NCBI RefSeq assembly: GCF_019890615.1
Contig: NZ_JAINVZ010000012.1
Coordinates: 1 to 64,000 of the forward strand
Direction: 5' to 3'
Source of the DNA: Streptantibioticus parmotrematis
Lineage (GTDB): Bacteria > Actinomycetota > Actinomycetes > Streptomycetales > Streptomycetaceae
Length of the DNA stretch: 64,000 bases
Of the stretch, positions 1 through 64,000 are shown piece by piece. Position 1 is the first letter of the stretch, and each line of letters begins with the position of its first letter. The translations under genes were made by a program, and so were the position numbers. The notes beneath the pieces were generated by a model. That model was not told the DNA's origin. It saw only the letters and a program-made list of their open reading frames with translations, and ran no database searches.

Positions 1-43
1 CGGGCGCGCGCCCCCCCCCCCCGCCCCCCCCCCCCCCCCCCCG
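1..43. repeat. Poly-C tract
   Basis: Positions 10-42 are cytosine except for one G at 23. So long a homopolymer is unusual even for a genome this GC-rich. It may be real low-complexity DNA at an element edge or an assembly or sequencing artefact. No gene is visible in it. Confidence 0.8.
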
Positions 44-75
44 CCTCACCCGCGCCGCCTGAAACCCCCAACCCG

Positions 76-314
76 CTGACAGAACTGACACAACCCCCCA
101 CCCGGGCCGCTGACCTGCACAAACACCCAAGATCACGACTGTGACAAAACCTCCGGAAACTCTGACAGAACCCCGGCCCTCGGTCACCACCACCGGTTGA
201 CACAACCTCCGCCTGGAGGTTCTGTCAGAGTTTTTTGAGGTTTTGTCACGACACCCGAAACCACCAAACCCGCAGGTCAACCCGCCTTCGGCGAGGTTGT
301 GTCAGTTCTGTCAG
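76..314. repeat. Large dyad-symmetric block upstream of the HTH gene
   Basis: Three pairs of inverted blocks share one centre at position 195. The outer pair is 76-95 against 295-314, a perfect 20-bp match (CTGACAGAACTGACACAACC on the left). The middle pair is 111-118 against 272-279, a perfect 8-bp match. The inner pair is 141-172 against 218-249, matching at 29 of 32 positions. DNA between the blocks has diverged, so the blocks look selectively kept. The recurring core is CTGACAGA or TGACACAA. The right half ends just before the start of the HTH gene. Confidence 0.85.
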
Positions 315-358
315 CCAAACCAGGGTTTCCGGCACGCCCCTCCGCCCGAGGAGACACC

Positions 359-553
359 GTGCCCACCGCACAGCCCAAGATGCTGAAGCTTCCCGAAGTC
401 CTCGCCGAACTCGACATGTCCCGAGCCGCCTTCTACCGCATGCGCGCTCGCGGCAAGGGGCCGCGGACCGTGAAGTTGCCGAACGGCCAGATCCGCGTAC
501 GCCGGTCGGAACTGGACCGGTGGCTTACCGCCCACGAAGAACTCATCGCCTGA
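359..553 (+). CDS. Excisionase-like helix-turn-helix protein
   Basis: This is a small (64 aa) MerR/Xis-type winged HTH DNA-binding protein. The HTH runs from about residue 9 (LPEVLAELDMSRAAFYRMRA), followed by a basic wing (GPRTVKLPNGQIRVRRSELDRWL) typical of excisionases that act as directionality factors for a neighbouring recombinase. I chose the GTG at 359 because GAGGAG stands 5 nt upstream. The frame stays open back to 299, but that would put the start inside the right arm of the dyad. A strong hairpin at 566-593 separates it from the integrase, so the integrase may be made from attenuated read-through or its own promoter. A transcriptional regulator of the element is the alternative role. 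Confidence 0.8.
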   Translation: MPTAQPKMLKLPEVLAELDMSRAAFYRMRARGKGPRTVKLPNGQIRVRRSELDRWLTAHEELIA

Positions 554-565
554 TCACACACGTCA

Positions 566-593
566 CGGGCCCCGCACCATCCTGCGGGGCCCG
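566..593 (+). terminator. Hairpin between HTH gene and integrase
   Basis: A perfect 10-bp stem, CGGGCCCCGC paired with GCGGGGCCCG, has an 8-nt loop and is followed by TCCTTGT. It lies between the stop of the HTH gene and the TTG start of the integrase, so it could terminate or attenuate transcription into int. Confidence 0.75.
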
Positions 594-613
594 TCCTTGT
601 CGAAGGAACCACG

Positions 614-2029
614 TTGCTGACCTACGACGTGCGTATCTGGGGTATCCGGAAGCGCAATAGCAAGTCCGCCCCGTTCCAACTCCGCTGGCTCGTCGGTGGC
701 GAGCGTCACCAACAGCCTTTTTCCACGAGCGCCCTTGCTGACGGCCGCCGCGCCGAACTCAAGGAAGCGGTGCGAAGGGGAGAGCAGTTCGACACCGAGA
801 CCGGCCTGCCGGTCTCGGAGCTGCGTGAGCGGAACTCTCCGACCTGGTACGAACACGCCTGCGTTTACGCCATGATGAAGTGGCCGAAGGTCGCCGCGAA
901 GCACCGCGCCAACATCGCCGAGGCGCTCGCGACCGTCACGCCGACCCTCGTGGCTCCCGCCAAGGCGAACCCACCGCCTCGGATGGTCCTTCGCCAGGCT
1001 CTCCTGTCCTGGGCCTTTCAGGCTGCTCGCGATGAGCACGGCCAACCGATCCGTGACGACGACGGAGTTCCGGTACCGCGAAAGGACCGCCAGGAGCCGC
1101 CACTGGAAATCGCGGAAGCACTCGCGTGGATCGCCCGGAACTCCCTCAAGGTGGCCGACCTCAATGACTCGGACGCGCTGCGCCGCGCACTCACCGCCTT
1201 GTCACTCAAGCTCGACGGCACCCAGGCCGCAGAGAACACCGTGAGGCGAAAGCACACGGTGTTCAGCAACGCCCTCCGCTATGCCGTCGAACGCGACCTC
1301 CTGAAGGCCAATCCGTTGGCCCGGATCGACTGGGAGCCACCCGCCACGGATGACGAAGTGGACTTCCGCTACGTGCCGAATCCACGGCAGATGAAGGCCC
1401 TGCTGGAAGGGGTCCGGGAACAGGGAGCACGCGGAGAGCACCTGTACGCGTTCTTCGGGTGCATGTACTACGCCGCCATGCGCCCGTCCGAGGTCTGCCA
1501 ACTCGTGAAGCGGGACTGCAAACTCCCCGAGACCGGCTGGGGCGAACTCATCCTTCACAAGAGCCGTCCCGAGGTGGGCGCGGCCTGGACGGACGACGGC
1601 ACGTCCTACGAGATCCGCGGACTCAAGCGCCGGGCCCGGAAGTCGACGCGCCCGGTTCCGATCCCGCCTGTCCTGGTGGCCATGCTGCGCGACCACTTGA
1701 AGACGTACGGGACCGCGCCAGACGGACGCCTCTTCACGGCCGTTGAAGGTGGCCGCGTCCGGTCGACCGAGTACACCGAGGTCTGGCAGGAAGCCAGGGT
1801 GCACGCGCTGCCGGAGGAGGAGGTGGCCACTCCGCTGGCGGACGTTCCGTACGCCGCGCGGAAGGCCGGCATCTCCCTGTGGATCAAAGCGGGGGTGGAT
1901 CCGGTGGAGGTCGCACGCCGCGCGGGTCACAGCCTCGCCGTGCTCTACAAGTTCTACGCGAGGATCCTCCGCGGCTGGCAGGAGCGCTCGAACGAACTGA
2001 TCGAGGGCGAGTTGAACGGAGGGGAGTAG
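614..2029 (+). CDS. Tyrosine recombinase (integrase)
   Basis: This 471-aa site-specific recombinase would catalyse integration and, with the upstream HTH protein, excision. The N-terminal half carries the arm- and core-binding regions. The catalytic domain shows the first Arg in YYAAMRPSEVC (near residue 295), a basic beta-hairpin (RRARKSTRPVPIP), the second Arg in PYAARKAG, the His in RAGHS and the nucleophilic Tyr in YKFYARIL near the C terminus. The usual (H/Y)DLRH box reads YAARK, so the His after the second Arg is Lys. The start is TTG at 614 with GAAGGA at 603-608. A 20-bp stem terminator and tRNA-Ser follow. It is not closely related to the second integrase at 61883. Confidence 0.9.
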   Translation: MLTYDVRIWGIRKRNSKSAPFQLRWLVGGERHQQPFSTSALADGRRAELKEAVRRGEQFDTETGLPVSELRERNSPTWYEHACVYAMMKWPKVAAKHRANIAEALATVTPTLVAPAKANPPPRMVLRQALLSWAFQAARDEHGQPIRDDDGVPVPRKDRQEPPLEIAEALAWIARNSLKVADLNDSDALRRALTALSLKLDGTQAAENTVRRKHTVFSNALRYAVERDLLKANPLARIDWEPPATDDEVDFRYVPNPRQMKALLEGVREQGARGEHLYAFFGCMYYAAMRPSEVCQLVKRDCKLPETGWGELILHKSRPEVGAAWTDDGTSYEIRGLKRRARKSTRPVPIPPVLVAMLRDHLKTYGTAPDGRLFTAVEGGRVRSTEYTEVWQEARVHALPEEEVATPLADVPYAARKAGISLWIKAGVDPVEVARRAGHSLAVLYKFYARILRGWQERSNELIEGELNGGE

Positions 2030-2122
2030 TCGCAGGTCGGCCAGGCTCGGAAGCTTGGCCGCAGGTTGGCCGCACACGCTGATCCACGGCGGGATACGGG
2101 CGGTACGAGGTGAGACAATGAG

Positions 2123-2168
2123 CAGGTGGGCGGGGGTCCCGGATTGCTCCGGGACCCCCGCCCACCTG
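2123..2168. terminator. Bidirectional terminator between integrase and tRNA-Ser
   Basis: A perfect 20-bp stem (2123-2142 paired with 2149-2168) encloses a 6-nt loop, ATTGCT. It can terminate the integrase transcript from the left and the tRNA-Ser transcript from the right. Confidence 0.85.
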
Positions 2169-2186
2169 GCAAAACGTCTACCTGCG

Positions 2187-2273
2187 CGGAGGGTGTGGGA
2201 TTTGAACCCACGGTGGCGTTGCCGCCACGACAGTTTTCAAGACTGTTCCCTTAGGCCGCTCGGGCAACCCTCC
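2187..2273 (-). tRNA. tRNA-Ser(UGA)
   Basis: This is an 87-nt class II tRNA. The 5' acceptor strand GGAGGGT pairs with ACCCTCC, the discriminator is G, and CCA is not encoded. The anticodon loop CTTGAAA gives anticodon UGA. There is a long variable arm, and the T arm contains GTTCAAATC. Its 3' end faces the integrase at 614-2029, so it is the likely attachment site of the left element. Confidence 0.95.
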
Positions 2274-2322
2274 CCGTTCCGGACGTGCCGGAACGGGGAC
2301 AGCCTAGCCGGTTCGGGCGGGG

Positions 2323-3837
2323 TCAGTCGCTGTCGCCTTTGCGCTCGCCGAGGGTGACCGTGGTCGTGCTGGTCTTGCCGCCGCGCTCGTACGTGACCTG
2401 GACCTGGTCGCCCGGGCGGTGCTGCCAGATCGCGCCGATCAGGGTCGGGCCGCTGTCGATCAGTGTGTCGCCGAACTTCGTGATGACGTCGCCCGGCTTC
2501 AGGCCCGCCTTGTCCGCCGGACCGCCCGCGGTGATCGCGGAGCCGCCGTTCGCACCGCTGGTGGAGATCTGCGCGCCCTGGCCGTCGTAGTTCATGTTCA
2601 CCGACATGCCCATGATCGCGTACACCGGCGTGCCGGTCTTGATCAGCGTGTCGGCCACGTAGCGGGCCTCGTCGATCGGGATGGCGAAGCCCAGGCCGAT
2701 GCTGCCGGACTGGGTCGTCGTGCCGCCGCCGAACGGGTCGCTGCTGCCGCTGTTGGTCGACTGGATCGCGGAGTTGATGCCGATCACATCGCCGCTGGCG
2801 TTCAGCAGCGGACCGCCGGAGTTGCCCGGGTTGATCGACGCGTCCGTCTGGAGCGCGCTCATGTACGACGAGGGCGAACCCTGGCCGTCACTGGAGGCGA
2901 CCGGGCGGTTCTTGGCGCTGACGATGCCCGTGGTGACCGTGCCGGACAGGCCGAAGGGCGCGCCGATCGCGATCGCGGAGTCGCCCACCGCGACCTTGTC
3001 GGAGTCGCCGAGCGGCAGCGGCGTCAGCTTCACGCCGCCCGCGTTCTTCAGCTTGACCACGGCGACGTCGTAGCCCTGGGCGCGTCCGACGACCTCGGCG
3101 TCGTACGTCTTGCCGTTGGAGAACGTGACGGTGAGCTTGCCGCCGTTCGCCGCCGGGGCGACCACGTGGTTGTTGGTGAGGATGTGGCCCTGGGTGTCGT
3201 AGACGAACCCGGTGCCCGTGCCGCTCTCCTGGCTGCCGCTGGCGTTGATCGTGACGACGCTGGGCAGCGCGCGGTTCGCTATGCCGGCGACCGAGGTGGG
3301 CGCGCGGTTGAGGTCCTTGGGGTTGGCGCCGGCTGACACCGTCGTGTCGCCGTTGCGGTTCGCCGCCCAGTAGCCGATGCCGCCGCCGACGCCGCCCGCG
3401 ACCAGCGCGGCCACGATGACCGCGGCCACCAGACCCGCCGCGCCGCGCCGGGGCTTCGGCTCGGGCGAGGGGTTGAGCGCGTAGGCGCCGTACGGGGCCT
3501 GGGGGCCCTGCGGACCGCCGTCGTACGGCCCCGCGGGGGCGACGCCGGGGGCCGGGGGCGCGGAGAAGGCGGACGGCCGCACGGGCGGCGTCTGCGCCGT
3601 CGGCGCGCCGGCCGGGTCCTGCGGGGCGTTCGCGTACGGGCCGCCCTCGGGAGTGCCGGTCCCGGGGGTGCCGGTCCCGGGCGCGTTCGCGGCGGGGGGC
3701 GTCGGCTGCCCGTCGGGGACAGTGGGCATCTGAGCGGTCTCGCGAGGCTGCTCCGAGACGCCCGGCTCGCCCTCCGCGGGACGGGCCGTGCCGTCCTGAC
3801 CGGAGGCCGGGAGGCCGCCCTCGTTCTCGGTGCTCAC
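2323..3837 (-). CDS. Membrane-anchored HtrA/DegP-type serine protease
   Basis: This 504-aa protease belongs to the HtrA family of cell-envelope quality-control enzymes. The order is a Pro/Gly-rich cytoplasmic N terminus (residues 1-115), one membrane span (GLVAAVIVAALVAGGVGGG), a trypsin-like domain with the triad His in ILTNNHVV, Asp in GYDVAVVKL and Ser in NPGNSGGPL, and a C-terminal PDZ domain (GGPADKAGLKPGDVITKFGD) that gates substrate access. I chose the GTG at 3837 (VSTENEGG) because GAGGAG precedes it; longer in-frame starts have no ribosome site. It is divergent from the phosphodiesterase gene, with 253 bp of shared regulatory DNA. From memory it corresponds to an HtrA homologue in the S. 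coelicolor core. Confidence 0.93.
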   Translation of the reverse strand: MSTENEGGLPASGQDGTARPAEGEPGVSEQPRETAQMPTVPDGQPTPPAANAPGTGTPGTGTPEGGPYANAPQDPAGAPTAQTPPVRPSAFSAPPAPGVAPAGPYDGGPQGPQAPYGAYALNPSPEPKPRRGAAGLVAAVIVAALVAGGVGGGIGYWAANRNGDTTVSAGANPKDLNRAPTSVAGIANRALPSVVTINASGSQESGTGTGFVYDTQGHILTNNHVVAPAANGGKLTVTFSNGKTYDAEVVGRAQGYDVAVVKLKNAGGVKLTPLPLGDSDKVAVGDSAIAIGAPFGLSGTVTTGIVSAKNRPVASSDGQGSPSSYMSALQTDASINPGNSGGPLLNASGDVIGINSAIQSTNSGSSDPFGGGTTTQSGSIGLGFAIPIDEARYVADTLIKTGTPVYAIMGMSVNMNYDGQGAQISTSGANGGSAITAGGPADKAGLKPGDVITKFGDTLIDSGPTLIGAIWQHRPGDQVQVTYERGGKTSTTTVTLGERKGDSD

Positions 3838-4090
3838 AGCTGTGTCTCCTCGAAGATGCGCGATCGGTCGGTGAGTTGGGACGGTACGGGACGGCGTGCG
3901 GGGCACACCGTCCCGGGGGAAAGGTAGCCGTGGACAGCTTTTCCCACGGGGTGTCGGACCACCGTAAGCAGGGCGCGCGCCCTCGGCCCGGTTCTTTTAG
4001 ATCAGGCAGTTCGGGCATACCAGATATCTCGGGCAAGTCGCGCGTGTTCGGGCTGCGCCCGGGTCCGTCCGGCGGTGGCACCATAGCCCG

Positions 4091-5020
4091 GTGAGCTATG
4101 CGTACGCCGCCGGGGAGGCCCTGCCCGCCGCCGCCATCCAGGTCGTCGCACACCGCGGCGCGTCCCAGGAGGAGCCGGAACACACCCTGGCCGCCTACCG
4201 CAAGGCGATCGAGGACGGCGCCGACGCGCTGGAGTGCGACGTACGGCTCACCGCGGACGGCCACCTGGTGTGCGTCCACGACCGCCGCGTCAACCGCACG
4301 TCCAACGGCCGCGGCGCGGTCTCCGCGCTGGAACTGTCCGAACTCGCCGCCCTCGACTTCGGCTCCTGGAAGGGCGGCTCCGACGGGACGACGGACGACC
4401 TGACGGACGGCGGCGACGACGACGGCGACGACGGCGAGACGCCGGACTGGGAACGCTGGACGGCCGACCCGGCGGAACGCAGCTCCGTCCTGACCCTGGA
4501 ACGCCTCCTGGAACTCGTCGTGGACGCCGACCGCCGGGTCGACCTCGCCATCGAGACCAAGCACCCGACGCGCTGGGCGGGGCAGGTCGAGGAACGGCTG
4601 CTGGAGACGTTGCGGCGCTTCGGCCTCGACCGCCCGGGCGGCGGCGAACGGTCCGGCGAACGGTTCGGCGAACGCTCCGGAACGCGGCCCGAGGTGCGGG
4701 TGATGAGCTTCTCGCCGCGCTCCCTGCGCCGCGTCCGCATGGCGGCGCCCACACTGCGGACCGTCTATCTGATGAGTTACGTACTGCCGCGTTACCGGGA
4801 CGGACGGCTTCCGGTCGGCGTCGGCATCGCGGGCCTCGGCGTTCGCGTGCTGCGCGCCAACCCCGGTTACGTGGCGCGACTGCGCAGGGCGGGACACCGG
4901 GTGCACGTGTGGACCGTCGACGAGCCGCGCGACGTGGAGTTGTGCGTACGGCTCGGCGTCGACGCGATCATCACCAACCGCCCGAAGCAGGTGCTGACCC
5001 AACTCGGCCGCACGGCTTGA
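4091..5020 (+). CDS. Glycerophosphodiester phosphodiesterase
   Basis: This 309-aa GDPD-family TIM-barrel enzyme would hydrolyse glycerophosphodiesters to glycerol 3-phosphate and an alcohol. The signature begins at residue 18 with VVAHRGASQEEPEHTLAAY (catalytic His, Arg and Glu) followed by LECDV..TADG and VCVHD. Residues 97-130 form an Asp/Gly-rich insertion (about SDGTTDDLTDGGDDDGDDG) not needed by the fold. C-terminal motifs include VMSFSP, VHVWTVDEP and GVDAIITNRP. No signal peptide is seen, so it is probably cytoplasmic. The GTG at 4091 lacks a strong ribosome site, so a leaderless or weakly initiated transcript is possible. Confidence 0.92.
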   Translation: MSYAYAAGEALPAAAIQVVAHRGASQEEPEHTLAAYRKAIEDGADALECDVRLTADGHLVCVHDRRVNRTSNGRGAVSALELSELAALDFGSWKGGSDGTTDDLTDGGDDDGDDGETPDWERWTADPAERSSVLTLERLLELVVDADRRVDLAIETKHPTRWAGQVEERLLETLRRFGLDRPGGGERSGERFGERSGTRPEVRVMSFSPRSLRRVRMAAPTLRTVYLMSYVLPRYRDGRLPVGVGIAGLGVRVLRANPGYVARLRRAGHRVHVWTVDEPRDVELCVRLGVDAIITNRPKQVLTQLGRTA

Positions 5021-5040
5021 CCGCGCCGCACGGCTTGACT

Positions 5041-5220
5041 CCGCTGCCCGCCGCCGGTGCCTGCTGCCGGCCGTTCATCGCCTGCCACCCGCTGTCCGCC
5101 GTTCATCGCCTGCCGCCTGCCGCCCGTCGTTCATCACCCGCCTCCCGCCGATTCCCTTTTCCTTCCGTGGGGCGAGTCCGTTTTCCCTCCGTAGGGCGAC
5201 TCCGTTTTCCTTCCGCTTCG
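5041..5220. repeat. Degenerate direct repeats in intergenic DNA
   Basis: The gap between the phosphodiesterase and the next gene holds two repeat families. CCGTTCATCGCCTGCC recurs around 5080-5145. A 24-bp unit beginning TCCGTTTTCC occurs at 5177-5200 and 5201-5220, with a degenerate first copy at about 5153-5176. No coding sequence is evident, although the promoter of the downstream gene should lie near the end. Confidence 0.7.
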
Positions 5221-5354
5221 TGCCGCGGGAGCACTCCGGCGCGTTCGGTCGTGTTCGGCCGGTGAAAGTGCGCCAACGGAATGTGAATGGCCTGTTTCCG
5301 GTCGAGTCCCCCGGGGCATCCAACTCGTGGCGTGGGGTGAAGGAGGTAGCGGGG

Positions 5355-5957
5355 GTGGCGTTCGTGGTAGCCGAAGAGGTGCCGACGTCCTCGGCCATGG
5401 CTCTGCCCCATGGCCCGGCGGGCGTGGGGCACGCGCGACGACGACTGCGCGAGGAGCTGTGCCGTCGTGGCGCGCCGGACACGGTCGTGGACGACGCGGT
5501 TCTGATCATTTCCGAACTGCTCAGCAACGCGTGCCGGCACGGCAGACCGATCGACGACGGCGACCGGGAGCCGGGGATACGGGCCGCGTGGCGGTTCGAC
5601 GGCGACGGCCTGCTCACCCTTGAGGTGACCGACGGCGGCGGTCCGACCCGTCCCCTGCCGTCCTCCCCCTCCCTGACCGCGCGCGGCGGCCGCGGTCTCG
5701 GCATCGTCGGCACGCTGTCACTCGACTGGGGCGTCAAGGACGCACCGGGCGAGGTGACGGTCTGGGCGGTGCTCCCGGTGCGCGGCCGTCACGCGCGGCG
5801 TGAAGGCGTCGCCCCGCGCGGGGTGTCGTCGCTGCTGGGCGCGGTCCCGGCGGAGGCGCTGCCGGAGGCGGACGGATTCGCCGACGCGGAGCTGTTCGGC
5901 ACGGCGGTCGCCGACGCGCTGCCGCGCTTCGGCGGATTCCTCGACGATCTGGGCTGA
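5355..5957 (+). CDS. RsbW-type ATP-binding regulatory protein
   Basis: This 200-aa protein has a GHKL/HATPase_c_2 domain like anti-sigma factor kinases (RsbW/SpoIIAB family). The N box is ELLSNACRHG, the G1-like box is VTDGGGP and the G2 box is GRGLGIVGTLSLDWG. About 60 C-terminal residues have no recognised domain. I chose the GTG at 5355 because AGGAGG lies at 5341-5346; the frame is open further upstream but without a ribosome site. No sigma factor or anti-anti-sigma gene is adjacent, so its partner is unknown. Streptomyces genomes encode many such orphan kinases. Confidence 0.85.
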   Translation: MAFVVAEEVPTSSAMALPHGPAGVGHARRRLREELCRRGAPDTVVDDAVLIISELLSNACRHGRPIDDGDREPGIRAAWRFDGDGLLTLEVTDGGGPTRPLPSSPSLTARGGRGLGIVGTLSLDWGVKDAPGEVTVWAVLPVRGRHARREGVAPRGVSSLLGAVPAEALPEADGFADAELFGTAVADALPRFGGFLDDLG

Positions 5958-6128
5958 CCCGGCCACGACCTGGGCCGACCCGGACCCGACTCAGGACCGG
6001 GCCACGCCCGGAGGCCGCGAGCGGCACGCTCCCGCCTCCCGGCCACCGGACCGCGTCTGCGTCGTACGGGCCCCGCGGAGCACTAGGCTCACGCCGACAC
6101 GTAACGCTCACGCGGGAGACACCCAGTC

Positions 6129-7109
6129 ATGGCCAAGAAGCGCACCCACACCAAGGACCGCAGTCCGGCAGCCCAGCGCGGTGACGGCCGGATTCCGGTC
6201 GTCGGGGCGCGCGAGCCCTGCCCCTGCGGTTCCGGCCGCCGCTACAAGGCCTGCCACGGCCGCGAGGCCGCGCACGCCGTCACCGAGCTGGTCCGCCGCC
6301 CCTTCGAAGGGCTGCCGGGGGAGTGCGACTGGGTGGCGCTGCGCGAACTGGTCCCAGCGGCCACCGTCGAGCTGACGCTGAAGGACGCGCTGCCCGAGGG
6401 CGTGCCGTCGGTGACGCTGGCGACCGTGCTGCCGATGGCGTGGCCCGCGTTGCGCCGCGACACCGGCGAGGTGCTGCTCGGGCTGCAGAACGACACCGCC
6501 TCCGGTGACCTCAGCCGCGACCTCGGCGGCACGCTGCGCCGCGCGCTGACCGCCGAGTCCGGCCATCCGGTCGAGGCCGGTCGGCCCGACCCCGCCTCGC
6601 CCCGGTTGCAGGATCTGCTGGACACCTCCGTGCCGTTCACGCCGCAGGTGCACACCGGGTTCGAGTTCTGGCTCGGTGGTCCCGAGGAGGCGGCGAACGC
6701 GACCGGCGAGGTGGCCGCCTCCCTGGAGCGGGCGAACGAGGCCGCGCTGCCGACCGTGCGGCTGACCGGAGTTGACGCCGCGTACTGGTGCGCGACGCCG
6801 GAGAAGAACCACCTGCGCTGGGTCATGCCGCAGCCCGAGGAGCAGCTGCTCGACGCACTGGCCCGGCTGCACGTGGCCGGCGCGTCCTCGCTGGGCGACG
6901 ACACCCGCCTGGTCGGCTCGTTCCGGGCGCACGGCCTCATGGTGCCGGTGTGGGACCTGCCGGTGAGCACTCGCGCGGACGAGATCGAGAAGCCCGCCGC
7001 CGCCTTCCACGAGCGGCTCGGTGAGGCGCTGGGCTCGACCACCGCGCTGACCGCCGAGGAGCGGCGGGCCCGCAGCGGCCTGGCGAACCGGCAGATCACC
7101 TTGAGCTGA
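6129..7109 (+). CDS. SEC-C motif protein (DUF5926-like)
   Basis: This is a conserved actinobacterial protein of 326 aa and unknown function. Near residues 32-45 it has a SEC-C zinc-binding motif (CPCGSGRRYKACHG), the same module found at the C terminus of SecA. The remaining 280 residues resemble only the actinobacterial family, which I know as DUF5926. The basic N terminus (MAKKRTHTKDRS) suggests nucleic acid or ribosome contact, but that is inference. The ATG at 6129 is preceded by GGGAGA. Degenerate 14-bp tandem repeats begin at its very 3' end. Confidence 0.85.
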   Translation: MAKKRTHTKDRSPAAQRGDGRIPVVGAREPCPCGSGRRYKACHGREAAHAVTELVRRPFEGLPGECDWVALRELVPAATVELTLKDALPEGVPSVTLATVLPMAWPALRRDTGEVLLGLQNDTASGDLSRDLGGTLRRALTAESGHPVEAGRPDPASPRLQDLLDTSVPFTPQVHTGFEFWLGGPEEAANATGEVAASLERANEAALPTVRLTGVDAAYWCATPEKNHLRWVMPQPEEQLLDALARLHVAGASSLGDDTRLVGSFRAHGLMVPVWDLPVSTRADEIEKPAAAFHERLGEALGSTTALTAEERRARSGLANRQITLS

Positions 7110-7215
7110 TCGCCTTGAGCCGATCACGCTGGGCCTGAGCCGATCACCTTGAGCCGATCACGCTGAGCCGGTGACCCTGAGCCGATCACGCCGAGCCGGT
7201 GACCCGGAGCCGGAC
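7101..7215. repeat. 14-bp tandem repeat array after the SEC-C gene
   Basis: Seven to eight degenerate copies of a unit close to TGAGCCGATCACGC run from the last codons of the preceding gene to 7215. They look like an expansion of that gene's 3' end by slippage. No gene or clear hairpin was found in them. Confidence 0.75.
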
Positions 7216-7264
7216 CGCCGGGGGCGCATCACGTCCACCACGACGTGATTCCCGTCACAGGGCG

Positions 7265-7594
7265 TCAATTTCCCCGTCGAATACGGTCTTTGGGGTCGTC
7301 GGCGAATTTGCGAACGGCCCATCTCTTGTTACCGTTGATTGGAGCCCGGTCGCTGGTGCATCCCCCGTCGCCAGCGACCGGGCCTTTCCATGTCCGGGCG
7401 CGTTGGACCGTACCAGCGGTCGCGCCGGTCCCGGAACCGGAGTTCACAGCATCGGCACAGGTCATGCCCCCGGTGGGCGCGCGGTGACCGTGCGGGGCCT
7501 GGCGGTGGTGCGCGGCGGCGCCGAGCGGGAGCATCGCGGCCAGTGCCACGACGCTCGCCAGGGCGGTCATGCGCAGATGCGGCGCCTGTTCCAC
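7265..7594 (-). CDS. Possible small exported protein (hypothetical)
   Basis: A 109-aa frame begins at a GTG at 7594 preceded by AGGTGG. Its N-terminal third looks real: codon third positions are GC-rich and it encodes a signal-like hydrophobic stretch (TALASVVALAAMLPLGAAA) followed by a His-rich segment. The C-terminal third runs antisense through the strong hairpin at 7344-7383 and has poor codon bias. The true gene may be shorter, frameshifted or absent. I do not recognise the family. Confidence 0.35.
   Translation of the reverse strand: MEQAPHLRMTALASVVALAAMLPLGAAAHHRQAPHGHRAPTGGMTCADAVNSGSGTGATAGTVQRARTWKGPVAGDGGCTSDRAPINGNKRWAVRKFADDPKDRIRRGN
7344..7383 (+). terminator. Strong hairpin with C-rich loop (terminator or end of a small RNA)
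   Basis: A perfect 13-bp stem (GCCCGGTCGCTGG paired with CCAGCGACCGGGC) encloses a 14-nt loop containing CATCCCCCG and is followed by CTTTCC. It stands 235 bp after the nearest + strand gene, with AT-richer DNA before it. A short RNA ending here is therefore as plausible as a plain terminator. Confidence 0.65.
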
Positions 7595-7723
7595 GGTGAC
7601 CACCTGCCCGGCCTCAGGGGGAGCTTGGTGATCAGAACATAACGGGCACGACCCCGCCGTTCCGCCGATCATCACGCCGCCGCCCCGCGCCGCACCGGCT
7701 CTCACACTCGTACGAGTGAATCG

Positions 7724-8494
7724 TCAGTACGCGAGGCGGTTCTCGTCCGGCTCCCGGGTGCCCGCCGCCACCAGGCTGTCGACGACGACCTCGATCCTCG
7801 GCAGCCATGGCGCGGAGCCGCCCGGCCCCGGCTGCGGGGCGCGCTCCCAGCCGACGCCGCCGGAGGCGATCCGCGACGGCGGCAGCACCAGGTAGCCGCC
7901 GCGTCCGTGGTACCGCAGCGAGGAGGGCACCCACTCGTGCCGGTCGAGCAGCTCGCCCAACTCCGCCAGCTCATAAGGCGCGACGAGCAGCGCGCAGCGG
8001 GTGGGCGTGGCGACGACCGGGCCGAGCCGCACCCCCATCCGCTCCAGGGCGCGCAGCGCGCGGACCCCGGCGGTGGCGGGCAGGCTGACCGCGGAGACCG
8101 TCCCACCGGTGGCCAGCAGTACGGGCGCGTCGGGCCGGCGGGTCCACCACCACTCGACCATCCGGGCGTCCGTGGTGGCCGCCAGCAGCCCCGGGTCGTG
8201 CGGGTGCGCGCCGGGGACCGCGCAGTCAGGGTGCGGGCAGGCGCAGACGTGCGCGGGCGGGCCGTCGCCCGGCGCGTCCGGCGTCGCGTCCTCCTCGGGC
8301 GGATAGGCGGCCGTGCGCTCGCGCTCCGCGCCGCGTGCGCCGAGGGCCTCCGCGCGCCGGTCGAGCCCCACCCCCGGCAGTACCGGCCACTGCCACCGCG
8401 TGGCGCACAGCAGCGCCGTGTCCAGCGGCTGCGACCCCTTCTGCCGCCTGGACCCCATGAACCACCTGCGTCGCCTTCCGAGGATCTCGCGCAT
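7724..8494 (-). CDS. Bifunctional primase/polymerase-like protein (prim-pol N-terminal domain)
   Basis: This 256-aa protein resembles the short actinobacterial prim-pol N-terminal domain proteins usually annotated as bifunctional DNA primase/polymerase. Visible features are the zinc-like cluster CACPHPDCAVPGAHPHDP and WWWTRRPDAPVLLATG, followed by a glycine-rich segment, YHGRGGYLVLPPS, that matches the conserved end of the domain. No helicase domain is present, so it is not a full plasmid-type primase, and its activity is doubtful. ATG at 8494 (MREILGRRRRW) is the annotated start. Confidence 0.8.
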   Translation of the reverse strand: MREILGRRRRWFMGSRRQKGSQPLDTALLCATRWQWPVLPGVGLDRRAEALGARGAERERTAAYPPEEDATPDAPGDGPPAHVCACPHPDCAVPGAHPHDPGLLAATTDARMVEWWWTRRPDAPVLLATGGTVSAVSLPATAGVRALRALERMGVRLGPVVATPTRCALLVAPYELAELGELLDRHEWVPSSLRYHGRGGYLVLPPSRIASGGVGWERAPQPGPGGSAPWLPRIEVVVDSLVAAGTREPDENRLAY

Positions 8495-9279
8495 CAGCGC
8501 TCGTTCCTTTCCGTGAACGCTTGGATCTGCCCGTTACCGCTAACCAGTACCGCGACCAACCAGTACCGCGACTCCCCCATGAGGGCAGCACACCGCCGTG
8601 CAAGGCAGCGCATCACGCCGTGGCCCGGGCGTGAAACGTGGCGGGGGGTGGCGCTCACATGGCTCTTGACTCTCAGTGGCGCTGGATCGTCCATGGTTCC
8701 GCAGGTGTAGCGGGCCCCGCCTCGCCGCCAGTGAACCGGCCGTCTTCGTGTAGGACGCGCGGGCCGGGCAACGGGTTCCTGCCACTTGGCCGCCGCTTCG
8801 GTTCCGCGGCGCAAGCCCGCCCGTACCGGCGCGGAATGCCCGCCGGTCCGGCCGGGGCGGCCGACCGGGGTGCCGGAACAAGGACCGGACCGGTCGGGTG
8901 GCCTCGCTGCCTGTCCCACCTCGTACGTACCCGCCGACGCGGATATGACGCGCTGTCGAATGCCCTCAGTCGACCGCGAATTGACGTCTGAGGAGGCTGT
9001 TTTCGGTCATCGTACGCCTGTTGGCGCCCAGATCGCCCCCGAGGCGCGTGGTGTGCGAGACACCCCTGTGGCTACCTGCGCAATCCTGGACATGTCCTCT
9101 TCCATGCGTGTACAAGGGAGGTATTGATAGCGGCGCAACATGACATGGGGGTTTGCGATGCTATTGACGGAAAAGGGCAGTTCGCCGACGACCCCGACCG
9201 GCGCCTTGAAATGCCGTGAAAACAGGAGAAATCCGGGCATCCCGTGTGGTGTGCGGATTCATCCGGGAAGTCCCCGCTC
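8495..9279. other. Long intergenic region
   Basis: About 785 bp separate the divergent prim-pol and phosphatase genes. A 15-bp sequence (AACCAGTACCGCGAC) occurs in tandem at 8542-8556 and 8558-8572, close to the prim-pol start and possibly an operator. A short frame from a TTG at 9124 (GGGAGG at 9116-9121) encodes 31 residues and is in frame with the phosphatase, with a TGA stop at 9217-9219. No other credible gene was found. Confidence 0.6.
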
Positions 9280-10827
9280 ATGACCGCGGCCCGCCTTCCG
9301 AAAGTGGCCGGAATCGACCAGGCCATTAGCGATGTCGCAGACACTGACGCGCGTGCGAAGGCGCAGCGGCCCGATCACGAGGCCGGTTCCCCGGCCGACC
9401 CCGTCCCCGCACCGCCCCCCTCCGCCGCGACGGCCAGCGGAACCGTCCTGGTCACCCGCACCGTGCCGGCCCCGGGCGGCAGTGCCGGGGCGCTCGACGA
9501 CTTCGCGGAGATCGTCCGCCCGTTCGAGCAACTCGCCGTGATCCAGGACCGGCTGGCGTCCTGGGTCTCCGACCTCACCACCCTGCACGAACTGACCGAG
9601 CGGCTCACCGCGACCACCACCCTCGACGCCGCACTGCACGAACTGCTGCGCACCGGCGCGAGCCTGGTGGGCGCCCGCCGCGGCCTCGTCGTGCTCCACC
9701 CCTCCGACGGGCTCGGCCCGCGCACCTCGCTCGGATTCGGCCTGCTCCGTTCCGACCTCGGCACCATCGAGACCGTGCCGCCCGACTCCGCCGTCCACGG
9801 GCACCTGCTGGACAGCGCGGCCGACGACGCGCCCGACGAGATGATCCACCCGGACCTCGCCGACGAGCAGGGGCTCGACGCGCGCCACCGCGAGGTCGCC
9901 GCGCAGCTCGGCTTCGCCGCCAGCTACGGACTGCGGCTGGCCACCGCCTCCGCGCGCCTCGGCGCGGTCGTCTGGCTCTACGACGAGCCCGCCCGGCCCA
10001 CCGACCGCCAACGCCACCTGGTGGGCCTGTACGTGCGGTACGCAGCCGAGCACATCGCCCGCCGGCTCGACCTGGCCAGGGCGCTGTCCACGGTCGCCGT
10101 CCTGCGCGAGGAACTGCTGCCCAGCAGGCTGCCCCGGGTGCCCGGAGTGCGGATGGCGGTGCGGCACCGCACGTCCGCGCACGGCGGCGGCGACTGGTAC
10201 GACGCGCTGCCGCTGCCCGAGGCGGCGCTCGGGCTGTCGGTCGGCAGCGTGACCGGCTCCGGGCCGAGCGCGATCGCCGCGATGGGCCGACTGCGCGCGT
10301 CACTGCGGGCGTACGCGGTGATGGAGGGCGAGGACCCGGTCGCCGTGCTGTCCGACCTCGAACTGCTCCTGCGCGTCACCGAACCGGCCCGGAGCGCCAC
10401 CGCGCTGTTCGCCTACGTCGAACCGGCCGCCCGCAGGCTGCTGCTGGCCGGAGCCGGGCACTGCCCCCCGCTGGTGGTCGGCGAGCGGCGGGCGGAGTAC
10501 GTGGAGACCACGCTGTCCGCGCCGCTGGGGATGCTCAGCTGCTGGGAGGCGCCCAGCGTGGAGTTCACCGCGGCCCGTGGCGAAACCGTCCTGCTCTACA
10601 CCGACGGGCTGCTGCACCGCACCGGCGAACCGGTCGACCGGGCCTTCGCGATGCTGCACGCCGCCGCGGCCAACGCCCCGCGCTCCGCGCTGGAGGACCC
10701 CGAACTCCTCGTCGACCACGTGCTGCGCGCCTGCCTGCCGCCGCGCGACGACGCGGATGCCCGCGATCCGCTGGGCGGTGCCACGGGCGAGGACGACGTG
10801 GTGCTGCTGGCGGCGCGGTTCGACTGA
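9280..10827 (+). CDS. PP2C/SpoIIE-like protein with GAF-like sensor region
   Basis: This 515-aa protein combines a GAF-like region (about residues 90-255) with a C-terminal PP2C/SpoIIE domain of the kind that dephosphorylates anti-anti-sigma factors. Kept motifs are GGGDWYDALPL, LYTDGLLHR and GEDDVVLLAARF. The metal-binding Asp of the usual GDVxGHG motif is replaced: the protein reads SVGSVTGSGPSA, so catalysis may be impaired. The ATG at 9280 is chosen; the GTG at 9244 is an alternative with no better ribosome site. Two RsbW-type genes elsewhere in the window are possible network partners. Confidence 0.82.
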   Translation: MTAARLPKVAGIDQAISDVADTDARAKAQRPDHEAGSPADPVPAPPPSAATASGTVLVTRTVPAPGGSAGALDDFAEIVRPFEQLAVIQDRLASWVSDLTTLHELTERLTATTTLDAALHELLRTGASLVGARRGLVVLHPSDGLGPRTSLGFGLLRSDLGTIETVPPDSAVHGHLLDSAADDAPDEMIHPDLADEQGLDARHREVAAQLGFAASYGLRLATASARLGAVVWLYDEPARPTDRQRHLVGLYVRYAAEHIARRLDLARALSTVAVLREELLPSRLPRVPGVRMAVRHRTSAHGGGDWYDALPLPEAALGLSVGSVTGSGPSAIAAMGRLRASLRAYAVMEGEDPVAVLSDLELLLRVTEPARSATALFAYVEPAARRLLLAGAGHCPPLVVGERRAEYVETTLSAPLGMLSCWEAPSVEFTAARGETVLLYTDGLLHRTGEPVDRAFAMLHAAAANAPRSALEDPELLVDHVLRACLPPRDDADARDPLGGATGEDDVVLLAARFD

Positions 10828-10903
10828 GCCCGGCCGCACAAGAACTCAGGGCGCCGCCGCCCCCGAGCCTTGTCGTCCCTGGTGGGAAGCGGTTTCCGGA
10901 GAG

Positions 10904-10912
10904 TTATCCACA
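10904..10912 (+). promoter_or_regulatory. Isolated DnaA-box-like site
   Basis: TTATCCACA, a good match to the DnaA box, lies in the 149-bp gap before the aminopeptidase gene. One site alone may be coincidental. Confidence 0.4.
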
Positions 10913-10976
10913 GGGCCGGCAAGGGGCTTCTCGTACGCGCTTACGATGGGGGCGTCTAGTGCGAGGAGGCATTGAC

Positions 10977-12440
10977 GTGGCTGAGGACCGAGCCCAGGAG
11001 ACTCCGGAGACCCCGGAGGGCGACGAGCCCATCAAGCAGCGCAAGAACGGCCTGTACCCGGCCGTCTCCGACGAGCTGGCGGCTTCGATGAAGTCGGGCT
11101 GGGCGGACACCGAGCAGCGCGACCTGGAGCCGATCGCCCAGGCGCCGCACACCGCGCGTCGGCGCGCCGCGCTGTCCGCGCGGTTCCCGGGCGAGCGGCT
11201 GGTGATCCCGGCGGGCAACCTGCGGACCCGGTCCAACGACACCGAGTACCCCTTCCGCGCCTCGTCGGAGTACGTGCACCTGACCGGTGACCAGACCCAC
11301 GACGCCGTGCTGGTGCTGGAGCCGACCACGACCGGCCATGACGCGACCGCCTACCTGCTGCCGCGTTCCGACCGGGAGAACGGCGAGTTCTGGCTCGACG
11401 GCCAGGGCGAGCTGTGGGTCGGCCGCCGCCACAGCCTGGCCGAGGGCGCGCAGCTGCTCGGCATCCGCTGCGAGGACGTGCGCACCCTTCCTGAGCGGCT
11501 CGCCGCCGCCACCGGTCCCGTCCGCGTCGTACGCGGCCAGGACGAGGGCATCGAGGCGGCGCTGACCGACAAGGTCACCGCCGAGCGCGACGAGGAATTC
11601 AAGACCTTCCTGAGCGAACTGCGCCTGGTCAAGGACGAGTGGGAGCTCGGCGAGCTGCGACACGCGGTGGACTCCACCGTTCGCGGCTTCGAGGACGTGG
11701 TGAAGGTCCTGGACCGCGCCGAGGCCACCTCCGAGCGGTACATCGAGGGCACCTTCTTCCTGCGCGCCCGCGTCGAGGGCAACGACGTCGGCTACGGCAG
11801 CATCTGCGCCGCCGGCCCGCACGCCACCACGCTGCACTGGGTGCGCAACGACGGCCCGGTGCGCTCCGGCGACCTCCTCCTGCTGGACGCGGGCGTGGAG
11901 ACCACCTCCCTCTACACCGCCGACGTCACCCGGACGCTGCCGATTTCCGGCACGTACACCGACCTCCAGCGCACGATCTACGACGCGGTGTACGAGGCGC
12001 AGGAGGCCGGCATCGCCGCCGTGCGCCCCGGCGCGAAGTACCGCGACTTCCACGACGCCGCGCAGCGCGTGCTCGCCACCCGCCTGGTCGAGTGGGGCCT
12101 CGTCGAGGGCCCGGTCGAGCGTGTCCTGGAACTCGGCCTCCAGCGCCGCTGGACCCTGCACGGCACCGGCCACATGCTCGGCCTCGACGTCCACGACTGC
12201 GCCCGGGCGCGCACCGAGTCGTACGTGGACGGCACCCTGGAGCCGGGCATGGTGCTCACCGTCGAGCCGGGGCTGTACTTCCAGGCCGACGACCTGACCG
12301 TCCCGGCCGAGTACCGCGGCATAGGCGTCCGGATCGAGGACGACATCCTGGTGACGGAGGACGGCAACCGCAATCTGTCCGCCGCCCTGCCCCGCCGCTC
12401 CGCGGACGTCGAGGCCTGGATGCGCGACCTGCGCGCCTGA
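10977..12440 (+). CDS. Xaa-Pro aminopeptidase (M24B family)
   Basis: This 487-aa creatinase-fold metallopeptidase removes N-terminal residues preceding proline. An N-terminal aminopeptidase P domain (to about residue 210) precedes the pita-bread catalytic domain. The five metal ligands are visible: Asp in LLDAGVE, Asp in TADVTRTLP, His in GTGHMLGLDVHD, Glu in TVEPGLYF and Glu in RIEDDILV. I chose the GTG at 10977 (VAEDRAQE) because GAGGAGG precedes it. It is monocistronic with a hairpin after it. Confidence 0.93.
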   Translation: MAEDRAQETPETPEGDEPIKQRKNGLYPAVSDELAASMKSGWADTEQRDLEPIAQAPHTARRRAALSARFPGERLVIPAGNLRTRSNDTEYPFRASSEYVHLTGDQTHDAVLVLEPTTTGHDATAYLLPRSDRENGEFWLDGQGELWVGRRHSLAEGAQLLGIRCEDVRTLPERLAAATGPVRVVRGQDEGIEAALTDKVTAERDEEFKTFLSELRLVKDEWELGELRHAVDSTVRGFEDVVKVLDRAEATSERYIEGTFFLRARVEGNDVGYGSICAAGPHATTLHWVRNDGPVRSGDLLLLDAGVETTSLYTADVTRTLPISGTYTDLQRTIYDAVYEAQEAGIAAVRPGAKYRDFHDAAQRVLATRLVEWGLVEGPVERVLELGLQRRWTLHGTGHMLGLDVHDCARARTESYVDGTLEPGMVLTVEPGLYFQADDLTVPAEYRGIGVRIEDDILVTEDGNRNLSAALPRRSADVEAWMRDLRA

Positions 12441-12463
12441 TCCCCGGGCCCCCGCGCAACGGG

Positions 12464-12500
12464 CCGGACCGCCGCCGCCTTCGGGCATCGCGCGGTCCGG
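12464..12500 (+). terminator. Terminator after the aminopeptidase gene
   Basis: A 9-bp stem, CCGGACCGC paired with GCGGTCCGG, encloses a 19-nt loop 24 bp after the stop codon. Confidence 0.55.
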
Positions 12501-12509
12501 TCCGCCGCG

Positions 12510-12600
12510 CGTCAGGGCGCCTCGGCCGGACGGCGGAACGTCTTCGTCAGAACGCCTCGACCGGGCGGCGGAACGTCCTCGGCCCCGCGCGTCAGGACGC
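12510..12600. repeat. Degenerate direct repeats at the 3' end of the RsbW-like gene
   Basis: A unit like CGCCTCGACCGGGCGGCGG followed by AACGTC occurs twice in full, each preceded by a GTCAG-type heptamer. A further partial copy overlaps the stop codon of the RsbW-like gene. Duplicated 3' ends of this kind recur several times in this window. Confidence 0.5.
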
Positions 12601-13038
12601 CTTCAGCAGCGCCCCGTCGCGCCACTTGAGCACCTTGTCGAAGCTCACGACCGCGCCGCGGCCCGGGCGGTTCTGGAACTGCACGTGGTCCACGAGCGCC
12701 TCGATGAGGAACATCCCCCGGCCGTGCTCGGCCTGCTGGGGCCTGCTGGGCAGCGCCCGCACCGGACGCCGCTCCAGGCTGGGGGTGAACCCCGGGCCGG
12801 AGTCGATCACCTCGATGCGGCAGCGGTCGCCCTCGATGTGCGCGGTGACGCGGTAGTCGCCGCCGCTCGTCCCCGCGTGCTCGACGGCGTTGGCGCAGGC
12901 CTCGGACAGGGCGACGCACAGGTCGTAGGAGATGTCGGGGTCGACGCCCGCGGTCTCCATGGTGCCCAGCAGCAGTCGGCGGGCGAGCGGCACGCTCGCG
13001 GCCTCGCGCCGCAAGTGCAGAGACCACCAGATGCTCAT
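12592..13038 (-). CDS. RsbW/SpoIIAB-like ATP-binding protein
   Basis: This 148-aa HATPase_c_2 protein consists almost entirely of the GHKL fold. The N box is SEACANAVEHAG, G1 is VIDSGPGF and G2 is HGRGMFLIEALVDHV. Length and layout match anti-sigma factor serine kinases. No sigma factor gene adjoins it. The ATG at 13038 has a weak ribosome site. It is convergent with the aminopeptidase gene. Confidence 0.88.
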   Translation of the reverse strand: MSIWWSLHLRREAASVPLARRLLLGTMETAGVDPDISYDLCVALSEACANAVEHAGTSGGDYRVTAHIEGDRCRIEVIDSGPGFTPSLERRPVRALPSRPQQAEHGRGMFLIEALVDHVQFQNRPGRGAVVSFDKVLKWRDGALLKAS

Positions 13039-13229
13039 GCTCCAGCCTCCCGAGCCCAGCTCGACATACGGTTACGTATTGCCGCGAAGGCCACCCGGTA
13101 AGCGTGGTGTTGACGGGATGCCGCTCATTCGGCGGATGCGTGGGCCCGGCGTACGGGAGTAAAGGGACACCGCACGCGCACCCGCGCGAGCCGGGCACCC
13201 TGCCGTAAGGGGGCCTGGGGGCGGGTGGG

Positions 13230-14072
13230 ATGATGACGCCCGCCATGTCTGCCCCCTCGCGCGCCGCCGCCGATCTGCGACTGATGAGGGCCGCGGTGTT
13301 CGCCGCGGTCTGCGTCACGCTGTCCGCGGCCGGGCACGCGATGGCCTCCGGCGGGCCGATACCGCTGTGGACCCTGCTGGCCGGCTGGGCCGCGGTGTTC
13401 GCCGTGGCCGCCTCGCTGGCCGGGCGGGAACGCTCGCTGCCCGGGATCGCGGCACTGCTGCTCGTCGGCGAACTGGCGTTGCACCTGCTCTTCAGCGCCG
13501 GCCAATGGTGCGCCGCGAGCGCGTCGAACGCGGTCGGCACGGGCGGGGGCCAGTCGCAGCGGGTGATGGCGCTGGCCGCCCGGCTGGTCTGCCACGCGCA
13601 GGGGCTGCGCCTGACGCCCGATGACGCGGAGCGGCTGCTGCGGCAGGCCGGGATCGACCCGTCGTCGGCGCTCCCCTCACCCCCGGCCATGCCCGGTATG
13701 CCGTGGATGTCCATGGCGCCCGGAGGTTCGGGCGCGCACGCGGCGTGCGGGATGTGGACGCCGTCGATGCTGCTGGGCCACCTCGCCGCCGCGGTCATAG
13801 CCGGCTGGGTGCTGCGGCGCGGTGAGGCCGCGTTGTGGCGCCTGGTGCGGCTGGCCGCCTCCGGTGCCGCCGGTGCGCGGGCCGTGCTGCCGCGGCTGCG
13901 CGACGCGTTCGCCGCCGCGGCCGCGCTGGCCGCGCTGCTGGCGGGCCTGTTCGCCGAACGCCGCGCCGCTCGCGTCCGCGCCGCGGGGGAGACCCCGCGC
14001 CGCCCGCGTTCCGCGGCGCTCCAGCACACGGTGATCCGGCGCGGACCACCCGCCATGGCCCTCGCGGCCTGA
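13230..14072 (+). CDS. Integral membrane protein upstream of the copper genes
   Basis: This is a 280-aa protein with about four to five hydrophobic spans (AVFAAVCVTLSAAGHAMA, LLAGWAAVFAVAASLA, GIAALLLVGELALHLLF, LLGHLAAAVIAGWVL and AFAAAAALAALLAGLFA). The central loop is Met/Pro-rich with clusters such as PAMPGMPWMSMAPGGSGAHAA, plausible copper ligands. It lies directly upstream of the YcnI-Sco-PCuAC-CopCD genes, so a copper-related role is likely by context. ATG at 13230 or 13245 could be used. Confidence 0.75.
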   Translation: MMTPAMSAPSRAAADLRLMRAAVFAAVCVTLSAAGHAMASGGPIPLWTLLAGWAAVFAVAASLAGRERSLPGIAALLLVGELALHLLFSAGQWCAASASNAVGTGGGQSQRVMALAARLVCHAQGLRLTPDDAERLLRQAGIDPSSALPSPPAMPGMPWMSMAPGGSGAHAACGMWTPSMLLGHLAAAVIAGWVLRRGEAALWRLVRLAASGAAGARAVLPRLRDAFAAAAALAALLAGLFAERRAARVRAAGETPRRPRSAALQHTVIRRGPPAMALAA

Positions 14073-14211
14073 GCGCAGCCGCCCGCGGACCCGTACTCCA
14101 CCCGATCGGTGCGAGTGACGACGTACGTCCTGGGGACCGGCCGCCGCACTCGCCGCGCGCCTCGTGCCACCCAGGAAACCCGTCACCCACGACCCGTGGA
14201 GTCCGTTCCCC

Positions 14212-14958
14212 ATGAGCATTCCGCGCACCCGCGCGTTCAAGCGCCTCTCGGCCGTCGCCGCGGCCACCGGCGCGACCGTCCTGCTGGTCGCCGCCCCCGC
14301 GTTCGCCCACGTGACCGTCTCGCCGACGACCGCGCCCAAGGGCAGCTACAGCACCGTGGCGTTCAAGGTCCCGAACGAGGAGGACAACGCCGACACCACC
14401 AAGCTCCAGGTGTTCTTCCCCGCGGACGAGCCGCTGGCCTCGGTGGAGGTCCAGCCGGTGCCGGGCTGGACGGCGACGGTCACCAAGACCAAGCTGGCCA
14501 AGCCGATCACCACCGACGACGGGCAGGTCACCGAGGCGGTGTCGTCGATCACCTGGAGCGGCGGCGCGATCAAGCCGGGCGAGTTCCAGCAGTTCCCGGT
14601 CGCTCTCGGGCCGCTGCCGACGAACACCGGCAAGCTCACCTTCAAGGCGTTGCAGACCTACGGCACCGACCAGGTCGTGCGCTGGATCGACATCCCGCAG
14701 GCGGGCCAGGCGGAACCGGCCCACCCCGCGCCGACGCTGACCCTGACCGCCGCCGGATCCGACGCGGCCGCCACCGCGCCGGCCGCGCAGACCACCGCCG
14801 CCAAGCAGGGCTCCGGCTCCGGCGGCAGCGACGACACCGCCCGGACACTGGCCGTCGTGGGCATCGTGCTCGGTGCGGCGGGCGTCGGCTACGGGGTCTT
14901 CGCCGGTCGACGACGCGGCGGCGCGGGCCCGGACTCCGGCGCCGGGACCACCGCCTGA
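14212..14958 (+). CDS. YcnI-like copper-binding membrane protein (DUF1775)
   Basis: This 248-aa exported protein has a signal peptide ending AAPAFA, so the mature chain begins with His (HVTVSP), the copper ligand of YcnI proteins. The DUF1775 domain follows (residues 28-180), then a Pro/Ala-rich linker and a C-terminal membrane anchor (TLAVVGIVLGAAGVGYGVFAGRRR). YcnI proteins bind Cu(II) outside the membrane and are usually encoded next to CopC/CopD. I chose the ATG at 14212 (MSIPRTRAFKR); the frame is open upstream but without a signal-like start. Confidence 0.92.
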   Translation: MSIPRTRAFKRLSAVAAATGATVLLVAAPAFAHVTVSPTTAPKGSYSTVAFKVPNEEDNADTTKLQVFFPADEPLASVEVQPVPGWTATVTKTKLAKPITTDDGQVTEAVSSITWSGGAIKPGEFQQFPVALGPLPTNTGKLTFKALQTYGTDQVVRWIDIPQAGQAEPAHPAPTLTLTAAGSDAAATAPAAQTTAAKQGSGSGGSDDTARTLAVVGIVLGAAGVGYGVFAGRRRGGAGPDSGAGTTA

Positions 14959-15131
14959 CCACGCCGCCGGACCGGGCGGTGCCGTCGTCGGACCCGATGG
15001 TCCCGTAGCGCCGCCCGACCCTCCGTCGGCCGAACCGGTCCGCGCGAGCCCCTCGCTCCGTACGGGGAGACCCGCCGTGCGACGCTCGCGCGGACCGGCC
15101 TCACGCAGCCTCCCACCTGGGGAAACACCTG

Positions 15132-15887
15132 ATGCTCTCTTCTTCCGCCTCCCGTAGGACCCGATCCGCCTCCCGCGAGGCCCGTTCCACCGCCCGTGGA
15201 TCCCGTTCCACCACTCGTGGATCCCGTTCCACCGCCCGTGCGCCGCGGCTCGTCGCCGGGGCGGCGCTGGTCGCCGCCGCCGCGTTCACGCTGACCGCGT
15301 GCGGCGGGTCGAACGACGCCGACCAGCCGGTGGCCCAGGTCTCGGCGTCCGCCACCTCGGCGGCCGTCAGCCTCGACCAGCCCTTCGCCAAGCCGAACCT
15401 GACGCTGACCGACTCCGACGGCAAGCCGTTCGACCTCGCCAAGGAGACCGCGGGCAAGCCGACGCTGCTCTACTTCGGCTACACCCACTGCCCCGACGTC
15501 TGCCCGACCACGATGTCCGACATCGCGGAGGCCAAGCGCAGCCTGCCCCAGGCCGAGCAGGCCGAGGTCCGGGTGGTGTTCGTGAGCACCGACCCGACCC
15601 GCGACACCCCGCAGCGCCTCAAGGCGTGGCTCGGCGCGCAGGATCCCAGCTTCATCGGGCTGACCGGCGACTTCTCCACCATCCAGGCCGCCGCCCGGAG
15701 CCTGGGCGTCGCGGTCGAGAAGCCGGTGAAGCAGAAGGACGGCAGCTACGCCGTCACGCACGGCGCGGAGGTCTTCGCCTTTTCCCCCAAGGACGGCAAG
15801 GCGCACTTCCTCTACACCTCCGGGGTCAGCGTCAGCGACTACGAGCAGGGCCTCAAGGCGCTGGTGAAGGGGGGTGTCCCGTCGTGA
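15132..15887 (+). CDS. Sco-family copper metallochaperone lipoprotein
   Basis: This 251-aa SCO1/SenC protein would deliver copper to cytochrome c oxidase and other cuproenzymes on the outer face of the membrane. The lipobox is LTAC with Cys57. The thioredoxin-fold copper site is CPDVC (Cys120 and Cys124) plus a His in AVTHGAE. The N-terminal region is abnormally long, with a repeated RSTARG motif caused by a 21-bp DNA tandem repeat at 15181-15240. Its TGA overlaps the GTG of the PCuAC gene, indicating translational coupling. In Streptomyces this gene and its neighbours support oxidase and radical copper oxidase maturation. Confidence 0.93.
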   Translation: MLSSSASRRTRSASREARSTARGSRSTTRGSRSTARAPRLVAGAALVAAAAFTLTACGGSNDADQPVAQVSASATSAAVSLDQPFAKPNLTLTDSDGKPFDLAKETAGKPTLLYFGYTHCPDVCPTTMSDIAEAKRSLPQAEQAEVRVVFVSTDPTRDTPQRLKAWLGAQDPSFIGLTGDFSTIQAAARSLGVAVEKPVKQKDGSYAVTHGAEVFAFSPKDGKAHFLYTSGVSVSDYEQGLKALVKGGVPS

Positions 15888-16411
15888 AGCAGCAGTCCGA
15901 GCGGCTTTCGCAGCAGTCCACGCCCGGCCGTCTCCCGCGACGCCTCCGCCCGAGGCCCGCGCTCGTCACCGCCGTCGCGGGCAGTGCCCTGTGCGCACTC
16001 GCGCTGAGCGCCTGCGGCGGGCCCGCCTCCGCCGACGCCGAGCCCAAGCTCGCCGTCAGTGGCGCCTACGTGCCCCAGCCACCGATGGCCGACATGGCGG
16101 CCGGCTACTTCACGGTGACCAACACCGGCGGACGCGCCGACGCGCTCACCTCCGTGACCAGCGACGCCGCGTCCAGCCTCACGCTGATGCGGACCACGTC
16201 GGACGGCGAGATGCAGGGCGTGAAGTCCCTGCCGATACCGGCGAACGGCAAGCTCACCCTCAGCACCGGCGGCAACCACCTGATGCTGATGGGCCTCAAG
16301 CGCAAGCCGACCGCGGGGCAGTCCGTCACCTTCGAACTGCACTTCGCCAAGTCCGCCCCGCTGTCGGTGCGCGTTCCCGTGGAGCCCGCGACGTACCAGC
16401 CGAAGGGCTGA
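15884..16411 (+). CDS. PCuAC-type periplasmic copper chaperone lipoprotein
   Basis: This is a 175-aa PCu(A)C protein (DUF461). The signal region ends in a lipobox LSAC with Cys44. The cupredoxin-like domain carries Met- and His-rich copper sites, including LTLMRTTSDGEMQGV and NHLMLMGL. It would pass Cu(I) to the Sco protein. The GTG at 15884 overlaps the preceding stop in a GTGA arrangement, and the next gene starts 4 bp after its stop, so the three are co-translated. The corresponding Streptomyces lividans protein is known as ECuC. Confidence 0.9.
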   Translation: MKQQSERLSQQSTPGRLPRRLRPRPALVTAVAGSALCALALSACGGPASADAEPKLAVSGAYVPQPPMADMAAGYFTVTNTGGRADALTSVTSDAASSLTLMRTTSDGEMQGVKSLPIPANGKLTLSTGGNHLMLMGLKRKPTAGQSVTFELHFAKSAPLSVRVPVEPATYQPKG

Positions 16412-16415
16412 GCCG

Positions 16416-18473
16416 ATGTCCGCCAACGGGTTCCCCCGAACGCGGGCAGGGGCGCCGCCGCGGCGCCCCTCGCTCGTACGGGCGTCGTCGCGCCGCGCGT
16501 CGCTCGTACGGGCGTCGTCGCGGCGCCTACTGCTGGTGGCGGGCGCGCTGATCGCGCTGGTGCTGGGCGCCGCCGTGCCCGCCTCCGCGCACGCCGCGCT
16601 GCTGAGGTCCGACCCGGCCGAGGGTTCGGTGGTCAAGACCGCTCCGGCGAGCATCACGCTGGGCTTCTCCGAGGGCGTCCTGCTCTCCGACGACTCGCTG
16701 ATCGTCTACGACCCGTCCGGCAAGCAGGTGCAGCGCGGCACCGCGCACCACGCGGGCAGCGCGCCCGACACCGCGACCGTGGCCCTGCGCCCCGGGCTGC
16801 GCGACGGCACGTACACCGTGGCGTGGAAGGCGGTCTCGGCCGACACCCATCCGGTCGGCGGCGCCTGGACGTTCTCCATCGGCGCGCCGTCGAAGACCTC
16901 GGCGATCCCCAAGGAGCAGCAGGCGGGCGGCGGTCCGGCCGGCGCGCTCTACGGGATCGCGCGCTACGTGGCGTACGCGGGCTTCGCGCTGCTGGTCGGT
17001 GCCTGCGCGTTCCTGACGCTGTGCTGGCCGCGCGGCGCCGGGCTGCGGGTCATGCAACGGCTCACGGTCGGCGGCTGGGCGGCGCTCGCGCTGGCCACGA
17101 TCGCGTTGCTGCTGCTGCGCGCTCCTTACGTCAACGGCGGCGGCATCGGCGGGATCTTCGACCTGGGCGCGCTGCGCTCGTCGGTGGAGACCAAGGAGGG
17201 CGCCGCGCTCGTCGCCAGGCTGCTGCTGCTGGCCGCGGCGGCGGTGTTCCTGGCGGTGCTCTTCGGGCCGTACGCGCGCCGCGAGGACCCGGAGGAACGG
17301 CGTGACCTGGCCTTCGGGCTCGGCGCGGGCGGCGCGGTGGTCGCGATCGGGATCGCGGCGACCTGGTCGGCGGTCGAGCACGCCTCGGTGGGCATACAGC
17401 CCGCGCTGGCCATGCCGCTGGACGTCGCCCATCTGATCGCGATGGCCTTCTGGCTGGGCGGACTCGTCACGTTGAGCGTGGCGCTGTACCGCGCGGGCGC
17501 CGGTGGCCTCGTGATCGACCGGGCCGCGGTGCGGCGCTTCTCGCGGATCGCCTTCGGGTGCGTGTGCGTGCTGGTCGCGACGGGCGTCTACCAGTCCTGG
17601 CGGCAGGTCGGTTCCTGGCACGCGCTGTTCGGCACGTCGTACGGGCACTGGCTGATCGTCAAGGTGTCGCTGGTCGCGGTCATGGTCGCGGCGGCGGGCT
17701 TCTCCCGGCGGTGGACCGGACGGCTGGCGGGACGGGCGGAGGCTTCGCAGGCGTCGGCGTCCGCCACATCGGCAGCCACGAAGTCGGCAGCCACGAAGTC
17801 CGTGGTCGCGAAGTCGTCCGCGAAGCCCGCGAAGCCGAAGGCCGCGAAGGCGCTCGCAGGCACCGGCGGCCCCGCGTCCCCCGCCGACGACCCCGTACGG
17901 GCCGCCCAACTCGCGCGGCAGAACGCCGCCGTCGCCGGGGCCGCGGCCCGCAAGCGGCGCGACGCCGATCCGGCCCGCACCGGCCTGCGCCGTTCCGTCC
18001 TGCTGGAGGCGTCCGTCGCCGTGGTCGTGCTGGCCGTCAGCACCGTGCTGAGCGGCAGCCAGCCCGGCCGGGCGGTCGAGGAGCAGGCCGCGGCGACCGG
18101 CGGCGCGGGACAGGCCGTGCCGTCCAACGGCGGCCAGGTCTTCGCCCAGCTCCCCTTCGACACCGGCGGGGTGAAGGGCAAGGGCGACGTGGGCGTCCAC
18201 ATCGAACCGGCCCGCACCGGCAGCAACCAACTCCACCTCACCGTCACCGACCCGGTCGGCAATCCGGAGAACGTGCCCGAGGTGGACCTCAATCTCACCC
18301 TGACCTCGCGCGGCATCGGGCCGCTGCCCGTCAAGCTCCGGCAGACCGGCACCGGCGCGTGGACCGCGGTGGGACTCCAGCTGCCGATGCCCGGCGCATG
18401 GCAGCTCGCCGTGACCGTACGCACCTCGGCGATCGACGAGGTCACCGTGACGAAGAATGTGGCGATCGACTGA
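16416..18473 (+). CDS. CopC-CopD fusion, copper import/resistance protein
   Basis: This is a 685-aa fusion. After a signal peptide, a CopC domain (about 48-150) starts with the His of AHAALLRSDPAEGS and has HPVGGAW, its copper sites. A CopD membrane domain with about eight spans follows (residues 165-440). Next is a charged Ala/Lys linker with a repeated SAATKSAATKS motif, a further span, and an extracytoplasmic C-terminal domain like the YtkA family. The N terminus contains a DNA duplication that yields SLVRASSRRASLVRASSRR. It starts 4 bp after the PCuAC stop, and its TGA overlaps the next ATG. Confidence 0.9.
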   Translation: MSANGFPRTRAGAPPRRPSLVRASSRRASLVRASSRRLLLVAGALIALVLGAAVPASAHAALLRSDPAEGSVVKTAPASITLGFSEGVLLSDDSLIVYDPSGKQVQRGTAHHAGSAPDTATVALRPGLRDGTYTVAWKAVSADTHPVGGAWTFSIGAPSKTSAIPKEQQAGGGPAGALYGIARYVAYAGFALLVGACAFLTLCWPRGAGLRVMQRLTVGGWAALALATIALLLLRAPYVNGGGIGGIFDLGALRSSVETKEGAALVARLLLLAAAAVFLAVLFGPYARREDPEERRDLAFGLGAGGAVVAIGIAATWSAVEHASVGIQPALAMPLDVAHLIAMAFWLGGLVTLSVALYRAGAGGLVIDRAAVRRFSRIAFGCVCVLVATGVYQSWRQVGSWHALFGTSYGHWLIVKVSLVAVMVAAAGFSRRWTGRLAGRAEASQASASATSAATKSAATKSVVAKSSAKPAKPKAAKALAGTGGPASPADDPVRAAQLARQNAAVAGAAARKRRDADPARTGLRRSVLLEASVAVVVLAVSTVLSGSQPGRAVEEQAAATGGAGQAVPSNGGQVFAQLPFDTGGVKGKGDVGVHIEPARTGSNQLHLTVTDPVGNPENVPEVDLNLTLTSRGIGPLPVKLRQTGTGAWTAVGLQLPMPGAWQLAVTVRTSAIDEVTVTKNVAID

Positions 18474-19837
18474 TGAAGAGCGAGAAGAAGCAGCGGCAGG
18501 CACCCCGGACCGACGGGAACCGGCCCGAGGGCAACGGGACCGAGGGGAACCGGCCCGGCGCGGACCAGTCCCGCGCGGACCGGGAGGGCCGGGACCGGTC
18601 GGACCGGGACCGGTCGGGCATCTCGCGCAGGCGGCTGCTGGGCACGGCCGGTGCGACGGGGGCGGCCGGTCTGGTGGTCGGCGGCGCGGGCGGCGCCTTC
18701 GGCGGTTACGTGGCGCGGGCCGACGACGGCGCGGCGCTGACCTCGGTCGGCGCGAACGCGATCCCGTTCCACGGCGCCCACCAGGCCGGGATCGTCGACC
18801 CGGCGCAGGCGTTCGGCCATCTCGCCGCGTTCGACCTGGTCGCCGGGGCGGGCCGCAAGGAGGCGGTCGCGCTGATGCGGCGCTGGTCGCGGGCGGCGGA
18901 GGCGATGACGGCGGGCCGCACGCCGGACGACGACGACCAGGTCGCGCTGGACGCCGGGCCCTGCTCGCTGACGGTGACCTTCGGATTCGGGCGGTCCTTC
19001 TTCGGCAAGGCGGGACTGGCCGACCGGGTGCCGTCGGCGCTGGTGACCATGCCTTCGTTCACCCAGGACGCCATCGACCGGGCGAACAGCGACGGCGACC
19101 TGTGGATCCAGATCGGCGCCGACGACGGACTGGTCGCCTTCCACGCGCTGCGCGTCCTGCAACGCGAGGCCGCCCCGGCGGCGAAGCTGCGCTGGCAGAT
19201 GAACGGCTTCAACCGCACCCCGGGCGCGACGGCGAAGCCGAGGACGGTGCGCAACCTGATGGGGCAGATCGACGGCACCAACAACCCCAAGCCCACCGAC
19301 AAAGCCTTCGCCGCCCAGGTCTTCGCGTCCGGGGGCGCGGGCGCCGACGCGTGGATGGACGGCGGTTCCTACGCGGTGGTGCGCCGGATCCGGATGCTGC
19401 TGGACTCCTGGGACCAGCTGCCCACCCAGCGGCAGGAAGAGGTCATCGGGCGGCACAAGGCGTCGGGCGCGCCGCTGTCCGGCGGGACCGAGACCACGCC
19501 GGTCGACCTGGACAAGATCGACCCGGACGGTTCGCTGGCCGTCCCCGGGGACGCGCACATCCGGGTGGCGGCGGCGCAGTCCAACGGCGGCGCGGCGATG
19601 CTGCGGCGCGGCTTCTCGTACCACGACGGCTACGACGCGGACGGGACGCCGAACGCGGGGCTGCTGTTCATCGCCTGGCAGGCGGATCCGTCGAACGGCT
19701 TCATCAAGGTGCAGTCGAAACTGGACGGCGGCGACGGCCTGTCCCGCTTCATCCGCCACGAGTCCAGCGCCCTGTTCGCGGTCCCGGGGGGCCCGGCCTC
19801 CGGCGAGTACGTGGGGCAGCGGCTGCTGGAGTCGTGA
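18473..19837 (+). CDS. Tat-exported DyP-type haem peroxidase (EfeB/DtpA-like)
   Basis: This 454-aa dye-decolorising peroxidase has a twin-arginine signal (SRRRLLGTAG at 51-60) after an unusually long charged N-terminal tail of about 50 residues. Haem-site motifs are GQIDGTNNP (the DyP GxxDG loop with the catalytic Asp), the proximal His in DAHIR and the distal Arg in LRRGFSY. In Streptomyces lividans the homologue DtpA acts with Sco and ECuC in maturation of a copper radical oxidase. The operon context here is the same. Translation is coupled to CopCD through an overlapping TGATG. Confidence 0.93.
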   Translation: MKSEKKQRQAPRTDGNRPEGNGTEGNRPGADQSRADREGRDRSDRDRSGISRRRLLGTAGATGAAGLVVGGAGGAFGGYVARADDGAALTSVGANAIPFHGAHQAGIVDPAQAFGHLAAFDLVAGAGRKEAVALMRRWSRAAEAMTAGRTPDDDDQVALDAGPCSLTVTFGFGRSFFGKAGLADRVPSALVTMPSFTQDAIDRANSDGDLWIQIGADDGLVAFHALRVLQREAAPAAKLRWQMNGFNRTPGATAKPRTVRNLMGQIDGTNNPKPTDKAFAAQVFASGGAGADAWMDGGSYAVVRRIRMLLDSWDQLPTQRQEEVIGRHKASGAPLSGGTETTPVDLDKIDPDGSLAVPGDAHIRVAAAQSNGGAAMLRRGFSYHDGYDADGTPNAGLLFIAWQADPSNGFIKVQSKLDGGDGLSRFIRHESSALFAVPGGPASGEYVGQRLLES

Positions 19838-19888
19838 GGGCGGCGCGGGCGGTACGGGCGCAGGGCCGCGCGGGAGGCCGGGGCAGTC

Positions 19889-19930
19889 GGGGTGGCCGGG
19901 GTGGCCGGGGTGGCCGGGGTGGCCGGGGTC
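19889..19930. repeat. 9-bp minisatellite
   Basis: Four exact copies of GGGGTGGCC (19889-19924) and one degenerate copy lie in the gap between the peroxidase and pheA. The array is probably slippage-prone. Confidence 0.85.
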
Positions 19931-19995
19931 GCGAGAATCCCCCGTGCGCTCCAACCACCCCGCGCGGTCCGTCCGGTCATGCGTAAGGTGGCGGT

Positions 19996-20931
19996 ATGAC
20001 GCCCTCGTCCGCCTCCCGCTACACGTACCTCGGCCCCGAGGGGACCTTCACGGAGGCCGCCCTGCGGACGCTGCCCGAGTCCGGGACGCGGGAACTGGTC
20101 CCGATGGTCTCCGTCCCCGCCGCCTTCGACGCCGTGCGGGGCGGCGAGGCCGCCGGCGCGTTCGCCGCCATCGAGAACTCCGTCGAGGGCGGGGTCAACG
20201 CGACCCTGGACGAGCTGGCCACCGGCGCGCCCCTGATGATCTACCGCGAGGTGCTGCTGCCGATCGCCTTCGCGCTGCTGGTCCGGCCCGGGACCGCGCT
20301 GGCCGACGTCAAGACGGTCACCGGGCACCCCGTGGCCCAGCCCCAGGTGCGCAACTGGCTCGCCGCCCACCTCCCGGACGCGGTGTGGGAGTCCTCCGCG
20401 TCCAACGCGGACGGCGCCCGGCAGGTGCAGGAGGGCCGCTACGACGGGGCCTTCGCGGGCGAGTTCGCCGCCTCCCGCTACGGGCTCGAACCGCTGGTCT
20501 CCGAGATCCACGACACCGCGAACGCCCAGACCCGCTTCGTGCTGGTCGGCCCGCCCGGGCGCCCTGCCGCGCCGACCGGGGCCGACAAGACCTCGGCGGT
20601 CGTGTGGCTGGGCGACGACCACCCCGGAGCGCTGCTGGAACTGCTCCAGGAGTTCGCGGTGCGCGGGGTGAACCTGATGCGCATCGAGTCCCGCCCGACC
20701 GGCGGCGGCCTGGGCCGCTACTGCTTCTCCGTCGACGCGGAGGGCCACATCACCGACCGCAGGGTCGGCGAGGCGCTGATGGGGCTGAAGCGGATCTGCC
20801 CGAAGGTGCGGTTCCTCGGCTCCTATCCGCGGGCCGACGAGATCCGCCCGCAGGTGCGGCCGGGCACGACGGACGCGGAGTTCACCGAGGCCGCGGACTG
20901 GCTGGGCCGCGCGCTGGACGGCCGTATCTGA
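19996..20931 (+). CDS. pheA: Prephenate dehydratase
   Basis: This 311-aa enzyme converts prephenate to phenylpyruvate in phenylalanine synthesis. The catalytic periplasmic-binding-like domain begins with YLGPEGTFTEAAL, includes the ENSVEGGV box and ends with AQTRFVLVG (the conserved Thr-Arg-Phe). A C-terminal ACT domain (about 205-290) includes the ESRPT phenylalanine-binding motif for feedback control. No chorismate mutase domain is fused, as in other actinobacteria. The ATG at 19996 has GGTGGCGG upstream. Confidence 0.95.
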   Translation: MTPSSASRYTYLGPEGTFTEAALRTLPESGTRELVPMVSVPAAFDAVRGGEAAGAFAAIENSVEGGVNATLDELATGAPLMIYREVLLPIAFALLVRPGTALADVKTVTGHPVAQPQVRNWLAAHLPDAVWESSASNADGARQVQEGRYDGAFAGEFAASRYGLEPLVSEIHDTANAQTRFVLVGPPGRPAAPTGADKTSAVVWLGDDHPGALLELLQEFAVRGVNLMRIESRPTGGGLGRYCFSVDAEGHITDRRVGEALMGLKRICPKVRFLGSYPRADEIRPQVRPGTTDAEFTEAADWLGRALDGRI

Positions 20932-21588
20932 CCGGGGGGCGTCGCCCGAGACGTCGCCCACTGCGGTGTCCGGGCCGTCGCCACGGCGGTCTCCAGGACG
21001 TCGCCCCCGACCGCGTTCAACGCCCCGCGTTCAAACCTCCTCGTCAACCCCGTGCGTCGGCCCCCGTTGTCCACCAAGTTATCCACAGGCCGTGTCCATC
21101 CTGGGGACAAGTCGACATGGCGTCACGCCGTTCCGGAGTCGCCCAGTCGACAAATCGCCCCAACCCCCGCACGTCAGCCCACATCTCCGCAAGGCCTCAC
21201 CTGTCACCCCAATTCCCCCGCTCCACTCCACCGAGGGAACACATCTCACCCGAAAGTGAGTGTCAAGCGTGGGGAAGCCGGGAATCATTGGCCCCGCACT
21301 TCCTCTTTCGCGGAATGATCGATTCCGACATCCACAGTCCGTACACACACCCTGTGGACAACGAATGCACAATCCCCAGCCCCTGTGGATAACTCCGCCG
21401 TCTCGCCGCCTCAACTCCCGCTTCCCGTACGGGAGATGACACCATAGGGGGATGGTCGGAATTCGGTTGACCATCGCCCATTCCCGCCGATCCGGCTTTT
21501 TCCCGAACCGATTGTCAAAACCGGCAAAACGTCCCATACGAGACGTAACTTGTCGCGTGCCTCATCCCTCGCCCGGTAGCCTGTCACC
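20932..21588. other. Long intergenic region with DnaA-box cluster before serS
   Basis: This 657-bp gap is AT-richer than its surroundings and holds no convincing gene. Besides the DnaA-like boxes it contains a palindrome CGGAAT-GATCG-ATTCCG (21311-21327), a perfect 12-bp palindrome TCCCGTACGGGA (21423-21434) and an inverted repeat GATGGTC/GACCATC (21451-21457 and 21469-21475). The last two lie in the probable serS promoter region. Confidence 0.6.
21067..21392. promoter_or_regulatory. Cluster of DnaA-box-like sequences
   Basis: Five sites occur within 326 bp. They are TTGTCCACC (21067-21075), TTATCCACA (21079-21087), ACATCCACA (21328-21336, weak), TTGTCCACA on the minus strand (21353-21361, perfect for the Streptomyces consensus) and TTATCCACA on the minus strand (21384-21392). 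The first pair and the last pair point toward each other. No dnaA or dnaN gene is near, so this is not oriC. It could be a DnaA titration or control locus. Confidence 0.65.
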
Positions 21589-22878
21589 GTGATTGACCTT
21601 CGCCTGCTCCGTGAGGACCCCGACCGTGTGCGCGCCTCCCAGCGCGCCCGTGGAGAGGACGTCGGCCTCGTCGACGCCCTGCTCTCCGCCGACGAGCGGC
21701 GCAGGTCCTCCGGCACCCGCTTCGACCAGTTGCGCGCCGAGCAGAAGACCCTCGGCAAGCGCATCCCCAAGGCCACCGGCGACGAGAAGGCCGAGCTCCT
21801 CAAGCGCGCTTCCGAGCTGTCCGCCGAGGTCAAGGCCGCCGACGCCGAGCAGGACGAGGCGGCCGCCGAGGCCCAGCGCCTGCTGCTCGCGCTCGGCAAC
21901 GTCGTCCACCCCGACGTCCCCGTCGGCGGCGAGGAGGACTTCACCGTCCTGGAGACGGTCGGCACCCCGCGCGACTTCGCCGCCGAGGGCTTCGAGCCCA
22001 AGGACCACCTGGAGATCGGCCAGGGGCTCGGCGCGATCGACATGGAGCGCGGCGCGAAGGTCTCCGGCTCGCGCTTCTACTACCTGACCGGCGTCGGCGC
22101 CCTGCTGGAGCTGGCCCTGGTCAACGCGGCGATCGCGCAGGCCACCGAGGCGGGCTTCACCCCGGTGCTCACCCCCGCGCTGGTCAAGCCGCGCGCGATG
22201 GAGGGCACCGGCTTCCTCGGCCAGGCCGCGGAGAACGTCTACCACCTGGAGAAGGACGACCTGTACCTGGTCGGCACCTCCGAGGTCCCGCTCGCCGCGT
22301 ACCACATGGACGAGATCCTCGACGCGCGTCAACTCCCGTTGCGCTACGCCGGGTTCTCCTCCTGCTTCCGCCGCGAGGCCGGCACGTACGGCAAGGACAC
22401 CCGTGGCATCTTCCGGGTCCACCAGTTCGAGAAGGTGGAGATGTTCTCCTACGTCCTGCCCGAGGAGGCGGAGGCGGAGCACCAGCGGCTGCTGGCCTGG
22501 GAGAAGCAGTGGCTTTCCGCGCTCGGGCTGCCGTTCCAGGTGATCGACGTGGCCACCGGCGACCTGGGCGCCTCGGCCTCGCGCAAGTTCGACTGCGAGG
22601 CGTGGATCCCGACGCAGGGCAAGTACCGCGAGCTGACCTCGGCCTCGAACTGCAACGAGTTCCAGGCCCGCCGCCTGTCGGTGCGGGTGCGCGAGGACCG
22701 CGACGGCAAGCAGGTCACCCGCCCGCTCGCCACCCTCAACGGCACCCTGTGCGCGCTGGCCCGCACGATCGTCGCGGTGCTGGAGAACCACCAGCAGGCC
22801 GACGGCTCGGTGCTCGTGCCCGAGGTGCTGCGGCCCTACCTGGGCGGCCGTGACGTCCTGGAGCCGGTCGCCAAGTGA
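21589..22878 (+). CDS. serS: Seryl-tRNA synthetase
   Basis: This 429-aa class II synthetase charges tRNA-Ser; two tRNA-Ser genes are in this same window. An N-terminal coiled-coil arm (about 30-105) precedes the catalytic core. Motif 2 is [20 protein letters not shown], the ELTSASNC box follows, and motif 3 lies around [20 protein letters not shown]. The GTG at 21589 is the start. Its TGA overlaps the GTG of the HAD phosphatase gene, so the pair is translationally coupled. Confidence 0.97.
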
Positions 22879-23687
22879 CGGCTGACGCGCGCTCCTTCCC
22901 GTACCGGCTGGTCGCCACCGATCTGGACGGCACGCTGCTGCGGGCCGACCACACGGTCTCGGAGCGCTCGCGCCGGGCGCTCGCCGCGGTCACCGCGGCG
23001 GGCGCAGCGCACATCATCGTCACCGGCCGCCCGGTCTCCCGTACCGCGCACGTCTTCGAGGCGCTCGGCTACCGGGGGCTCGCGGTGTGCGCGCAAGGGG
23101 CCCAGGTCTACGACGCGGGCACCCGCACGCTGCTGACCTCGGTGACGCTGGACCGGCGCACCGCCGCGGTGGCGCTGGCCAAGATCGAGGCGGCGACCGG
23201 GCCGCTGGCGGTCGCCGCGGTACGCGACGGGCTCGACGGGGCGTTCCTGGTCGGCCCGGGCTACCGGTTCACCCCCGAGCTGCCGGTCGTCGAGGTGAGC
23301 GACACCGCTCAGCTGCTGGCCGAGCCGATCAGCAAGGTCTTCATCCAGTGCCCCGGCATGGACGACGACGCCCTCGCGGAGGCGGCCGGCGCGACCGTCG
23401 GCGGTCTGGTCGGCGTGGTCATGGCGGGTGCGGGCCTGGTCGAACTGCTGCCGCTGGGCCTGACGAAGGCGACCGGCCTGTCGCTGGCCGCCCGCAGGCT
23501 GGGCGTCACGGCGGCGGGGACCATCGCGTTCGGGGACATGCCCAACGACATCCCGATGTTCGGCTGGGCGGCGCACGGCGTGGCCATGGCCAACGCGCAC
23601 GAGGCGCTCAAGGCGGTCGCCGACGAGGTGACCGCGTCGCACGAGGAGGACGGCATCGCCGTCGTGCTGGAACCTCTGCTGGGCTGA
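22875..23687 (+). CDS. HAD-superfamily hydrolase (Cof/IIB type)
   Basis: This 270-aa cytosolic phosphatase belongs to the Cof subfamily. Motif I is [14 protein letters not shown] (nucleophile and acid/base Asp), motif II is IIVTGRP, motif III includes the Lys in GLTKATG, and motif IV is [14 protein letters not shown]2B cap lies between motifs II and III. Substrates of this family are usually sugar phosphates or similar. It overlaps serS by 4 bp (GTGA), an arrangement I recall as common in Streptomyces. Confidence 0.9.
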
Positions 23688-23800
23688 GAGCCCGTTCCAC
23701 CCCTGAAATACCCGGCGGGCGGTACTCCTTGGTCCGATACCATGTCTACATTCCGTAGACGAAATCCTCACGCTCAGTAGCGACTTGGGAGCACCAGGCA

Positions 23801-25531
<1,731 letters not shown>

Positions 25532-25601
25532 CCGTGCGGCCCGCCTGCACGGGCCCGGCGGCGTGACGGCTGCGGCCCCGCGGTTCCCGCCCTCCATTAC
25601 A

Positions 25602-25623
25602 TAGGTTAGCCTTCCCTAACTTA
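25602..25623. promoter_or_regulatory. Iron-box-like operator
   Basis: The sequence TAGGTTAGCCTTCCCTAAC resembles the 19-bp DmdR1/IdeR iron box (TTAGGTTAGGCTAACCTAA type). It ends two bases before the ribosome site of the first siderophore permease gene. Iron-dependent repression of the uptake operon is therefore likely. Confidence 0.7.
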
Positions 25624-25636
25624 GGGAGGGCTGACC

Positions 25637-26707
25637 TTGTCTGTGCGGGAACTCGCGCCGTCCGCGCGCCCGGCACCGCCGCCGGGCCGCGGCGGCACCG
25701 GGCCGATCGGCGGCAACGCGCTGCGCGCCGGCGGCCTCGTCGTGGCGCTCGGCGCGCTCGTCGTGGTCGCGCTGCTGAGCGTGGCGGTCGGCTCGAAGGG
25801 CATCCCGCTCGGCACCGTCGTCCACGAACTCCTGCACTACGACGGCTCCGACGACGGCGTCGTCATCCGCGGCCTGCGGGTGCCGCGCACCCTGCTGGGC
25901 ATCGCGGTCGGCGCGGCGCTGGGCCTGGCGGGTGCGCTGATGCAGGCGCTGACCCGCAACCCGCTGGCCGATCCCGGCGTCCTGGGCGTCAACGCGGGCG
26001 CCTCCGCCGCGGTGGTCGCCGCCATCGAACTGCTCGGCCTGCGCTCGCTGTCGGCGTACGTGTGGTTCGCGCTGGCGGGGGCGGCGGTCGCGTCGGTGCT
26101 GGTGTACGCGTTGGGCTCGCGCGGGAGGTCGGCGGCGACCCCGGTGCGGCTGGCGCTGGCGGGGGCGGCGATCAGTTCCGTGCTGGGGGCCGTCGTCAAC
26201 TGGCTGGTGCTGATGGACCAGACGGCCTTCGACGACTTCCGCTTCTGGTCGGTCGGCGCGCTCGCCGGGCGCCCGTTGTCCGTCCTGACCCAGACCGGCC
26301 CGTTCCTGCTGGCCGGCGCGGTGCTGGCGCTGAGCCTCGGACGGCCGCTGAACGCGATGGCGCTCGGCGAGGACTCGGCCCGCGCGCTCGGCGCCCACAC
26401 CGGGCGGACCCGGGCGCTCGCGGTGCTCGCCGTCACCCTGCTGTGCGGGGCGGCGACGGCGGCGGCCGGACCGATCGCCTTCGTGGGCCTGGCCGTTCCG
26501 CACGTGGCCCGCACCGTCACCGGGCCCGACCAGCGCTGGCTGCTCCCGTACTCCGCCGTGCTGGCCGCGATCTGGCTGCTCGCCTCGGACATCCTCGGCC
26601 GGATCATCGCCCGCCCCGGCGAGATCGAGGTGGGCATCGTCACCGCGTTCGTCGGCGCGCCGGTGCTGATCTGGCTGGTGCGGCGGTCGCGGGGGGCGCG
26701 GCTGTGA
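25637..26707 (+). CDS. Iron-siderophore ABC transporter permease (FecCD family)
   Basis: This 356-aa permease has about nine to ten membrane helices. Family landmarks are RVPRTLLGIAVGAALGLAGALMQALTRNPLADPGVLGVNAGA near residue 80 (given here only as a landmark region), SVGALAGRPLSV, and the cytoplasmic EAA-like loop AGPIAFVGLAVPHVARTVTG. It starts at TTG 25637 with GGGAGGG upstream, directly behind the iron box. Its TGA overlaps the GTG of the second permease, and the two probably form a heterodimeric channel. Confidence 0.92.
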   Translation: MSVRELAPSARPAPPPGRGGTGPIGGNALRAGGLVVALGALVVVALLSVAVGSKGIPLGTVVHELLHYDGSDDGVVIRGLRVPRTLLGIAVGAALGLAGALMQALTRNPLADPGVLGVNAGASAAVVAAIELLGLRSLSAYVWFALAGAAVASVLVYALGSRGRSAATPVRLALAGAAISSVLGAVVNWLVLMDQTAFDDFRFWSVGALAGRPLSVLTQTGPFLLAGAVLALSLGRPLNAMALGEDSARALGAHTGRTRALAVLAVTLLCGAATAAAGPIAFVGLAVPHVARTVTGPDQRWLLPYSAVLAAIWLLASDILGRIIARPGEIEVGIVTAFVGAPVLIWLVRRSRGARL

Positions 26708-27777
26708 ACGAGTGGGCGAAGGGCCCGGACGGGAGACGGCGGGCCGTGCGGGTTCGGGGGCCGCGGGGCGGTGAGGTGTCGTTCCTGCTGGACGGGCGGG
26801 CGTTGCTGGTGTGCGGGGTGCTGGTCGCCCTGACCCTCGCCACGGCGGCGGTCAGTCTCAGCACGGGGGAGTTCCGCATCCCGTTGCCCGAGGTCGTGCG
26901 GACCCTCACCGGGGGCGGGACCAGCGCGGACCACTTCGTCATCGACACTCTCAGGCTGCCCCGCCTGCTGACCGCGGTCCTGGTCGGCGCGGCGCTGGGG
27001 GCGGGCGGCGCGGTCTTCCAGTCGCTGTCCCGCAACCCGCTGGGCAGCCCCGACGTCGTCGGCTTCGACACCGGCGCCGCGACCGGGGCGCTGCTGGTCA
27101 TCCTCGTCGCGCACGGCTCCCGCGCCGAGATCGCGGCGGGCGCGGCCGTCGGCGGGGTGGGCACCGCGCTCGCCGTCTACCTGCTGGCGATGCGGCGCGG
27201 GGTGCAGGGCGCGCGGCTGGTGCTGATCGGCATCGCCATCGCCGCGATGCTCGGCTCCGTCAACTCCTACCTGCTCAGCCGAGCGGACGTCTCCGACGCG
27301 CAGACCGCGTACCTGTGGCTGATCGGCAGCCTCAACAGCAGCGACTGGCCGGGCGTGACCGCGATCGGCGTGACGCTCGCGGTGCTGCTGCCCGCCGCGG
27401 TCCGGCTCGGGCGTGGGCTGAACGCGCTGGAGATGGGCGACGACCTGGCCTGCGCGCTGGGGGTGCGGCCGGAACGCGTGCGGTTCGCGGCGGTCGTGGC
27501 GGGGGTCGGGCTGACCGCCGTGGCGACCTCGTGCGCGGGTCCGATCGCGTTCATCGCGCTGTCCGCCCCGCAGATCGCCCGCCGCCTCACCGGTGTCCCC
27601 GGTCCCAACGTGCTGCCCGCCGCCCTCACCGGCGCCCTGCTGCTGTCCGCCTGCGACTGGATCGCCCAACAGGGCTTCACCGGAACGCAGTTGCCGGTCG
27701 GCGTGCTCACCAGTGTGGTCGGCGGCGGCTATCTGGCCTGGCTGCTGGCCCGCGAGTGGCGCGGAGGCCGCGGATGA
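26704..27777 (+). CDS. Iron-siderophore ABC transporter permease, second subunit
   Basis: This 357-aa FecCD-family permease pairs with the preceding one. It has an N-terminal cytoplasmic tail (to about residue 35), then the conserved LRLPRLLTAVLVGAALGAGG and SLSRNPLGSPDVVGF region, SLNSSDWPG, and CAGPIAFIALSAPQIARRLTG before the last helices. The GTG at 26704 overlaps the previous stop. No nucleotide-binding subunit follows. The operon must borrow an ATPase encoded elsewhere. Confidence 0.92.
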   Translation: MNEWAKGPDGRRRAVRVRGPRGGEVSFLLDGRALLVCGVLVALTLATAAVSLSTGEFRIPLPEVVRTLTGGGTSADHFVIDTLRLPRLLTAVLVGAALGAGGAVFQSLSRNPLGSPDVVGFDTGAATGALLVILVAHGSRAEIAAGAAVGGVGTALAVYLLAMRRGVQGARLVLIGIAIAAMLGSVNSYLLSRADVSDAQTAYLWLIGSLNSSDWPGVTAIGVTLAVLLPAAVRLGRGLNALEMGDDLACALGVRPERVRFAAVVAGVGLTAVATSCAGPIAFIALSAPQIARRLTGVPGPNVLPAALTGALLLSACDWIAQQGFTGTQLPVGVLTSVVGGGYLAWLLAREWRGGRG

Positions 27778-27872
27778 GCCGCCTTCCCTCGCCGCCGGAC
27801 GCCGTACGCGGCCTGTTAACGAGCCGCCCGCGCTGACCCCCTCTTCTCTTCCATCCCTCACGGAGCATCCTC

Positions 27873-28937
27873 ATGAGCGCCACCCTGCTGTCCAGACCCG
27901 ACGCCGCTTCCCTCCGCACCGACGCCGAATTCCGCCGTATCACGGCCGAGTTGACCCGCCGCGGCTTCCTCGGCGGCCTGGCGACCAGCGCCGCCCTCGT
28001 CGGCCTCGCGGGCTGCGGCACCTCCACCGGCCACGGCGGCGCCCCTGCCTCCGGCGGCCCCTGGAGCTTCACCGACGACCGCGGCACCCGCGTCGACCTG
28101 CCCGCCCGCCCGAAGCGCGTCGCGTTCCTCACCGACTCGGTGACCGCCGCGCTGTGGGCCGCCGGAGTGCGCCCGGTCGCCGCGTTCGACAGCGGCCAGG
28201 GCATCGTCCCGGCGGTCGGCCTGAACCTCGCCGCCGACAAGTCCGTCATCCAGATCGGCAACAAGGACAACGAACTCGACACCGAGGCCCTCGTCTCCGC
28301 CCGCCCCGACCTGCTGATCGACGCGATCCAGGCGGACGGCACCCTCCAGACGCTCAGCGGCAACCCGAAGATCAAGGACCTCGCGCCGGTCGTCGGCATC
28401 GACATGTACCAGCCGGTCGAGCACATCGTCGGCCAGGCCGACCGCCTTACCACCGCGCTCGGCGCCACTCCCGCCGACGCCGCGGCCCACCGCGCGTACC
28501 AGGCCGCCCAGGCCAAGCTGCGCGCGGCGGTCGCCGCCAACCCCGGCCTGCGCGTCGGCTTCGTTTTCGACCTCGGCCCCAACGGCATCGGGGTGATGAA
28601 CCCGGCGACCTGGGCGGTCCTGAAGACCGTCAAGGCGCTCGGCATGAAGCTCGTGCCGGTCGCGGGCGGCAAGGACAACACCTACAGCCAGGCGGTCAGT
28701 TGGGAGAACGTCACGGGCATCCCCGCCGACCTGATGGTCTGGGCGGTCAGCGACCCGCTGCCGACCGAGCCGGTGTGGAAGCGCGTCCCCGCGGTCGCGG
28801 CCGGGCAGTTGTGGAAGCCCGACATCCGTTCCTGGTACGCGTACTCCTGGGCCAACTTCGCCACCCTCCTGGAGGGCCTGGCCGAACACGTCGCCTCCGC
28901 GAAGCCGGGCGTCGGCCCGAAGGGCTCCGTGGCGTGA
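27873..28937 (+). CDS. Iron-siderophore substrate-binding lipoprotein
   Basis: This 354-aa periplasmic-binding protein of the FepB/FhuD type binds ferric siderophore outside the membrane. The N terminus has a twin-arginine lipoprotein signal (TRRGFLGG with Arg29-Arg30, lipobox AGC at Cys48), so it is probably exported folded through Tat. The Peripla_BP_2 domain begins with WSFTDDRGTRVDLPARPKRV and ends near the C terminus. A 95-bp gap separates it from the second permease, but the operon is otherwise continuous. Confidence 0.92.
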   Translation: MSATLLSRPDAASLRTDAEFRRITAELTRRGFLGGLATSAALVGLAGCGTSTGHGGAPASGGPWSFTDDRGTRVDLPARPKRVAFLTDSVTAALWAAGVRPVAAFDSGQGIVPAVGLNLAADKSVIQIGNKDNELDTEALVSARPDLLIDAIQADGTLQTLSGNPKIKDLAPVVGIDMYQPVEHIVGQADRLTTALGATPADAAAHRAYQAAQAKLRAAVAANPGLRVGFVFDLGPNGIGVMNPATWAVLKTVKALGMKLVPVAGGKDNTYSQAVSWENVTGIPADLMVWAVSDPLPTEPVWKRVPAVAAGQLWKPDIRSWYAYSWANFATLLEGLAEHVASAKPGVGPKGSVA

Positions 28938-29029
28938 CCACGCAGGCTTGAAGACGGCTGCATCGAGCCCTCCGGCGGCGTTCGGTCCGGACGCCGCCGG
29001 GTCCGCCACCGCGCGTAGGATCGGCCCAC

Positions 29030-30034
29030 ATGACATCCAAAGTGCTGATCGCCGGAGGCGCTGGGTACATCGGGAGCACCATCGCCTCGGCGCTGGAGGA
29101 CGCGGGCACGACCCCGGTGATCCTGGACAGCCTCGTCACCGGGCGCCCGGAGTTCGCGGCCGGACGGCCGTTCTACGAGGGCGACATCGCCGACGGCGCG
29201 CTGGTCGACCGGATCTTCGCCGAGCACCCGGAGATCTCGGCGGTGGTGCACTGCGCGGCGCTGATCGTCGTCCCCGACTCGGTCGCCGATCCGATCGGCT
29301 ACTACGACGCCAACGTCGTGGCGAGCCTCCGGTTCGTGCGCCACCTGCTGCGCAACGGCTGCCACCGCATGGTCTTCAGCTCCTCCGCCGCCATCTACGC
29401 CGCCGCCGACGACCTCACGGTCGACGAGGGCTCGCCGCTCGCGCCACAGAGCCCGTACGCCAGGACGAAGGCCGTCTGCGAGGAGATGTTCGCCGACATC
29501 GCCGCGACGCAACCACTGCGAGTGCTGTCGCTGCGCTACTTCAACCCCGTCGGCGCCGACCCGAAGATGCGTACCGGCCTGCAACTCCCGCGTCCCACCC
29601 ATGCGTTGGGCAAGATGATCGAGGCGTACGAGCAGGGCGTGCCGTTCCTGATCACCGGGGACGACTACCCGACGCCCGACGGCACCGGCATCCGCGACTA
29701 CGTCCACGTCTGGGACCTGGCAACGGCCCACGTCTCCGCGATCGACCGCTTCGACGCGATCCTCACCGGCGACGTCACGTCCACCGCGATCAACCTGGGC
29801 ACCGGCAGCGGCACGACGGTTCGCCAACTCCTCGACGCGTTCAACCGCGTGGCCGACGCCCCGATCGCCTCGCGGACGGCCCCGCGCCGCCCCGGTGACG
29901 TCGCGGGCGCCTGGACCCGCACGGACCGCGCGCACCGGCTGCTGGGCTGGCGGCCGTCCTTCACGGTGGAGGACGGCATCCGCGACTCCCTCCACTGGTC
30001 CCCCCTCCGCCCGAGCCGCCTCCCCGGCAGCTGA
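29030..30034 (+). CDS. UDP-glucose 4-epimerase-like NAD-dependent epimerase
   Basis: This 334-aa extended short-chain dehydrogenase has the NAD-binding motif GGAGYIGS at residues 9-16, the Ser of VFSSSAAIYAA, the catalytic Tyr and Lys in SPYARTK, and the SLRYFNPVGAD box typical of GalE. Substitutions near the substrate loop (PKMRTGLQLPRPTH) differ from classical GalE, so the exact nucleotide sugar is uncertain. It stands alone between the iron operon and a methyltransferase gene. A large inverted repeat follows it. Confidence 0.85.
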   Translation: MTSKVLIAGGAGYIGSTIASALEDAGTTPVILDSLVTGRPEFAAGRPFYEGDIADGALVDRIFAEHPEISAVVHCAALIVVPDSVADPIGYYDANVVASLRFVRHLLRNGCHRMVFSSSAAIYAAADDLTVDEGSPLAPQSPYARTKAVCEEMFADIAATQPLRVLSLRYFNPVGADPKMRTGLQLPRPTHALGKMIEAYEQGVPFLITGDDYPTPDGTGIRDYVHVWDLATAHVSAIDRFDAILTGDVTSTAINLGTGSGTTVRQLLDAFNRVADAPIASRTAPRRPGDVAGAWTRTDRAHRLLGWRPSFTVEDGIRDSLHWSPLRPSRLPGS

Positions 30035-30045
30035 CCCTCCGGGAA

Positions 30046-30122
30046 TCGCTTGTCACCCCCTTGCTTCCGACAACGACTTCGTCAATGTGGGTTGTTGCCG
30101 GAGACAAGGGGGTGACAAGCGA
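30046..30122. repeat. 18-bp perfect inverted repeat downstream of the epimerase gene
   Basis: TCGCTTGTCACCCCCTTG at 30046-30063 is the exact reverse complement of 30105-30122. The stem continues inward, with one bulge, through TCCGACAAC and its partner. There is no T-run, so it may be a cruciform, a weak terminator or a regulatory leader for the methyltransferase gene that starts 68 bp later. Confidence 0.85.
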
Positions 30123-30190
30123 TGTGGCGAGGGTGGGAACCGGCGTGCTCGTGGGCAGGCATCGGGGCGGGGTGACGTTCGGGAGGGCTC

Positions 30191-30871
30191 GTGGCGGCGT
30201 ACGACGGGATCGCAGACTGGTACGAGAACGAGTTCCTGGGGCGCGGGCCCTCGGGCGAGGGGGACGGGCATCCGCTGGGGCTCGGGCCGCTGCTGGGCGG
30301 GTTGCTCGGTGAGGGCGACGGCACCTGTCTGGAGATCGGCTGCGGGACCGGGGTTCACGCGCGATCCGTAGTGGAGTTGGGGTGGACGCCGGTGGGCGTC
30401 GATCTGTCCGCCCGCATGCTGCGGTACGCGGGCGGGCGGCTGCCGATCGTGCTGGGGGACGCCGCGCGGCTGCCCGTGCGCGACGCCTCCGTTCCGGCCG
30501 TGATCGCGGTGATGGTCCACACCGACCTGCCGGACTACGCGGCGGTGCTGCGGGAGGTGGCGCGTGTGCTGCGGCCCGGCGGGCGGTTCGTGCACGTCGG
30601 GGTGCACCCCTGCTTCTGCGGCGGGTTCGCCGACCGCGCCGACCCGGACGCCGTCGTCGTGCGCCCCGGGTACCTGGACGGGCACTGGACCAAGGAGTCG
30701 TGGACGGACGCGGGCCTGCGGGACAAGGTCGGCGCCAGTCACTGGCCGTTGCCCGCGCTCCTGACGGGGTTCGTGGACGCGGGGCTCGTCCTCGAACGGT
30801 TCGCCGAGGGCGGCGCGCCCACCCCGGCTGTCCTCGGCGTTGTGGCGACCAAGCCGGATCGCGTGGGCTGA
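30191..30871 (+). CDS. Class I SAM-dependent methyltransferase
   Basis: This 226-aa methyltransferase of the Methyltransf_11 type has motif I CLEIGCGTGVHARSV near residue 45 (SAM binding), the acidic residue in PVGVDLSARML, GDAARLPVRDASV, and the post-motif LREVARVLRPGGRFVHVG. The substrate cannot be read from the sequence. The GTG at 30191 has GGGAGG about 5 nt upstream. The large inverted repeat just before it may control its expression. Confidence 0.88.
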   Translation: MAAYDGIADWYENEFLGRGPSGEGDGHPLGLGPLLGGLLGEGDGTCLEIGCGTGVHARSVVELGWTPVGVDLSARMLRYAGGRLPIVLGDAARLPVRDASVPAVIAVMVHTDLPDYAAVLREVARVLRPGGRFVHVGVHPCFCGGFADRADPDAVVVRPGYLDGHWTKESWTDAGLRDKVGASHWPLPALLTGFVDAGLVLERFAEGGAPTPAVLGVVATKPDRVG

Positions 30872-30889
30872 ACGACCACCGAGGCGGGG

Positions 30890-32341
30890 CTAGGCGCGGG
30901 CCGGGCCGCGTGCGAGGCGGCGGGTCAGGAGCGCGTACAGGCCGGCCGTCAGCAGGATGCCGACCGGCAGGGACAGGTCGATCCCACCCGCCGCCCGCGC
31001 CACCGTGCCGGTGTAGACGGTGGTGGCCAGGCACTGCGACGCCGCCCCGGCGCCGATGACCAGGGCGACGGCGCCCGCCCAGTTGACGCCGCCGGAGTAC
31101 CAGAACGGGCTGCCGGGGGACTCGTCGGTGAGCGCCCGGCCGTCGTAGCGGTTGCGGCGCAGCAGGATGTCGGTGGCGTAGACGGCGATGGACGGCCCGA
31201 GGAGCGCCACCATCAGCTGGAGCATGTTGTCGACGGTGTCGAGGAAGTCGGAGACGAACAGCGCGTACAGGGTGAGCGCGATGCCGAGCGTGCCGTCCAG
31301 CGCCACGCTGCGCGACCTGCGGATCCGCATCCCGACCGCTTGCAGGGCGAGGCCCGAACTGTAGGCGGTCATCGCGTTGTTGGCGACCGCGCCCAGGATG
31401 ATGGCGAGCAGGAAGACCGGGTGGAACCAGCCCGGCGTGATCGTCTCCAGCGCGGTCTGCGGGTCGGTCATGTCGATCGCGGTCCCGGCCAGCGCGCCCA
31501 GCGCGGTGAACAGCACGCTGGGCACGAACGCCCCCAGCGCGGTCCAGCCGGCCACCGCCCGGGACGAGGTGGCGGACGGCAGGTAGCGGGAGAAGTCGGC
31601 GCTGTTGCTGTACGACAGTGGTGCTGAGGCGACGACGGCCACCCCGGCGGCGAGCGTGGCCCACAACTCGGTGCCGTGCAGGCCGTGTTGGGACCGGTAT
31701 CCCCAGTGGGTGTGCGCCAGCACGTATCCCGCGAGCACCACGAACGCCACGGTCAGCGCCAGCGACAGCGGCGGGTACAGCCGCACGATCGTGCCGTGCC
31801 CGTAGACGCTGATCGCCAGCGTCGCCACCGCGATGGCCACCGTGACGGCGAGCTTGGTCCCGGTGCCGGGGTGGACGCCGAGCTTGGCCAGGAAGCTGAA
31901 CGCGGCGAGCGCGGCGGCGGCCCAGTTCAGCGCGAGGTAGCAGACGCTGACGAACCAGCCGGTCAGCGCGATGTTGGCGCGGTTGCCGCGGATGCCGAAC
32001 ATCGCCCGCGTGATCACCTCGCTGGGAGTGCCGGACGCGGGGCCGCTGATGGCGAGCAGGCCGACCAGCAGCCAGGCGAGGTTGCCCACCACGACCACGG
32101 TGAGGGCCTGCCAGAGGGTGAGGCCCATCAGCACCAGACCGCCGCCGACGACCAGGTTGAGGTAGCTGACGTTGGGTGCCGCCCACACCGCGAACAACTG
32201 GCGTGCGGTGCCGTGGCGTTCGGAGGGCGGGATGAAGTCGATGCCGTGGACCTCAACGCCGCCGGCCCGGTCGGTCTCCGGTCGCGCCGGGAGGACGGCC
32301 GGCGGTTCGGTGCGCGGGGGCTCCGGGGTGGTGGGTGCCAT
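30890..32341 (-). CDS. NCS1-family nucleobase permease
   Basis: This 483-aa, 12-helix transporter of the cytosine/purine/allantoin (NCS1) family has the family regions WAAPNVSYLNLVVGG, SGPASGTPSEVITRAMFG, SYSNSADFSRYLP and NNAMTAYSSGL. It would import a nucleobase or a related heterocycle. It is divergent from a TetR gene with a palindromic operator between them, and an amidohydrolase gene lies beyond that. The set suggests uptake and hydrolysis of one regulated compound, but the substrate is unknown. ATG at 32341 has GGAGGCCCC upstream. Confidence 0.9.
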   Translation of the reverse strand: MAPTTPEPPRTEPPAVLPARPETDRAGGVEVHGIDFIPPSERHGTARQLFAVWAAPNVSYLNLVVGGGLVLMGLTLWQALTVVVVGNLAWLLVGLLAISGPASGTPSEVITRAMFGIRGNRANIALTGWFVSVCYLALNWAAAALAAFSFLAKLGVHPGTGTKLAVTVAIAVATLAISVYGHGTIVRLYPPLSLALTVAFVVLAGYVLAHTHWGYRSQHGLHGTELWATLAAGVAVVASAPLSYSNSADFSRYLPSATSSRAVAGWTALGAFVPSVLFTALGALAGTAIDMTDPQTALETITPGWFHPVFLLAIILGAVANNAMTAYSSGLALQAVGMRIRRSRSVALDGTLGIALTLYALFVSDFLDTVDNMLQLMVALLGPSIAVYATDILLRRNRYDGRALTDESPGSPFWYSGGVNWAGAVALVIGAGAASQCLATTVYTGTVARAAGGIDLSLPVGILLTAGLYALLTRRLARGPARA

Positions 32342-32378
32342 GGGGCCTCCTGGGGGCGGCGGGGACCGGCGGGTTGTT

Positions 32379-32398
32379 TATTGGTCGCACAGCCAATA
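32379..32398. promoter_or_regulatory. TetR operator candidate
   Basis: The inverted repeat TATTGG-N8-CCAATA lies between the divergent permease and TetR genes, 12 bp before the TetR ATG. Position and symmetry fit an autoregulatory operator that also controls the permease. Confidence 0.65.
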
Positions 32399-32409
32399 GC
32401 ATCGCCGGT

Positions 32410-33297
32410 ATGCCGTCAAGTACTTCCGCTACTTCCGCCAAGCGGATCAGGAAATCCCCCGCGGCCCGCCGGACCGAGATCGTCGGCTCGGCCCGGGCCG
32501 TGGCACTGGACGAGGGGCTGGAGTCGATCACGCTGCGACGCATCGCCGACGACCTCGGGGTCCAGCCCGGTCTGATCAGCCACTACTTCCCGGCGGTGGA
32601 GGAACTCGTCGCCCGGGCCTTCGGCGAGGCGGCGACGGCGGAACTGGACAAACTGCTTCCGGGGACGGGGACGGGGACGGGGACTTCGGACGGGGGCGAC
32701 TTCGGGGGCGGTGACGCGGCCGGCGTCGGCGCTGACAGGGGCAACGGCGACGGCTCGGACGACGCGGGCGGGCCCACGGACGGGGCCGGACCTACGGACG
32801 CCGACGCACCCACGGACGGGATCCGGCTTCCCGGACCGGACCGTCCCGCGGTCGGGGTGGAGGCGCCACCCCTCGACCGCCTCGCCGCCTTCTTCGCCCA
32901 GACCACCGGCGAGGAGTACGACGCCATGAGCCGCCTCTGGCTCAACGCCCGCTACCTGAGCCGCCACCGCCCCGCCCTGCGCGAACAGGTCCTCAAGCAG
33001 GAGGAGTTGTGGCGCGGCCGCCTGGTGGAGGTCATCGGGGCGGGCGTCGAGGAGGGCGTGTTCACCACCGCCGACCCCCTGATCACCGCGATCCAGATCC
33101 TCGTGGTGATGGACGGGCTCGCCGCCCACGCCAACACCGACCGGGGGGAGCGCCCCGCCGCGGTGAACGACCTCGCCGCGACGACGGCGGAACGCGAACT
33201 GGGCCTGCCGCGCGGCACGCTCGCGGAACGGGCGCGGGCGATGACACTGGACGCGATGGCACCAGACGCGATGGCACCGTACACGGCGACAGCGTGA
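32410..33297 (+). CDS. TetR-family transcriptional regulator
   Basis: This 295-aa repressor has a normal TetR N-terminal HTH (RRTEIVGSARAVALDEGLES followed by ITLRRIADDLGVQPGLISHYF). Residues of about 82-150 are an abnormal Gly/Thr/Asp-rich insertion encoded in part by a GGGGAC hexamer array at 32658-32685. The C-terminal ligand domain resumes at PLDRLAAFFAQTTGEEYDAMSRLWLNA, similar to BetI-type regulators. The insertion makes it about 80 residues longer than the family norm. ATG at 32410. The amidohydrolase gene follows after 87 bp. Confidence 0.88.
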   Translation: MPSSTSATSAKRIRKSPAARRTEIVGSARAVALDEGLESITLRRIADDLGVQPGLISHYFPAVEELVARAFGEAATAELDKLLPGTGTGTGTSDGGDFGGGDAAGVGADRGNGDGSDDAGGPTDGAGPTDADAPTDGIRLPGPDRPAVGVEAPPLDRLAAFFAQTTGEEYDAMSRLWLNARYLSRHRPALREQVLKQEELWRGRLVEVIGAGVEEGVFTTADPLITAIQILVVMDGLAAHANTDRGERPAAVNDLAATTAERELGLPRGTLAERARAMTLDAMAPDAMAPYTATA

Positions 33298-33384
33298 CGC
33301 CCTCCCCCTGACCGCGCGCCGCCCTTCCACCCCCGCGCCCGCGACCCCCGTGCCCACACCCCCGTACCCCCCAAGGAGCCGACC

Positions 33385-35007
33385 GTGTCCCCCGAACTCG
33401 TCCTGCTCTCCGCCCGGTTGCTCGACCCCGTCACCGGCGCGTTCCTGCCGCACACCGCGCTGGCCGTGGCGGACGGGCGGATCGCGGCGCTCGGGGACGA
33501 CCGCGAGATGCGGGCGCTGGCCGACGCGCGCACCACCGTGATCGACCTCAGGGGCGCGGTCGTCACCCCCGGCCTCGTCGACGGCCACACCCACCCCGTC
33601 ACCGGTGCCGAACGCACCCGGGGCGCCGACCTGTCCGGCTGCCCGGACCTGCCCGCCGTCCGGGCCACGCTGGAACGCGAGGCCGCCGCGCTGGCGCCCG
33701 GGGAGTGGCTGCGCGGCTGGGGACTCGACCCCAACGTCTTCGGCGATCAGCCGGTCGCCGCCGCCGGACTCGGCGAGGTCTTCGCCCGCGTCCCGGCCGC
33801 CGTCGACCTCTTCGACGCGCACTCGATGATCGCCAGCCCCCGCGCGCTCGAACTCGCCGGTGTCGACGGGCCGCGCGACTTCGGCCAGGCCTCCGAGGTG
33901 GTGTGCGACGCGGAGGGGCGGCCGACCGGGCTGTTGCTGGAGGACGCCGCGTGCGCGCTGGTGGAACGGGTCGCGCCGCAGCCGGACGCCGACGAAGTGC
34001 GGGCCCGCGCCGCCGAGGTGCTGCGCGGCATGGCGGCGAGCGGCCTGACCGGCACGCACGCGATGGACGCGGGCGGCGAGACCCTCGCCGTCTACACCGC
34101 GCTCGACCAGGACGACGCGCTCGACCTGCGCATCCGCGTCGCCCCCTGGTGCCAGCCGGACACCGGGGCGGAGGGGCTGGAGGAGCTGGTACGGGCGCAG
34201 GGCCGCGGCGGTCGGCTGTGGCGGATCGACGGCGTGAAGCTGTTCATGGACGGCACGATCGACAACGGCACCGCGTGGCTCGAACACCCCGACTGCCACG
34301 GCCAGTCCACCCACGCCTTCTGGCCCGACCCGCAGGCGTACACCCGCACCGTCGACCGCCTGCACCGGGCCGGGGTGCCCACCGCCACGCACGCCATCGG
34401 GGACGCGGCGGTACGGCACGCGCTGGACGCGATCGAGAAGGCCAGGGCCGGCCGGCCCGCGGCCACCCGGCACCGCGTCGAGCACATCGAGACCGTGCCG
34501 GACGACACCGTCGAGCGGTTCGCCGCGCTGGACGTCATCGCGTCCATGCAGCCCACGCACTGCTGCGAGTTCACCCGCGCCGACCACACCGACAACTGGT
34601 CGCGCAGGCTGGGCGAGCCGCGCGCGTCGCGGGCCTGGCGCTGCCGCGACCTGTGGGACGCGGGCGCCACCGTGGTCCTCGGCTCCGACTGGCCCATCGC
34701 GCCCTACCCGCCGCTCGCGGTGATGGCCGGTGCCCGCCACCGCCGCCCGGCCCGCGACCTGACCCAGCCGCCGCACGGCCCGGGGCAGGCGCTCACCCCG
34801 CTGGAGGCGCTCCAGGCGGTCACCGTCAACCCGGCCAGGGCGGCGGGCGAGGAACACGAGGCGGGCCGCATCGCTCCCGGCCACCGCGCCGACCTGACGG
34901 CCTTCGCCGACAACCCGCTCACCGTCCCCGACACCGACCTCGCCGCCCTCCCGGTCCTCCTCACCGTCCTCGCAGGCCGCCCGACCCACCGCGCCCCGAC
35001 GCTCTGA
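33385..35007 (+). CDS. Amidohydrolase of the YtcJ-like (Amidohydro_3) family
   Basis: This 540-aa metal-dependent hydrolase has the metal-site motifs TPGLVDGHTHP near residue 62, the later His in THAIGDAAV, HRVEHIE, and the Asp in VLGSDWPIAPYPP. The C-terminal composite beta domain ends with GRIAPGHRADLTAFADNPL. It would hydrolyse an amide or cyclic imide. Context with the NCS1 permease suggests a heterocyclic nitrogen source. The GTG at 33385 has AAGGAG upstream. Confidence 0.88.
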   Translation: MSPELVLLSARLLDPVTGAFLPHTALAVADGRIAALGDDREMRALADARTTVIDLRGAVVTPGLVDGHTHPVTGAERTRGADLSGCPDLPAVRATLEREAAALAPGEWLRGWGLDPNVFGDQPVAAAGLGEVFARVPAAVDLFDAHSMIASPRALELAGVDGPRDFGQASEVVCDAEGRPTGLLLEDAACALVERVAPQPDADEVRARAAEVLRGMAASGLTGTHAMDAGGETLAVYTALDQDDALDLRIRVAPWCQPDTGAEGLEELVRAQGRGGRLWRIDGVKLFMDGTIDNGTAWLEHPDCHGQSTHAFWPDPQAYTRTVDRLHRAGVPTATHAIGDAAVRHALDAIEKARAGRPAATRHRVEHIETVPDDTVERFAALDVIASMQPTHCCEFTRADHTDNWSRRLGEPRASRAWRCRDLWDAGATVVLGSDWPIAPYPPLAVMAGARHRRPARDLTQPPHGPGQALTPLEALQAVTVNPARAAGEEHEAGRIAPGHRADLTAFADNPLTVPDTDLAALPVLLTVLAGRPTHRAPTL

Positions 35008-35077
35008 GGTAGCTTGCGCGGCAAGGGAGTCGCGTCGCGGCAGGGCGGCCCCGGCGGTGCCGGACGGCGGGGGTGGC

Positions 35078-36040
35078 ATGGAACTGGAGCCTCGGCGGCT
35101 TGTCGTGTTGTGTGCGGTCGCGCGGGCGGGTGGGATCGCGGCGGCGGCGCGGCTGCTGGACCTGACGCCCTCCGCCGTGTCGCAGGCCGTGCGGAAGCTG
35201 GAGGACGCGGCGGGCGTGCCGCTGCTCGACCGGTCGGGCGGCCGCGCCGAACTGACCGTCGTCGGGGCGCGGTTGGCGGAACGCGGCGCCCGGATCGCCG
35301 ACGAAGTGGCCGCGGCGGAACGCGATCTGACCGGCACCGGGGACGGGCCCAGGGGCCCGGTCGCCGTCGGCGCCACGGCCGCCGTGCTCTCCTCGCTCGC
35401 CGCCCGCGCCGTCGCCCAGGCCTCCGTCCGCCACCCCGGACTGCGTCCCGCGCTCAAGGAAGTCTCCGGCGCGGAAGGACTGCGCGAGGTGCGCCGGGGC
35501 ACGCTGGACCTCGCGGTGCTCACCTGCGACGGCGAACACCGGCCCGAACCGCCGGACGGCTGCGGCCTGTCGGTGCTCTTCCGCGACCAGTACCGCCTGG
35601 GCGTCCCCGCCGCCTGGCCGCAGCCCGCCCCGGACGACCCCGCCTCGCTCGGGGACCTGCCGTGGATCACGGCGCCCGAGGACTCCGCGCGCGGCAGGGC
35701 CCGCGCCCGGCTCGCGGCGCGGCACGGCTGGGGCCCGCCGCCGGTGGCGCACGAGGCGGCCACCTGGTCGGCGGTCTCCGCCATGACCGCCGCCGGACTG
35801 GGCGCGGTCGTCCTGCCGACGGCGGTGGCCTCGCGCACACCGGGCCTGCGGATACTGCCGGCCGAGGTCCCGGGCCGCTACGAGGCGGTGGTGGTCCACC
35901 GCACCACGCCCTCGGGTCCGCCGCCCCCCGTGCTGGCGGTGATGGGCACGCTGGCCGCGACCGTGGCCGGGGTGGCGGAGGAACTCTTCGACGCCGGTCT
36001 GCTGGAGGTCGAACCGACGGTGTTCCGGACCTTGGACTGA
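35078..36040 (+). CDS. LysR-family transcriptional regulator
   Basis: This 320-aa regulator has an N-terminal winged HTH (LVVLCAVARAGGIAAAARLL followed by DLTPSAVSQAVRKLEDAAG) and a periplasmic-binding-like effector domain from about residue 90. It follows the amidohydrolase on the same strand after 70 bp and is convergent with the MarR gene. Targets are unknown; the amidohydrolase/permease set is a possibility. The ATG at 35078 lacks a strong ribosome site. Confidence 0.88.
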   Translation: MELEPRRLVVLCAVARAGGIAAAARLLDLTPSAVSQAVRKLEDAAGVPLLDRSGGRAELTVVGARLAERGARIADEVAAAERDLTGTGDGPRGPVAVGATAAVLSSLAARAVAQASVRHPGLRPALKEVSGAEGLREVRRGTLDLAVLTCDGEHRPEPPDGCGLSVLFRDQYRLGVPAAWPQPAPDDPASLGDLPWITAPEDSARGRARARLAARHGWGPPPVAHEAATWSAVSAMTAAGLGAVVLPTAVASRTPGLRILPAEVPGRYEAVVVHRTTPSGPPPPVLAVMGTLAATVAGVAEELFDAGLLEVEPTVFRTLD

Positions 36041-36056
36041 CCTGAGGGGAACGCGT

Positions 36057-36524
36057 TCAGGGCGCGGGCCGCCGGGCCAACTCGCCCACACCGGACAGGA
36101 ATCGGCGCACCGCGGCCGCCTCCGTGTCGTCCATGCCGCGCAGCAACTCCACCGTGCCGCCGATCAACGGACCGAAGAACGACTCCCCGAGCGCGACCGC
36201 CGCCGCGCTCACCCGCAGCCGCACCCGCCGCCGGTCGGCGCGGTCCCGTACCCGCTCGACGTGACCGAGCCGTTCCAGACGGTCGATGACGGCGGTCGTG
36301 CCTGCGGAGTTGAGGCCGAGTTCGGCGCCGAGCAGGCCCGGGGTGGCGGGCGTGCCCGCGCGTTCCGCGTCGAGCAGGCAGATCAGGGCGCGCACGTCGG
36401 TGCCGTGCATGCCGTGGCGACGCGCGAACTCGGCCTGCGCCAGCACCAGTTCGACCGTCACTTGGCGCAGCAGGTGGACGGTCTCCAGATCCGTGTCGCG
36501 CCCGCCGCCGCTCGCCGCCTCCAT
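36057..36524 (-). CDS. MarR-family transcriptional regulator
   Basis: This 155-aa regulator has a MarR winged HTH (ALICLLDAERAGTPATPGLL, ELGLNSAGTTAVIDRLERLG) and the basic wing RDRADRRRVRLRV. I chose the ATG at 36524 because GGGGAGG precedes it; the frame extends to a TTG at 36572 that falls inside the operator repeats. It is divergent from the broken alpha/beta hydrolase gene, and the shared spacer holds tandem operator-like repeats. Confidence 0.88.
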   Translation of the reverse strand: MEAASGGGRDTDLETVHLLRQVTVELVLAQAEFARRHGMHGTDVRALICLLDAERAGTPATPGLLGAELGLNSAGTTAVIDRLERLGHVERVRDRADRRRVRLRVSAAAVALGESFFGPLIGGTVELLRGMDDTEAAAVRRFLSGVGELARRPAP

Positions 36525-36564
36525 CGTCCGCGCCTCCCCTGTGTCCTCGTTCGCGCGTACTCTC

Positions 36565-36609
36565 TCGCTCAACGAGATTATCGCTCAGCGAGCTTTCTGC
36601 TCAACGAAG
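36565..36609. promoter_or_regulatory. Tandem operator repeats upstream of the MarR gene
   Basis: TCGCTCAACGAG (36565-36576) and TCGCTCAGCGAG (36581-36592) are 12-bp direct repeats with one mismatch and a 4-bp spacer. A third related element with the core GCTCAACGA occurs at 36599-36607. Each unit is itself nearly palindromic. They fit MarR autoregulation and control of the divergent hydrolase. Confidence 0.7.
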
Positions 36610-36660
36610 CCCGAACGAAGCCCGAACCAAGCCCGACGAAGCCTGATGAAGCCTGATGAA
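36602..36660. repeat. 10-11-bp tandem repeats before the hydrolase pseudogene
   Basis: Five degenerate copies of a unit like CGAAGCCCGA or TGAAGCCTGA occupy the 5' untranslated region of the broken hydrolase gene. Confidence 0.7.
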
Positions 36661-36674
36661 GGGAACGGCGGACC

Positions 36675-37537
36675 ATGGCCGACATGACGACGGAGCGGTT
36701 CCTCGCGGCGTACGACGAGGTGCTGGCCGGATGGGGCGACGGCCTTGAGACGATCGACGTCCCGACGCCGTACGGCACGACCCGGGTCAACGCGCTCGGC
36801 GCGCCCGCCGCCCCGCCGCTGCTCCTGCTGCCCGGCGGGAACGGCGCGACCTCGGCGTCGTGGTACGCGAACGCGCCGGTGTGGGCCCGTACCCACCGCG
36901 TGCTCGCCGCCGACCTCGTGGGCGCCCCGGGCCGCAGCGTGCCCGGTGCGCGGCCGGTGCGCGGCCGGTGCGCGGCGTCGACGCCCTCACCGGCTGGCTC
37001 GACGCCCTCACCGAAGGGCTCGGCCTGCGGTCCCTGACGCTGGGCGGCCACTCCTACGGGGGCTGGATCGCGCTGCATTACGCGCTGCGGGCGCCGCGTG
37101 GACGGGTGGAACGGCTGGTGCTGATCGACCCGACCCAGTGCTTCGCGGGCTTCCGCCCCGGCTACCTGGCCCGCGCCCTGCCGATGCTGCTGCGGCCCAC
37201 CCCGCGCCGGGTGCGGTCCTTCCTGGCCTGGGAGACGCGCGGCGCCGCGCTCGACCCCGGGTGGCTGCGGCTCCAGGAGGCGGCGGCGGGCTTCCCGGCG
37301 GCGCGTCCGGCGACCGGCCCGCGCCCGGAGGCCGAAGGGTTCCGGGCGCAGACGCTGGTGGTGCTGGCCGGGCGGGGCCGGGCGCAGGACCCGGTGCGCG
37401 CGGCGAGGGGCGCGACCCGCGCGTTGCCGCACGCCGAAGTGGTCACCCTCCCCGACGCCACCCACCACACTCTCCCGCACCACGCCCCGGCCGCCCTCGA
37501 CGAGGCGGTGAGCCGCTTCCTGACGGGGAGTGCGTGA
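36675..37537 (+). pseudogene. Alpha/beta hydrolase, frameshifted by an 11-bp tandem duplication
   Basis: The 5' part (36675-37037) encodes ADMTTERFLAAYDEVLAGWG and the oxyanion region LLLPGGNGATS. The 3' part, in another frame, encodes the nucleophile elbow GGHSYGGW and a C-terminal His region (DATHHTLPHHAP). The frames join at 36945-36976, where GGTGCGCGGCC occurs twice in full plus a partial third copy. Removing one 11-bp copy gives an uninterrupted 283-aa reading frame through VPGARPVRGVDALTGWLDAL. It is either a recent inactivation, a reversible slippage switch or a sequencing error. Confidence 0.88.
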
Positions 37538-37606
37538 CCCCGCCCCAACGCCCCAACCCGCGAACGCCCCAACCCGTGAACACCCGAACCCCCGAACACA
37601 CGGAAA

Positions 37607-37641
37607 GCGGGCCCCGGGGTCAGCACGATCCCGGAGCCCGC
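37607..37641. terminator. Terminator between the hydrolase pseudogene and aspS
   Basis: GCGGGCCCCGGG pairs with CCCGG-A-GCCCGC around an 11-nt loop between two convergent genes, so it can serve both. Confidence 0.7.
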
Positions 37642-37670
37642 CCGCTTCTCACCGCGCCAGGCGCAGGCGC

Positions 37671-39449
37671 CTACTTCTTCTTCTCGTCCTTCGCCGCCGG
37701 CTTGCGCAGGCTCAGGTGCAGCTCCCGCAGCCGGTCCTCGCCGACCGTGCTGGGCGCGCCCATCAGCAGGTCCTGCGCGGTCTGGTTGAGCGGGAACGCG
37801 ATCGTCTCGCGGATGTTGGGCTCGTCGGCCAGCAGCATCACCATGCGGTCGACGCCCGGGGCGATGCCACCGTGCGGCGGGGCGCCGAAGTGGAAGGCGC
37901 GCAGCATGCCGCCGAACTCCTGCTCCACCGTCTCGCGCGAGTAGCCCGCGATCTCGAACGCCTTGTACATCACGTCCGGCTCGTGGTTGCGGATCGCGCC
38001 GGAGGACAGCTCGACGCCGTTGCACACGATGTCGTACTGCCAGGCGAGGATGTCCAGCGGGTCCTTGGTCTCCAGCGCTTCGAGACCGCCCTGCGGCATG
38101 GAGAACGGGTTGTGGCTGAACTCGATCTTCCCGGTCTCCTCGTCCCGCTCGAACATCGGGAAGTCGACGATCCAGCAGAAGCGGAAGACGTTCTCCTCGA
38201 ACTGCCCGGCGCGCTTCGCCGCCTCGACCCGGACCGCGCCCATGATCTTCGAGACCTCGTCGAACTCGCCCGCGCCGAAGAAGACGGCGTGCCCGGGCGC
38301 GAGGCCGAGGGCGTCGGTGAGCTTCTTGACGTCGTCCTCGGTGAGGAACTTCGCGATCGGGCCGCTCAGTTCGTTGCCCTCGCCGACCCGGACCCAGGCC
38401 AGGCCCTTGGCGCCCTGCGAGACCGCGTACTCGCCGAGGCCGTCGAAGAACTTGCGCGACTGGCCCGCGGTGTCCGGCACCGCCAGCGCCCGCACGTGCT
38501 TGCCGGCGAACGCCTTGAAACCGGAGTCGGCGAAGACCGCGGAGACGTCGACCAGCTCCAGCGAGGTGCGCAGGTCCGGCTTGTCGTTGCCGTACTTGAG
38601 CATCGACTCGCGGAACGGGATGCGCGGGAACGGGGAGGTGACGTGCCGCCCGCCGCCGAACTCCTCGAACAGGTCGGTCATCACCTTCTCGATGACCTGG
38701 AAGACGTCCTCCTGCTCGACGAACGACATCTCGACGTCGAGCTGGTAGAACTCGCCCGGCGAGCGGTCCGCGCGGCTGTCCTCGTCGCGGAAGCACGGCG
38801 CGATCTGGAAGTAGCGGTCGAAGCCCGCGATCATCAGCAGCTGCTTGAACTGCTGCGGGGCCTGCGGCAGCGCGTAGAAGGTGCCGGGGTGGACGCGCGA
38901 GGGCACCAGGAAGTCGCGGGCGCCCTCCGGCGAGGTGGCCGACAGGATCGGGGTGGCCATCTCGTTGAAGCCCAGGTCCGTCATCCGCCGCCGGATCGAG
39001 GCGATCACGGCCGAGCGCAGCATGACGTTGCGGTGCATGCGCTGGCGGCGCAGGTCGAGGAAGCGGTTGGTCAGCCGCATCTCCTCGTTGGCGTTGTCCT
39101 CGGGGAAGACCGGGAAGGGCAGCGGGTCGGCGGCGCCCAGCACCTCGACCGCGGTGACCTCGACCTCGATCCCGCCGGTCGGCAGCTCCGGGTTGACGTT
39201 CTCCGCGCTGCGGGCGACCACCCGGCCGTCCACGCGCAGCACCGACTCCTTGGACTGCCGGTCCAGCGCCTCGTAGGCGGGGGTGCCCGGGTGGGCGATC
39301 AGCTGGACGACGCCGTAGTGGTCCCGCAGGTCGATGAAGAGGATGCCGCCCAGGTTGCGCCGGTTGTGCAGCCAGCCCGACAGCCGTACCTCAGTGTCGA
39401 CGTCGGTGGCGCGAAGCTCACCGCAGGTGTGGGACCGGTACCGATGCAT
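37671..39449 (-). CDS. aspS: Aspartyl-tRNA synthetase
   Basis: This 592-aa bacterial-type class II synthetase has an N-terminal OB-fold anticodon domain ([23 protein letters not shown]), the catalytic core with motif 2 [19 protein letters not shown], a GAD-type insertion (about 300-420) and motif 3 [16 protein letters not shown]. The C terminus is Lys-rich. I chose the ATG at 39449 ([13 protein letters not shown]) because homologues start this way; the open frame upstream is not protein-like. Confidence 0.97.
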
Positions 39450-39652
39450 CGTCCATCCAAGTCGTGGGGTCGCGGGCCGAGCGGTGCGGCCACTCGCGGA
39501 ACTCCCGCAAGGGTACCGCCCGGCCCCCGCGCCCCACGCGGCCGTTCCCGGCACCCGGCGCCGCCCGGCCGCCACGGGGACGGCCCGGCACCGCGTGCGC
39601 GATCACCACGGACCAGTACATACTGGGCGAATCCTCATCAAAGTAGGGAACG

Positions 39653-41899
39653 ATGCACACGGAGGGCGCCACCCCGCCGCTCGGGGCCCAGGACGTGCTG
39701 GCGGCCGTCGGCACCGGACTTTGGCGTTGGGACAACTCCACCGGCACGGTCGCGCTGGACGAGCAGGCCGCCGAGCTGCTGGGCCTGCCGCCCGGTCCGC
39801 GCACCGTTCACTCGTCCGTGGTCCGCGGGCGGCTCAACGCCGAGGACTACGTCGACCTCAACTCCGCCGTCTCCCTCGGGCTCGCCGAGGGCACCGTCGC
39901 CGAGGCCCGGCTGCGGGTCGTCGGGGACGACGGCAAGGTGCTGCGGATGCTCCACACCCGGCTGCGCTGGCTGCGCGACGACTCGGGCCGCGAACCCACG
40001 CTCGCGGTGGGCACGCTGTCCGAGATGCCGGAGCGGGGCCGCTTCCGCCGCGCCACCGACGTCGAGCGGCGCTCCCGGGAGGCGTTCCTGCTGGACGCCG
40101 GGCGGGCGCTGGCCGAGGCGGACTCCACCGCCGAGGTGCTGCGGGTCGCCGCCTCGCTGTCGATGCCCGGCTTCTCGCCGGACGGCCTCGCGGTCTTCGC
40201 CCGGGAGGGCGAGCGGCTGCGGATCATCGGCCACCACGGGCACCGGCAGGGCGACGAGCAGCCGTTCCTGGAGATGCCGATCGGCACCGACTACCCGGCC
40301 GCCCTGGTCACCCGCACCGGCCGGGCGATCTACCTGCCGAGCCCCGAGACGTACAAGGAGCGCTTCCCGGCCACCTGGCCGCTGATCGAGCCGCTCAACC
40401 GCTCCTCCTGGGCGTTCCTGCCGCTGGTGGTCGCGGGGCAGACGATCGGCGCGTGGCTGGCCGCGTTCCGCGACCCGGTCGCGTTCACCCCCGACGAGCG
40501 CTCGGTGCTGACCACCGTGGCCCGGATGCTCGCGCAGGCGCTGTCGCGCGCCCACCTCCAGGAGTCCGAACGCGAGCTGTCCGACGGCCTCCAGCGCACG
40601 ATGATGCCCACCCACAAGCGGGACATCGCCGGGATGACGCTGGCCGCCCGCTACGTGCCGACCGGCGGCGGCCTGCAGATCGGCGGCGACTGGTACGACG
40701 TGATCGACCTGCCGTCCGGCCGCACCGCGCTGGTCATCGGGGACGTGCAGGGCCACGACGTGCGGGCGGCGGGGCTGATGGGCCAGCTGCGCATCGCGCT
40801 GCGGGCGTACGCCTCCGAGGGCCACCGGCCGGACGCCGTGCTCTCGCGCGCCTCCCGCTTCCTGGCCGGGCTGGCGGCGGGCGACGAACGGGACCGGGCC
40901 GAGCGGGAGCGCGCCGCGCGCGGCGGCGGGGGCCTGGAGAGCGGCGACCTGGACGACCAGCGCTTCGCGACCTGCTTGTACCTGGAGGTCGACCCGGCCA
41001 CCGGCATGCTCGACATCGCCCGCGCCGGCCACCCCGACCCGGCGATCCGGCTCGGCGACGGGACCACGATCGTGCGGCACACCCCCGGCGGGCTGCCGCT
41101 GGGCGTCGACCCGGACGCCGACTACCCGACGACCAGCATCGCGCTGGACGCGGGCGAGGTGCTGCTGGTGTGCACCGACGGGCTGCTGGAGACCGGCGGC
41201 CACGACCTGGACAGCGGCTGGCAGCGGGTCATCGACGTGCTGTACGGGGGGCCCACCGACGACCTGGAGGCGCTCGCCGACGCGCTGATCGCCGCGGTGC
41301 ACGGCCCGCCCTCGCACCACACCACCGGCCCGCTCGCCGACCGCCGCGAGGACGACGTGGCGCTGCTGCTCCTGCGGCGCGGCGACGCGGAGGACGGACT
41401 GGCGTTCCCGCCCCGGCGCACGGTGCTGACCATCGGGCAGGACGAGCCCCGGCAGATCAGGGGCGCCCGCGACGAGGTGCGCTCGGTGCTGCACGACTGG
41501 GACGACCCGGAGCAGGTGGACGCCGCGGTGCTGCTGGCGTCCGAGGTGATCACCAACGTGCTGGTGCACACCGACGGGGACGCGCTGATGACGCTGGAGG
41601 TGCTGGGCCGCCCGCTCTGCCGCCGCCTGCGGATCGAGGTGGCCGACGCCAGCGACGAGATGCCGCACGTCAGGACGCCCGGCGAGCTGGCGTCCTCCGG
41701 CCGCGGCCTGGTGATGATGGACGTCCTGGCCGACGCGTGGGGGGTGCGGCCCAGGGGCCAGGGCAAGTGCATCTGGTTCGAGCTGTACGAGCAGGACGGC
41801 AACGGGACGGGGGAGCCCGGTGACGGGGACGCGGTGGGCGGGTCGGCGGGCGGCGCGGCGCCGATGGCCGTGCCGCCCTCTCCCCCCGACGTGGGCTGA
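39653..41899 (+). CDS. PAS/GAF-SpoIIE phosphatase fused to an RsbW-like kinase domain
   Basis: This 748-aa signalling protein has, in order, a PAS-like domain (about 10-120), a GAF domain (140-310), a PP2C/SpoIIE phosphatase (320-555) and a C-terminal HATPase_c_2 domain (585-710). Phosphatase motifs GGDWYDVIDLPSG, GDVQGHDV, CTDGLLETGG and REDDVALLLL are intact. Kinase boxes are SEVITNVLVH and SGRGLVMMDVLADAWG. It probably senses a signal and resets an anti-anti-sigma factor, while the kinase domain reverses it. ATG at 39653. It is divergent from aspS. Confidence 0.92.
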   Translation: MHTEGATPPLGAQDVLAAVGTGLWRWDNSTGTVALDEQAAELLGLPPGPRTVHSSVVRGRLNAEDYVDLNSAVSLGLAEGTVAEARLRVVGDDGKVLRMLHTRLRWLRDDSGREPTLAVGTLSEMPERGRFRRATDVERRSREAFLLDAGRALAEADSTAEVLRVAASLSMPGFSPDGLAVFAREGERLRIIGHHGHRQGDEQPFLEMPIGTDYPAALVTRTGRAIYLPSPETYKERFPATWPLIEPLNRSSWAFLPLVVAGQTIGAWLAAFRDPVAFTPDERSVLTTVARMLAQALSRAHLQESERELSDGLQRTMMPTHKRDIAGMTLAARYVPTGGGLQIGGDWYDVIDLPSGRTALVIGDVQGHDVRAAGLMGQLRIALRAYASEGHRPDAVLSRASRFLAGLAAGDERDRAERERAARGGGGLESGDLDDQRFATCLYLEVDPATGMLDIARAGHPDPAIRLGDGTTIVRHTPGGLPLGVDPDADYPTTSIALDAGEVLLVCTDGLLETGGHDLDSGWQRVIDVLYGGPTDDLEALADALIAAVHGPPSHHTTGPLADRREDDVALLLLRRGDAEDGLAFPPRRTVLTIGQDEPRQIRGARDEVRSVLHDWDDPEQVDAAVLLASEVITNVLVHTDGDALMTLEVLGRPLCRRLRIEVADASDEMPHVRTPGELASSGRGLVMMDVLADAWGVRPRGQGKCIWFELYEQDGNGTGEPGDGDAVGGSAGGAAPMAVPPSPPDVG

Positions 41900-41916
41900 C
41901 CCCGTCGGGGGCTCGT

Positions 41917-41952
41917 TCAGTCGCCGCGGGCCTCTCAGTCGCCGCGGGCCTC
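41917..41952. repeat. 18-bp exact tandem duplication at the pirin 3' end
   Basis: TCAGTCGCCGCGGGCCTC is present twice with no spacer. The right copy contains the pirin stop codon and its last codons (EARGD-stop), and the left copy repeats them beyond the stop. Confidence 0.9.
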
Positions 41953-42894
41953 CGCCGGGACCGTGCCGAGGCGGCCCGCCTGGAAGTCCTCGAACGCCTG
42001 GGCCAGCTCGGCGTGCGAGTTCATCACGAACGGCCCGTAGTGGAACATCGGCTCCCGGATCGGCAGCCCGCCCAGCAGCACGACCTCGAAGTTCGGGCTG
42101 CGCGACTCCTGCGTCTCGTCGGCCCGCAGCGTCAGCGCGTCGCCCGCGCCGAACACCGCGGTCTGCCCGGTGCGCAGCGGCCGGCCGGCGGTGCCCGCGG
42201 TGCCGCGTCCGGCCAGCGCGTAGGCGAGGCCGTTGAAGTCGGCCCGCCACGGCAACGTCAGCTCGGCGCCGGGGTTGATCGTGGCGTGGATCATCGTGAT
42301 CGGGGTGTGGGTGATGCCGGGGCCCTGGTGGCCGTCGATGTCACCGGCGATCAGCCGCAGCAGCGCGCCGCCGTCGGAGGAGGTCAGCAGCTTGACCCGG
42401 CCGCCGTCGATGTCCTGGTAGCGCGGCGGCATCATCTTGTGCTCGCGCGGCAGGTTCACCCACAGCTGGAGGCCGTGGAAGACGCCGCCGCTGACCACCA
42501 GCTCCTCCGGCGGGGCCTCGATGTGCAGCAGTCCGCTGCCCGCGGTCATCCACTGGGTGTCGCCCCCGTTGATCACCCCGCCGCCGCCGTGCGAGTCCTG
42601 GTGCACGAAGGTGCCGTCGATCAGGTAGGTGACGGTCTCGAAGCCGCGGTGCGGGTGCCACGGGGTGCCCTTGGCCTCGCCGGGCGCGTACTCCACCTCG
42701 CCCATCTGGTCCATCATGATGAACGGGTCGAGGTGCTGGTAGTCGATGCCGGCGAACGCCCGGCGGACGGGGAAGCCCTCGCCCTCGAAGCCGCTCGGCG
42801 CGGTCCCGACCCCCAGCACCGGGCGGGCGGTCGCCTCGGCGGGCGCCGCGACGCGCGGCAGGGTCAGCGGGTTCTCTACGGTCACGGCGGGCAT
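41935..42894 (-). CDS. Pirin-family protein
   Basis: This 319-aa bicupin has the pirin N-terminal cupin signature: the metal His residues in WHPHRGFETVTYLIDG, HQDSHGGGGVINGGDTQWMTAGSG and LHIEAPP. The C-terminal cupin domain (about 180-300) follows. Bacterial pirins include quercetin dioxygenases and redox regulators, so the specific role is open. The ATG at 42894 has GAGGAGG upstream. Confidence 0.92.
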   Translation of the reverse strand: MPAVTVENPLTLPRVAAPAEATARPVLGVGTAPSGFEGEGFPVRRAFAGIDYQHLDPFIMMDQMGEVEYAPGEAKGTPWHPHRGFETVTYLIDGTFVHQDSHGGGGVINGGDTQWMTAGSGLLHIEAPPEELVVSGGVFHGLQLWVNLPREHKMMPPRYQDIDGGRVKLLTSSDGGALLRLIAGDIDGHQGPGITHTPITMIHATINPGAELTLPWRADFNGLAYALAGRGTAGTAGRPLRTGQTAVFGAGDALTLRADETQESRSPNFEVVLLGGLPIREPMFHYGPFVMNSHAELAQAFEDFQAGRLGTVPAEARGD

Positions 42895-42971
42895 GACGAC
42901 CTCCTCGATCGTTCGGCGTCCAACTTAGTTGAAAAGTGAACGACCAACAAGGCGTACGTATTCCGTTCCCC

Positions 42972-43031
42972 CTCGTGGCGTACGGACGCGTGGCATGCGA
43001 ACGCGTGGCGTACGGACTCGTGGCGTACGAA
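42972..43031. repeat. Four 15-bp tandem repeats
   Basis: Units close to CTCGTGGCGTACGGA start at 42972, 42987, 43002 and 43017. They lie between the pirin and SseB genes. No gene is encoded there. Confidence 0.85.
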
Positions 43032-43081
43032 GGGGAACCGCGGGCCGGTTCAGGGCGGGGCGGGCGCGGGCGGCGGACCGC

Positions 43082-43561
43082 TCAGCCGTACATCCTGCGC
43101 ATCGCGAAGTCGACCATCTGTTCGACCGCCTTGGCGTCGAAGACCATCCGGTGGTCGCCCTCCATGTCGAGGACGAAGCCGTACCCGGTCGGCAGCAGGT
43201 CCAGCACCTCGGCCCCGGTGATCACGAAGTACTTCGACTCCTTGCCCGCGTACCGCCTCAGCTCCTTGAGCGAGGTGAACATCGGGATCACCGGCTGCTG
43301 GGTGTTGTGCAGGGCGAGGAAGCCGGGGTTGTCGCCGCGCGGGCAGTAGATCTTCGAGGTCGAGAAGATCGACTGGAAGTCCTCGGCGGACATCGACCCG
43401 GTGGTGAACGCCCGCACCGCGTCGGCCAGCGAGGGCGGCGAGGGCTCGGGGTAGAGCGGAGGCTGGGGTCCGTAGCCCCCGGTGCCGGGTGCCCCTTGCA
43501 TTCCGGGCATCCCGGTGGGCGGGGCGGAGCCGCCCGCGGCGTTCTGGTCGTAGCCGTACAC
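43082..43561 (-). CDS. SseB-family protein
   Basis: This 159-aa protein has a Gly/Pro-rich N terminus ([20 protein letters not shown]) followed by an SseB/YwqJ-type domain (about 45-155) with the [22 protein letters not shown] and GYGFVLDME regions. SseB domains are widespread in actinobacteria and lack a settled biochemical function. The GTG at 43561 is the start. It is divergent from the acyl-CoA dehydrogenase gene. Confidence 0.85.
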
Positions 43562-43610
43562 GCGCTACAGCGTAACGAGTGTCATAGCGGGCCATAGGGG
43601 TTGCCTTTTA

Positions 43611-43659
43611 TTACCGGCCGGTAGCATCATGGGAACAGTTAGTCGGTACCAGCCAGTAA
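43611..43659. promoter_or_regulatory. Paired operator sites before the acyl-CoA dehydrogenase gene
   Basis: TTACCGGCCGGTAGC (43611-43625) and, on the opposite strand, TTACTGGCTGGTACC (43645-43659) share the pattern TTACYGGCYGGTA. They lie 36-84 bp before the ATG. Such palindromes are typical TetR-family targets at fatty-acid degradation genes; the regulator is not in the window. Confidence 0.65.
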
Positions 43660-43694
43660 TGGGGTCACGCCCCTCTAGCAACGGAGCCTTCGAG

Positions 43695-45521
43695 ATGGGC
43701 CACTACAAGTCGAACCTGCGCGACATCGAGTTCAACCTGTTCGAGGTCCTCGGCCGCGAGACGATCTACGGCACGGGCCCGTTCGCCGAGATGGACGTGG
43801 AGACCGCCAAGAGCGTCCTGGCCGAGATCGCCCGGCTGTCGGAGAACGAGCTCGCCGCGTCCTACGCCGACGCCGACCGCAACCCGCCGGTGTTCGACCC
43901 CGAGACCAACACCGCGCCGGTCCCGGCCGCCTTCAAGAAGTCCTTCTCCTCCTACATGGACGCCGAGTGGTGGCGCCTGGGCATCCCGGAGGAGATCGGC
44001 GGCACCACCGCGCCGCGCTCCCTGCTGTGGGGCTTCGCCGAGACCATCCTCGGCGCGAACCCGGCGGTGTGGATGTACGCCTCCGGCCCGGCCTTCGCCG
44101 GTGTGCTCTACGAGGAGGGCACCGAGGAGCAGCACAAGATCGCGCAGCGGATGACCGACAAGCTGTGGGGCTCCACCATGGTGCTCACCGAGCCCGACGC
44201 GGGCTCGGACGTCGGCGCCGGCCGCACCAAGGCCGTCCAGCAGGAGGACGGCAGCTGGCACATCGAGGGCGTGAAGCGCTTCATCACCTCCGGTGAGCAC
44301 GACATGTCCGAGAACATCGTGCACTTCGTGCTGGCCCGCCCCGAGGGCGCAGGACCCGGCACCAAGGGCCTGAGCCTGTTCATCGTGCCGAAGTACGACT
44401 TCGACTGGGAGACCGGCGAGCTCGGCGAGCGCAACGGCGTCTACGCCACCAACGTCGAGCACAAGATGGGCCTGAAGGCCTCCAACACCTGCGAGATGAC
44501 CTTCGGCGCCAACCACCCCGCCAAGGGCTGGCTGCTCGGCGAGAAGCACGACGGCATCCGCCAGATGTTCAAGATCATCGAGTTCGCCCGGATGATGGTC
44601 GGCACGAAGGCCATCGCCACCCTGTCCACCGGCTACCTCAACGCGCTGGAGTACGCCAAGGAGCGCGTCCAGGGCGCCGACCTCGCCCAGTTCATGGACA
44701 AGGCCGCCCCCCGCGTCACCATCACCCACCACCCCGACGTGCGCCGCTCGCTGATGACGCAGAAGGCGTACGCGGAGGGCATGCGCGCGCTGGTCCTCTA
44801 CACCGCGACCGTGCAGGACGAGATCCTGGTCAAGGAGGCCGCGGGCGAGGACGCCTCCGCCTCGCACCGCCTCAACGACCTGCTGCTGCCGATCGTCAAG
44901 GGCTACGGCTCGGAGAAGTCCTACGAGCAGCTGGCGCAGTCGCTCCAGACCCTCGGCGGCTCCGGGTACCTCCAGGAGTACCCGATCGAGCAGTACATCC
45001 GGGACGCCAAGATCGACACCCTCTACGAGGGCACCACCGCCATCCAGGGCCAGGACTTCTTCTTCCGCAAGATCGTCCGCGACCAGGGCCAGGCGCTCAC
45101 CGTGCTGTCGGAGGAGATCAAGAAGTTCCTGGCCGACGCGGCCGGTGGCGAGGAGCTGGCCGGTGCCCGCGAGAAGCTGGCGCAGGCCGCGGTGGACCTG
45201 GAGGCGATCGTCGGCAAGATGCTGACCGACCTGGCCGCCACCGAGCAGGACGTGAAGTCCATCTACAAGGTGGGCCTGAACTCCACCCGCCTGCTGATGT
45301 CCTCCGGTGACGTCGTCGTCGGCTACCTGCTGCTCAAGGGCGCCGCGGTGGCCAACGACAAGCTCGCCACCGCCAGTGAGAAGGACAAGGCGTTCTACCT
45401 CGGCAAGGTGGCGGCCGCGAAGTTCTTCGCCGAGACCGTCCTGCCGGGCGTGGGCCTCCAGCGCGCGCAGGCCGAGTCCGTCACCAACGAGCTGATGGAG
45501 CTGCCCGAAGAGGCGTTCTGA
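43695..45521 (+). CDS. Acyl-CoA dehydrogenase
   Basis: This 608-aa FAD enzyme of fatty-acid beta-oxidation is about 200 residues longer than classical members and matches the long FadE5-like actinobacterial type. The N-terminal helix domain begins [20 protein letters not shown]. The FAD/substrate motifs are [26 protein letters not shown] and the C-terminal [41 protein letters not shown]-terminal helical extension follows. The ATG at 43695 is chosen. Two palindromic operators precede it. Confidence 0.95.
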
Positions 45522-45552
45522 CCCCGCTCGGGCACCTTCCGCTACCGCGTCA

Positions 45553-45588
45553 CGACGGCCCGTTCCCGCTTCCGGGGGCGGGCCGTCG
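45553..45588 (+). terminator. Terminator after the acyl-CoA dehydrogenase gene
   Basis: A perfect 10-bp stem, CGACGGCCCG paired with CGGGCCGTCG, lies 31 bp after the stop; the loop can form an extra CCCG/CGGG stem. Confidence 0.75.
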
Positions 45589-45629
45589 CCGCGTCCTGAG
45601 CCACTCCCGCCACTTCTATGCTGGGGACC

Positions 45630-46913
45630 ATGACCCCTCGATTCGACCGTGCCCACACCGATGACCTGATGGCCTTCGTCTCCGCGAGCCCGACGCCGTA
45701 CCACGCGGTGGCGAGCGCGGCCGCACGGCTGGAGAAGGCCGGGTTCCGGCAGGTCGAGGAGACGGACGCCTGGGACGCGTCGACGGGCGGCAAGTACGTG
45801 CTGCGCGGCGGCGCGATCATCGCCTGGTACGTGCCGGAGAACGCCCGGCCCGAGACCCCGTTCCGCATCGTCGGCGCCCACACCGACTCGCCGAACCTGC
45901 GGGTCAAGCCCCACCCCGACAGCGGCGCCCACGGCTGGCGCCAGGTCGCCGTCGAGATCTACGGCGGCGTGCTGCTCAACTCCTGGCTCGACCGCGACCT
46001 GGGCATCGCGGGACGCCTCGCGCTGCGCGACGGCTCCACCCGGCTGGTGAGCGTCGAGCGGCCGCTGCTGCGCGTGCCGCAGCTCGCGATCCACCTGGAC
46101 CGCCAGGTCAACGAGGGCATGACGCTGGACCGCCAGCGCCACCTCCAGCCGGTCTGGGGCCTCGGCGACGTCGAGGAGGGCGCCCTGATCGGCTTCCTCG
46201 CCGACGAGATCGGGCTCGACGCGGACGAGGTCGTCGGCTGGGACCTGATGACGCACGACGTCCAGCCTCCCGCCTACCTCGGCCGTGACCGCGAACTGCT
46301 CGCCTGCGCCCGGCTGGACAACCTGCTGTCGGTGCACGCGGGCACCGCCGCGCTGGCCTCCGTCGCCGGGACCGGCGACCTGCCGTACATCCCGGTGCTG
46401 GCCGCGTTCGACCACGAGGAGAACGGCAGCCAGGCTGCCACCGGCGCCGACGGACCGCTGCTCGGCACGGTGCTGGAGCGCTCGGTCTTCGCGCGCGGCG
46501 GCGGCTACGAGGACAGGGCCCGCGCCCTGGCCGGCACGGTCTGCCTGTCCTCCGACACCGGCCACGCCGTTCACCCCAACTACGCCGAGCGGCACGACCC
46601 GGGCCACCACCCGATGCCCAACGGCGGCCCGATCCTCAAGGTCAACGTCAACCAGCGCTACGCCACCGACGGCGCCGGGCGCGGGGTGTTCGCGGCGGCG
46701 TGCGACCGGGCGGGCGTGCCGTGGCAGTCGTTCGTCTCCCACAACGCCATGCCCTGCGGCACCACGATCGGCCCGATCACCGCCGCGCGGCACGGCATCT
46801 CCACGGTGGACATCGGCGTCGCGATCCTGTCCATGCACTCCACCCGCGAACTGTGCGGCGCGGACGACCCGTTCCTGCTGGCGCGGGCGCTGCGCGCGTT
46901 CCTGGAGAGCTGA
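45630..46913 (+). CDS. apeB: M18-family aspartyl aminopeptidase
   Basis: This 427-aa cocatalytic zinc aminopeptidase releases acidic N-terminal residues. Metal-site motifs are IVGAHTDSPNLRVKP, ARLDNLLSVHAG, FDHEENGSQAATGADGPLL, SDTGHAVHPNYAERHDP and the C-terminal MHSTRELCGADD. I chose the ATG at 45630 (MTPRFDRAHTDDL) because TGGGGA precedes it; an ATG 12 nt upstream is possible. The SARP gene starts 7 bp after its stop, suggesting an operon. Confidence 0.93.
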   Translation: MTPRFDRAHTDDLMAFVSASPTPYHAVASAAARLEKAGFRQVEETDAWDASTGGKYVLRGGAIIAWYVPENARPETPFRIVGAHTDSPNLRVKPHPDSGAHGWRQVAVEIYGGVLLNSWLDRDLGIAGRLALRDGSTRLVSVERPLLRVPQLAIHLDRQVNEGMTLDRQRHLQPVWGLGDVEEGALIGFLADEIGLDADEVVGWDLMTHDVQPPAYLGRDRELLACARLDNLLSVHAGTAALASVAGTGDLPYIPVLAAFDHEENGSQAATGADGPLLGTVLERSVFARGGGYEDRARALAGTVCLSSDTGHAVHPNYAERHDPGHHPMPNGGPILKVNVNQRYATDGAGRGVFAAACDRAGVPWQSFVSHNAMPCGTTIGPITAARHGISTVDIGVAILSMHSTRELCGADDPFLLARALRAFLES

Positions 46914-46920
46914 GCCGAGG

Positions 46921-48906
46921 GTGGAGTTCGGTCTGCTCGGCCCGATCACGGTGCTCACCGGGTCGGGGGAGGTCCCGCTGGGCTCCGCCAAGCGCCGCAC
47001 CGTGCTGGCGTCGCTGCTGCTGCGGCCCAACACGGCTGTCTCCGTGGGCCAGTTGACCGAGACGCTGTGGGGCGACGAGCCGCCCGAGCACGCCCGCACG
47101 GTCATCCAGGGCCACGTCTCGCGGCTGCGCGCGGTGCTGACCGCCTCCGGCGCCGACGCGTACGGGATCGAACTCGCCACGCTCTCCTCGGCGTACGCGC
47201 TGCGGCTGCCGGAGGAGCTGATCGACGCGCACCGGTTCGCCGAACTCGTCACACTGGCGCGCCGTCAGCACTCCGCGCAGGACGCGGTGTTGCTGCTGCG
47301 CGAGGCGCTCGACCTGTGGCGCGGGCCCGCGTTGACGGGTGTCGTGACGACGCCCTCGCTGGGAGCCGCTGCGCACGCGCTGGAGCAGCAGCGGCTGACC
47401 GCGGTCGAGGCGCTGGGCGAATCGCTGTGCGCGCTGGGCGAGTTCGACCGCGCGGCGCAGGCGCTGCGGGCGGAGGCGGTGGCACACCCGATGCGGGAGG
47501 CGCTGATCGCGGCACTGATGGGGGCGTTGTTCCGGTCGGGGCGGCAGTCGGAGGCGATCGACTGGTTCCACCGCACGCGGCGGCTGCTGGCGGACGAACT
47601 GGGGATCGACCCGGGGGAGCGGCTCAGGAGGGTCTACGGGGAGATTCTGCGGGCGGAGGAGGAGCGGGCGGGGGCGGAGGGGGTCGCGGTTGCGGTTGCC
47701 GTTGCGGAGGTCGGATCGGGGGAGGGGCTTGCGGAGGTCGGATCGGGGGGCGGGGCTTCGGGGGACGAGGTCCCGGAGGTTGGATCGCGGGACGGGGTCG
47801 CTGGGGGCGAGGTGACGGAGGTCCGATCGGGGGGCGAGATCGCTGGGGATGCGGTGACGGAGGTTGGATCGCGGGGTGGGGTGGCGGACGTAGCCGCCTC
47901 GTACGTTCCGCGTGAGCCGGCGGCTCCCGTCGTGCCGCTCGCGCGGACCATCCCGTACCCCCTGAACCTACTGCCGCGGCTCCCCCACCCCTTCACCGGC
48001 CGCCGGGCCGAACTCGCCGTGCTGGACCGCCTCGCCGGGCTGGCCGAGCCCGCGCCGCCGTCCCCGTTGATCCTGCTGACCGGGCCCGCGGGCTCCGGCA
48101 CGTCCGCGCTGGCCACGTACTGGGCGCACACCCGCGCCGACGCCTTCCCCGACGGCGTGCTGTACGCCGACCTGTCCACGCCGGACGCCCAACCCCCGTC
48201 CGTCCTGCGGGACTTCCTGCTCACCCTCGGCGTCCCGCCCGACCGCCTGCCGGGTTCGGTCCCCGGCGCCGCCGCGCTCCTGCGCTCCCTGACCGCGGGC
48301 CGCCGCCTGCTCACCGTGCTCGACGGCGCCGCCGACTCCGCGCACGTGCGCCCCCTGCTGTCGGCTGGCGGCGGCTGCGTGACGCTGGTGACCGGCCACG
48401 TCCGCCTCGACGGCCTGATCGTCTCCGAGAACGCGTCACTCCTCCCGCTGCCACCCCTGCCCGGGCCCGACGCCCTCGACCTGCTCGCCGCCCTCCTGGG
48501 CCCCGACCGCACCGCCGCCGAGCCCGACGCGACCCGCGAACTCGCCCTCCTCTGCGACCACTTGCCGCTCGCCCTGCGCGTCGCCGCCACCCGGCTGCGC
48601 GCCCACCCGGCCCACCCGCTCGCCGACCTCGTCACGGAACTACACGACGCATCACGGCGGTTGGAGCTGCTGTCGCTGGAGGACGTCGGCGTGACCGGCG
48701 CCCTCGCACCCGCCCTCGCCCGGCTCTCCCCGGCCGACGCGGACCTGCTGCGCGCCCTCTCCACCGGTGAGGCCCGCCACGCGGACCCCGCCGCGCTCGA
48801 CCGGCTGGCCGCGCTCCACCTCGTACACCGCACGCCCGAGGGCGACCGCGCCGTGCCGCCCCTCGTACGGCTGCACGCGCGCGGGCCGTCCGGGGCGGCC
48901 CGTTAG
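46921..48906 (+). CDS. SARP-type regulator with NB-ARC-like domain
   Basis: This 661-aa AfsR-like regulator has an OmpR-type winged helix (about 1-95), a bacterial transcriptional activator domain (BTAD, 100-245), a repeat linker and an NTPase-like domain (from about 355). No TPR region follows. In the linker, a 42-bp DNA repeat (starts at 47734, 47776, 47818 and 47860, with a shorter unit at 47707) gives variants of EVGSGGGASGDEVP. The P-loop reads GPAGSGTSAL, with Thr in place of the usual Lys, so ATP hydrolysis may be lost. GTG at 46921. Its targets are unknown. Confidence 0.9.
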   Translation: MEFGLLGPITVLTGSGEVPLGSAKRRTVLASLLLRPNTAVSVGQLTETLWGDEPPEHARTVIQGHVSRLRAVLTASGADAYGIELATLSSAYALRLPEELIDAHRFAELVTLARRQHSAQDAVLLLREALDLWRGPALTGVVTTPSLGAAAHALEQQRLTAVEALGESLCALGEFDRAAQALRAEAVAHPMREALIAALMGALFRSGRQSEAIDWFHRTRRLLADELGIDPGERLRRVYGEILRAEEERAGAEGVAVAVAVAEVGSGEGLAEVGSGGGASGDEVPEVGSRDGVAGGEVTEVRSGGEIAGDAVTEVGSRGGVADVAASYVPREPAAPVVPLARTIPYPLNLLPRLPHPFTGRRAELAVLDRLAGLAEPAPPSPLILLTGPAGSGTSALATYWAHTRADAFPDGVLYADLSTPDAQPPSVLRDFLLTLGVPPDRLPGSVPGAAALLRSLTAGRRLLTVLDGAADSAHVRPLLSAGGGCVTLVTGHVRLDGLIVSENASLLPLPPLPGPDALDLLAALLGPDRTAAEPDATRELALLCDHLPLALRVAATRLRAHPAHPLADLVTELHDASRRLELLSLEDVGVTGALAPALARLSPADADLLRALSTGEARHADPAALDRLAALHLVHRTPEGDRAVPPLVRLHARGPSGAAR

Positions 48907-49052
48907 CCATCCGTTAGGGGCGTTCCCCGGCGGCGTTAGCGGAACGCCAGCCCGCCCGGGCAGAGTCTTCATCAGGAAAGAAACCTGCTGAACACCGCGT
49001 GGAGCGACTGACCACCGCACGAAGCCGCGCGCACCTTTTCGGGGAGAACACC

Positions 49053-49769
49053 ATGCCGAAGTCCGCCTCCGCCCGCCTGATCACCCTCGCGACCGTCACC
49101 GCGGCCGCCGCGCTGTCCCTGACCGCCTGCGCGGGCGGAGGCGGCGTCAAGGCCAGCGGCCCCGGCGTCTCGGTGGCGCCCTCCGCGTCCACCCAGTCGA
49201 CCGGCCCCACCACGACGGGTACGGGCACCACCGGTACCGGCGGCACCACGGCCAGCGACACCGCGGACCGCACGACCACGGTGAAGCCGGGCCAGGGCAG
49301 CGCCCCTTCCCGTAGCCACACGGGCACGGGAACGACCTCGGCCTCCGGCCTCGCCACCTGCGGCACCTCGTCCATCCGCGTCACCGTGCAGCGGGTCACC
49401 CGTCCCATCAACCACGTCGTGCTCCAGGCGACCAACACCTCGTCGCGCGCCTGCGCGCTGTACGGCTACCCGGACCTGAAGTTCAGCGAGCACCAGCAGG
49501 CCGTCACCGCCGTGATGGACGGCAGCCAGCCGCAGGCGGTCGTCACGCTCGCCCCCGGCGCGAGCGGCTACGCGTCCGTCATGACCGAGGGCGAGGACAC
49601 CTACCCGACCGAGCGGGTCTCGGTCATCGGCGTCTACCTCCAGGACCGCTCGGGCGCCGCGGGCGGCCGCCTCGACGCGAAGGTCCCCGGCGCGCCGCTG
49701 TACGTGGAGGAGGAAGGCGCGGCCGTCTCGTACTGGCAGCCCACCCTGAGCGACGCGCTGACCTGGTAG
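49053..49769 (+). CDS. DUF4232-domain lipoprotein
   Basis: This 238-aa exported lipoprotein has a signal peptide ending in the lipobox LTAC with Cys26. A Thr/Gly/Ser-rich linker (about 30-105) leads to a C-terminal DUF4232 domain (110-235) with two Cys residues (ATCGTSS and RACALYGYPDL), probably a disulfide. The function of the family is unknown. The ATG at 49053 has GGGGAG upstream. Confidence 0.9.
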   Translation: MPKSASARLITLATVTAAAALSLTACAGGGGVKASGPGVSVAPSASTQSTGPTTTGTGTTGTGGTTASDTADRTTTVKPGQGSAPSRSHTGTGTTSASGLATCGTSSIRVTVQRVTRPINHVVLQATNTSSRACALYGYPDLKFSEHQQAVTAVMDGSQPQAVVTLAPGASGYASVMTEGEDTYPTERVSVIGVYLQDRSGAAGGRLDAKVPGAPLYVEEEGAAVSYWQPTLSDALTW

Positions 49770-49783
49770 CCCCCGCCCGTCAC

Positions 49784-49823
49784 GAAGGCCTCAGCGACCG
49801 CCGTTCTCCCCGCTGAGGCCTTC
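49784..49823. terminator. Bidirectional terminator
   Basis: A perfect 12-bp stem, GAAGGCCTCAGC paired with GCTGAGGCCTTC, with a 16-nt loop separates the two convergent genes. Confidence 0.85.
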
Positions 49824-49874
49824 AAGCCGTTCCAGGCCAGGCGCGCAGCGCGTTCCTCCGACCACATCGGAAGC

Positions 49875-51719
49875 TCACTCGGCGTCCATCCCCGCCAACA
49901 CCAGCGGGAGCCTGCTCGCGCCGCCTTCCACCACCCGGACCGGTACGCCCCAGTCCTGCTGGTGGACGTGGCACGCGGGATATTCGTTGGCCGGGTCGTC
50001 GTCGCAGGACGCGGCCATCGCGGAGACGTGCAGGACGCCCTCGCCGACCTCCGCGTTCAGCGTCAGCTCGCGCGTCAGGTCGGTGCCCGTTCCCTCGCCG
50101 GAGGCGAGCAGCTCCGGCGGCGTCGAGCTGACCAGCAGGCGGGTCGAGGGGCCGTAGCGGGTGTCGAGCTTCTGCCCGGCCGGCGCGCTGAAGACCACGT
50201 CCAGCCGCAGCGCCCCCGGCGCCACGTCCGTCGCGGGCCGTTGCGTGCGGTGCGCGGCGGACTCCACCCGTACCGCCTCCTCCGGCAGCCGCAGCCGGGT
50301 CAGCCGGTGCCGCGCGGACTCGACCACGACCACGTCGCCCTCGACGACGACCGCGGCGGACGGCTCGCGCAGGTCCGTCGCCAGCGTCGTCACCTCGTCG
50401 GACGCCGGGTCGTAGCGGCGCAGCGCGTGGTTGTAGGTGTCGCTCACCGCGACCGACCCGTCCGGCAGCGCGGTCACCCCCAACGGGTGCTGGAGCAATG
50501 CCTGTTCCGCCGCGCCGTCCCGGTGGCCGAAGTCGAACAGCCCGGTGCCGACCGCCGTACGGATCTCGTAGCCGTCGTCCGCCTTCGCCACGTACCGCAG
50601 CGCCGAGGTCTCGGAGTCGGCGACCCACAACCGCGTCCCCGCCGCCGCGAGCCCGGACGGCTGGGCGAACCACGCCTCTCGCGCCGGACCGTCCACCAGG
50701 CCCTCGTTGGTGGTGCCCGCCGCCACCGCGACCGTCCCGGCGGCCGGGTCGTACGCCCACAGCTGGTGCGTGCCCGCCATCGCGATCCACACCCGCTCGT
50801 CCCACCACGCCACGTCCCACGGCGAGGACAGGTCCACCTCGCGGGCCGGGCCGGAGGTCGGCGACCCCTGCCACCACTGCCTTCCGGTCCCGGCGAGCGT
50901 CGTCACCTCACCCGTGGCGAGGTCCACCCGGCGCAGCGCGTGGTTGACCGTGTCGGCGACCACCACCGAGCCGTCCGGCAGCAGTGCCAGCCCCTGCGGC
51001 TCGCTGAAGCGCGCGGTGTCCGCCGGGCCGTCGGCGAAGCCGCGCGTCCCCGAACCGATCCCCCGCACGACGGTCTCGCCGTCCGCGTCCAGTTCGACGA
51101 GGGCGTGCCGGGTGGAGTCGGAGACCAGGAAGGTGCCGCCGGGCAGGGCGAGCGCCTTGCCGGGGAAGCGCAGGCTGGTCGGCTGCGGCTCCGGCGGCAC
51201 GTACGGGCCGTCGCCGCGCCGCAGCGTGCCCTTCGCGGCGTGTTCCGCCTCCAGCTCCTCGACCAGCTTCTCGATGGCGTGCGCGTGGCCCTCGCCCGCG
51301 TGCTGGGCGACGACGTAGCCCTCGGGGTCGATGACGACGAGCGTGGGCCAGGCGCGGACCGCGTACTGCTTCCAGGTGGCCAGCTCCGGGTCGTCCAGTA
51401 CGGGGTGGTGCACCCCGTAGCGCTCGACCGCGTCGACGACGGCGGCGTGGTCGGCCTCGTGCACGAACTTCGGCGAGTGCACGCCGACGATCACCACGGT
51501 GTCGCGGTGCCGCTCCTCCAGCTCCCGCAGCTCGTCCAGGACGTGCAGGCAGTTGATGCAGCAGAACGTCCAGAAGTCCAGAACGACGATCGACCCGCGC
51601 AGTTCGCCCAGGCTCAGCTGCTTGCCGCCGGTGTTGAGCCAGCCGCCGGCGCCGGTCAGCTCGGGGGCGCGCACGCGGGCGCGGGACGGGCGGGGGGTGC
51701 CGGGCGAGACGTCGTTCAT
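49875..51719 (-). CDS. Thioredoxin-like/NHL-repeat protein
   Basis: This 614-aa protein has an N-terminal thioredoxin-like domain (about 20-160) with WTFCCINCLH, a CxxC redox site of the TlpA/DipZ type. A six-bladed NHL beta-propeller follows (175-490; recurring phrases such as PQGLALLPDGSVVVADTVNH and PLGVTALPDGSVAVSDTYNH). The C-terminal domain (500-614) is of the kind seen in DipZ-like proteins. No signal peptide is visible, so it is probably cytosolic. The ATG at 51719 is the start. Confidence 0.9.
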   Translation of the reverse strand: MNDVSPGTPRPSRARVRAPELTGAGGWLNTGGKQLSLGELRGSIVVLDFWTFCCINCLHVLDELRELEERHRDTVVIVGVHSPKFVHEADHAAVVDAVERYGVHHPVLDDPELATWKQYAVRAWPTLVVIDPEGYVVAQHAGEGHAHAIEKLVEELEAEHAAKGTLRRGDGPYVPPEPQPTSLRFPGKALALPGGTFLVSDSTRHALVELDADGETVVRGIGSGTRGFADGPADTARFSEPQGLALLPDGSVVVADTVNHALRRVDLATGEVTTLAGTGRQWWQGSPTSGPAREVDLSSPWDVAWWDERVWIAMAGTHQLWAYDPAAGTVAVAAGTTNEGLVDGPAREAWFAQPSGLAAAGTRLWVADSETSALRYVAKADDGYEIRTAVGTGLFDFGHRDGAAEQALLQHPLGVTALPDGSVAVSDTYNHALRRYDPASDEVTTLATDLREPSAAVVVEGDVVVVESARHRLTRLRLPEEAVRVESAAHRTQRPATDVAPGALRLDVVFSAPAGQKLDTRYGPSTRLLVSSTPPELLASGEGTGTDLTRELTLNAEVGEGVLHVSAMAASCDDDPANEYPACHVHQQDWGVPVRVVEGGASRLPLVLAGMDAE

Positions 51720-51853
51720 GCCCACAAGGGTGCCACCCGCGGTAACCTCCCCGCCCCCGCCCCGCCCCGCCCTGTGAGCGACGCCACGCGGCTGCGGGTC
51801 GGGGTGGGTACGCGGTGAGCGCGGCGGGCGGCGCGGTCGGGAGGGGCGCGTGC

Positions 51854-52195
51854 TCAGCCGCGTATGGCGGCGGCGCGCCGCTCCACCTCGTCGACGAACC
51901 AGGGCGGGACCTCCCCGGTGGCCCGCAGATGCCGCCGTTCCTCCGCCGACAGCCGCTCGGCCGCCTCGTCGACCGCCAGGGCGTAGTCCATCTTCCGGTC
52001 GCTCATCGCGGAACGCCGCACGTCCCCGCCGAGCCCCGTCGAGGTCGGCCCTCCTCCTCCGGCCCGCGCGGAGGCGAGCACGCTGAACCACCCGAAGAAC
52101 CCGAGCTTGCGGCTGCGTTTGTCGACGTGATCCCGCACAGCGAGCCAGCACAGCCGCTCGTCGGTGACATTGGGCACCCGCTGGTTGTCCCCCAT
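51854..52195 (-). CDS. Conserved hypothetical protein
   Basis: This is a 113-aa soluble protein (MGDNQRVPNVTDERLCWLAV at the start) rich in charged residues, with a central GFFGWFSVLASAR segment and a C-terminal helical region (LSAEERRHLRATGEVPPWFVDEVERRAAAIRG region). I do not recognise a named domain. ATG at 52195 has GGGGAG upstream. Codon bias is good for the host, supporting a real gene. Confidence 0.75.
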   Translation of the reverse strand: MGDNQRVPNVTDERLCWLAVRDHVDKRSRKLGFFGWFSVLASARAGGGGPTSTGLGGDVRRSAMSDRKMDYALAVDEAAERLSAEERRHLRATGEVPPWFVDEVERRAAAIRG

Positions 52196-52408
52196 GGCCG
52201 TCTCCCCCCGGTAGGCCGGGCACACGACGCGTGCGCCCAATGGGAACTGTACGACGGGTAGTTGACGGGGGAACGGGAGCCGGGCGGGCAGGGCGGAGTT
52301 CGACTCCGCCGATAACGAAGCAGCTCAGCAGCGCGCGGGCCACCTGGGGCGGTGCGGTCGGGGGGCGCACTCAAGCCATCGCCGCCGTCACGCGGCCATG
52401 ATGTGGTC

Positions 52409-52813
52409 ATGACGCCCACGTCCTCCGAACGCCCGTCCCGTCGCCGTTGGCGCTTACCGGAGCCGCCCCTGACCACCGACGACATAGGTGTGGCCGCCCT
52501 GCTGTTCCTGTTCGAGGCGTTCGTCTACGTGGGCCGGATGATCGGTTACGGGATGACGCCGGATCCCGACGGGAGCGGCGCGGAGGATCACGCCGCCGCG
52601 GTGTGGACCGCGTGGTTCCTGGCCGCGTCGCTCCTCTTCACCGCGGTCGCCGCGTTCTTCAGGGCCAGATTCTGCGCGGTGAGCCAGGCGTTCGCCGTGG
52701 CGATGCTGACGATCTTCCTGGCCGCGTCGCTCCACACCCCGCAGCAGCCCCACCCGCAACCACCGCCGGTCATCTATTCCCCGTGCTACAGCGGCAGTGG
52801 GACGTGCCATTGA
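52409..52813 (+). CDS. Small membrane protein with a TTA codon
   Basis: This 134-aa protein has three hydrophobic segments (DDIGVAALLFLFEAFVYVG, AVWTAWFLAASLLFTAVAAFF and AFAVAMLTIFLAASL) and a Pro/Cys-containing tail. Residue 16 is encoded by TTA (52454-52456), the rare leucine codon read by bldA tRNA in Streptomyces, so translation may be developmentally limited. The family is not recognised. ATG at 52409. Confidence 0.75.
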   Translation: MTPTSSERPSRRRWRLPEPPLTTDDIGVAALLFLFEAFVYVGRMIGYGMTPDPDGSGAEDHAAAVWTAWFLAASLLFTAVAAFFRARFCAVSQAFAVAMLTIFLAASLHTPQQPHPQPPPVIYSPCYSGSGTCH

Positions 52814-53121
52814 GGTGGGTGCCCAGGAGAGACCCGTCAAGTGGGCAGGCCGGGCTTCCCATCAACCCCATCACGGACGCACGGTGACAGGACTGGACTC
52901 CTTCGAGTCTGTCCTTCCCAGCGCGCTGCGCGTCGCGTGTGCGGTCGGCCCCCGTGCTGGCTGGCAGGGGCTCCATCGGCTCATCCTGTCCTTGTACCGC
53001 CTGCCCGGACGTGAGCGCCGTCGTGGCCCGTGTCTCGTCACGCTGACGCGAATCGTTCCGGCCCGCGCCCGCCTCTGGAGCGTTCTGAGATCCTGGAGGC
53101 CGATCGAGAGGGGCCGCGGGC
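52814..53121. other. Intergenic region before the Nudix gene
   Basis: 308 bp without a convincing gene. The base composition is less GC-rich than the core genes. I see no hairpin or repeat that stands out. Confidence 0.5.
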
Positions 53122-53655
53122 ATGGAGTGGAAGACCCATGGCGAGCGACAGATCTACACCAACAAGTGGGTGAATCTGTGTCTGGTCGACGTTCAACAGC
53201 CTGACGGACACCGATGGGAGTACCACGTTGTGCGTCTGCGGCATCTGGCCGTGGCCGCCGTGGTCAACGACCGCCGAGAGGTCCTGATGATGTGGCGGCA
53301 CCGCTTCATCACCGACTCCTGGGCGTGGGAGCTGCCCATGGGCCTGGTCGAGGAAGGCGAGACTCCGGAGGAGGCGGCGGCCCGCGAGGTCCTGGAGGAG
53401 ACGGGCTGGCGACCCGGCCCCGTCAAGCCCCTGATCTATGCCGAGCCCGCCAACGGCATCACCGACTCACAGCACCACGTCTTCCGAGCGGACGGCGCGA
53501 CCTACGCAGGACCGCCCACGGAGAGGAACGAGTCCGACCGCATCGAGTGGGTTCCCCTCTCCGCGGTCCGGGGGATGATCGACCGTCGCGAGATCGTGAG
53601 CAGTGGCTCGCTCGTGGGTCTCCTGTACCTGCTCATGGACGAGGCGTTCCACTGA
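53122..53655 (+). CDS. Nudix hydrolase
   Basis: This 177-aa protein carries a complete Nudix box (GLVEEGETPEEAAAREVLEE followed by TGW; pattern Gx5Ex7REUxEExGU) at about residues 74-96. The fold resembles ADP-ribose pyrophosphatases. It lies 240 bp left of attL, outside the present AICE, next to a truncated regulator. pSAM2 encodes a Nudix-motif immunity protein, Pif, so this gene may descend from an older element. The substrate is unknown. Confidence 0.9.
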   Translation: MEWKTHGERQIYTNKWVNLCLVDVQQPDGHRWEYHVVRLRHLAVAAVVNDRREVLMMWRHRFITDSWAWELPMGLVEEGETPEEAAAREVLEETGWRPGPVKPLIYAEPANGITDSQHHVFRADGATYAGPPTERNESDRIEWVPLSAVRGMIDRREIVSSGSLVGLLYLLMDEAFH

Positions 53656-53839
53656 CTGGCGGGAGGAGCTCCCGGAGCCGCGCCTCGAAGGCCAGGGCTG
53701 AGGGGTCTCGCCTGTACGGGGCCAACTGGCCGTAGAACTCTCTGAGGTGACCCGATACCCGCTCGGACACCACGGCCGAAGCCGATTCGAGCGCTTCCGC
53801 GGCGGTGTGACAAGCCTGGTCGAGCTTGCCGTACTTCCC
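53633..53839 (-). pseudogene. 3' remnant of a probable XRE/TPR regulator
   Basis: The minus frame encodes GKYGKLDQACHTAAEALESA followed by SAVVSERVSGHLREFYGQLA and ends with a stop at 53633-53635. This resembles the C-terminal TPR part of actinobacterial XRE-type regulators (DQA...AL...S.R...L..L.P). No start or HTH exists upstream: the frame runs into the tRNA-Arg terminator at 53855. It overlaps the Nudix gene end by 23 bp in convergent orientation. It is most likely debris of an earlier insertion. Confidence 0.6.
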
Positions 53840-53854
53840 TGCTGTCTGGCACGG

Positions 53855-53890
53855 CAAAGCCCCCTGCCGGGGATCCCGGAGGGGGCTTTG
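53855..53890 (-). terminator. Terminator left of attL (original tRNA-Arg terminator)
   Basis: CAAAGCCCCC (53855-53864) pairs with GGGGGCTTTG (53881-53890), with an inner CCGGG/CCCGG stem. It would have terminated tRNA-Arg before the AICE inserted. The element supplies an equivalent hairpin at 63144-63179. Confidence 0.8.
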
Positions 53891-53896
53891 ATCTGC

Positions 53897-53940
53897 TGTG
53901 CACTCGGCAGGATTCGAACCTGCAACCTTCTGATCCGTAG
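53897..53940. repeat. attL core
   Basis: The 44 bp are identical to 63185-63228. They carry the discriminator, T arm, variable region and 3' anticodon arm of tRNA-Arg but no 5' half, so this copy is not a functional tRNA. Confidence 0.93.
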
Positions 53941-54022
53941 CTAAACAGAGATCGGTCATCAGCGGTCATACAGGCGGTCGGAGGGGTGCTAGTAGGTACT
54001 GCTGGGTGTAGCCGGTTGCTGT

Positions 54023-54042
54023 GGTTGCTGTACTTCGCTGCT
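54023..54042 (+). repeat. AICE inner-end repeat, left copy
   Basis: GGTTGCTGTACTTCGCTGCT is identical to 63113-63132. It lies 83 bp inside attL. It is a probable integrase arm-binding site. Confidence 0.7.
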
Positions 54043-54105
54043 GTACCGCAACGGGCCGTGATCAACCCGCACCCTCCCGTCTTCCTATACCCACCACTCG
54101 CCCTT

Positions 54106-54255
54106 GCTCCCATCCCGTCCGCCGTCGACCCACACACCGTGGAGCGGGCGTGGTTCAGGGCGTCAAGGTGGAGCGCGCCACTGTACGAACGACCTTGACG
54201 CCCTGGGCCGCGTCTGCTCGGCTCTGCCTGGGTCGATGGTGGACGGGATGGGAGC
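54106..54255 (+). repeat. 150-bp dyad, possible single-strand origin or structured RNA
   Basis: Arms 54106-54169 and 54192-54255 pair about a centre at 54180.5 with a 22-nt loop. Outer blocks match at 25 of 27 positions (54106-54132 against 54229-54255). Inner blocks are perfect over 14 bp (54156-54169 against 54192-54205). Both outer mismatches, and most of those between the blocks, are G.T pairs in the + strand, so folding on that strand is preserved. Rolling-circle elements often carry such a folded single-strand origin. Confidence 0.7.
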
Positions 54256-54526
54256 TCCCCGCATCAGCCACGCTCGGCCGGTACTCGGCAACGGCGCCCC
54301 CTGCCATCCCGGAGTCGGCCGATCCCTCGCCGAAGGCACGTCCTTGACCTTGACGCTTCGTACGGTGCTCGACTCATGGCCCCGGCCCATCCTCGTGGGC
54401 GGGCGTAGGCGCAGCCGGGGCGGAGCGGGCCGGAGGCAGGAGCGTCGCCCCGAGCGGAGCCGGTAGCCCGCCCGGCGGAGCGGAGCGCAGCCGGGGCTTG
54501 ATGAGGTAGAGAAACCTGTAACAGCT

Positions 54527-55054
54527 CTACGGCTGGGGCGAGACGAAGCAAATCGCTTGGATAGCTTCGCCGTCGCCGAAGTGGTGAGTGGTCTCGCCGA
54601 TCCTGTTCCAGCCGAGCCGCTCGTATAGACGGATCGCGGCGGCGTCCTTCGTCATTACATCGAGGACCAAGCGGAGTTCGTTCGCCCGCGCATACCGCAT
54701 GGCCTCCTCCACAAGGCGCTTTCCGGTGGCGTTCTCCCGCGCCGCCCGAACCACGAACAGCCTCGCCAGAACGGCCACCCGAGCCTCGTCCTCTCCACTC
54801 TGTTCAATCCACAGAGAGACCGCGCCTTCCCCTCTCGGCTCCATCAGCGAGACGTGACCAGTGATCGAACCACCTGACTCGGATACCCAGGCAGCGAGCG
54901 TGTCCTCAGAGCTGAGCCAAGCCTGTGGCTCTTCGACGCCCTCCACCGGATAGCCATCGGTCTCGTGGACTTCGACCAAAGCCTTCGCAGCACCGGCCAG
55001 ATCAGTCGGTTCGAAAGGGCGCACGACGACGGAACTCACCTGACAAGTCCTCAC
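54527..55054 (-). CDS. GNAT-family N-acetyltransferase (AICE cargo)
   Basis: This 175-aa acetyltransferase has the acetyl-CoA motif A region LARLFVVRAARENATGKRLV and the C-terminal AIRLYERLGWNRIGET. It would acetylate an amine on a small molecule or protein; the substrate is not predictable. The GTG at 55054 overlaps the repressor stop in a GTGA arrangement, so it is co-transcribed with the repressor and subject to the same operators. Codon bias is less extreme than in core genes. Confidence 0.85.
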   Translation of the reverse strand: MRTCQVSSVVVRPFEPTDLAGAAKALVEVHETDGYPVEGVEEPQAWLSSEDTLAAWVSESGGSITGHVSLMEPRGEGAVSLWIEQSGEDEARVAVLARLFVVRAARENATGKRLVEEAMRYARANELRLVLDVMTKDAAAIRLYERLGWNRIGETTHHFGDGEAIQAICFVSPQP

Positions 55055-55827
55055 TTCTCGACGGGCATTTCGTAGAGCAAGCCGGTTCTGTCGGCACGGT
55101 GGACGTAGCGCGACACCTCGAAGGGAACCCCGTCTTGGTCGCAGCTCGTGTGGAGAACTTCCAGCACAGGAACGCCTGGCAGGAGGTCAAGGGCTCGCGC
55201 CTCGTCGGGGGTCGGCATGCGGGCGCTGATCTCGTCTCTGACGGTGGTCATGATGTGGCCCAAGTCTTCGAGACGGCCGTAGATGCCGTCCTTCCCCGTC
55301 TTGGCCTGCATGAGCAAGGTCCCTTGAGCTTCCTCCCAACGCAGATATGTCGAGACGATCTGCACGGGTTCGTCGTTCGCGAAGTAGTGGTTCTCGCGGT
55401 GGACCACGCTCTCCTCGTCTGCGGGCACCTTCAGCCGCTCAGCGATGTCGGCTGGCGGCGTCTCGCGCGCGATCGATGGAACATCGATCCTCGGGATCTT
55501 TCCCTGGCGCTGGCACTCCAGCCGGAACGGCGTAAGACCGGTGGCACGGTTCTTGATCGAGTAGCGGTCACTCCCGAATCGGAAGAGCCGCTGAGGCTCA
55601 CGCACGAAGACGCCCTTGCCGTGCTTGGCGGTGACAAGGCCCTGCTCCGCAAGCAACCGGACAGCCTCTCGGGCCGTGTTGCGGGCTGCGCCGTACTCCT
55701 CTGCGAGGGCCCGCTCCGACTTCAGCTTGTCCCCGCCTCGGAGTGCTCCACTCTCGATCTGACGGCGGAGATCTTCTGCGATACGCCTGCTCGGAGGCGG
55801 TGAAGGGGGCGGGGTGGCCTGCGTCAT
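55051..55827 (-). CDS. GntR-family repressor, KorSA-like
   Basis: This 258-aa regulator has an N-terminal GntR winged HTH (LKSERALAEEYGAARNTARE, AVRLLAEQGLVTAKHGKGVFV) and a C-terminal UTRA effector domain (about 95-250). In pSAM2, KorSA represses pra and its own gene and so keeps the element integrated. Three palindromic operators lie in the divergent spacer upstream. ATG at 55827. The acetyltransferase gene is translationally coupled behind it. Confidence 0.9.
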   Translation of the reverse strand: MTQATPPPSPPPSRRIAEDLRRQIESGALRGGDKLKSERALAEEYGAARNTAREAVRLLAEQGLVTAKHGKGVFVREPQRLFRFGSDRYSIKNRATGLTPFRLECQRQGKIPRIDVPSIARETPPADIAERLKVPADEESVVHRENHYFANDEPVQIVSTYLRWEEAQGTLLMQAKTGKDGIYGRLEDLGHIMTTVRDEISARMPTPDEARALDLLPGVPVLEVLHTSCDQDGVPFEVSRYVHRADRTGLLYEMPVEK

Positions 55828-55842
55828 GCCTCCACTCTAGCA

Positions 55843-55920
55843 ACTGGCTCAAGCCAGATGCTTGACCCATGGCGCGGCACTGTGCTCAACTGGCTTAAGC
55901 CAGTAAGTGGCTCAAGCCAG
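55843..55920. promoter_or_regulatory. Three palindromic operators of the KorSA-like repressor
   Basis: CTGGCTCAAGCCAG (55844-55857), CTGGCTTAAGCCAG (55890-55903) and GTGGCTCAAGCCAG (55907-55920) form one motif, CTGGCTYAAGCCAG. They lie between the divergent repressor and Pra-position genes: the first close to the repressor start, the other two close together nearer the + strand gene. Confidence 0.88.
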
Positions 55921-55965
55921 TTGGGCGCTCCCTTGAGGTGCGTCCCCAACCGCAGGAGAGACGCA

Positions 55966-56295
55966 ATGCCGTCCTTCAAGATCGACCTTTCGACCGCTGT
56001 CGTGTTCGTGGCGACTGCGCCGGAACCGAAGATGGTCAACAAGAAGACTGGGGAGCGTGCGGTGGACCGGGAGACCGGTGCGGACCTTTCGACTGTGGGT
56101 CTGCTGATCTCGGATGAGGGGGAGGGGAACCTCTACCAGGTGACCATCCCGGAGACCGGGTATCAGGACGGACTGACGCCCGGCACGCCGGTCAAGGTCA
56201 CCGGTTTGAAGGCGCGGGACTGGGAGAACGAGTTCAACGGGCAGAAGCGCCACGGGATCTCGTTCCGTGCGATCGCGATCACAGCCGGGGTCTGA
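55966..56295 (+). CDS. Small AICE protein at the Pra position
   Basis: This 109-aa protein (MPSFKIDLSTAVVFVATAPE at the start) is predicted to be mostly beta strand. It is the first gene right of the repressor operators, where pSAM2 has pra, the activator of replication, integration and excision. Similarity to Pra itself is not clear from the sequence, so the role is from position only. The ATG at 55966 has AGGAGAG upstream. The transfer gene follows after 2 bp. Confidence 0.75.
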   Translation: MPSFKIDLSTAVVFVATAPEPKMVNKKTGERAVDRETGADLSTVGLLISDEGEGNLYQVTIPETGYQDGLTPGTPVKVTGLKARDWENEFNGQKRHGISFRAIAITAGV

Positions 56296-56297
56296 TC

Positions 56298-57644
56298 ATG
56301 TCGGATCTGTCGCTGTGGCTGGACGGTGCGGGTGCCTTAGTCGGCGTCGGTGGTCTGGGTGTCGCGAAGGTTCGGGCGCCTCGCCTGTACTGGGCGACGG
56401 TGGGCCTGCCGGTGACGTGGGGGCGGTTCTCGCTCTCGTACCGGGCGACGATGGATGTGTGTGGTCTGACGGTGCAGCCGTCTGGTCTGCGGGCGTTCAT
56501 GTCGCGTCGGATCGCCCGTGGTGAGGTGCAGCCGGTTCCGCCGAAGATTCGCCGGGTGCGGGGCACCTCGACGGGTCTTCGGGTCACGCTCCGTCTCCCG
56601 GCTGGTCTGGAGCCTGCCGACATCGCCGCCGCTTCCGAGCGTCTGCGGCATGCCTGGGGTGTTCACGCGGTGCACGTGATCCCGTCGAAGCCGGGCCATG
56701 TGGAGCTGCGGATGACCGGCTATGACGTGCTGCGCCGGGTGCGGATGCCGAAGAAAGCTGCCCCGCACGACCTGGTGGTTCCGGTCGCGCTGCGGGGCGA
56801 CGGCACGGCGTATGTGCGGAACTATCGCGAGATCCCGCACGCCCTGACTCTGGGGGCGAACCAGTCGGGCAAGTCGATGTATCAGCGCAACCTGATCAAG
56901 GGTCTGGCTCAACTGCCGCTCGCGCTGGTGGGGATCGACTGCAAGCGCGGTGTCGAACAGTCCCGGTACGCGGCGCGTCTGTCGGCGCTGGCCACGAATC
57001 CCGACGATGCCGCTTCCCTGATTGACGTGCTGGTCGCGGAGATGGAAGACCGCTTCGATCTGCTCGCCAAGTACGGCGTCTCGGATCTGTGGGAGCTTCC
57101 CGGGCATCTGCGCCCGGCGCCGGTCGTGGTGCTGGTCGATGAGATCGCGGAACTGTTCCTGATCTCCTCGAAGAAGGATGAGGACCGGCGCGAGCGGATC
57201 GTCACCGGTCTGATCCGCCTGGCCCAGTTGTCCCGCGCGGTCGGCATCTACCTGGAGATCTGCGGCCAGCGCTTCGGCTCCGAGTTGGGCAAGGGGGCCA
57301 CGATGCTCCGTGCCCAGCTCACCGGGCGTGTGGTGCACCGCGTGAACGACAAGCAGACCGCTGAAATGGGCCTGAGCGACGTGGCCCCGGAGTCCGTTCC
57401 GGCCGCGTGCACGATCCCCGCCGACCGCCCCGGCCTGGCCGTGGCTGCGGACGCTTCCGGGGGCTGGGGCCGGATCCGTACACCGCTCACGTCGGTGGAA
57501 GAAACCGCCGCCGTGTGCCGGGAGTTCGCCCATCTGATCCCGGACCTCCCGGCCCTGGAGCCGTTCCGCCCGGTAGTCCGGCCCGTCCCCGTCCCGGCGT
57601 CGAGTATTCCGCCGATGCCGACCAGGGCGCCGGCCATTCCCTGA
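56298..57644 (+). CDS. TraB-type FtsK/SpoIIIE DNA translocase for conjugation
   Basis: This 448-aa ATPase is of the kind that moves double-stranded DNA between mycelial cells in Streptomyces conjugation. A short membrane-associated N-terminal region precedes the FtsK domain. Walker A is LGANQSGKSMYQ near residue 190, Walker B is VVVLVDEIAEL near residue 280, and CGQRFGSELGKGATMLRAQL follows. The Pro-rich C terminus replaces a long gamma domain. ATG at 56298. Confidence 0.92.
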   Translation: MSDLSLWLDGAGALVGVGGLGVAKVRAPRLYWATVGLPVTWGRFSLSYRATMDVCGLTVQPSGLRAFMSRRIARGEVQPVPPKIRRVRGTSTGLRVTLRLPAGLEPADIAAASERLRHAWGVHAVHVIPSKPGHVELRMTGYDVLRRVRMPKKAAPHDLVVPVALRGDGTAYVRNYREIPHALTLGANQSGKSMYQRNLIKGLAQLPLALVGIDCKRGVEQSRYAARLSALATNPDDAASLIDVLVAEMEDRFDLLAKYGVSDLWELPGHLRPAPVVVLVDEIAELFLISSKKDEDRRERIVTGLIRLAQLSRAVGIYLEICGQRFGSELGKGATMLRAQLTGRVVHRVNDKQTAEMGLSDVAPESVPAACTIPADRPGLAVAADASGGWGRIRTPLTSVEETAAVCREFAHLIPDLPALEPFRPVVRPVPVPASSIPPMPTRAPAIP

Positions 57645-57727
57645 CCCACCCCGCACCACGGTCGGCGTGACCGCCTCACGCCAGGTCCCTACCCCTCCAT
57701 GCCCAAACCCAGAAACGGAGACTCGCT

Positions 57728-57928
57728 ATGTCCATCCTCAACAGGGCCGCAAAGGCCAGTGCCAACGCCCGCAACATCGCCTCTGACCTGCACAAGCAGG
57801 GGCGCGACCACTTCAACGACCCCACATGGCGGGAAGCCATGAAGGACGTCAACAGCGCCTTTGACGCCGCCTACGAAGCGGGCTACGACCACCAGGACAT
57901 TGGTGACGCCGCCAGCCGGATCCGGTGA
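57728..57928 (+). CDS. Small AICE protein, putative spread gene
   Basis: This is a 66-aa soluble protein (MSILNRAAKASANARNIASD) that appears helical. It is in the spread gene cluster after the transfer ATPase. Its TGA overlaps the GTG of the next gene. No domain is recognised; its position suggests a role in intramycelial spread. Confidence 0.7.
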   Translation: MSILNRAAKASANARNIASDLHKQGRDHFNDPTWREAMKDVNSAFDAAYEAGYDHQDIGDAASRIR

Positions 57929-58116
57929 GCGTCGTGGCTGCTCGCCCGTCCACTCGCCGCGTGAGGAAGCCGAAGCCGGTCCCGTGCCCGGACTGCCAGG
58001 CCGGTCAGGTTCTGGAGCCCTTCCAGGTCGGCGGCCGCAAGAAGCGCACCAGCGACGACCGGCAGGGGGCCTTGTGCCTGACCTGCCTCGGTACCGGCGA
58101 AGCCCCGACCGACTGA
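57925..58116 (+). CDS. Small zinc-ribbon-like AICE protein
   Basis: This 63-aa basic protein has two CxxC pairs (PVPCPDCQAG and ALCLTCLGTG), a likely zinc ribbon similar to the DnaJ central domain. It overlaps the preceding gene by 4 bp. A second protein of this type is encoded at 59904. Confidence 0.7.
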   Translation: MSVVAARPSTRRVRKPKPVPCPDCQAGQVLEPFQVGGRKKRTSDDRQGALCLTCLGTGEAPTD

Positions 58117-58190
58117 AACCCGCTGGGACCGGGCGGCCGGAGAACACTTCCCGCCCGGCCCCGGCCGCTACCTCGAAGGAGGTGAAGACC

Positions 58191-58874
58191 GTGAGCCGCA
58201 AGATCCGCCCGGACGCTGTTCTTGTACAGGCCGTGATCGCTGGTGCGCTGTCCTTCGCCCACCTGCACGACATCGCTGAAGCGGCCGGACAGGACGGCTG
58301 GAAGGCCTGGGCCTACCCGATCAGCGTAGATCTGCTCCTGGTCGCCGCCTGGCACCGCATCCGCACCCTGCGCGCCGATCACCACGCCGCCCGGGCCGCC
58401 TGGTCCTGGTTCGGCACCGCGCTGATCGCCTCGCTCGGGGCGAACATCGCCACTGCCGGACTCCTCGACCTGCACGCCGTGCCGATCTGGCTCCGTATCC
58501 TCGTCGCCGGATGGCCCGCCCTCGCCTTCCTCGGCGGAACGCTCCTCGTTCACACTCCCGCCGACCCGGCGCCGCAGCCTTCACAGTCTGTGGACGAACG
58601 GGCCCTGCCGGAAGTCGAGTTGCGACGCGATGACGAACCCGAGCCCGCGCCCGAGCCTGTTGTGGTCCCGGCGCCTGAGCTTCCCGCCGCCGCTGCCGCA
58701 CCGGTGACCGAAGGGCCGGTGGTTCCGCCCGCGCTGCTCGACCACGCCCGCAAGATCGCTGACGCCCACCGGGCTACGGCCGGTGAACCCCTCGACCGCG
58801 ACGCCCTGCGAGCCCGCCTCGGCCTGCCCGCACCGATGGCCGACGCGATCGCCACGCACCTCCAACTCACCTGA
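58191..58874 (+). CDS. spdB: SpdB-like membrane protein (DUF2637)
   Basis: This 227-aa protein has about four membrane spans in its first half (AVIAGALSFAHLHDIA, AYPISVDLLLVAAWHRI, GTALIASLGANIATAGLLDL and ILVAGWPALAFLGGTLLV), the DUF2637 pattern of Streptomyces plasmid spread proteins. A Pro/Glu-rich linker and a small C-terminal helical domain follow. I chose the GTG at 58191 because AAGGAGG precedes it by 8 nt. It probably helps distribute the element along the recipient mycelium. Confidence 0.85.
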   Translation: MSRKIRPDAVLVQAVIAGALSFAHLHDIAEAAGQDGWKAWAYPISVDLLLVAAWHRIRTLRADHHAARAAWSWFGTALIASLGANIATAGLLDLHAVPIWLRILVAGWPALAFLGGTLLVHTPADPAPQPSQSVDERALPEVELRRDDEPEPAPEPVVVPAPELPAAAAAPVTEGPVVPPALLDHARKIADAHRATAGEPLDRDALRARLGLPAPMADAIATHLQLT

Positions 58875-58893
58875 CCAGAAAGGAATGTTCGCC

Positions 58894-59082
58894 ATGTCCG
58901 CCTACCGGCGCTTCCGCGATGTCCAGCGCATCGGCCCGGTCACCGTCGCCACCTTCTACGACGGCCGGGGCCGCGAGCGCCACACGGCCGCCTGCACCGC
59001 CCCGCGCTGCGACTTCTCCGCCGAGTACGCCAACCGCTCGGCCGCCGAACTCGCCGCCCGTACTCACCGCTGCTCGGCCTAG
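58894..59082 (+). CDS. Small mobile-element transfer protein
   Basis: This is a 62-aa protein, MSAYRRFRDVQRIGPVTVAT followed by a Cys-containing region (AACTAPRCDFSAEYANRSAA) and a final HRC. It matches the short 'mobile element transfer protein' type found beside SpdB in many Streptomyces elements. Two Cys plus a His and a Cys could bind zinc. ATG at 58894 has AGAAAGGA upstream. Confidence 0.75.
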   Translation: MSAYRRFRDVQRIGPVTVATFYDGRGRERHTAACTAPRCDFSAEYANRSAAELAARTHRCSA

Positions 59083-59095
59083 AAGGGGTTTCGTC

Positions 59096-59254
59096 ATGAA
59101 CGTTCCGCTCTGGCTCGCCCTGATCGTCGTGGGAGTCCTCGGGATCAAGCTCGTCCGCCCGCCGTGGTGGCTCGTGGCCGTGGTCCTGCTCGGCGGCTAC
59201 CTCCTCGCCGACAGCTTCCTGTCCCCCGCGATCAACACCGCCCTCCACAAGTGA
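59096..59254 (+). CDS. Very small membrane protein of the AICE
   Basis: This is a 52-aa protein with two hydrophobic segments (PLWLALIVVGVLGIKL and WWLVAVVLLGGYLLADSFL). It lies 13 bp after the preceding gene. It is probably another spread component; the family is not recognised. Confidence 0.7.
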   Translation: MNVPLWLALIVVGVLGIKLVRPPWWLVAVVLLGGYLLADSFLSPAINTALHK

Positions 59255-59277
59255 TCATGAAACGAAGGGAGTTCCTG

Positions 59278-59574
59278 ATGTTCACCCCGAAATACCCGGT
59301 CTCCGACACCCTCACCGCACTGCGCAACGCCACCCGCCCCAGCCAGGCCGCCCCGGTCTCGGCCGAGCACCACGACCCGGCCCCCGTCCCCCCGACGCGT
59401 CCGGCGATCAACCTCACGCCCGGCAGCACCCTCGCCCTGGTCGGTGGCGGCACGGCCGTGGTGTTGATCGTCGGTGCCGTGCTGGTCTCCATGCTCTTGG
59501 CGGTCGCGATCACCGGGGCTTCGGTCGCCGTGTGCGCGGTCGTCGTCCGTTCCCTCATGAACCACAACCACTGA
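59278..59574 (+). CDS. SpdD-like membrane protein
   Basis: This 98-aa protein begins MFTPKYPVSDTLTALRNATR, which resembles SpdD-type proteins of Streptomyces elements. One or two membrane spans lie near the C terminus (ALVGGGTAVVLIVGAVLVSM). The ATG at 59278 is chosen over 59257 because GGGAG lies 7 nt upstream of it. Confidence 0.72.
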   Translation: MFTPKYPVSDTLTALRNATRPSQAAPVSAEHHDPAPVPPTRPAINLTPGSTLALVGGGTAVVLIVGAVLVSMLLAVAITGASVAVCAVVVRSLMNHNH

Positions 59575-59585
59575 AAGGACTTGTC

Positions 59586-59810
59586 ATGGGCCTGTTCAAC
59601 CGCAAGCCAACCAGCACCACCTCGGCCGACCCGGCCATGGCCGAACTCGGCCGCGAGTACGCCAACGCCCGCCGCCACGGCGACCGCAAGACCATGAACA
59701 AGATCCGCCGCGAGATCAACACCAGCGACAAGGACCTGTCGTCGTTCGCCGACGGCATCAACGCCTACGACGCGGTTCCGCCCGCCTACTCGCGCCGCAA
59801 CCGCCGCTAG
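59586..59810 (+). CDS. Small charged AICE protein
   Basis: This is a 74-aa hydrophilic, probably helical protein (MGLFNRKPTSTTSADPAMAE then a region rich in Arg, Lys and Asp). It starts 11 bp after the SpdD-like gene. No domain is recognised. Confidence 0.68.
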   Translation: MGLFNRKPTSTTSADPAMAELGREYANARRHGDRKTMNKIRREINTSDKDLSSFADGINAYDAVPPAYSRRNRR

Positions 59811-59903
59811 CGACACCCGGAGCGGCCTCGGTCGCCAAACTTCCGCCGCTCCGGGCGCCTTCCCACCCTCCAGATCCAACGGACCCGAAAGGCAAGTCCC
59901 ATC

Positions 59904-60092
59904 ATGCCCCAGCACACCCCTGCCCAAAATCGGCCCGTCTGCCAACACTGCGACGGCTTCGCCACCGTCACGATCACCACCGGCACCCGCAACCCGGACG
60001 GCTCCCGCCAGACTCTCACCGCCACCTGCGCCGCCTGCAACGGCCACGGCCACACCACCCCGGCCGCCACGCTCGCCCGGACGGGGCGGTGA
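59904..60092 (+). CDS. Small zinc-ribbon-like AICE protein, second copy type
   Basis: This 62-aa protein has CQHCDGF and CAACNGHGH, two CxxC pairs separated by about 30 residues, as in a DnaJ-type zinc ribbon. Its TGA overlaps the GTG of the next gene. Confidence 0.7.
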   Translation: MPQHTPAQNRPVCQHCDGFATVTITTGTRNPDGSRQTLTATCAACNGHGHTTPAATLARTGR

Positions 60093-60292
60093 CCGCGATG
60101 AGCGATCTGACTCCCACCTCCGAGCGTCCCGGCCTGCACGTCAGTAAGCCGTCACCCTCCGCCCCCGCCACCGCATCTGCGGCCTGTCACTGCGGCGCCT
60201 CCGCGACCGCCACGGGCGACGCCCAGGTCAAAGCGCTCGTCGACGGCTACACCGCTCACCACGGGCCCGCCCACCAGCGGACGGGGCGCTGA
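60089..60292 (+). CDS. Small AICE protein before the replication gene
   Basis: This is a 67-aa frame from GTG at 60089 (overlapping the previous stop); an ATG at 60098 is an alternative start. It contains CHCGA and an HH...H tail, a possible metal site. It ends 2 bp before the replication initiator. The function is unknown. Confidence 0.62.
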   Translation: MTAMSDLTPTSERPGLHVSKPSPSAPATASAACHCGASATATGDAQVKALVDGYTAHHGPAHQRTGR

Positions 60293-60294
60293 CC

Positions 60295-61683
60295 ATGACC
60301 GACACCGCCACCATGGCGGGCCTGGACCCGGCCACCCTCGCCGACGTGCTGAGGGTCGCCGGGTCCCCGGGCTTCGACCGCATCCAAGACCAGATCCGCC
60401 GTACTGGCGGCTGCTCCGACCCGATCCACCTCCAGGGCGCCACCGTCACCCGGCACCGCGTCACCGGGCAGGTTCTCCACGCCTACTCGACCGACACCGA
60501 ACCCGGTGGACGCCTGCGGATCGCGTGCGGCAACCGCCGTGCCTCCCGCTGCCCCGCCTGCGCCTGGACCTACGCGGGCGACACCTACCACCTCATCCGC
60601 GCCGGACTCGTCGGCGATCCTGACAAGGGCACCCCGCACACCATCCGCGACCACCCCCGTGTCTTCGCCACCCTCACCGCCCCCAGCTTCGGCCCCGTCC
60701 ACAACCGGCCCGGAACCCGCCCCTGCCGCTGCGGCACCCACCACCCCGACGACGCAACCGAGTTGGGAACCCCACTCGACCCCACCACCTACGACTACGC
60801 GGGCGCGGTGCTGTGGAACAACCACGCCTCCGACCTGTGGCGCTACTTCACGATCTACCTCCGCCGCGAAATCGCCAAGCGCGCCGGCCTCACCCAGAAA
60901 GCCGCCCGCGAACAGTCCCGCCTAGCCTTCGGCAAGGTCGCCGAATACCAGAAGCGCGGCGCCGTGCACTTCCACGCAGTGATCCGCTTCGACGGACCCG
61001 AAGGACCCGACACCCCGCCCCCGCACTGGGCCACCGTCACACTGCTTACCGACGCTATCCACGCCGCCGCTGCCCGCGTTCAGGTCGATGTTCCGCCCGC
61101 TGGTGACCACCCCGCTCGCGTCCTCGGCTGGGGCACACAGCTCGACGTACGCCCCATCAAGGCCTTCGGAGACGGTGCCGAGATCACCGAACAGGCCGTG
61201 GCCTCCTACGTCGCCAAGTACGCCACCAAAGCCGCCGAAACCACCGGTACCGTAGACCGCCGCGTCGGCAACCGCGAAGCCCTCCTGCTACTCGGCGTGC
61301 CCGACCACCCCCGGCGCCTGATCGAGGCATGCCTCGACCTCCACGACGCCTACCCCGATCGCAAGCTCCGCGACTGGGCGCACATGCTCGGCTTCCGGGG
61401 CCATTTCTCCACCAAGTCTCGCGGCTATTCCACCACCCTCGGCGCCCTGCGCCAGGTCCGCGCCGACTACCGCGCCGCACAGCAACGCGAAGCCCTCGGC
61501 CTCCCCGACCCCGACGACGAGGCGACCACGCTCACCCTCACCCACTGGACTTACGCGGGCCACGGCCACACCCCCGGCGAATCCTGGCTCGCCGCCAACA
61601 TCGCCCGGGAGCTCCAGGCCAACCGCGACACCGCACGCGAAGCCATGGCAGATCTACAGGACTGGGAGGAATCCGCAGCATGA
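60295..61683 (+). CDS. repSA: RepSA-like rolling-circle replication initiator
   Basis: This 462-aa initiator is of the pSAM2 RepSA type. Two Cys clusters (ASRCPACAWTY and RPCRCGTHH) resemble zinc sites. The metal-binding HUH motif is GAVHFHAVIRF near residue 225, and the nicking tyrosine lies in SYVAKYATK near residue 305. It would nick the double-strand origin of the excised circle. The ATG at 60295 follows the small gene by 2 bp, and its TGA overlaps the xis ATG. Confidence 0.9.
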   Translation: MTDTATMAGLDPATLADVLRVAGSPGFDRIQDQIRRTGGCSDPIHLQGATVTRHRVTGQVLHAYSTDTEPGGRLRIACGNRRASRCPACAWTYAGDTYHLIRAGLVGDPDKGTPHTIRDHPRVFATLTAPSFGPVHNRPGTRPCRCGTHHPDDATELGTPLDPTTYDYAGAVLWNNHASDLWRYFTIYLRREIAKRAGLTQKAAREQSRLAFGKVAEYQKRGAVHFHAVIRFDGPEGPDTPPPHWATVTLLTDAIHAAAARVQVDVPPAGDHPARVLGWGTQLDVRPIKAFGDGAEITEQAVASYVAKYATKAAETTGTVDRRVGNREALLLLGVPDHPRRLIEACLDLHDAYPDRKLRDWAHMLGFRGHFSTKSRGYSTTLGALRQVRADYRAAQQREALGLPDPDDEATTLTLTHWTYAGHGHTPGESWLAANIARELQANRDTAREAMADLQDWEESAA

Positions 61684-61886
61684 CCACGACCGTGATCCAA
61701 CCGAAGTGGCACAGCACGGCGGACGTTGCGGCCATGCTCGGCTTCGGCCTGTCCAAGACCAAGATGCTGGTTCTCACCGGAGAGATCCGCTCGGTGAAGA
61801 TCGGCCGCAACCGGCGCATCCTGCCGGAATGGGTGGACGACTACATCCAGCGTGTCACCTCCGCACCTGAGGGGGTGTCAGCATGA
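61680..61886 (+). CDS. xis: Excisionase of the AICE
   Basis: This 68-aa MerR/Xis-type HTH protein has HSTADVAAMLGFGLSKTKML then a wing, GEIRSVKIGRNRRILPEWVD. It works with the integrase to excise the element. The ATG overlaps the replication gene stop (ATGA), and its own TGA overlaps the integrase ATG. Replication and excision are therefore expressed together. Confidence 0.88.
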   Translation: MTTTVIQPKWHSTADVAAMLGFGLSKTKMLVLTGEIRSVKIGRNRRILPEWVDDYIQRVTSAPEGVSA

Positions 61887-63109
61887 GCGGCAAGCGGGGC
61901 AACGGCGAAGGTTCGATCTACCCGTACAGGAACAGCTTCGCCGCGTACGTCTGGGTCGATACCCCAGAGGGCAAGCGCAAGCGGAAGTACGTGTACGGCA
62001 AGACCCGGGATGAGGTCCACGACAAGTGGATCAAGCTGCATGCCGAAGCCAAGAAGGGGCCGGTGGCCACTAGGCACCGCACTCTTGCGGTTTTCCTCGC
62101 GTACTGGCTCGGCGAGATCGTTAAGCCGAACTTGGCGCCACTGACGTACGTGTCGTACGAGGGTTCCGTGCGGCTCTACATCAACCCGCATCTCGGCTCC
62201 AAGCGGCTCGACAAGCTCACGGTTCGGGACGTGCGTGAATGGATCAACAAGCTCGCGGCCACGTGCCAGTGCTGCGCTCAAGGCAAAGATGCCAAGCGTC
62301 GGTCGGCGGCCCAACGCTGCTGCGCAGTCGGCGAGTGCTGCGAGGCTCACCCGTCTCGGCGCGTCGTCCAGGCGGCACGCGATGCCCTCCGGGCAGCTCT
62401 TACGCACGCGGTGACCGAAGAGGAGATCGGCAAGAACGTAGCCTCCTTGGTCAAGGTCCCCAAGCCTCGGCGGAAGAGGATCAAGCCTTGGTCAGTCGCC
62501 GAAGCGGGCCGGTTCCTGGCCGACTGCGCCGCTCGTGAAGATCACCTGTTCGCGGCCTGGATGCTCGTGCTCTGCCTCGGTCTGCGCCGGGGTGAGGTGC
62601 TGGGCCTGACCTGGAAGTCGGTCGATTTCGAGGCGGGCGAGATCTACGTGGACCACCAGATCCAGCGGGCCGGGCGCCAGATCTTGCACCGCGAGACCAA
62701 GACCGAGGAATCAGACGACTTCCTGCCGCTGCCCGCTCTGTGCGGGAAGGCGCTCAAGTTGCGTCGGGCGCAGCAGCTCGGGGACCGGAAGGCTGCCGGG
62801 GAGCTTTGGCAAGACACCGTTGGGCTGGTCTTCACCACGAAGTACGGAACACCGATCGAACCGGGCAACCTGACCCGCATGTTCGCCCTGAGGGCCCGCC
62901 GCGCTGGCGTCCGGGTCATCCCGCTGCGGAACACGCGGCACACGTGCAGTTCGCTCCTGGTCGCGCTCAAGGTGCACCCGAAGATCGCCCAACGCATCCT
63001 GAGGCACTCACAGATCGCCATGACGATGGAGGTCTACGCCGAGGCCAGTGAAGAGGAAGTGCGCGCCGCACTCGGCAAGCTGTCCGACGCCATGGGCGGT
63101 ACCGGCTGA
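61883..63109 (+). CDS. int: Tyrosine integrase of the AICE (IntSA-like)
   Basis: This 408-aa recombinase has an N-terminal arm-binding domain (GNGEGSIYPYRNSFAAYVWV), a SAM-like core-binding domain (65-200) and a catalytic domain. The catalytic residues are Arg in LGLRRGEVLGL, Arg and His in LRNTRHTCSSLL, His in LRHSQIAMT and the nucleophile in MEVYAEASEEE. The core-binding domain contains a Cys-rich insertion (CQCCAQG ... CCAVGECC), as I recall in IntSA-type enzymes. It acts on the tRNA-Arg 3' end immediately to the right. Confidence 0.93.
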   Translation: MSGKRGNGEGSIYPYRNSFAAYVWVDTPEGKRKRKYVYGKTRDEVHDKWIKLHAEAKKGPVATRHRTLAVFLAYWLGEIVKPNLAPLTYVSYEGSVRLYINPHLGSKRLDKLTVRDVREWINKLAATCQCCAQGKDAKRRSAAQRCCAVGECCEAHPSRRVVQAARDALRAALTHAVTEEEIGKNVASLVKVPKPRRKRIKPWSVAEAGRFLADCAAREDHLFAAWMLVLCLGLRRGEVLGLTWKSVDFEAGEIYVDHQIQRAGRQILHRETKTEESDDFLPLPALCGKALKLRRAQQLGDRKAAGELWQDTVGLVFTTKYGTPIEPGNLTRMFALRARRAGVRVIPLRNTRHTCSSLLVALKVHPKIAQRILRHSQIAMTMEVYAEASEEEVRAALGKLSDAMGGTG

Positions 63110-63112
63110 CGC

Positions 63113-63132
63113 GGTTGCTGTACTTCGCTGCT
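63113..63132 (+). repeat. AICE inner-end repeat, right copy
   Basis: This is identical to 54023-54042 and lies 52 bp inside attR, directly after the integrase stop. It is a probable integrase arm-binding site. Confidence 0.7.
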
Positions 63133-63143
63133 ATACAGCACGA

Positions 63144-63179
63144 CAAAGCCCCCTCCGGAATGATCCCGAGGGGGCTTTG
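63144..63179 (-). terminator. Element-borne terminator for tRNA-Arg
   Basis: CAAAGCCCCC pairs with GGGGGCTTTG, the same stem as the one left of attL but with a different loop. The element thus restores both the tRNA 3' end and a terminator. It also serves int from the other side. Confidence 0.82.
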
Positions 63180-63184
63180 ACCTG

Positions 63185-63228
63185 TGTGCACTCGGCAGGA
63201 TTCGAACCTGCAACCTTCTGATCCGTAG
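63185..63228. repeat. attR core
   Basis: These 44 bp are identical to 53897-53940 and form the 3' part of the intact tRNA-Arg gene. Confidence 0.93.
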
Positions 63229-63259
63229 TCAGATGCTCTATCCGTTGAGCTACGAGTGC
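63187..63259 (-). tRNA. tRNA-Arg(ACG)
   Basis: This is a 73-nt tRNA with acceptor GCACTCG/CGAGTGC, discriminator A and no encoded CCA. The anticodon loop CTACGGA gives anticodon ACG. Its 3' half comes from the AICE; its 5' half is chromosomal. Confidence 0.95.
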
Positions 63260-63447
63260 TTGGCTTCTCGGCGGTTTTTCTTGCCGGTCGGCGTTGCGGG
63301 AACAACATTACATGAACGTCGCCGTGAGGCGAAATCCATTGGCTCCGACCCTTCTGACCTGCGGAAACGATGCATGGAGGGGTGCGGTGCACCGAAGGCG
63401 TGCGGGCGGCTTGTGGCGGGGGTCACTGCTTCCTGCCGGGAAACGCG

Positions 63448-63477
63448 AGAGCCCCCGTCCACCTGGACGGGGGCTCT
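63448..63477. terminator. Terminator downstream of tRNA-Ser(GCU)
   Basis: AGAGCCCCCGTCC pairs with GGACGGGGGCTCT around a 4-nt loop, 9 bp beyond the tRNA 3' end. Confidence 0.85.
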
Positions 63478-63485
63478 TCTCGCTG

Positions 63486-63575
63486 CGGAGGCTCCGGGAT
63501 TTGAACCCGGGATGGGCGGTTAACCCAAACCGCATTAGCAGTGCGGCGCCATAGACCAGACTAGGCGAAGCCTCC
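63486..63575 (-). tRNA. tRNA-Ser(GCU)
   Basis: This is a 90-nt class II tRNA with acceptor GGAGGCT/AGCCTCC, discriminator G and a long variable arm. The anticodon loop CTGCTAA gives anticodon GCU. Confidence 0.95.
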
Positions 63576-63898
63576 AGCACGCCCGCGCGTGCGGGGCGTG
63601 TGCAGATGATGGCACAGCCCACCGGGCTGTTACCAATCGCTGACCACCGTACAAGGCCGCCGACCCCTCCGGCAAAGCCATTGGCCGCACTGCGGCGCCC
63701 CCTGTCCCGGCCCGGTGCCCTCCCTCCGGTGATCCTCCGAACACCCTCTCGGCCGCGGGCGCCGCCCCGCCCTCGCCGAGACCCTGACACGCCCACGAAC
63801 GGGTTACCTGCCGCGCGCTTACCCGCGCCGGGCGGTAGTGAGGGGGTGGCTCCCGTACGTCGCCCTTCCCGCGTTCGCCCCCGCCACCGGAGGTCTCC
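63576..63898. other. Intergenic region before the last gene
   Basis: About 320 bp that should contain the divergent promoters of tRNA-Ser and of the exported protein gene. No repeat or gene was recognised. Confidence 0.5.
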
Positions 63899-64000
63899 GT
63901 GAACGTCCGCTTCCTCACCCGCCGTCCCCGCCCCCGCGCCCGCCTCGGGCTCGCCCTCGCCGCCGGGCTCTCGCTCGCCGTCGTCGGGTCCGCGCCCGCC
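63899..64000 (+). CDS. Exported protein, N terminus only (cut by window end)
   Basis: The GTG at 63899 has GGAGG at 63889-63893. The first 34 codons encode a classic signal peptide: a basic n-region ([17 protein letters not shown]), then LALAAGLSLAVVGSAPA. The mature protein lies beyond the window. From recalled gene order it could be a D-alanyl-D-alanine carboxypeptidase, but nothing in the visible sequence shows this. Confidence 0.7.
   Translation, partial: MNVRFLTRRPRPRARLGLALAAGLSLAVVGSAPA

Follow-up and report, generated by a model that had tools for sequence, protein, structure and literature searches.

A mirror-symmetric iteron array as candidate replication origin of Prim-Pol-type AICEs, probably read by the DUF3987 protein

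Introduction

At the start of the window (by which we mean the whole stretch of 64,000 nucleotides of Streptantibioticus parmotrematis DNA analysed here) lies an array of short repeats arranged symmetrically around one position. From sequence comparison, a structural model and analogy to a described plasmid, we propose with a probability of roughly 0.86 that an actinomycete integrative and conjugative element (AICE) of the Prim-Pol/RepPP type has its replication origin (oriV) in this array, that the DUF3987 protein of the element would be its iteron-binding protein, and that replication would proceed both ways after excision. The sequence-only reading of this DNA had offered three options, namely a divergent promoter-operator, a recombinase/excisionase binding array and an origin of the element. 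The linkage to replication genes, the iterons, their coupling to DUF3987 and the precedent of plasmid pWTY27 all favour the third of these.

A dyad of iterons centred on position 195

Three pairs of inverted blocks are found where they had been reported from the letters alone, as a direct check of the sequence confirmed (Table 1). The outer pair is complementary at 21/21 positions, the middle pair at 8/8, and the inner pair at 91% of 32; the coordinates of each pair add up to 390, and therefore all three share the centre 195. When dyads are scored as complementary runs of at least 7 bp with arms of at most 125 bp, this centre scores 58, the top value of the 64 kb window (the runner-up, at 54180.5, scores 37), and 300 dinucleotide shuffles of positions 45-344 gave a mean of 4.5 and a maximum of 14. 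The second strongest dyad of the window, at 54159-54204, is a simple terminator-like hairpin.

The conserved unit within the blocks is an iteron, YGACA[CGA]AAC, to which each arm adds one TGACCTGC/GCAGGTCA core. The window array contains nine iterons, five pointing rightward and then four pointing leftward. An AAAC-like run accompanies both cores (window 121-124 and 266-269, and in the aligned loci too); it lies on the same strand in both arms, is the clearest conserved feature that is not mirrored, and could be a mark of strand-specific priming.

Table 1. Features of the candidate origin and of its surroundings in the window
Feature	Position	Strand	Remarks
DUF3987 replication gene, probable 3' end, stop TGA 60-62	1-62	+	poly-C contig end; TGA-to-iteron spacing like that of relatives; putative join
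Left outer block	75-95	+	iterons TGACAGAAC 77-85, TGACACAAC 86-94
Left core TGACCTGC	111-118	+	TGA[CG]C[TA]GC in left half of 68/79 origins
Left inner block	141-172	+	iterons TGACAAAAC 142-150, TGACAGAAC 163-171; AT-richer spacer between
Central iteron TGACACAAC	198-206	+	without mirror partner
Right inner block	218-249	-	reverse iterons 219-227, 240-248
Right core GCAGGTCA, reverse complement of TGACCTGC	272-279	-	in right half of 61/79 origins
Right outer block	295-315	-	reverse iterons 296-304, 305-313
HTH_17/AlpA-type excisionase-like gene, 3' of origin	359-553	+	PF12728, E 8e-10
Tyrosine integrase	614-2029	+	phrog_1, E 4e-28; Pfam PF00589 below its cut-off only
Right attachment site, 58 bp, 3' end of tRNA-Ser(TGA)	2186-2243		identical copy at G000:C14:16506-16563

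The host element and its contig ends

The first base of the window is the end of its contig (C4), and the window opens with poly-C; on another contig of the same genome, C14, a DUF3987 open reading frame runs into poly-G at C14:1. These long homopolymers (window 1-42 and G000:C14:1-125) end the two contigs that carry the element, and the split is probably an assembly break within a GC-rich gene end. Because the DUF3987 gene ends in poly-G and the window starts in poly-C, the two contigs most likely join here, which would place the array 3' of the DUF3987 stop codon.

The stretch C14:1-16505 is the apparent remainder of the AICE, with regulators, an FtsK-like transfer gene, a Prim-Pol gene (PF09250, E 5e-44) and the DUF3987 gene (PF13148, E 3.7e-105). 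The last three are all oriented towards the contig end, and for the transfer gene PF01580 (FtsK/SpoIIIE-like Tra) gives E 4e-5 but 23.6 bits, slightly below its cut-off of 24 bits. Together with the window, in which the integrase gene points towards the tRNA-Ser gene, the element thus has an integrase, an excisionase-like gene and an att duplication at a tRNA, as expected of an AICE, and its Prim-Pol gene precedes a replication gene other than RepAM (PF13148), as expected of the Prim-Pol type. Multiple short repeats adjoin the replication genes, as in an iteron-type theta origin like that of pWTY27. A search with the excisionase-like protein against viral contigs returned no relative.

In the two stretches of this element, 9/9 iteron copies lie inside the array, with none in C14:1-16563 (16.6 kb).

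The array travels with the replication genes

Array-like DNA was looked for in 394 family genomes, and 26 of them, own genome counted, gave a DNA match at E <= 0.001. Three of these (G207, G220 and G317, with loci L033-L035) had no array in the stretches read, L033 being a short match, and were counted as chance, leaving 23 genomes. The regions L062, L063 and L065 (wider regions for L034, L035 and a second match in G381) have a short TGACCTGCA-type core only and gave no DUF3987 hit, and were likewise attributed to chance. The mapped set consists of 23 loci from 22 genomes besides our own, L044 and L064 being copies within one genome.

In all 23 mapped loci, DUF3987 and Prim-Pol genes lie upstream of the array and are co-directional, and the DUF3987 stop codon stands 133-145 bp ahead of the projected array centre. 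On the left side, where the sequence-only reading had proposed to look for a divergent gene at the mirror distance, the gene is the co-directional DUF3987, and within window positions 1-700 a scan for sigma-70-like promoters found none; both results speak against a divergent promoter-operator. The worry that the region might be an assembly chimera can also be dismissed: related arrays are found in other family genomes, and a complete Streptomyces plasmid carries one that is 78.8% identical over 307 bp. In NZ_CP107792.1, a complete plasmid of 18,451 bp deposited as circular, the gene order is that of the window and 10/10 iteron copies lie within the array.

The array had been described as standing in front of xis/int genes. 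These genes are indeed downstream, but it is the replication genes that the array accompanies, and xis/int are not its main association. In tblastn searches of the 23 mapped loci, DUF3987 was found in 23, relatives of the integrase in 17 and relatives of the excisionase-like protein in 11. Looser clustering detects an integrase-like open reading frame downstream in up to 76 of 80 DUF3987 loci, forming two loose clusters, each of which occurs with all three iteron classes described below; the idea that the array is tied to one xis/int (integrase) family was therefore given up. The RepAM (DUF3631) plasmid NZ_CP108827.1 resembles the present element in its related xis/int genes and in short repeats, CCGCTACC, in both orientations 3' of its replication gene, but it differs in having its own replication protein and its own repeat, which do not form a clean mirror. 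Its CCGCTACC array, in both orientations, lies at L008:11489-11655.

These results bear on the reading of the array as an operator or promoter of xis-int, to which either the HTH_17 excisionase or the GntR-like repressor of the element would bind. The array is directly upstream of xis, with 45 bp from the last iteron to the chosen GTG start, an integrase-like gene follows in most loci, and an origin array could repress xis too. Nevertheless, DUF3987 is the more constant partner in the mapped loci, the integrase clusters do not sort by iteron class, the RepAM plasmid has a similar xis but not these iterons, the other 16.6 kb of the own element have no iteron, and no sigma-70-like promoter was seen. 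We therefore consider the operator reading improbable. A recombinase/excisionase array fares no better for the same reasons (the tracking of replication genes and the RepAM plasmid with a similar xis), the integrase-like gene downstream in most loci being the point in its favour.

Architecture of the array across the family

Genome contigs were scanned with 16 DUF3987 proteins, and the best 80 of 265 relatives were used. Among these best 80, a motif scan finds at least two iterons in each orientation 3' of the DUF3987 stop in 79; the sole exception, L110, has no usable array and was excluded from the geometry count. Three iteron classes can be distinguished, YGACA (39 loci), CCGCA (29) and CCACA (12). 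In 23/80 loci (L066 and 22 others) the TGA stop codon of DUF3987 doubles as the first three bases of an iteron.

The 23 regions that were read share one layout, which runs from forward iterons through the core and further forward iterons to a variable centre, followed by the mirror of all that. Over the 79 loci, 342/373 forward iterons lie left of the centre and 306/308 reverse iterons lie right of it, and the core occupies both halves in 52/79 (see Table 1 for each half). In the YGACA class both arms mostly follow a 9/56/21 spacing, and four iteron pairs fall on one exact centre in 28/39 loci, with five in one locus. In 10/12 CCACA and 16/28 usable CCGCA loci, just two pairs share one exact centre, a number often reached by random placing. 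Exact mirror spacing is thus clear for the YGACA class only, and the other classes are looser, with more pairs within 1 bp; when five plus four sites were placed at random, at least four pairs within 1 bp arose in 424/20000 trials. AT content, in 11-bp windows, is highest in the spacer that separates the inner iterons, at 0.62 in the left arm and 0.67 in the right; the outer iterons have 0.46-0.55, and the surroundings of the core about 0.3.

The sequence-only reading had taken the array for an old inverted duplication of which only short blocks are kept. This holds in part: in the class of the window the arm spacings are mostly fixed and left and right arms co-vary, and the central spacer is variable. 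The arms were compared in 29 rows with exact geometry, window included, the 11/39 YGACA loci without exact 9/56/21 spacing in both arms being left out. Over all columns, left and right arms of the same locus agree at 0.697 against 0.653 between loci, a difference reached in 0/2000 permutations with relatedness not removed, and the within-locus agreement exceeds permutation in iteron and in non-iteron columns alike.

Such agreement could also arise if the symmetry served a single-strand hairpin (a single-strand origin or an RNA structure) and not protein sites. As a single DNA strand the array region folds strongly (-69.7 kcal/mol, z -11.5), and the authors of the pWTY27 study suggested that its RepA may recognise a stem-loop (PMC3583192). 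However, the stretch from core to inner iteron is not mirrored, and hence not kept complementary, in the 29 aligned rows; the central spacer varies; and some of the covariation comes from iteron bases that switch together according to the DUF3987 variant. No Rfam family matches at the array. We give the hairpin reading little credence.

DUF3987 and the iterons vary in step

What is new here is that the iteron class and iteron base 9 each follow a small feature of the DUF3987 sequence. Residue 434 (numbered as in L100) predicts the iteron class in 81/81 rows, own protein included, and is the one perfect class predictor among the DUF3987 columns tested: arginine occurs with YGACA (40/40), valine with CCACA (12/12), and threonine, serine, alanine or asparagine with CCGCA (29/29). 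A second feature is a GRP motif near the C-terminus. GGRP goes with C as the commonest iteron base 9 (34/34) and xGRP with A (44/44), so that the motif predicts base 9 in 78/78 motif-bearing loci, L111 and L134 having no GRP motif and being left out. This second rule also holds where class and motif are mixed, xGRP occurring in six YGACA loci and GGRP in one CCGCA locus. The C-terminus of our own DUF3987 is cut by the contig end, yet R434 and GGRP can still be read.

In 20 further loci, the residue-434 rule holds in 19/20 and the motif rule in 20/20. This set is what remained of 40 rows after removing 15 identical to the tree set (own element among them) and 5 repeats; nine of the 20 had iterons known beforehand, and the L060 and L061 proteins were known before the motif count, so that these were not blind. 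The exception, L196, has T434 with CCA iterons, yet its M433 is like that of other CCA proteins. L210, a member of the family, obeys both rules. Beyond the family, at 32-55% DUF3987 identity, no such array was seen downstream in the 15 loci read of 16 found (L229 left out). Three distant DUF3987 loci of another family, L220, L223 and L224, have other repeats downstream (CGTTGACA, CGGTGACA). In L093 a stop codon interrupts the DUF3987 frame ahead of the motif, so that the gene may be broken, and the array is intact.

As a control, Prim-Pol columns were compared with DUF3987 in 70 of the 80 loci: the best Prim-Pol column accounts for 0.49 of the class information and DUF3987 for 1.0. This control is weak because the Prim-Pol proteins align poorly. 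A column of the L007-like integrases predicts the class perfectly too, but it has 7 residue types among just 18 loci and was regarded as overfitted. On the full tree the iteron classes require 6 changes; a quick tree that leaves out the C-terminal part requires 8. On supported branches of the quick tree without C-terminal columns, the independent changes are V434 with CCACA in 4/4, R434 with YGACA in 2/2 and GG with base-9 C in 3/3, none being contrary; with so few independent changes, no single sign test is able to reach 0.05.

Two elements in one Streptacidiphilus genome, L100 and L101, have DUF3987 proteins that are 96% identical and iterons of different classes. Of 491 residues 21 differ; R434N is the sole change in 391-451, and six more fall in 452-481. 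This pair is a natural test case for origin compatibility.

We found no description of a coupling between DUF3987 and iterons in the open-access literature searched. The covariation supports the view that DUF3987 is the protein with the binding specificity for these iterons, and on this sequence evidence the origin is probably read by it.

Predicted structure of DUF3987

An AlphaFold2 model of the relative L100 (pLDDT 86, pTM 0.79) suggests where these two features lie. The model has a C-terminal winged helix, with residue 434 at the end of its helix 2 (429-435). GGRP (472-475) belongs to the wing, the loop that connects strands 460-462 and 479-482, where pLDDT is about 75. When the ATPase region was compared by VIA, which considered only chains pre-ranked by Foldseek, all 50 listed rows were MCM or CMG structures, and the best match was the archaeal MCM 6mii (Z 17.9, rmsd 3.6 A, 266 residues). 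A Foldseek search of the PDB with the DUF3987 model gave nothing at E <= 0.001, a sequence search turned up no solved relative that was convincing, and Pfam assigns to the protein the DUF3987 domain only, with no match to an MCM family. In the model, the ATPase region thus resembles MCM helicases, and since neither Foldseek nor sequence gave a significant match, the likeness is one of fold only.

DUF3987 domains have been predicted to be helicases of mobile elements, and the winged helices of other primases have been suggested to recognise origins (PMC5862659, in the part consulted). According to the model, the protein is like MCM and MCM-like mobile-element helicases (for example DUF927 of SCCmec in the same source) in combining the ATPase fold with a C-terminal winged helix; unlike in those helicases, the winged helix here appears, from the covariation, to read the iterons.

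Comparison with described replication loci

The sequence-only reading knew of no described element with such an arrangement; plasmid pWTY27 has a closely similar one. According to the sections of its report used here (PMC3583192), the replication locus consists of repA, repB (a predicted primase/polymerase) and an adjacent iteron sequence of 300 bp, which contains repeats both ways and a long discontinuous inverted repeat; all three are required for replication. RepA footprints the long inverted repeat, and the locus with telomeres attached propagates in linear form, which was read as bidirectional replication. As this locus has already been described, origins of this kind are known. Like pWTY27 as described there, our element has a predicted primase/polymerase and a protein of about 500 aa (522 aa there) adjoining a non-coding iteron array of about 300 bp, in which one repeat recurs in both orientations and the inverted repeat is long and discontinuous. 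Unlike here, where the repeat is YGACAGAAC, that of pWTY27 is GTGGGAAC; the likeness is drawn from the published description. A scan for two copies of GTGGGAAC matched 117/394 genomes; a reversed-pattern control also matched many, and the scan was uninformative.

pWTY27 also bears on the reading of the array as a clt-type site for conjugal transfer, bound by the FtsK-like TraB. Such sites carry direct and inverted repeats as well, and one clt direct repeat of pWTY27, TGACACC, is close to the iterons here. Yet the clt of pWTY27 overlaps a tra gene, apart from the replication iterons (both in PMC3583192, as far as consulted), whereas the present array abuts replication genes and not tra, and its iteron class tracks DUF3987. 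We consider a transfer site improbable.

Among AICEs, the element is closest to the SLP1-type (RepPP) elements, in which the Prim-Pol gene SCO4617 is followed by SCO4618 (PMC3218068). The likeness is one of gene order, in that the replication gene behind Prim-Pol is not RepAM. In the survey text covered (PMC3218068), no origin sequence was found for the SLP1-type Prim-Pol/RepPP module.

A proposed mechanism

We propose that two half-origins face each other. Each arm carries its outer iterons, a core of the TGACC[T/A]GC type and a pair of inner iterons, which are set some two helical turns apart and enclose the AT-richer spacer. After excision, DUF3987, as an MCM-type AAA+ ATPase-like protein with a C-terminal winged helix, would bind the iterons of both arms. 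The complexes on the two arms, being oppositely oriented, may then melt the AT-richer spacers and load helicases that face opposite ways, whereupon Prim-Pol would prime and replication would proceed both ways. Melting, loading and direction, and with them the order of events, are modelled on MCM biology and on pWTY27.

In the code that we suggest, the end of helix 2 (residues 433-434 in L100 numbering) would read the first three iteron bases, R434 selecting TGA or CGA, F433 with T, S, A or N selecting CCG, and M433 with V or T selecting CCA, and the wing would read base 9, GGRP selecting C and xGRP selecting A. The winged helix would thus be expected to tell apart the variants TGACAGAAC, CCGCAGAAC, CCGCAGAAA and CCACAGAAA, and an R434 protein to prefer TGACAGAAC over CCGCAGAAA. 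That MCM-like initiator-helicases of AICEs read their own mirror-symmetric origin by this two-part code (433/434 for the 5' triplet, the wing for base 9), switch origin specificity by very few changes, and both recognise the origin and open it as a head-to-head pair, we hold to be slightly better than an even bet.

Implications

AICEs of the Prim-Pol type gain a concrete candidate origin, none being described in the survey text covered (PMC3218068), and DUF3987, so far a protein of unknown function, becomes on sequence and model evidence a likely origin-binding helicase. The coupling rule would allow the match between element proteins and origins to be predicted, and with it the elements that may be compatible within a single host. 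If the code is true, a single protein would both recognise the origin and open it as a head-to-head pair, and very few changes would suffice for an element to acquire a new origin specificity, for instance so that several elements could share a cell.
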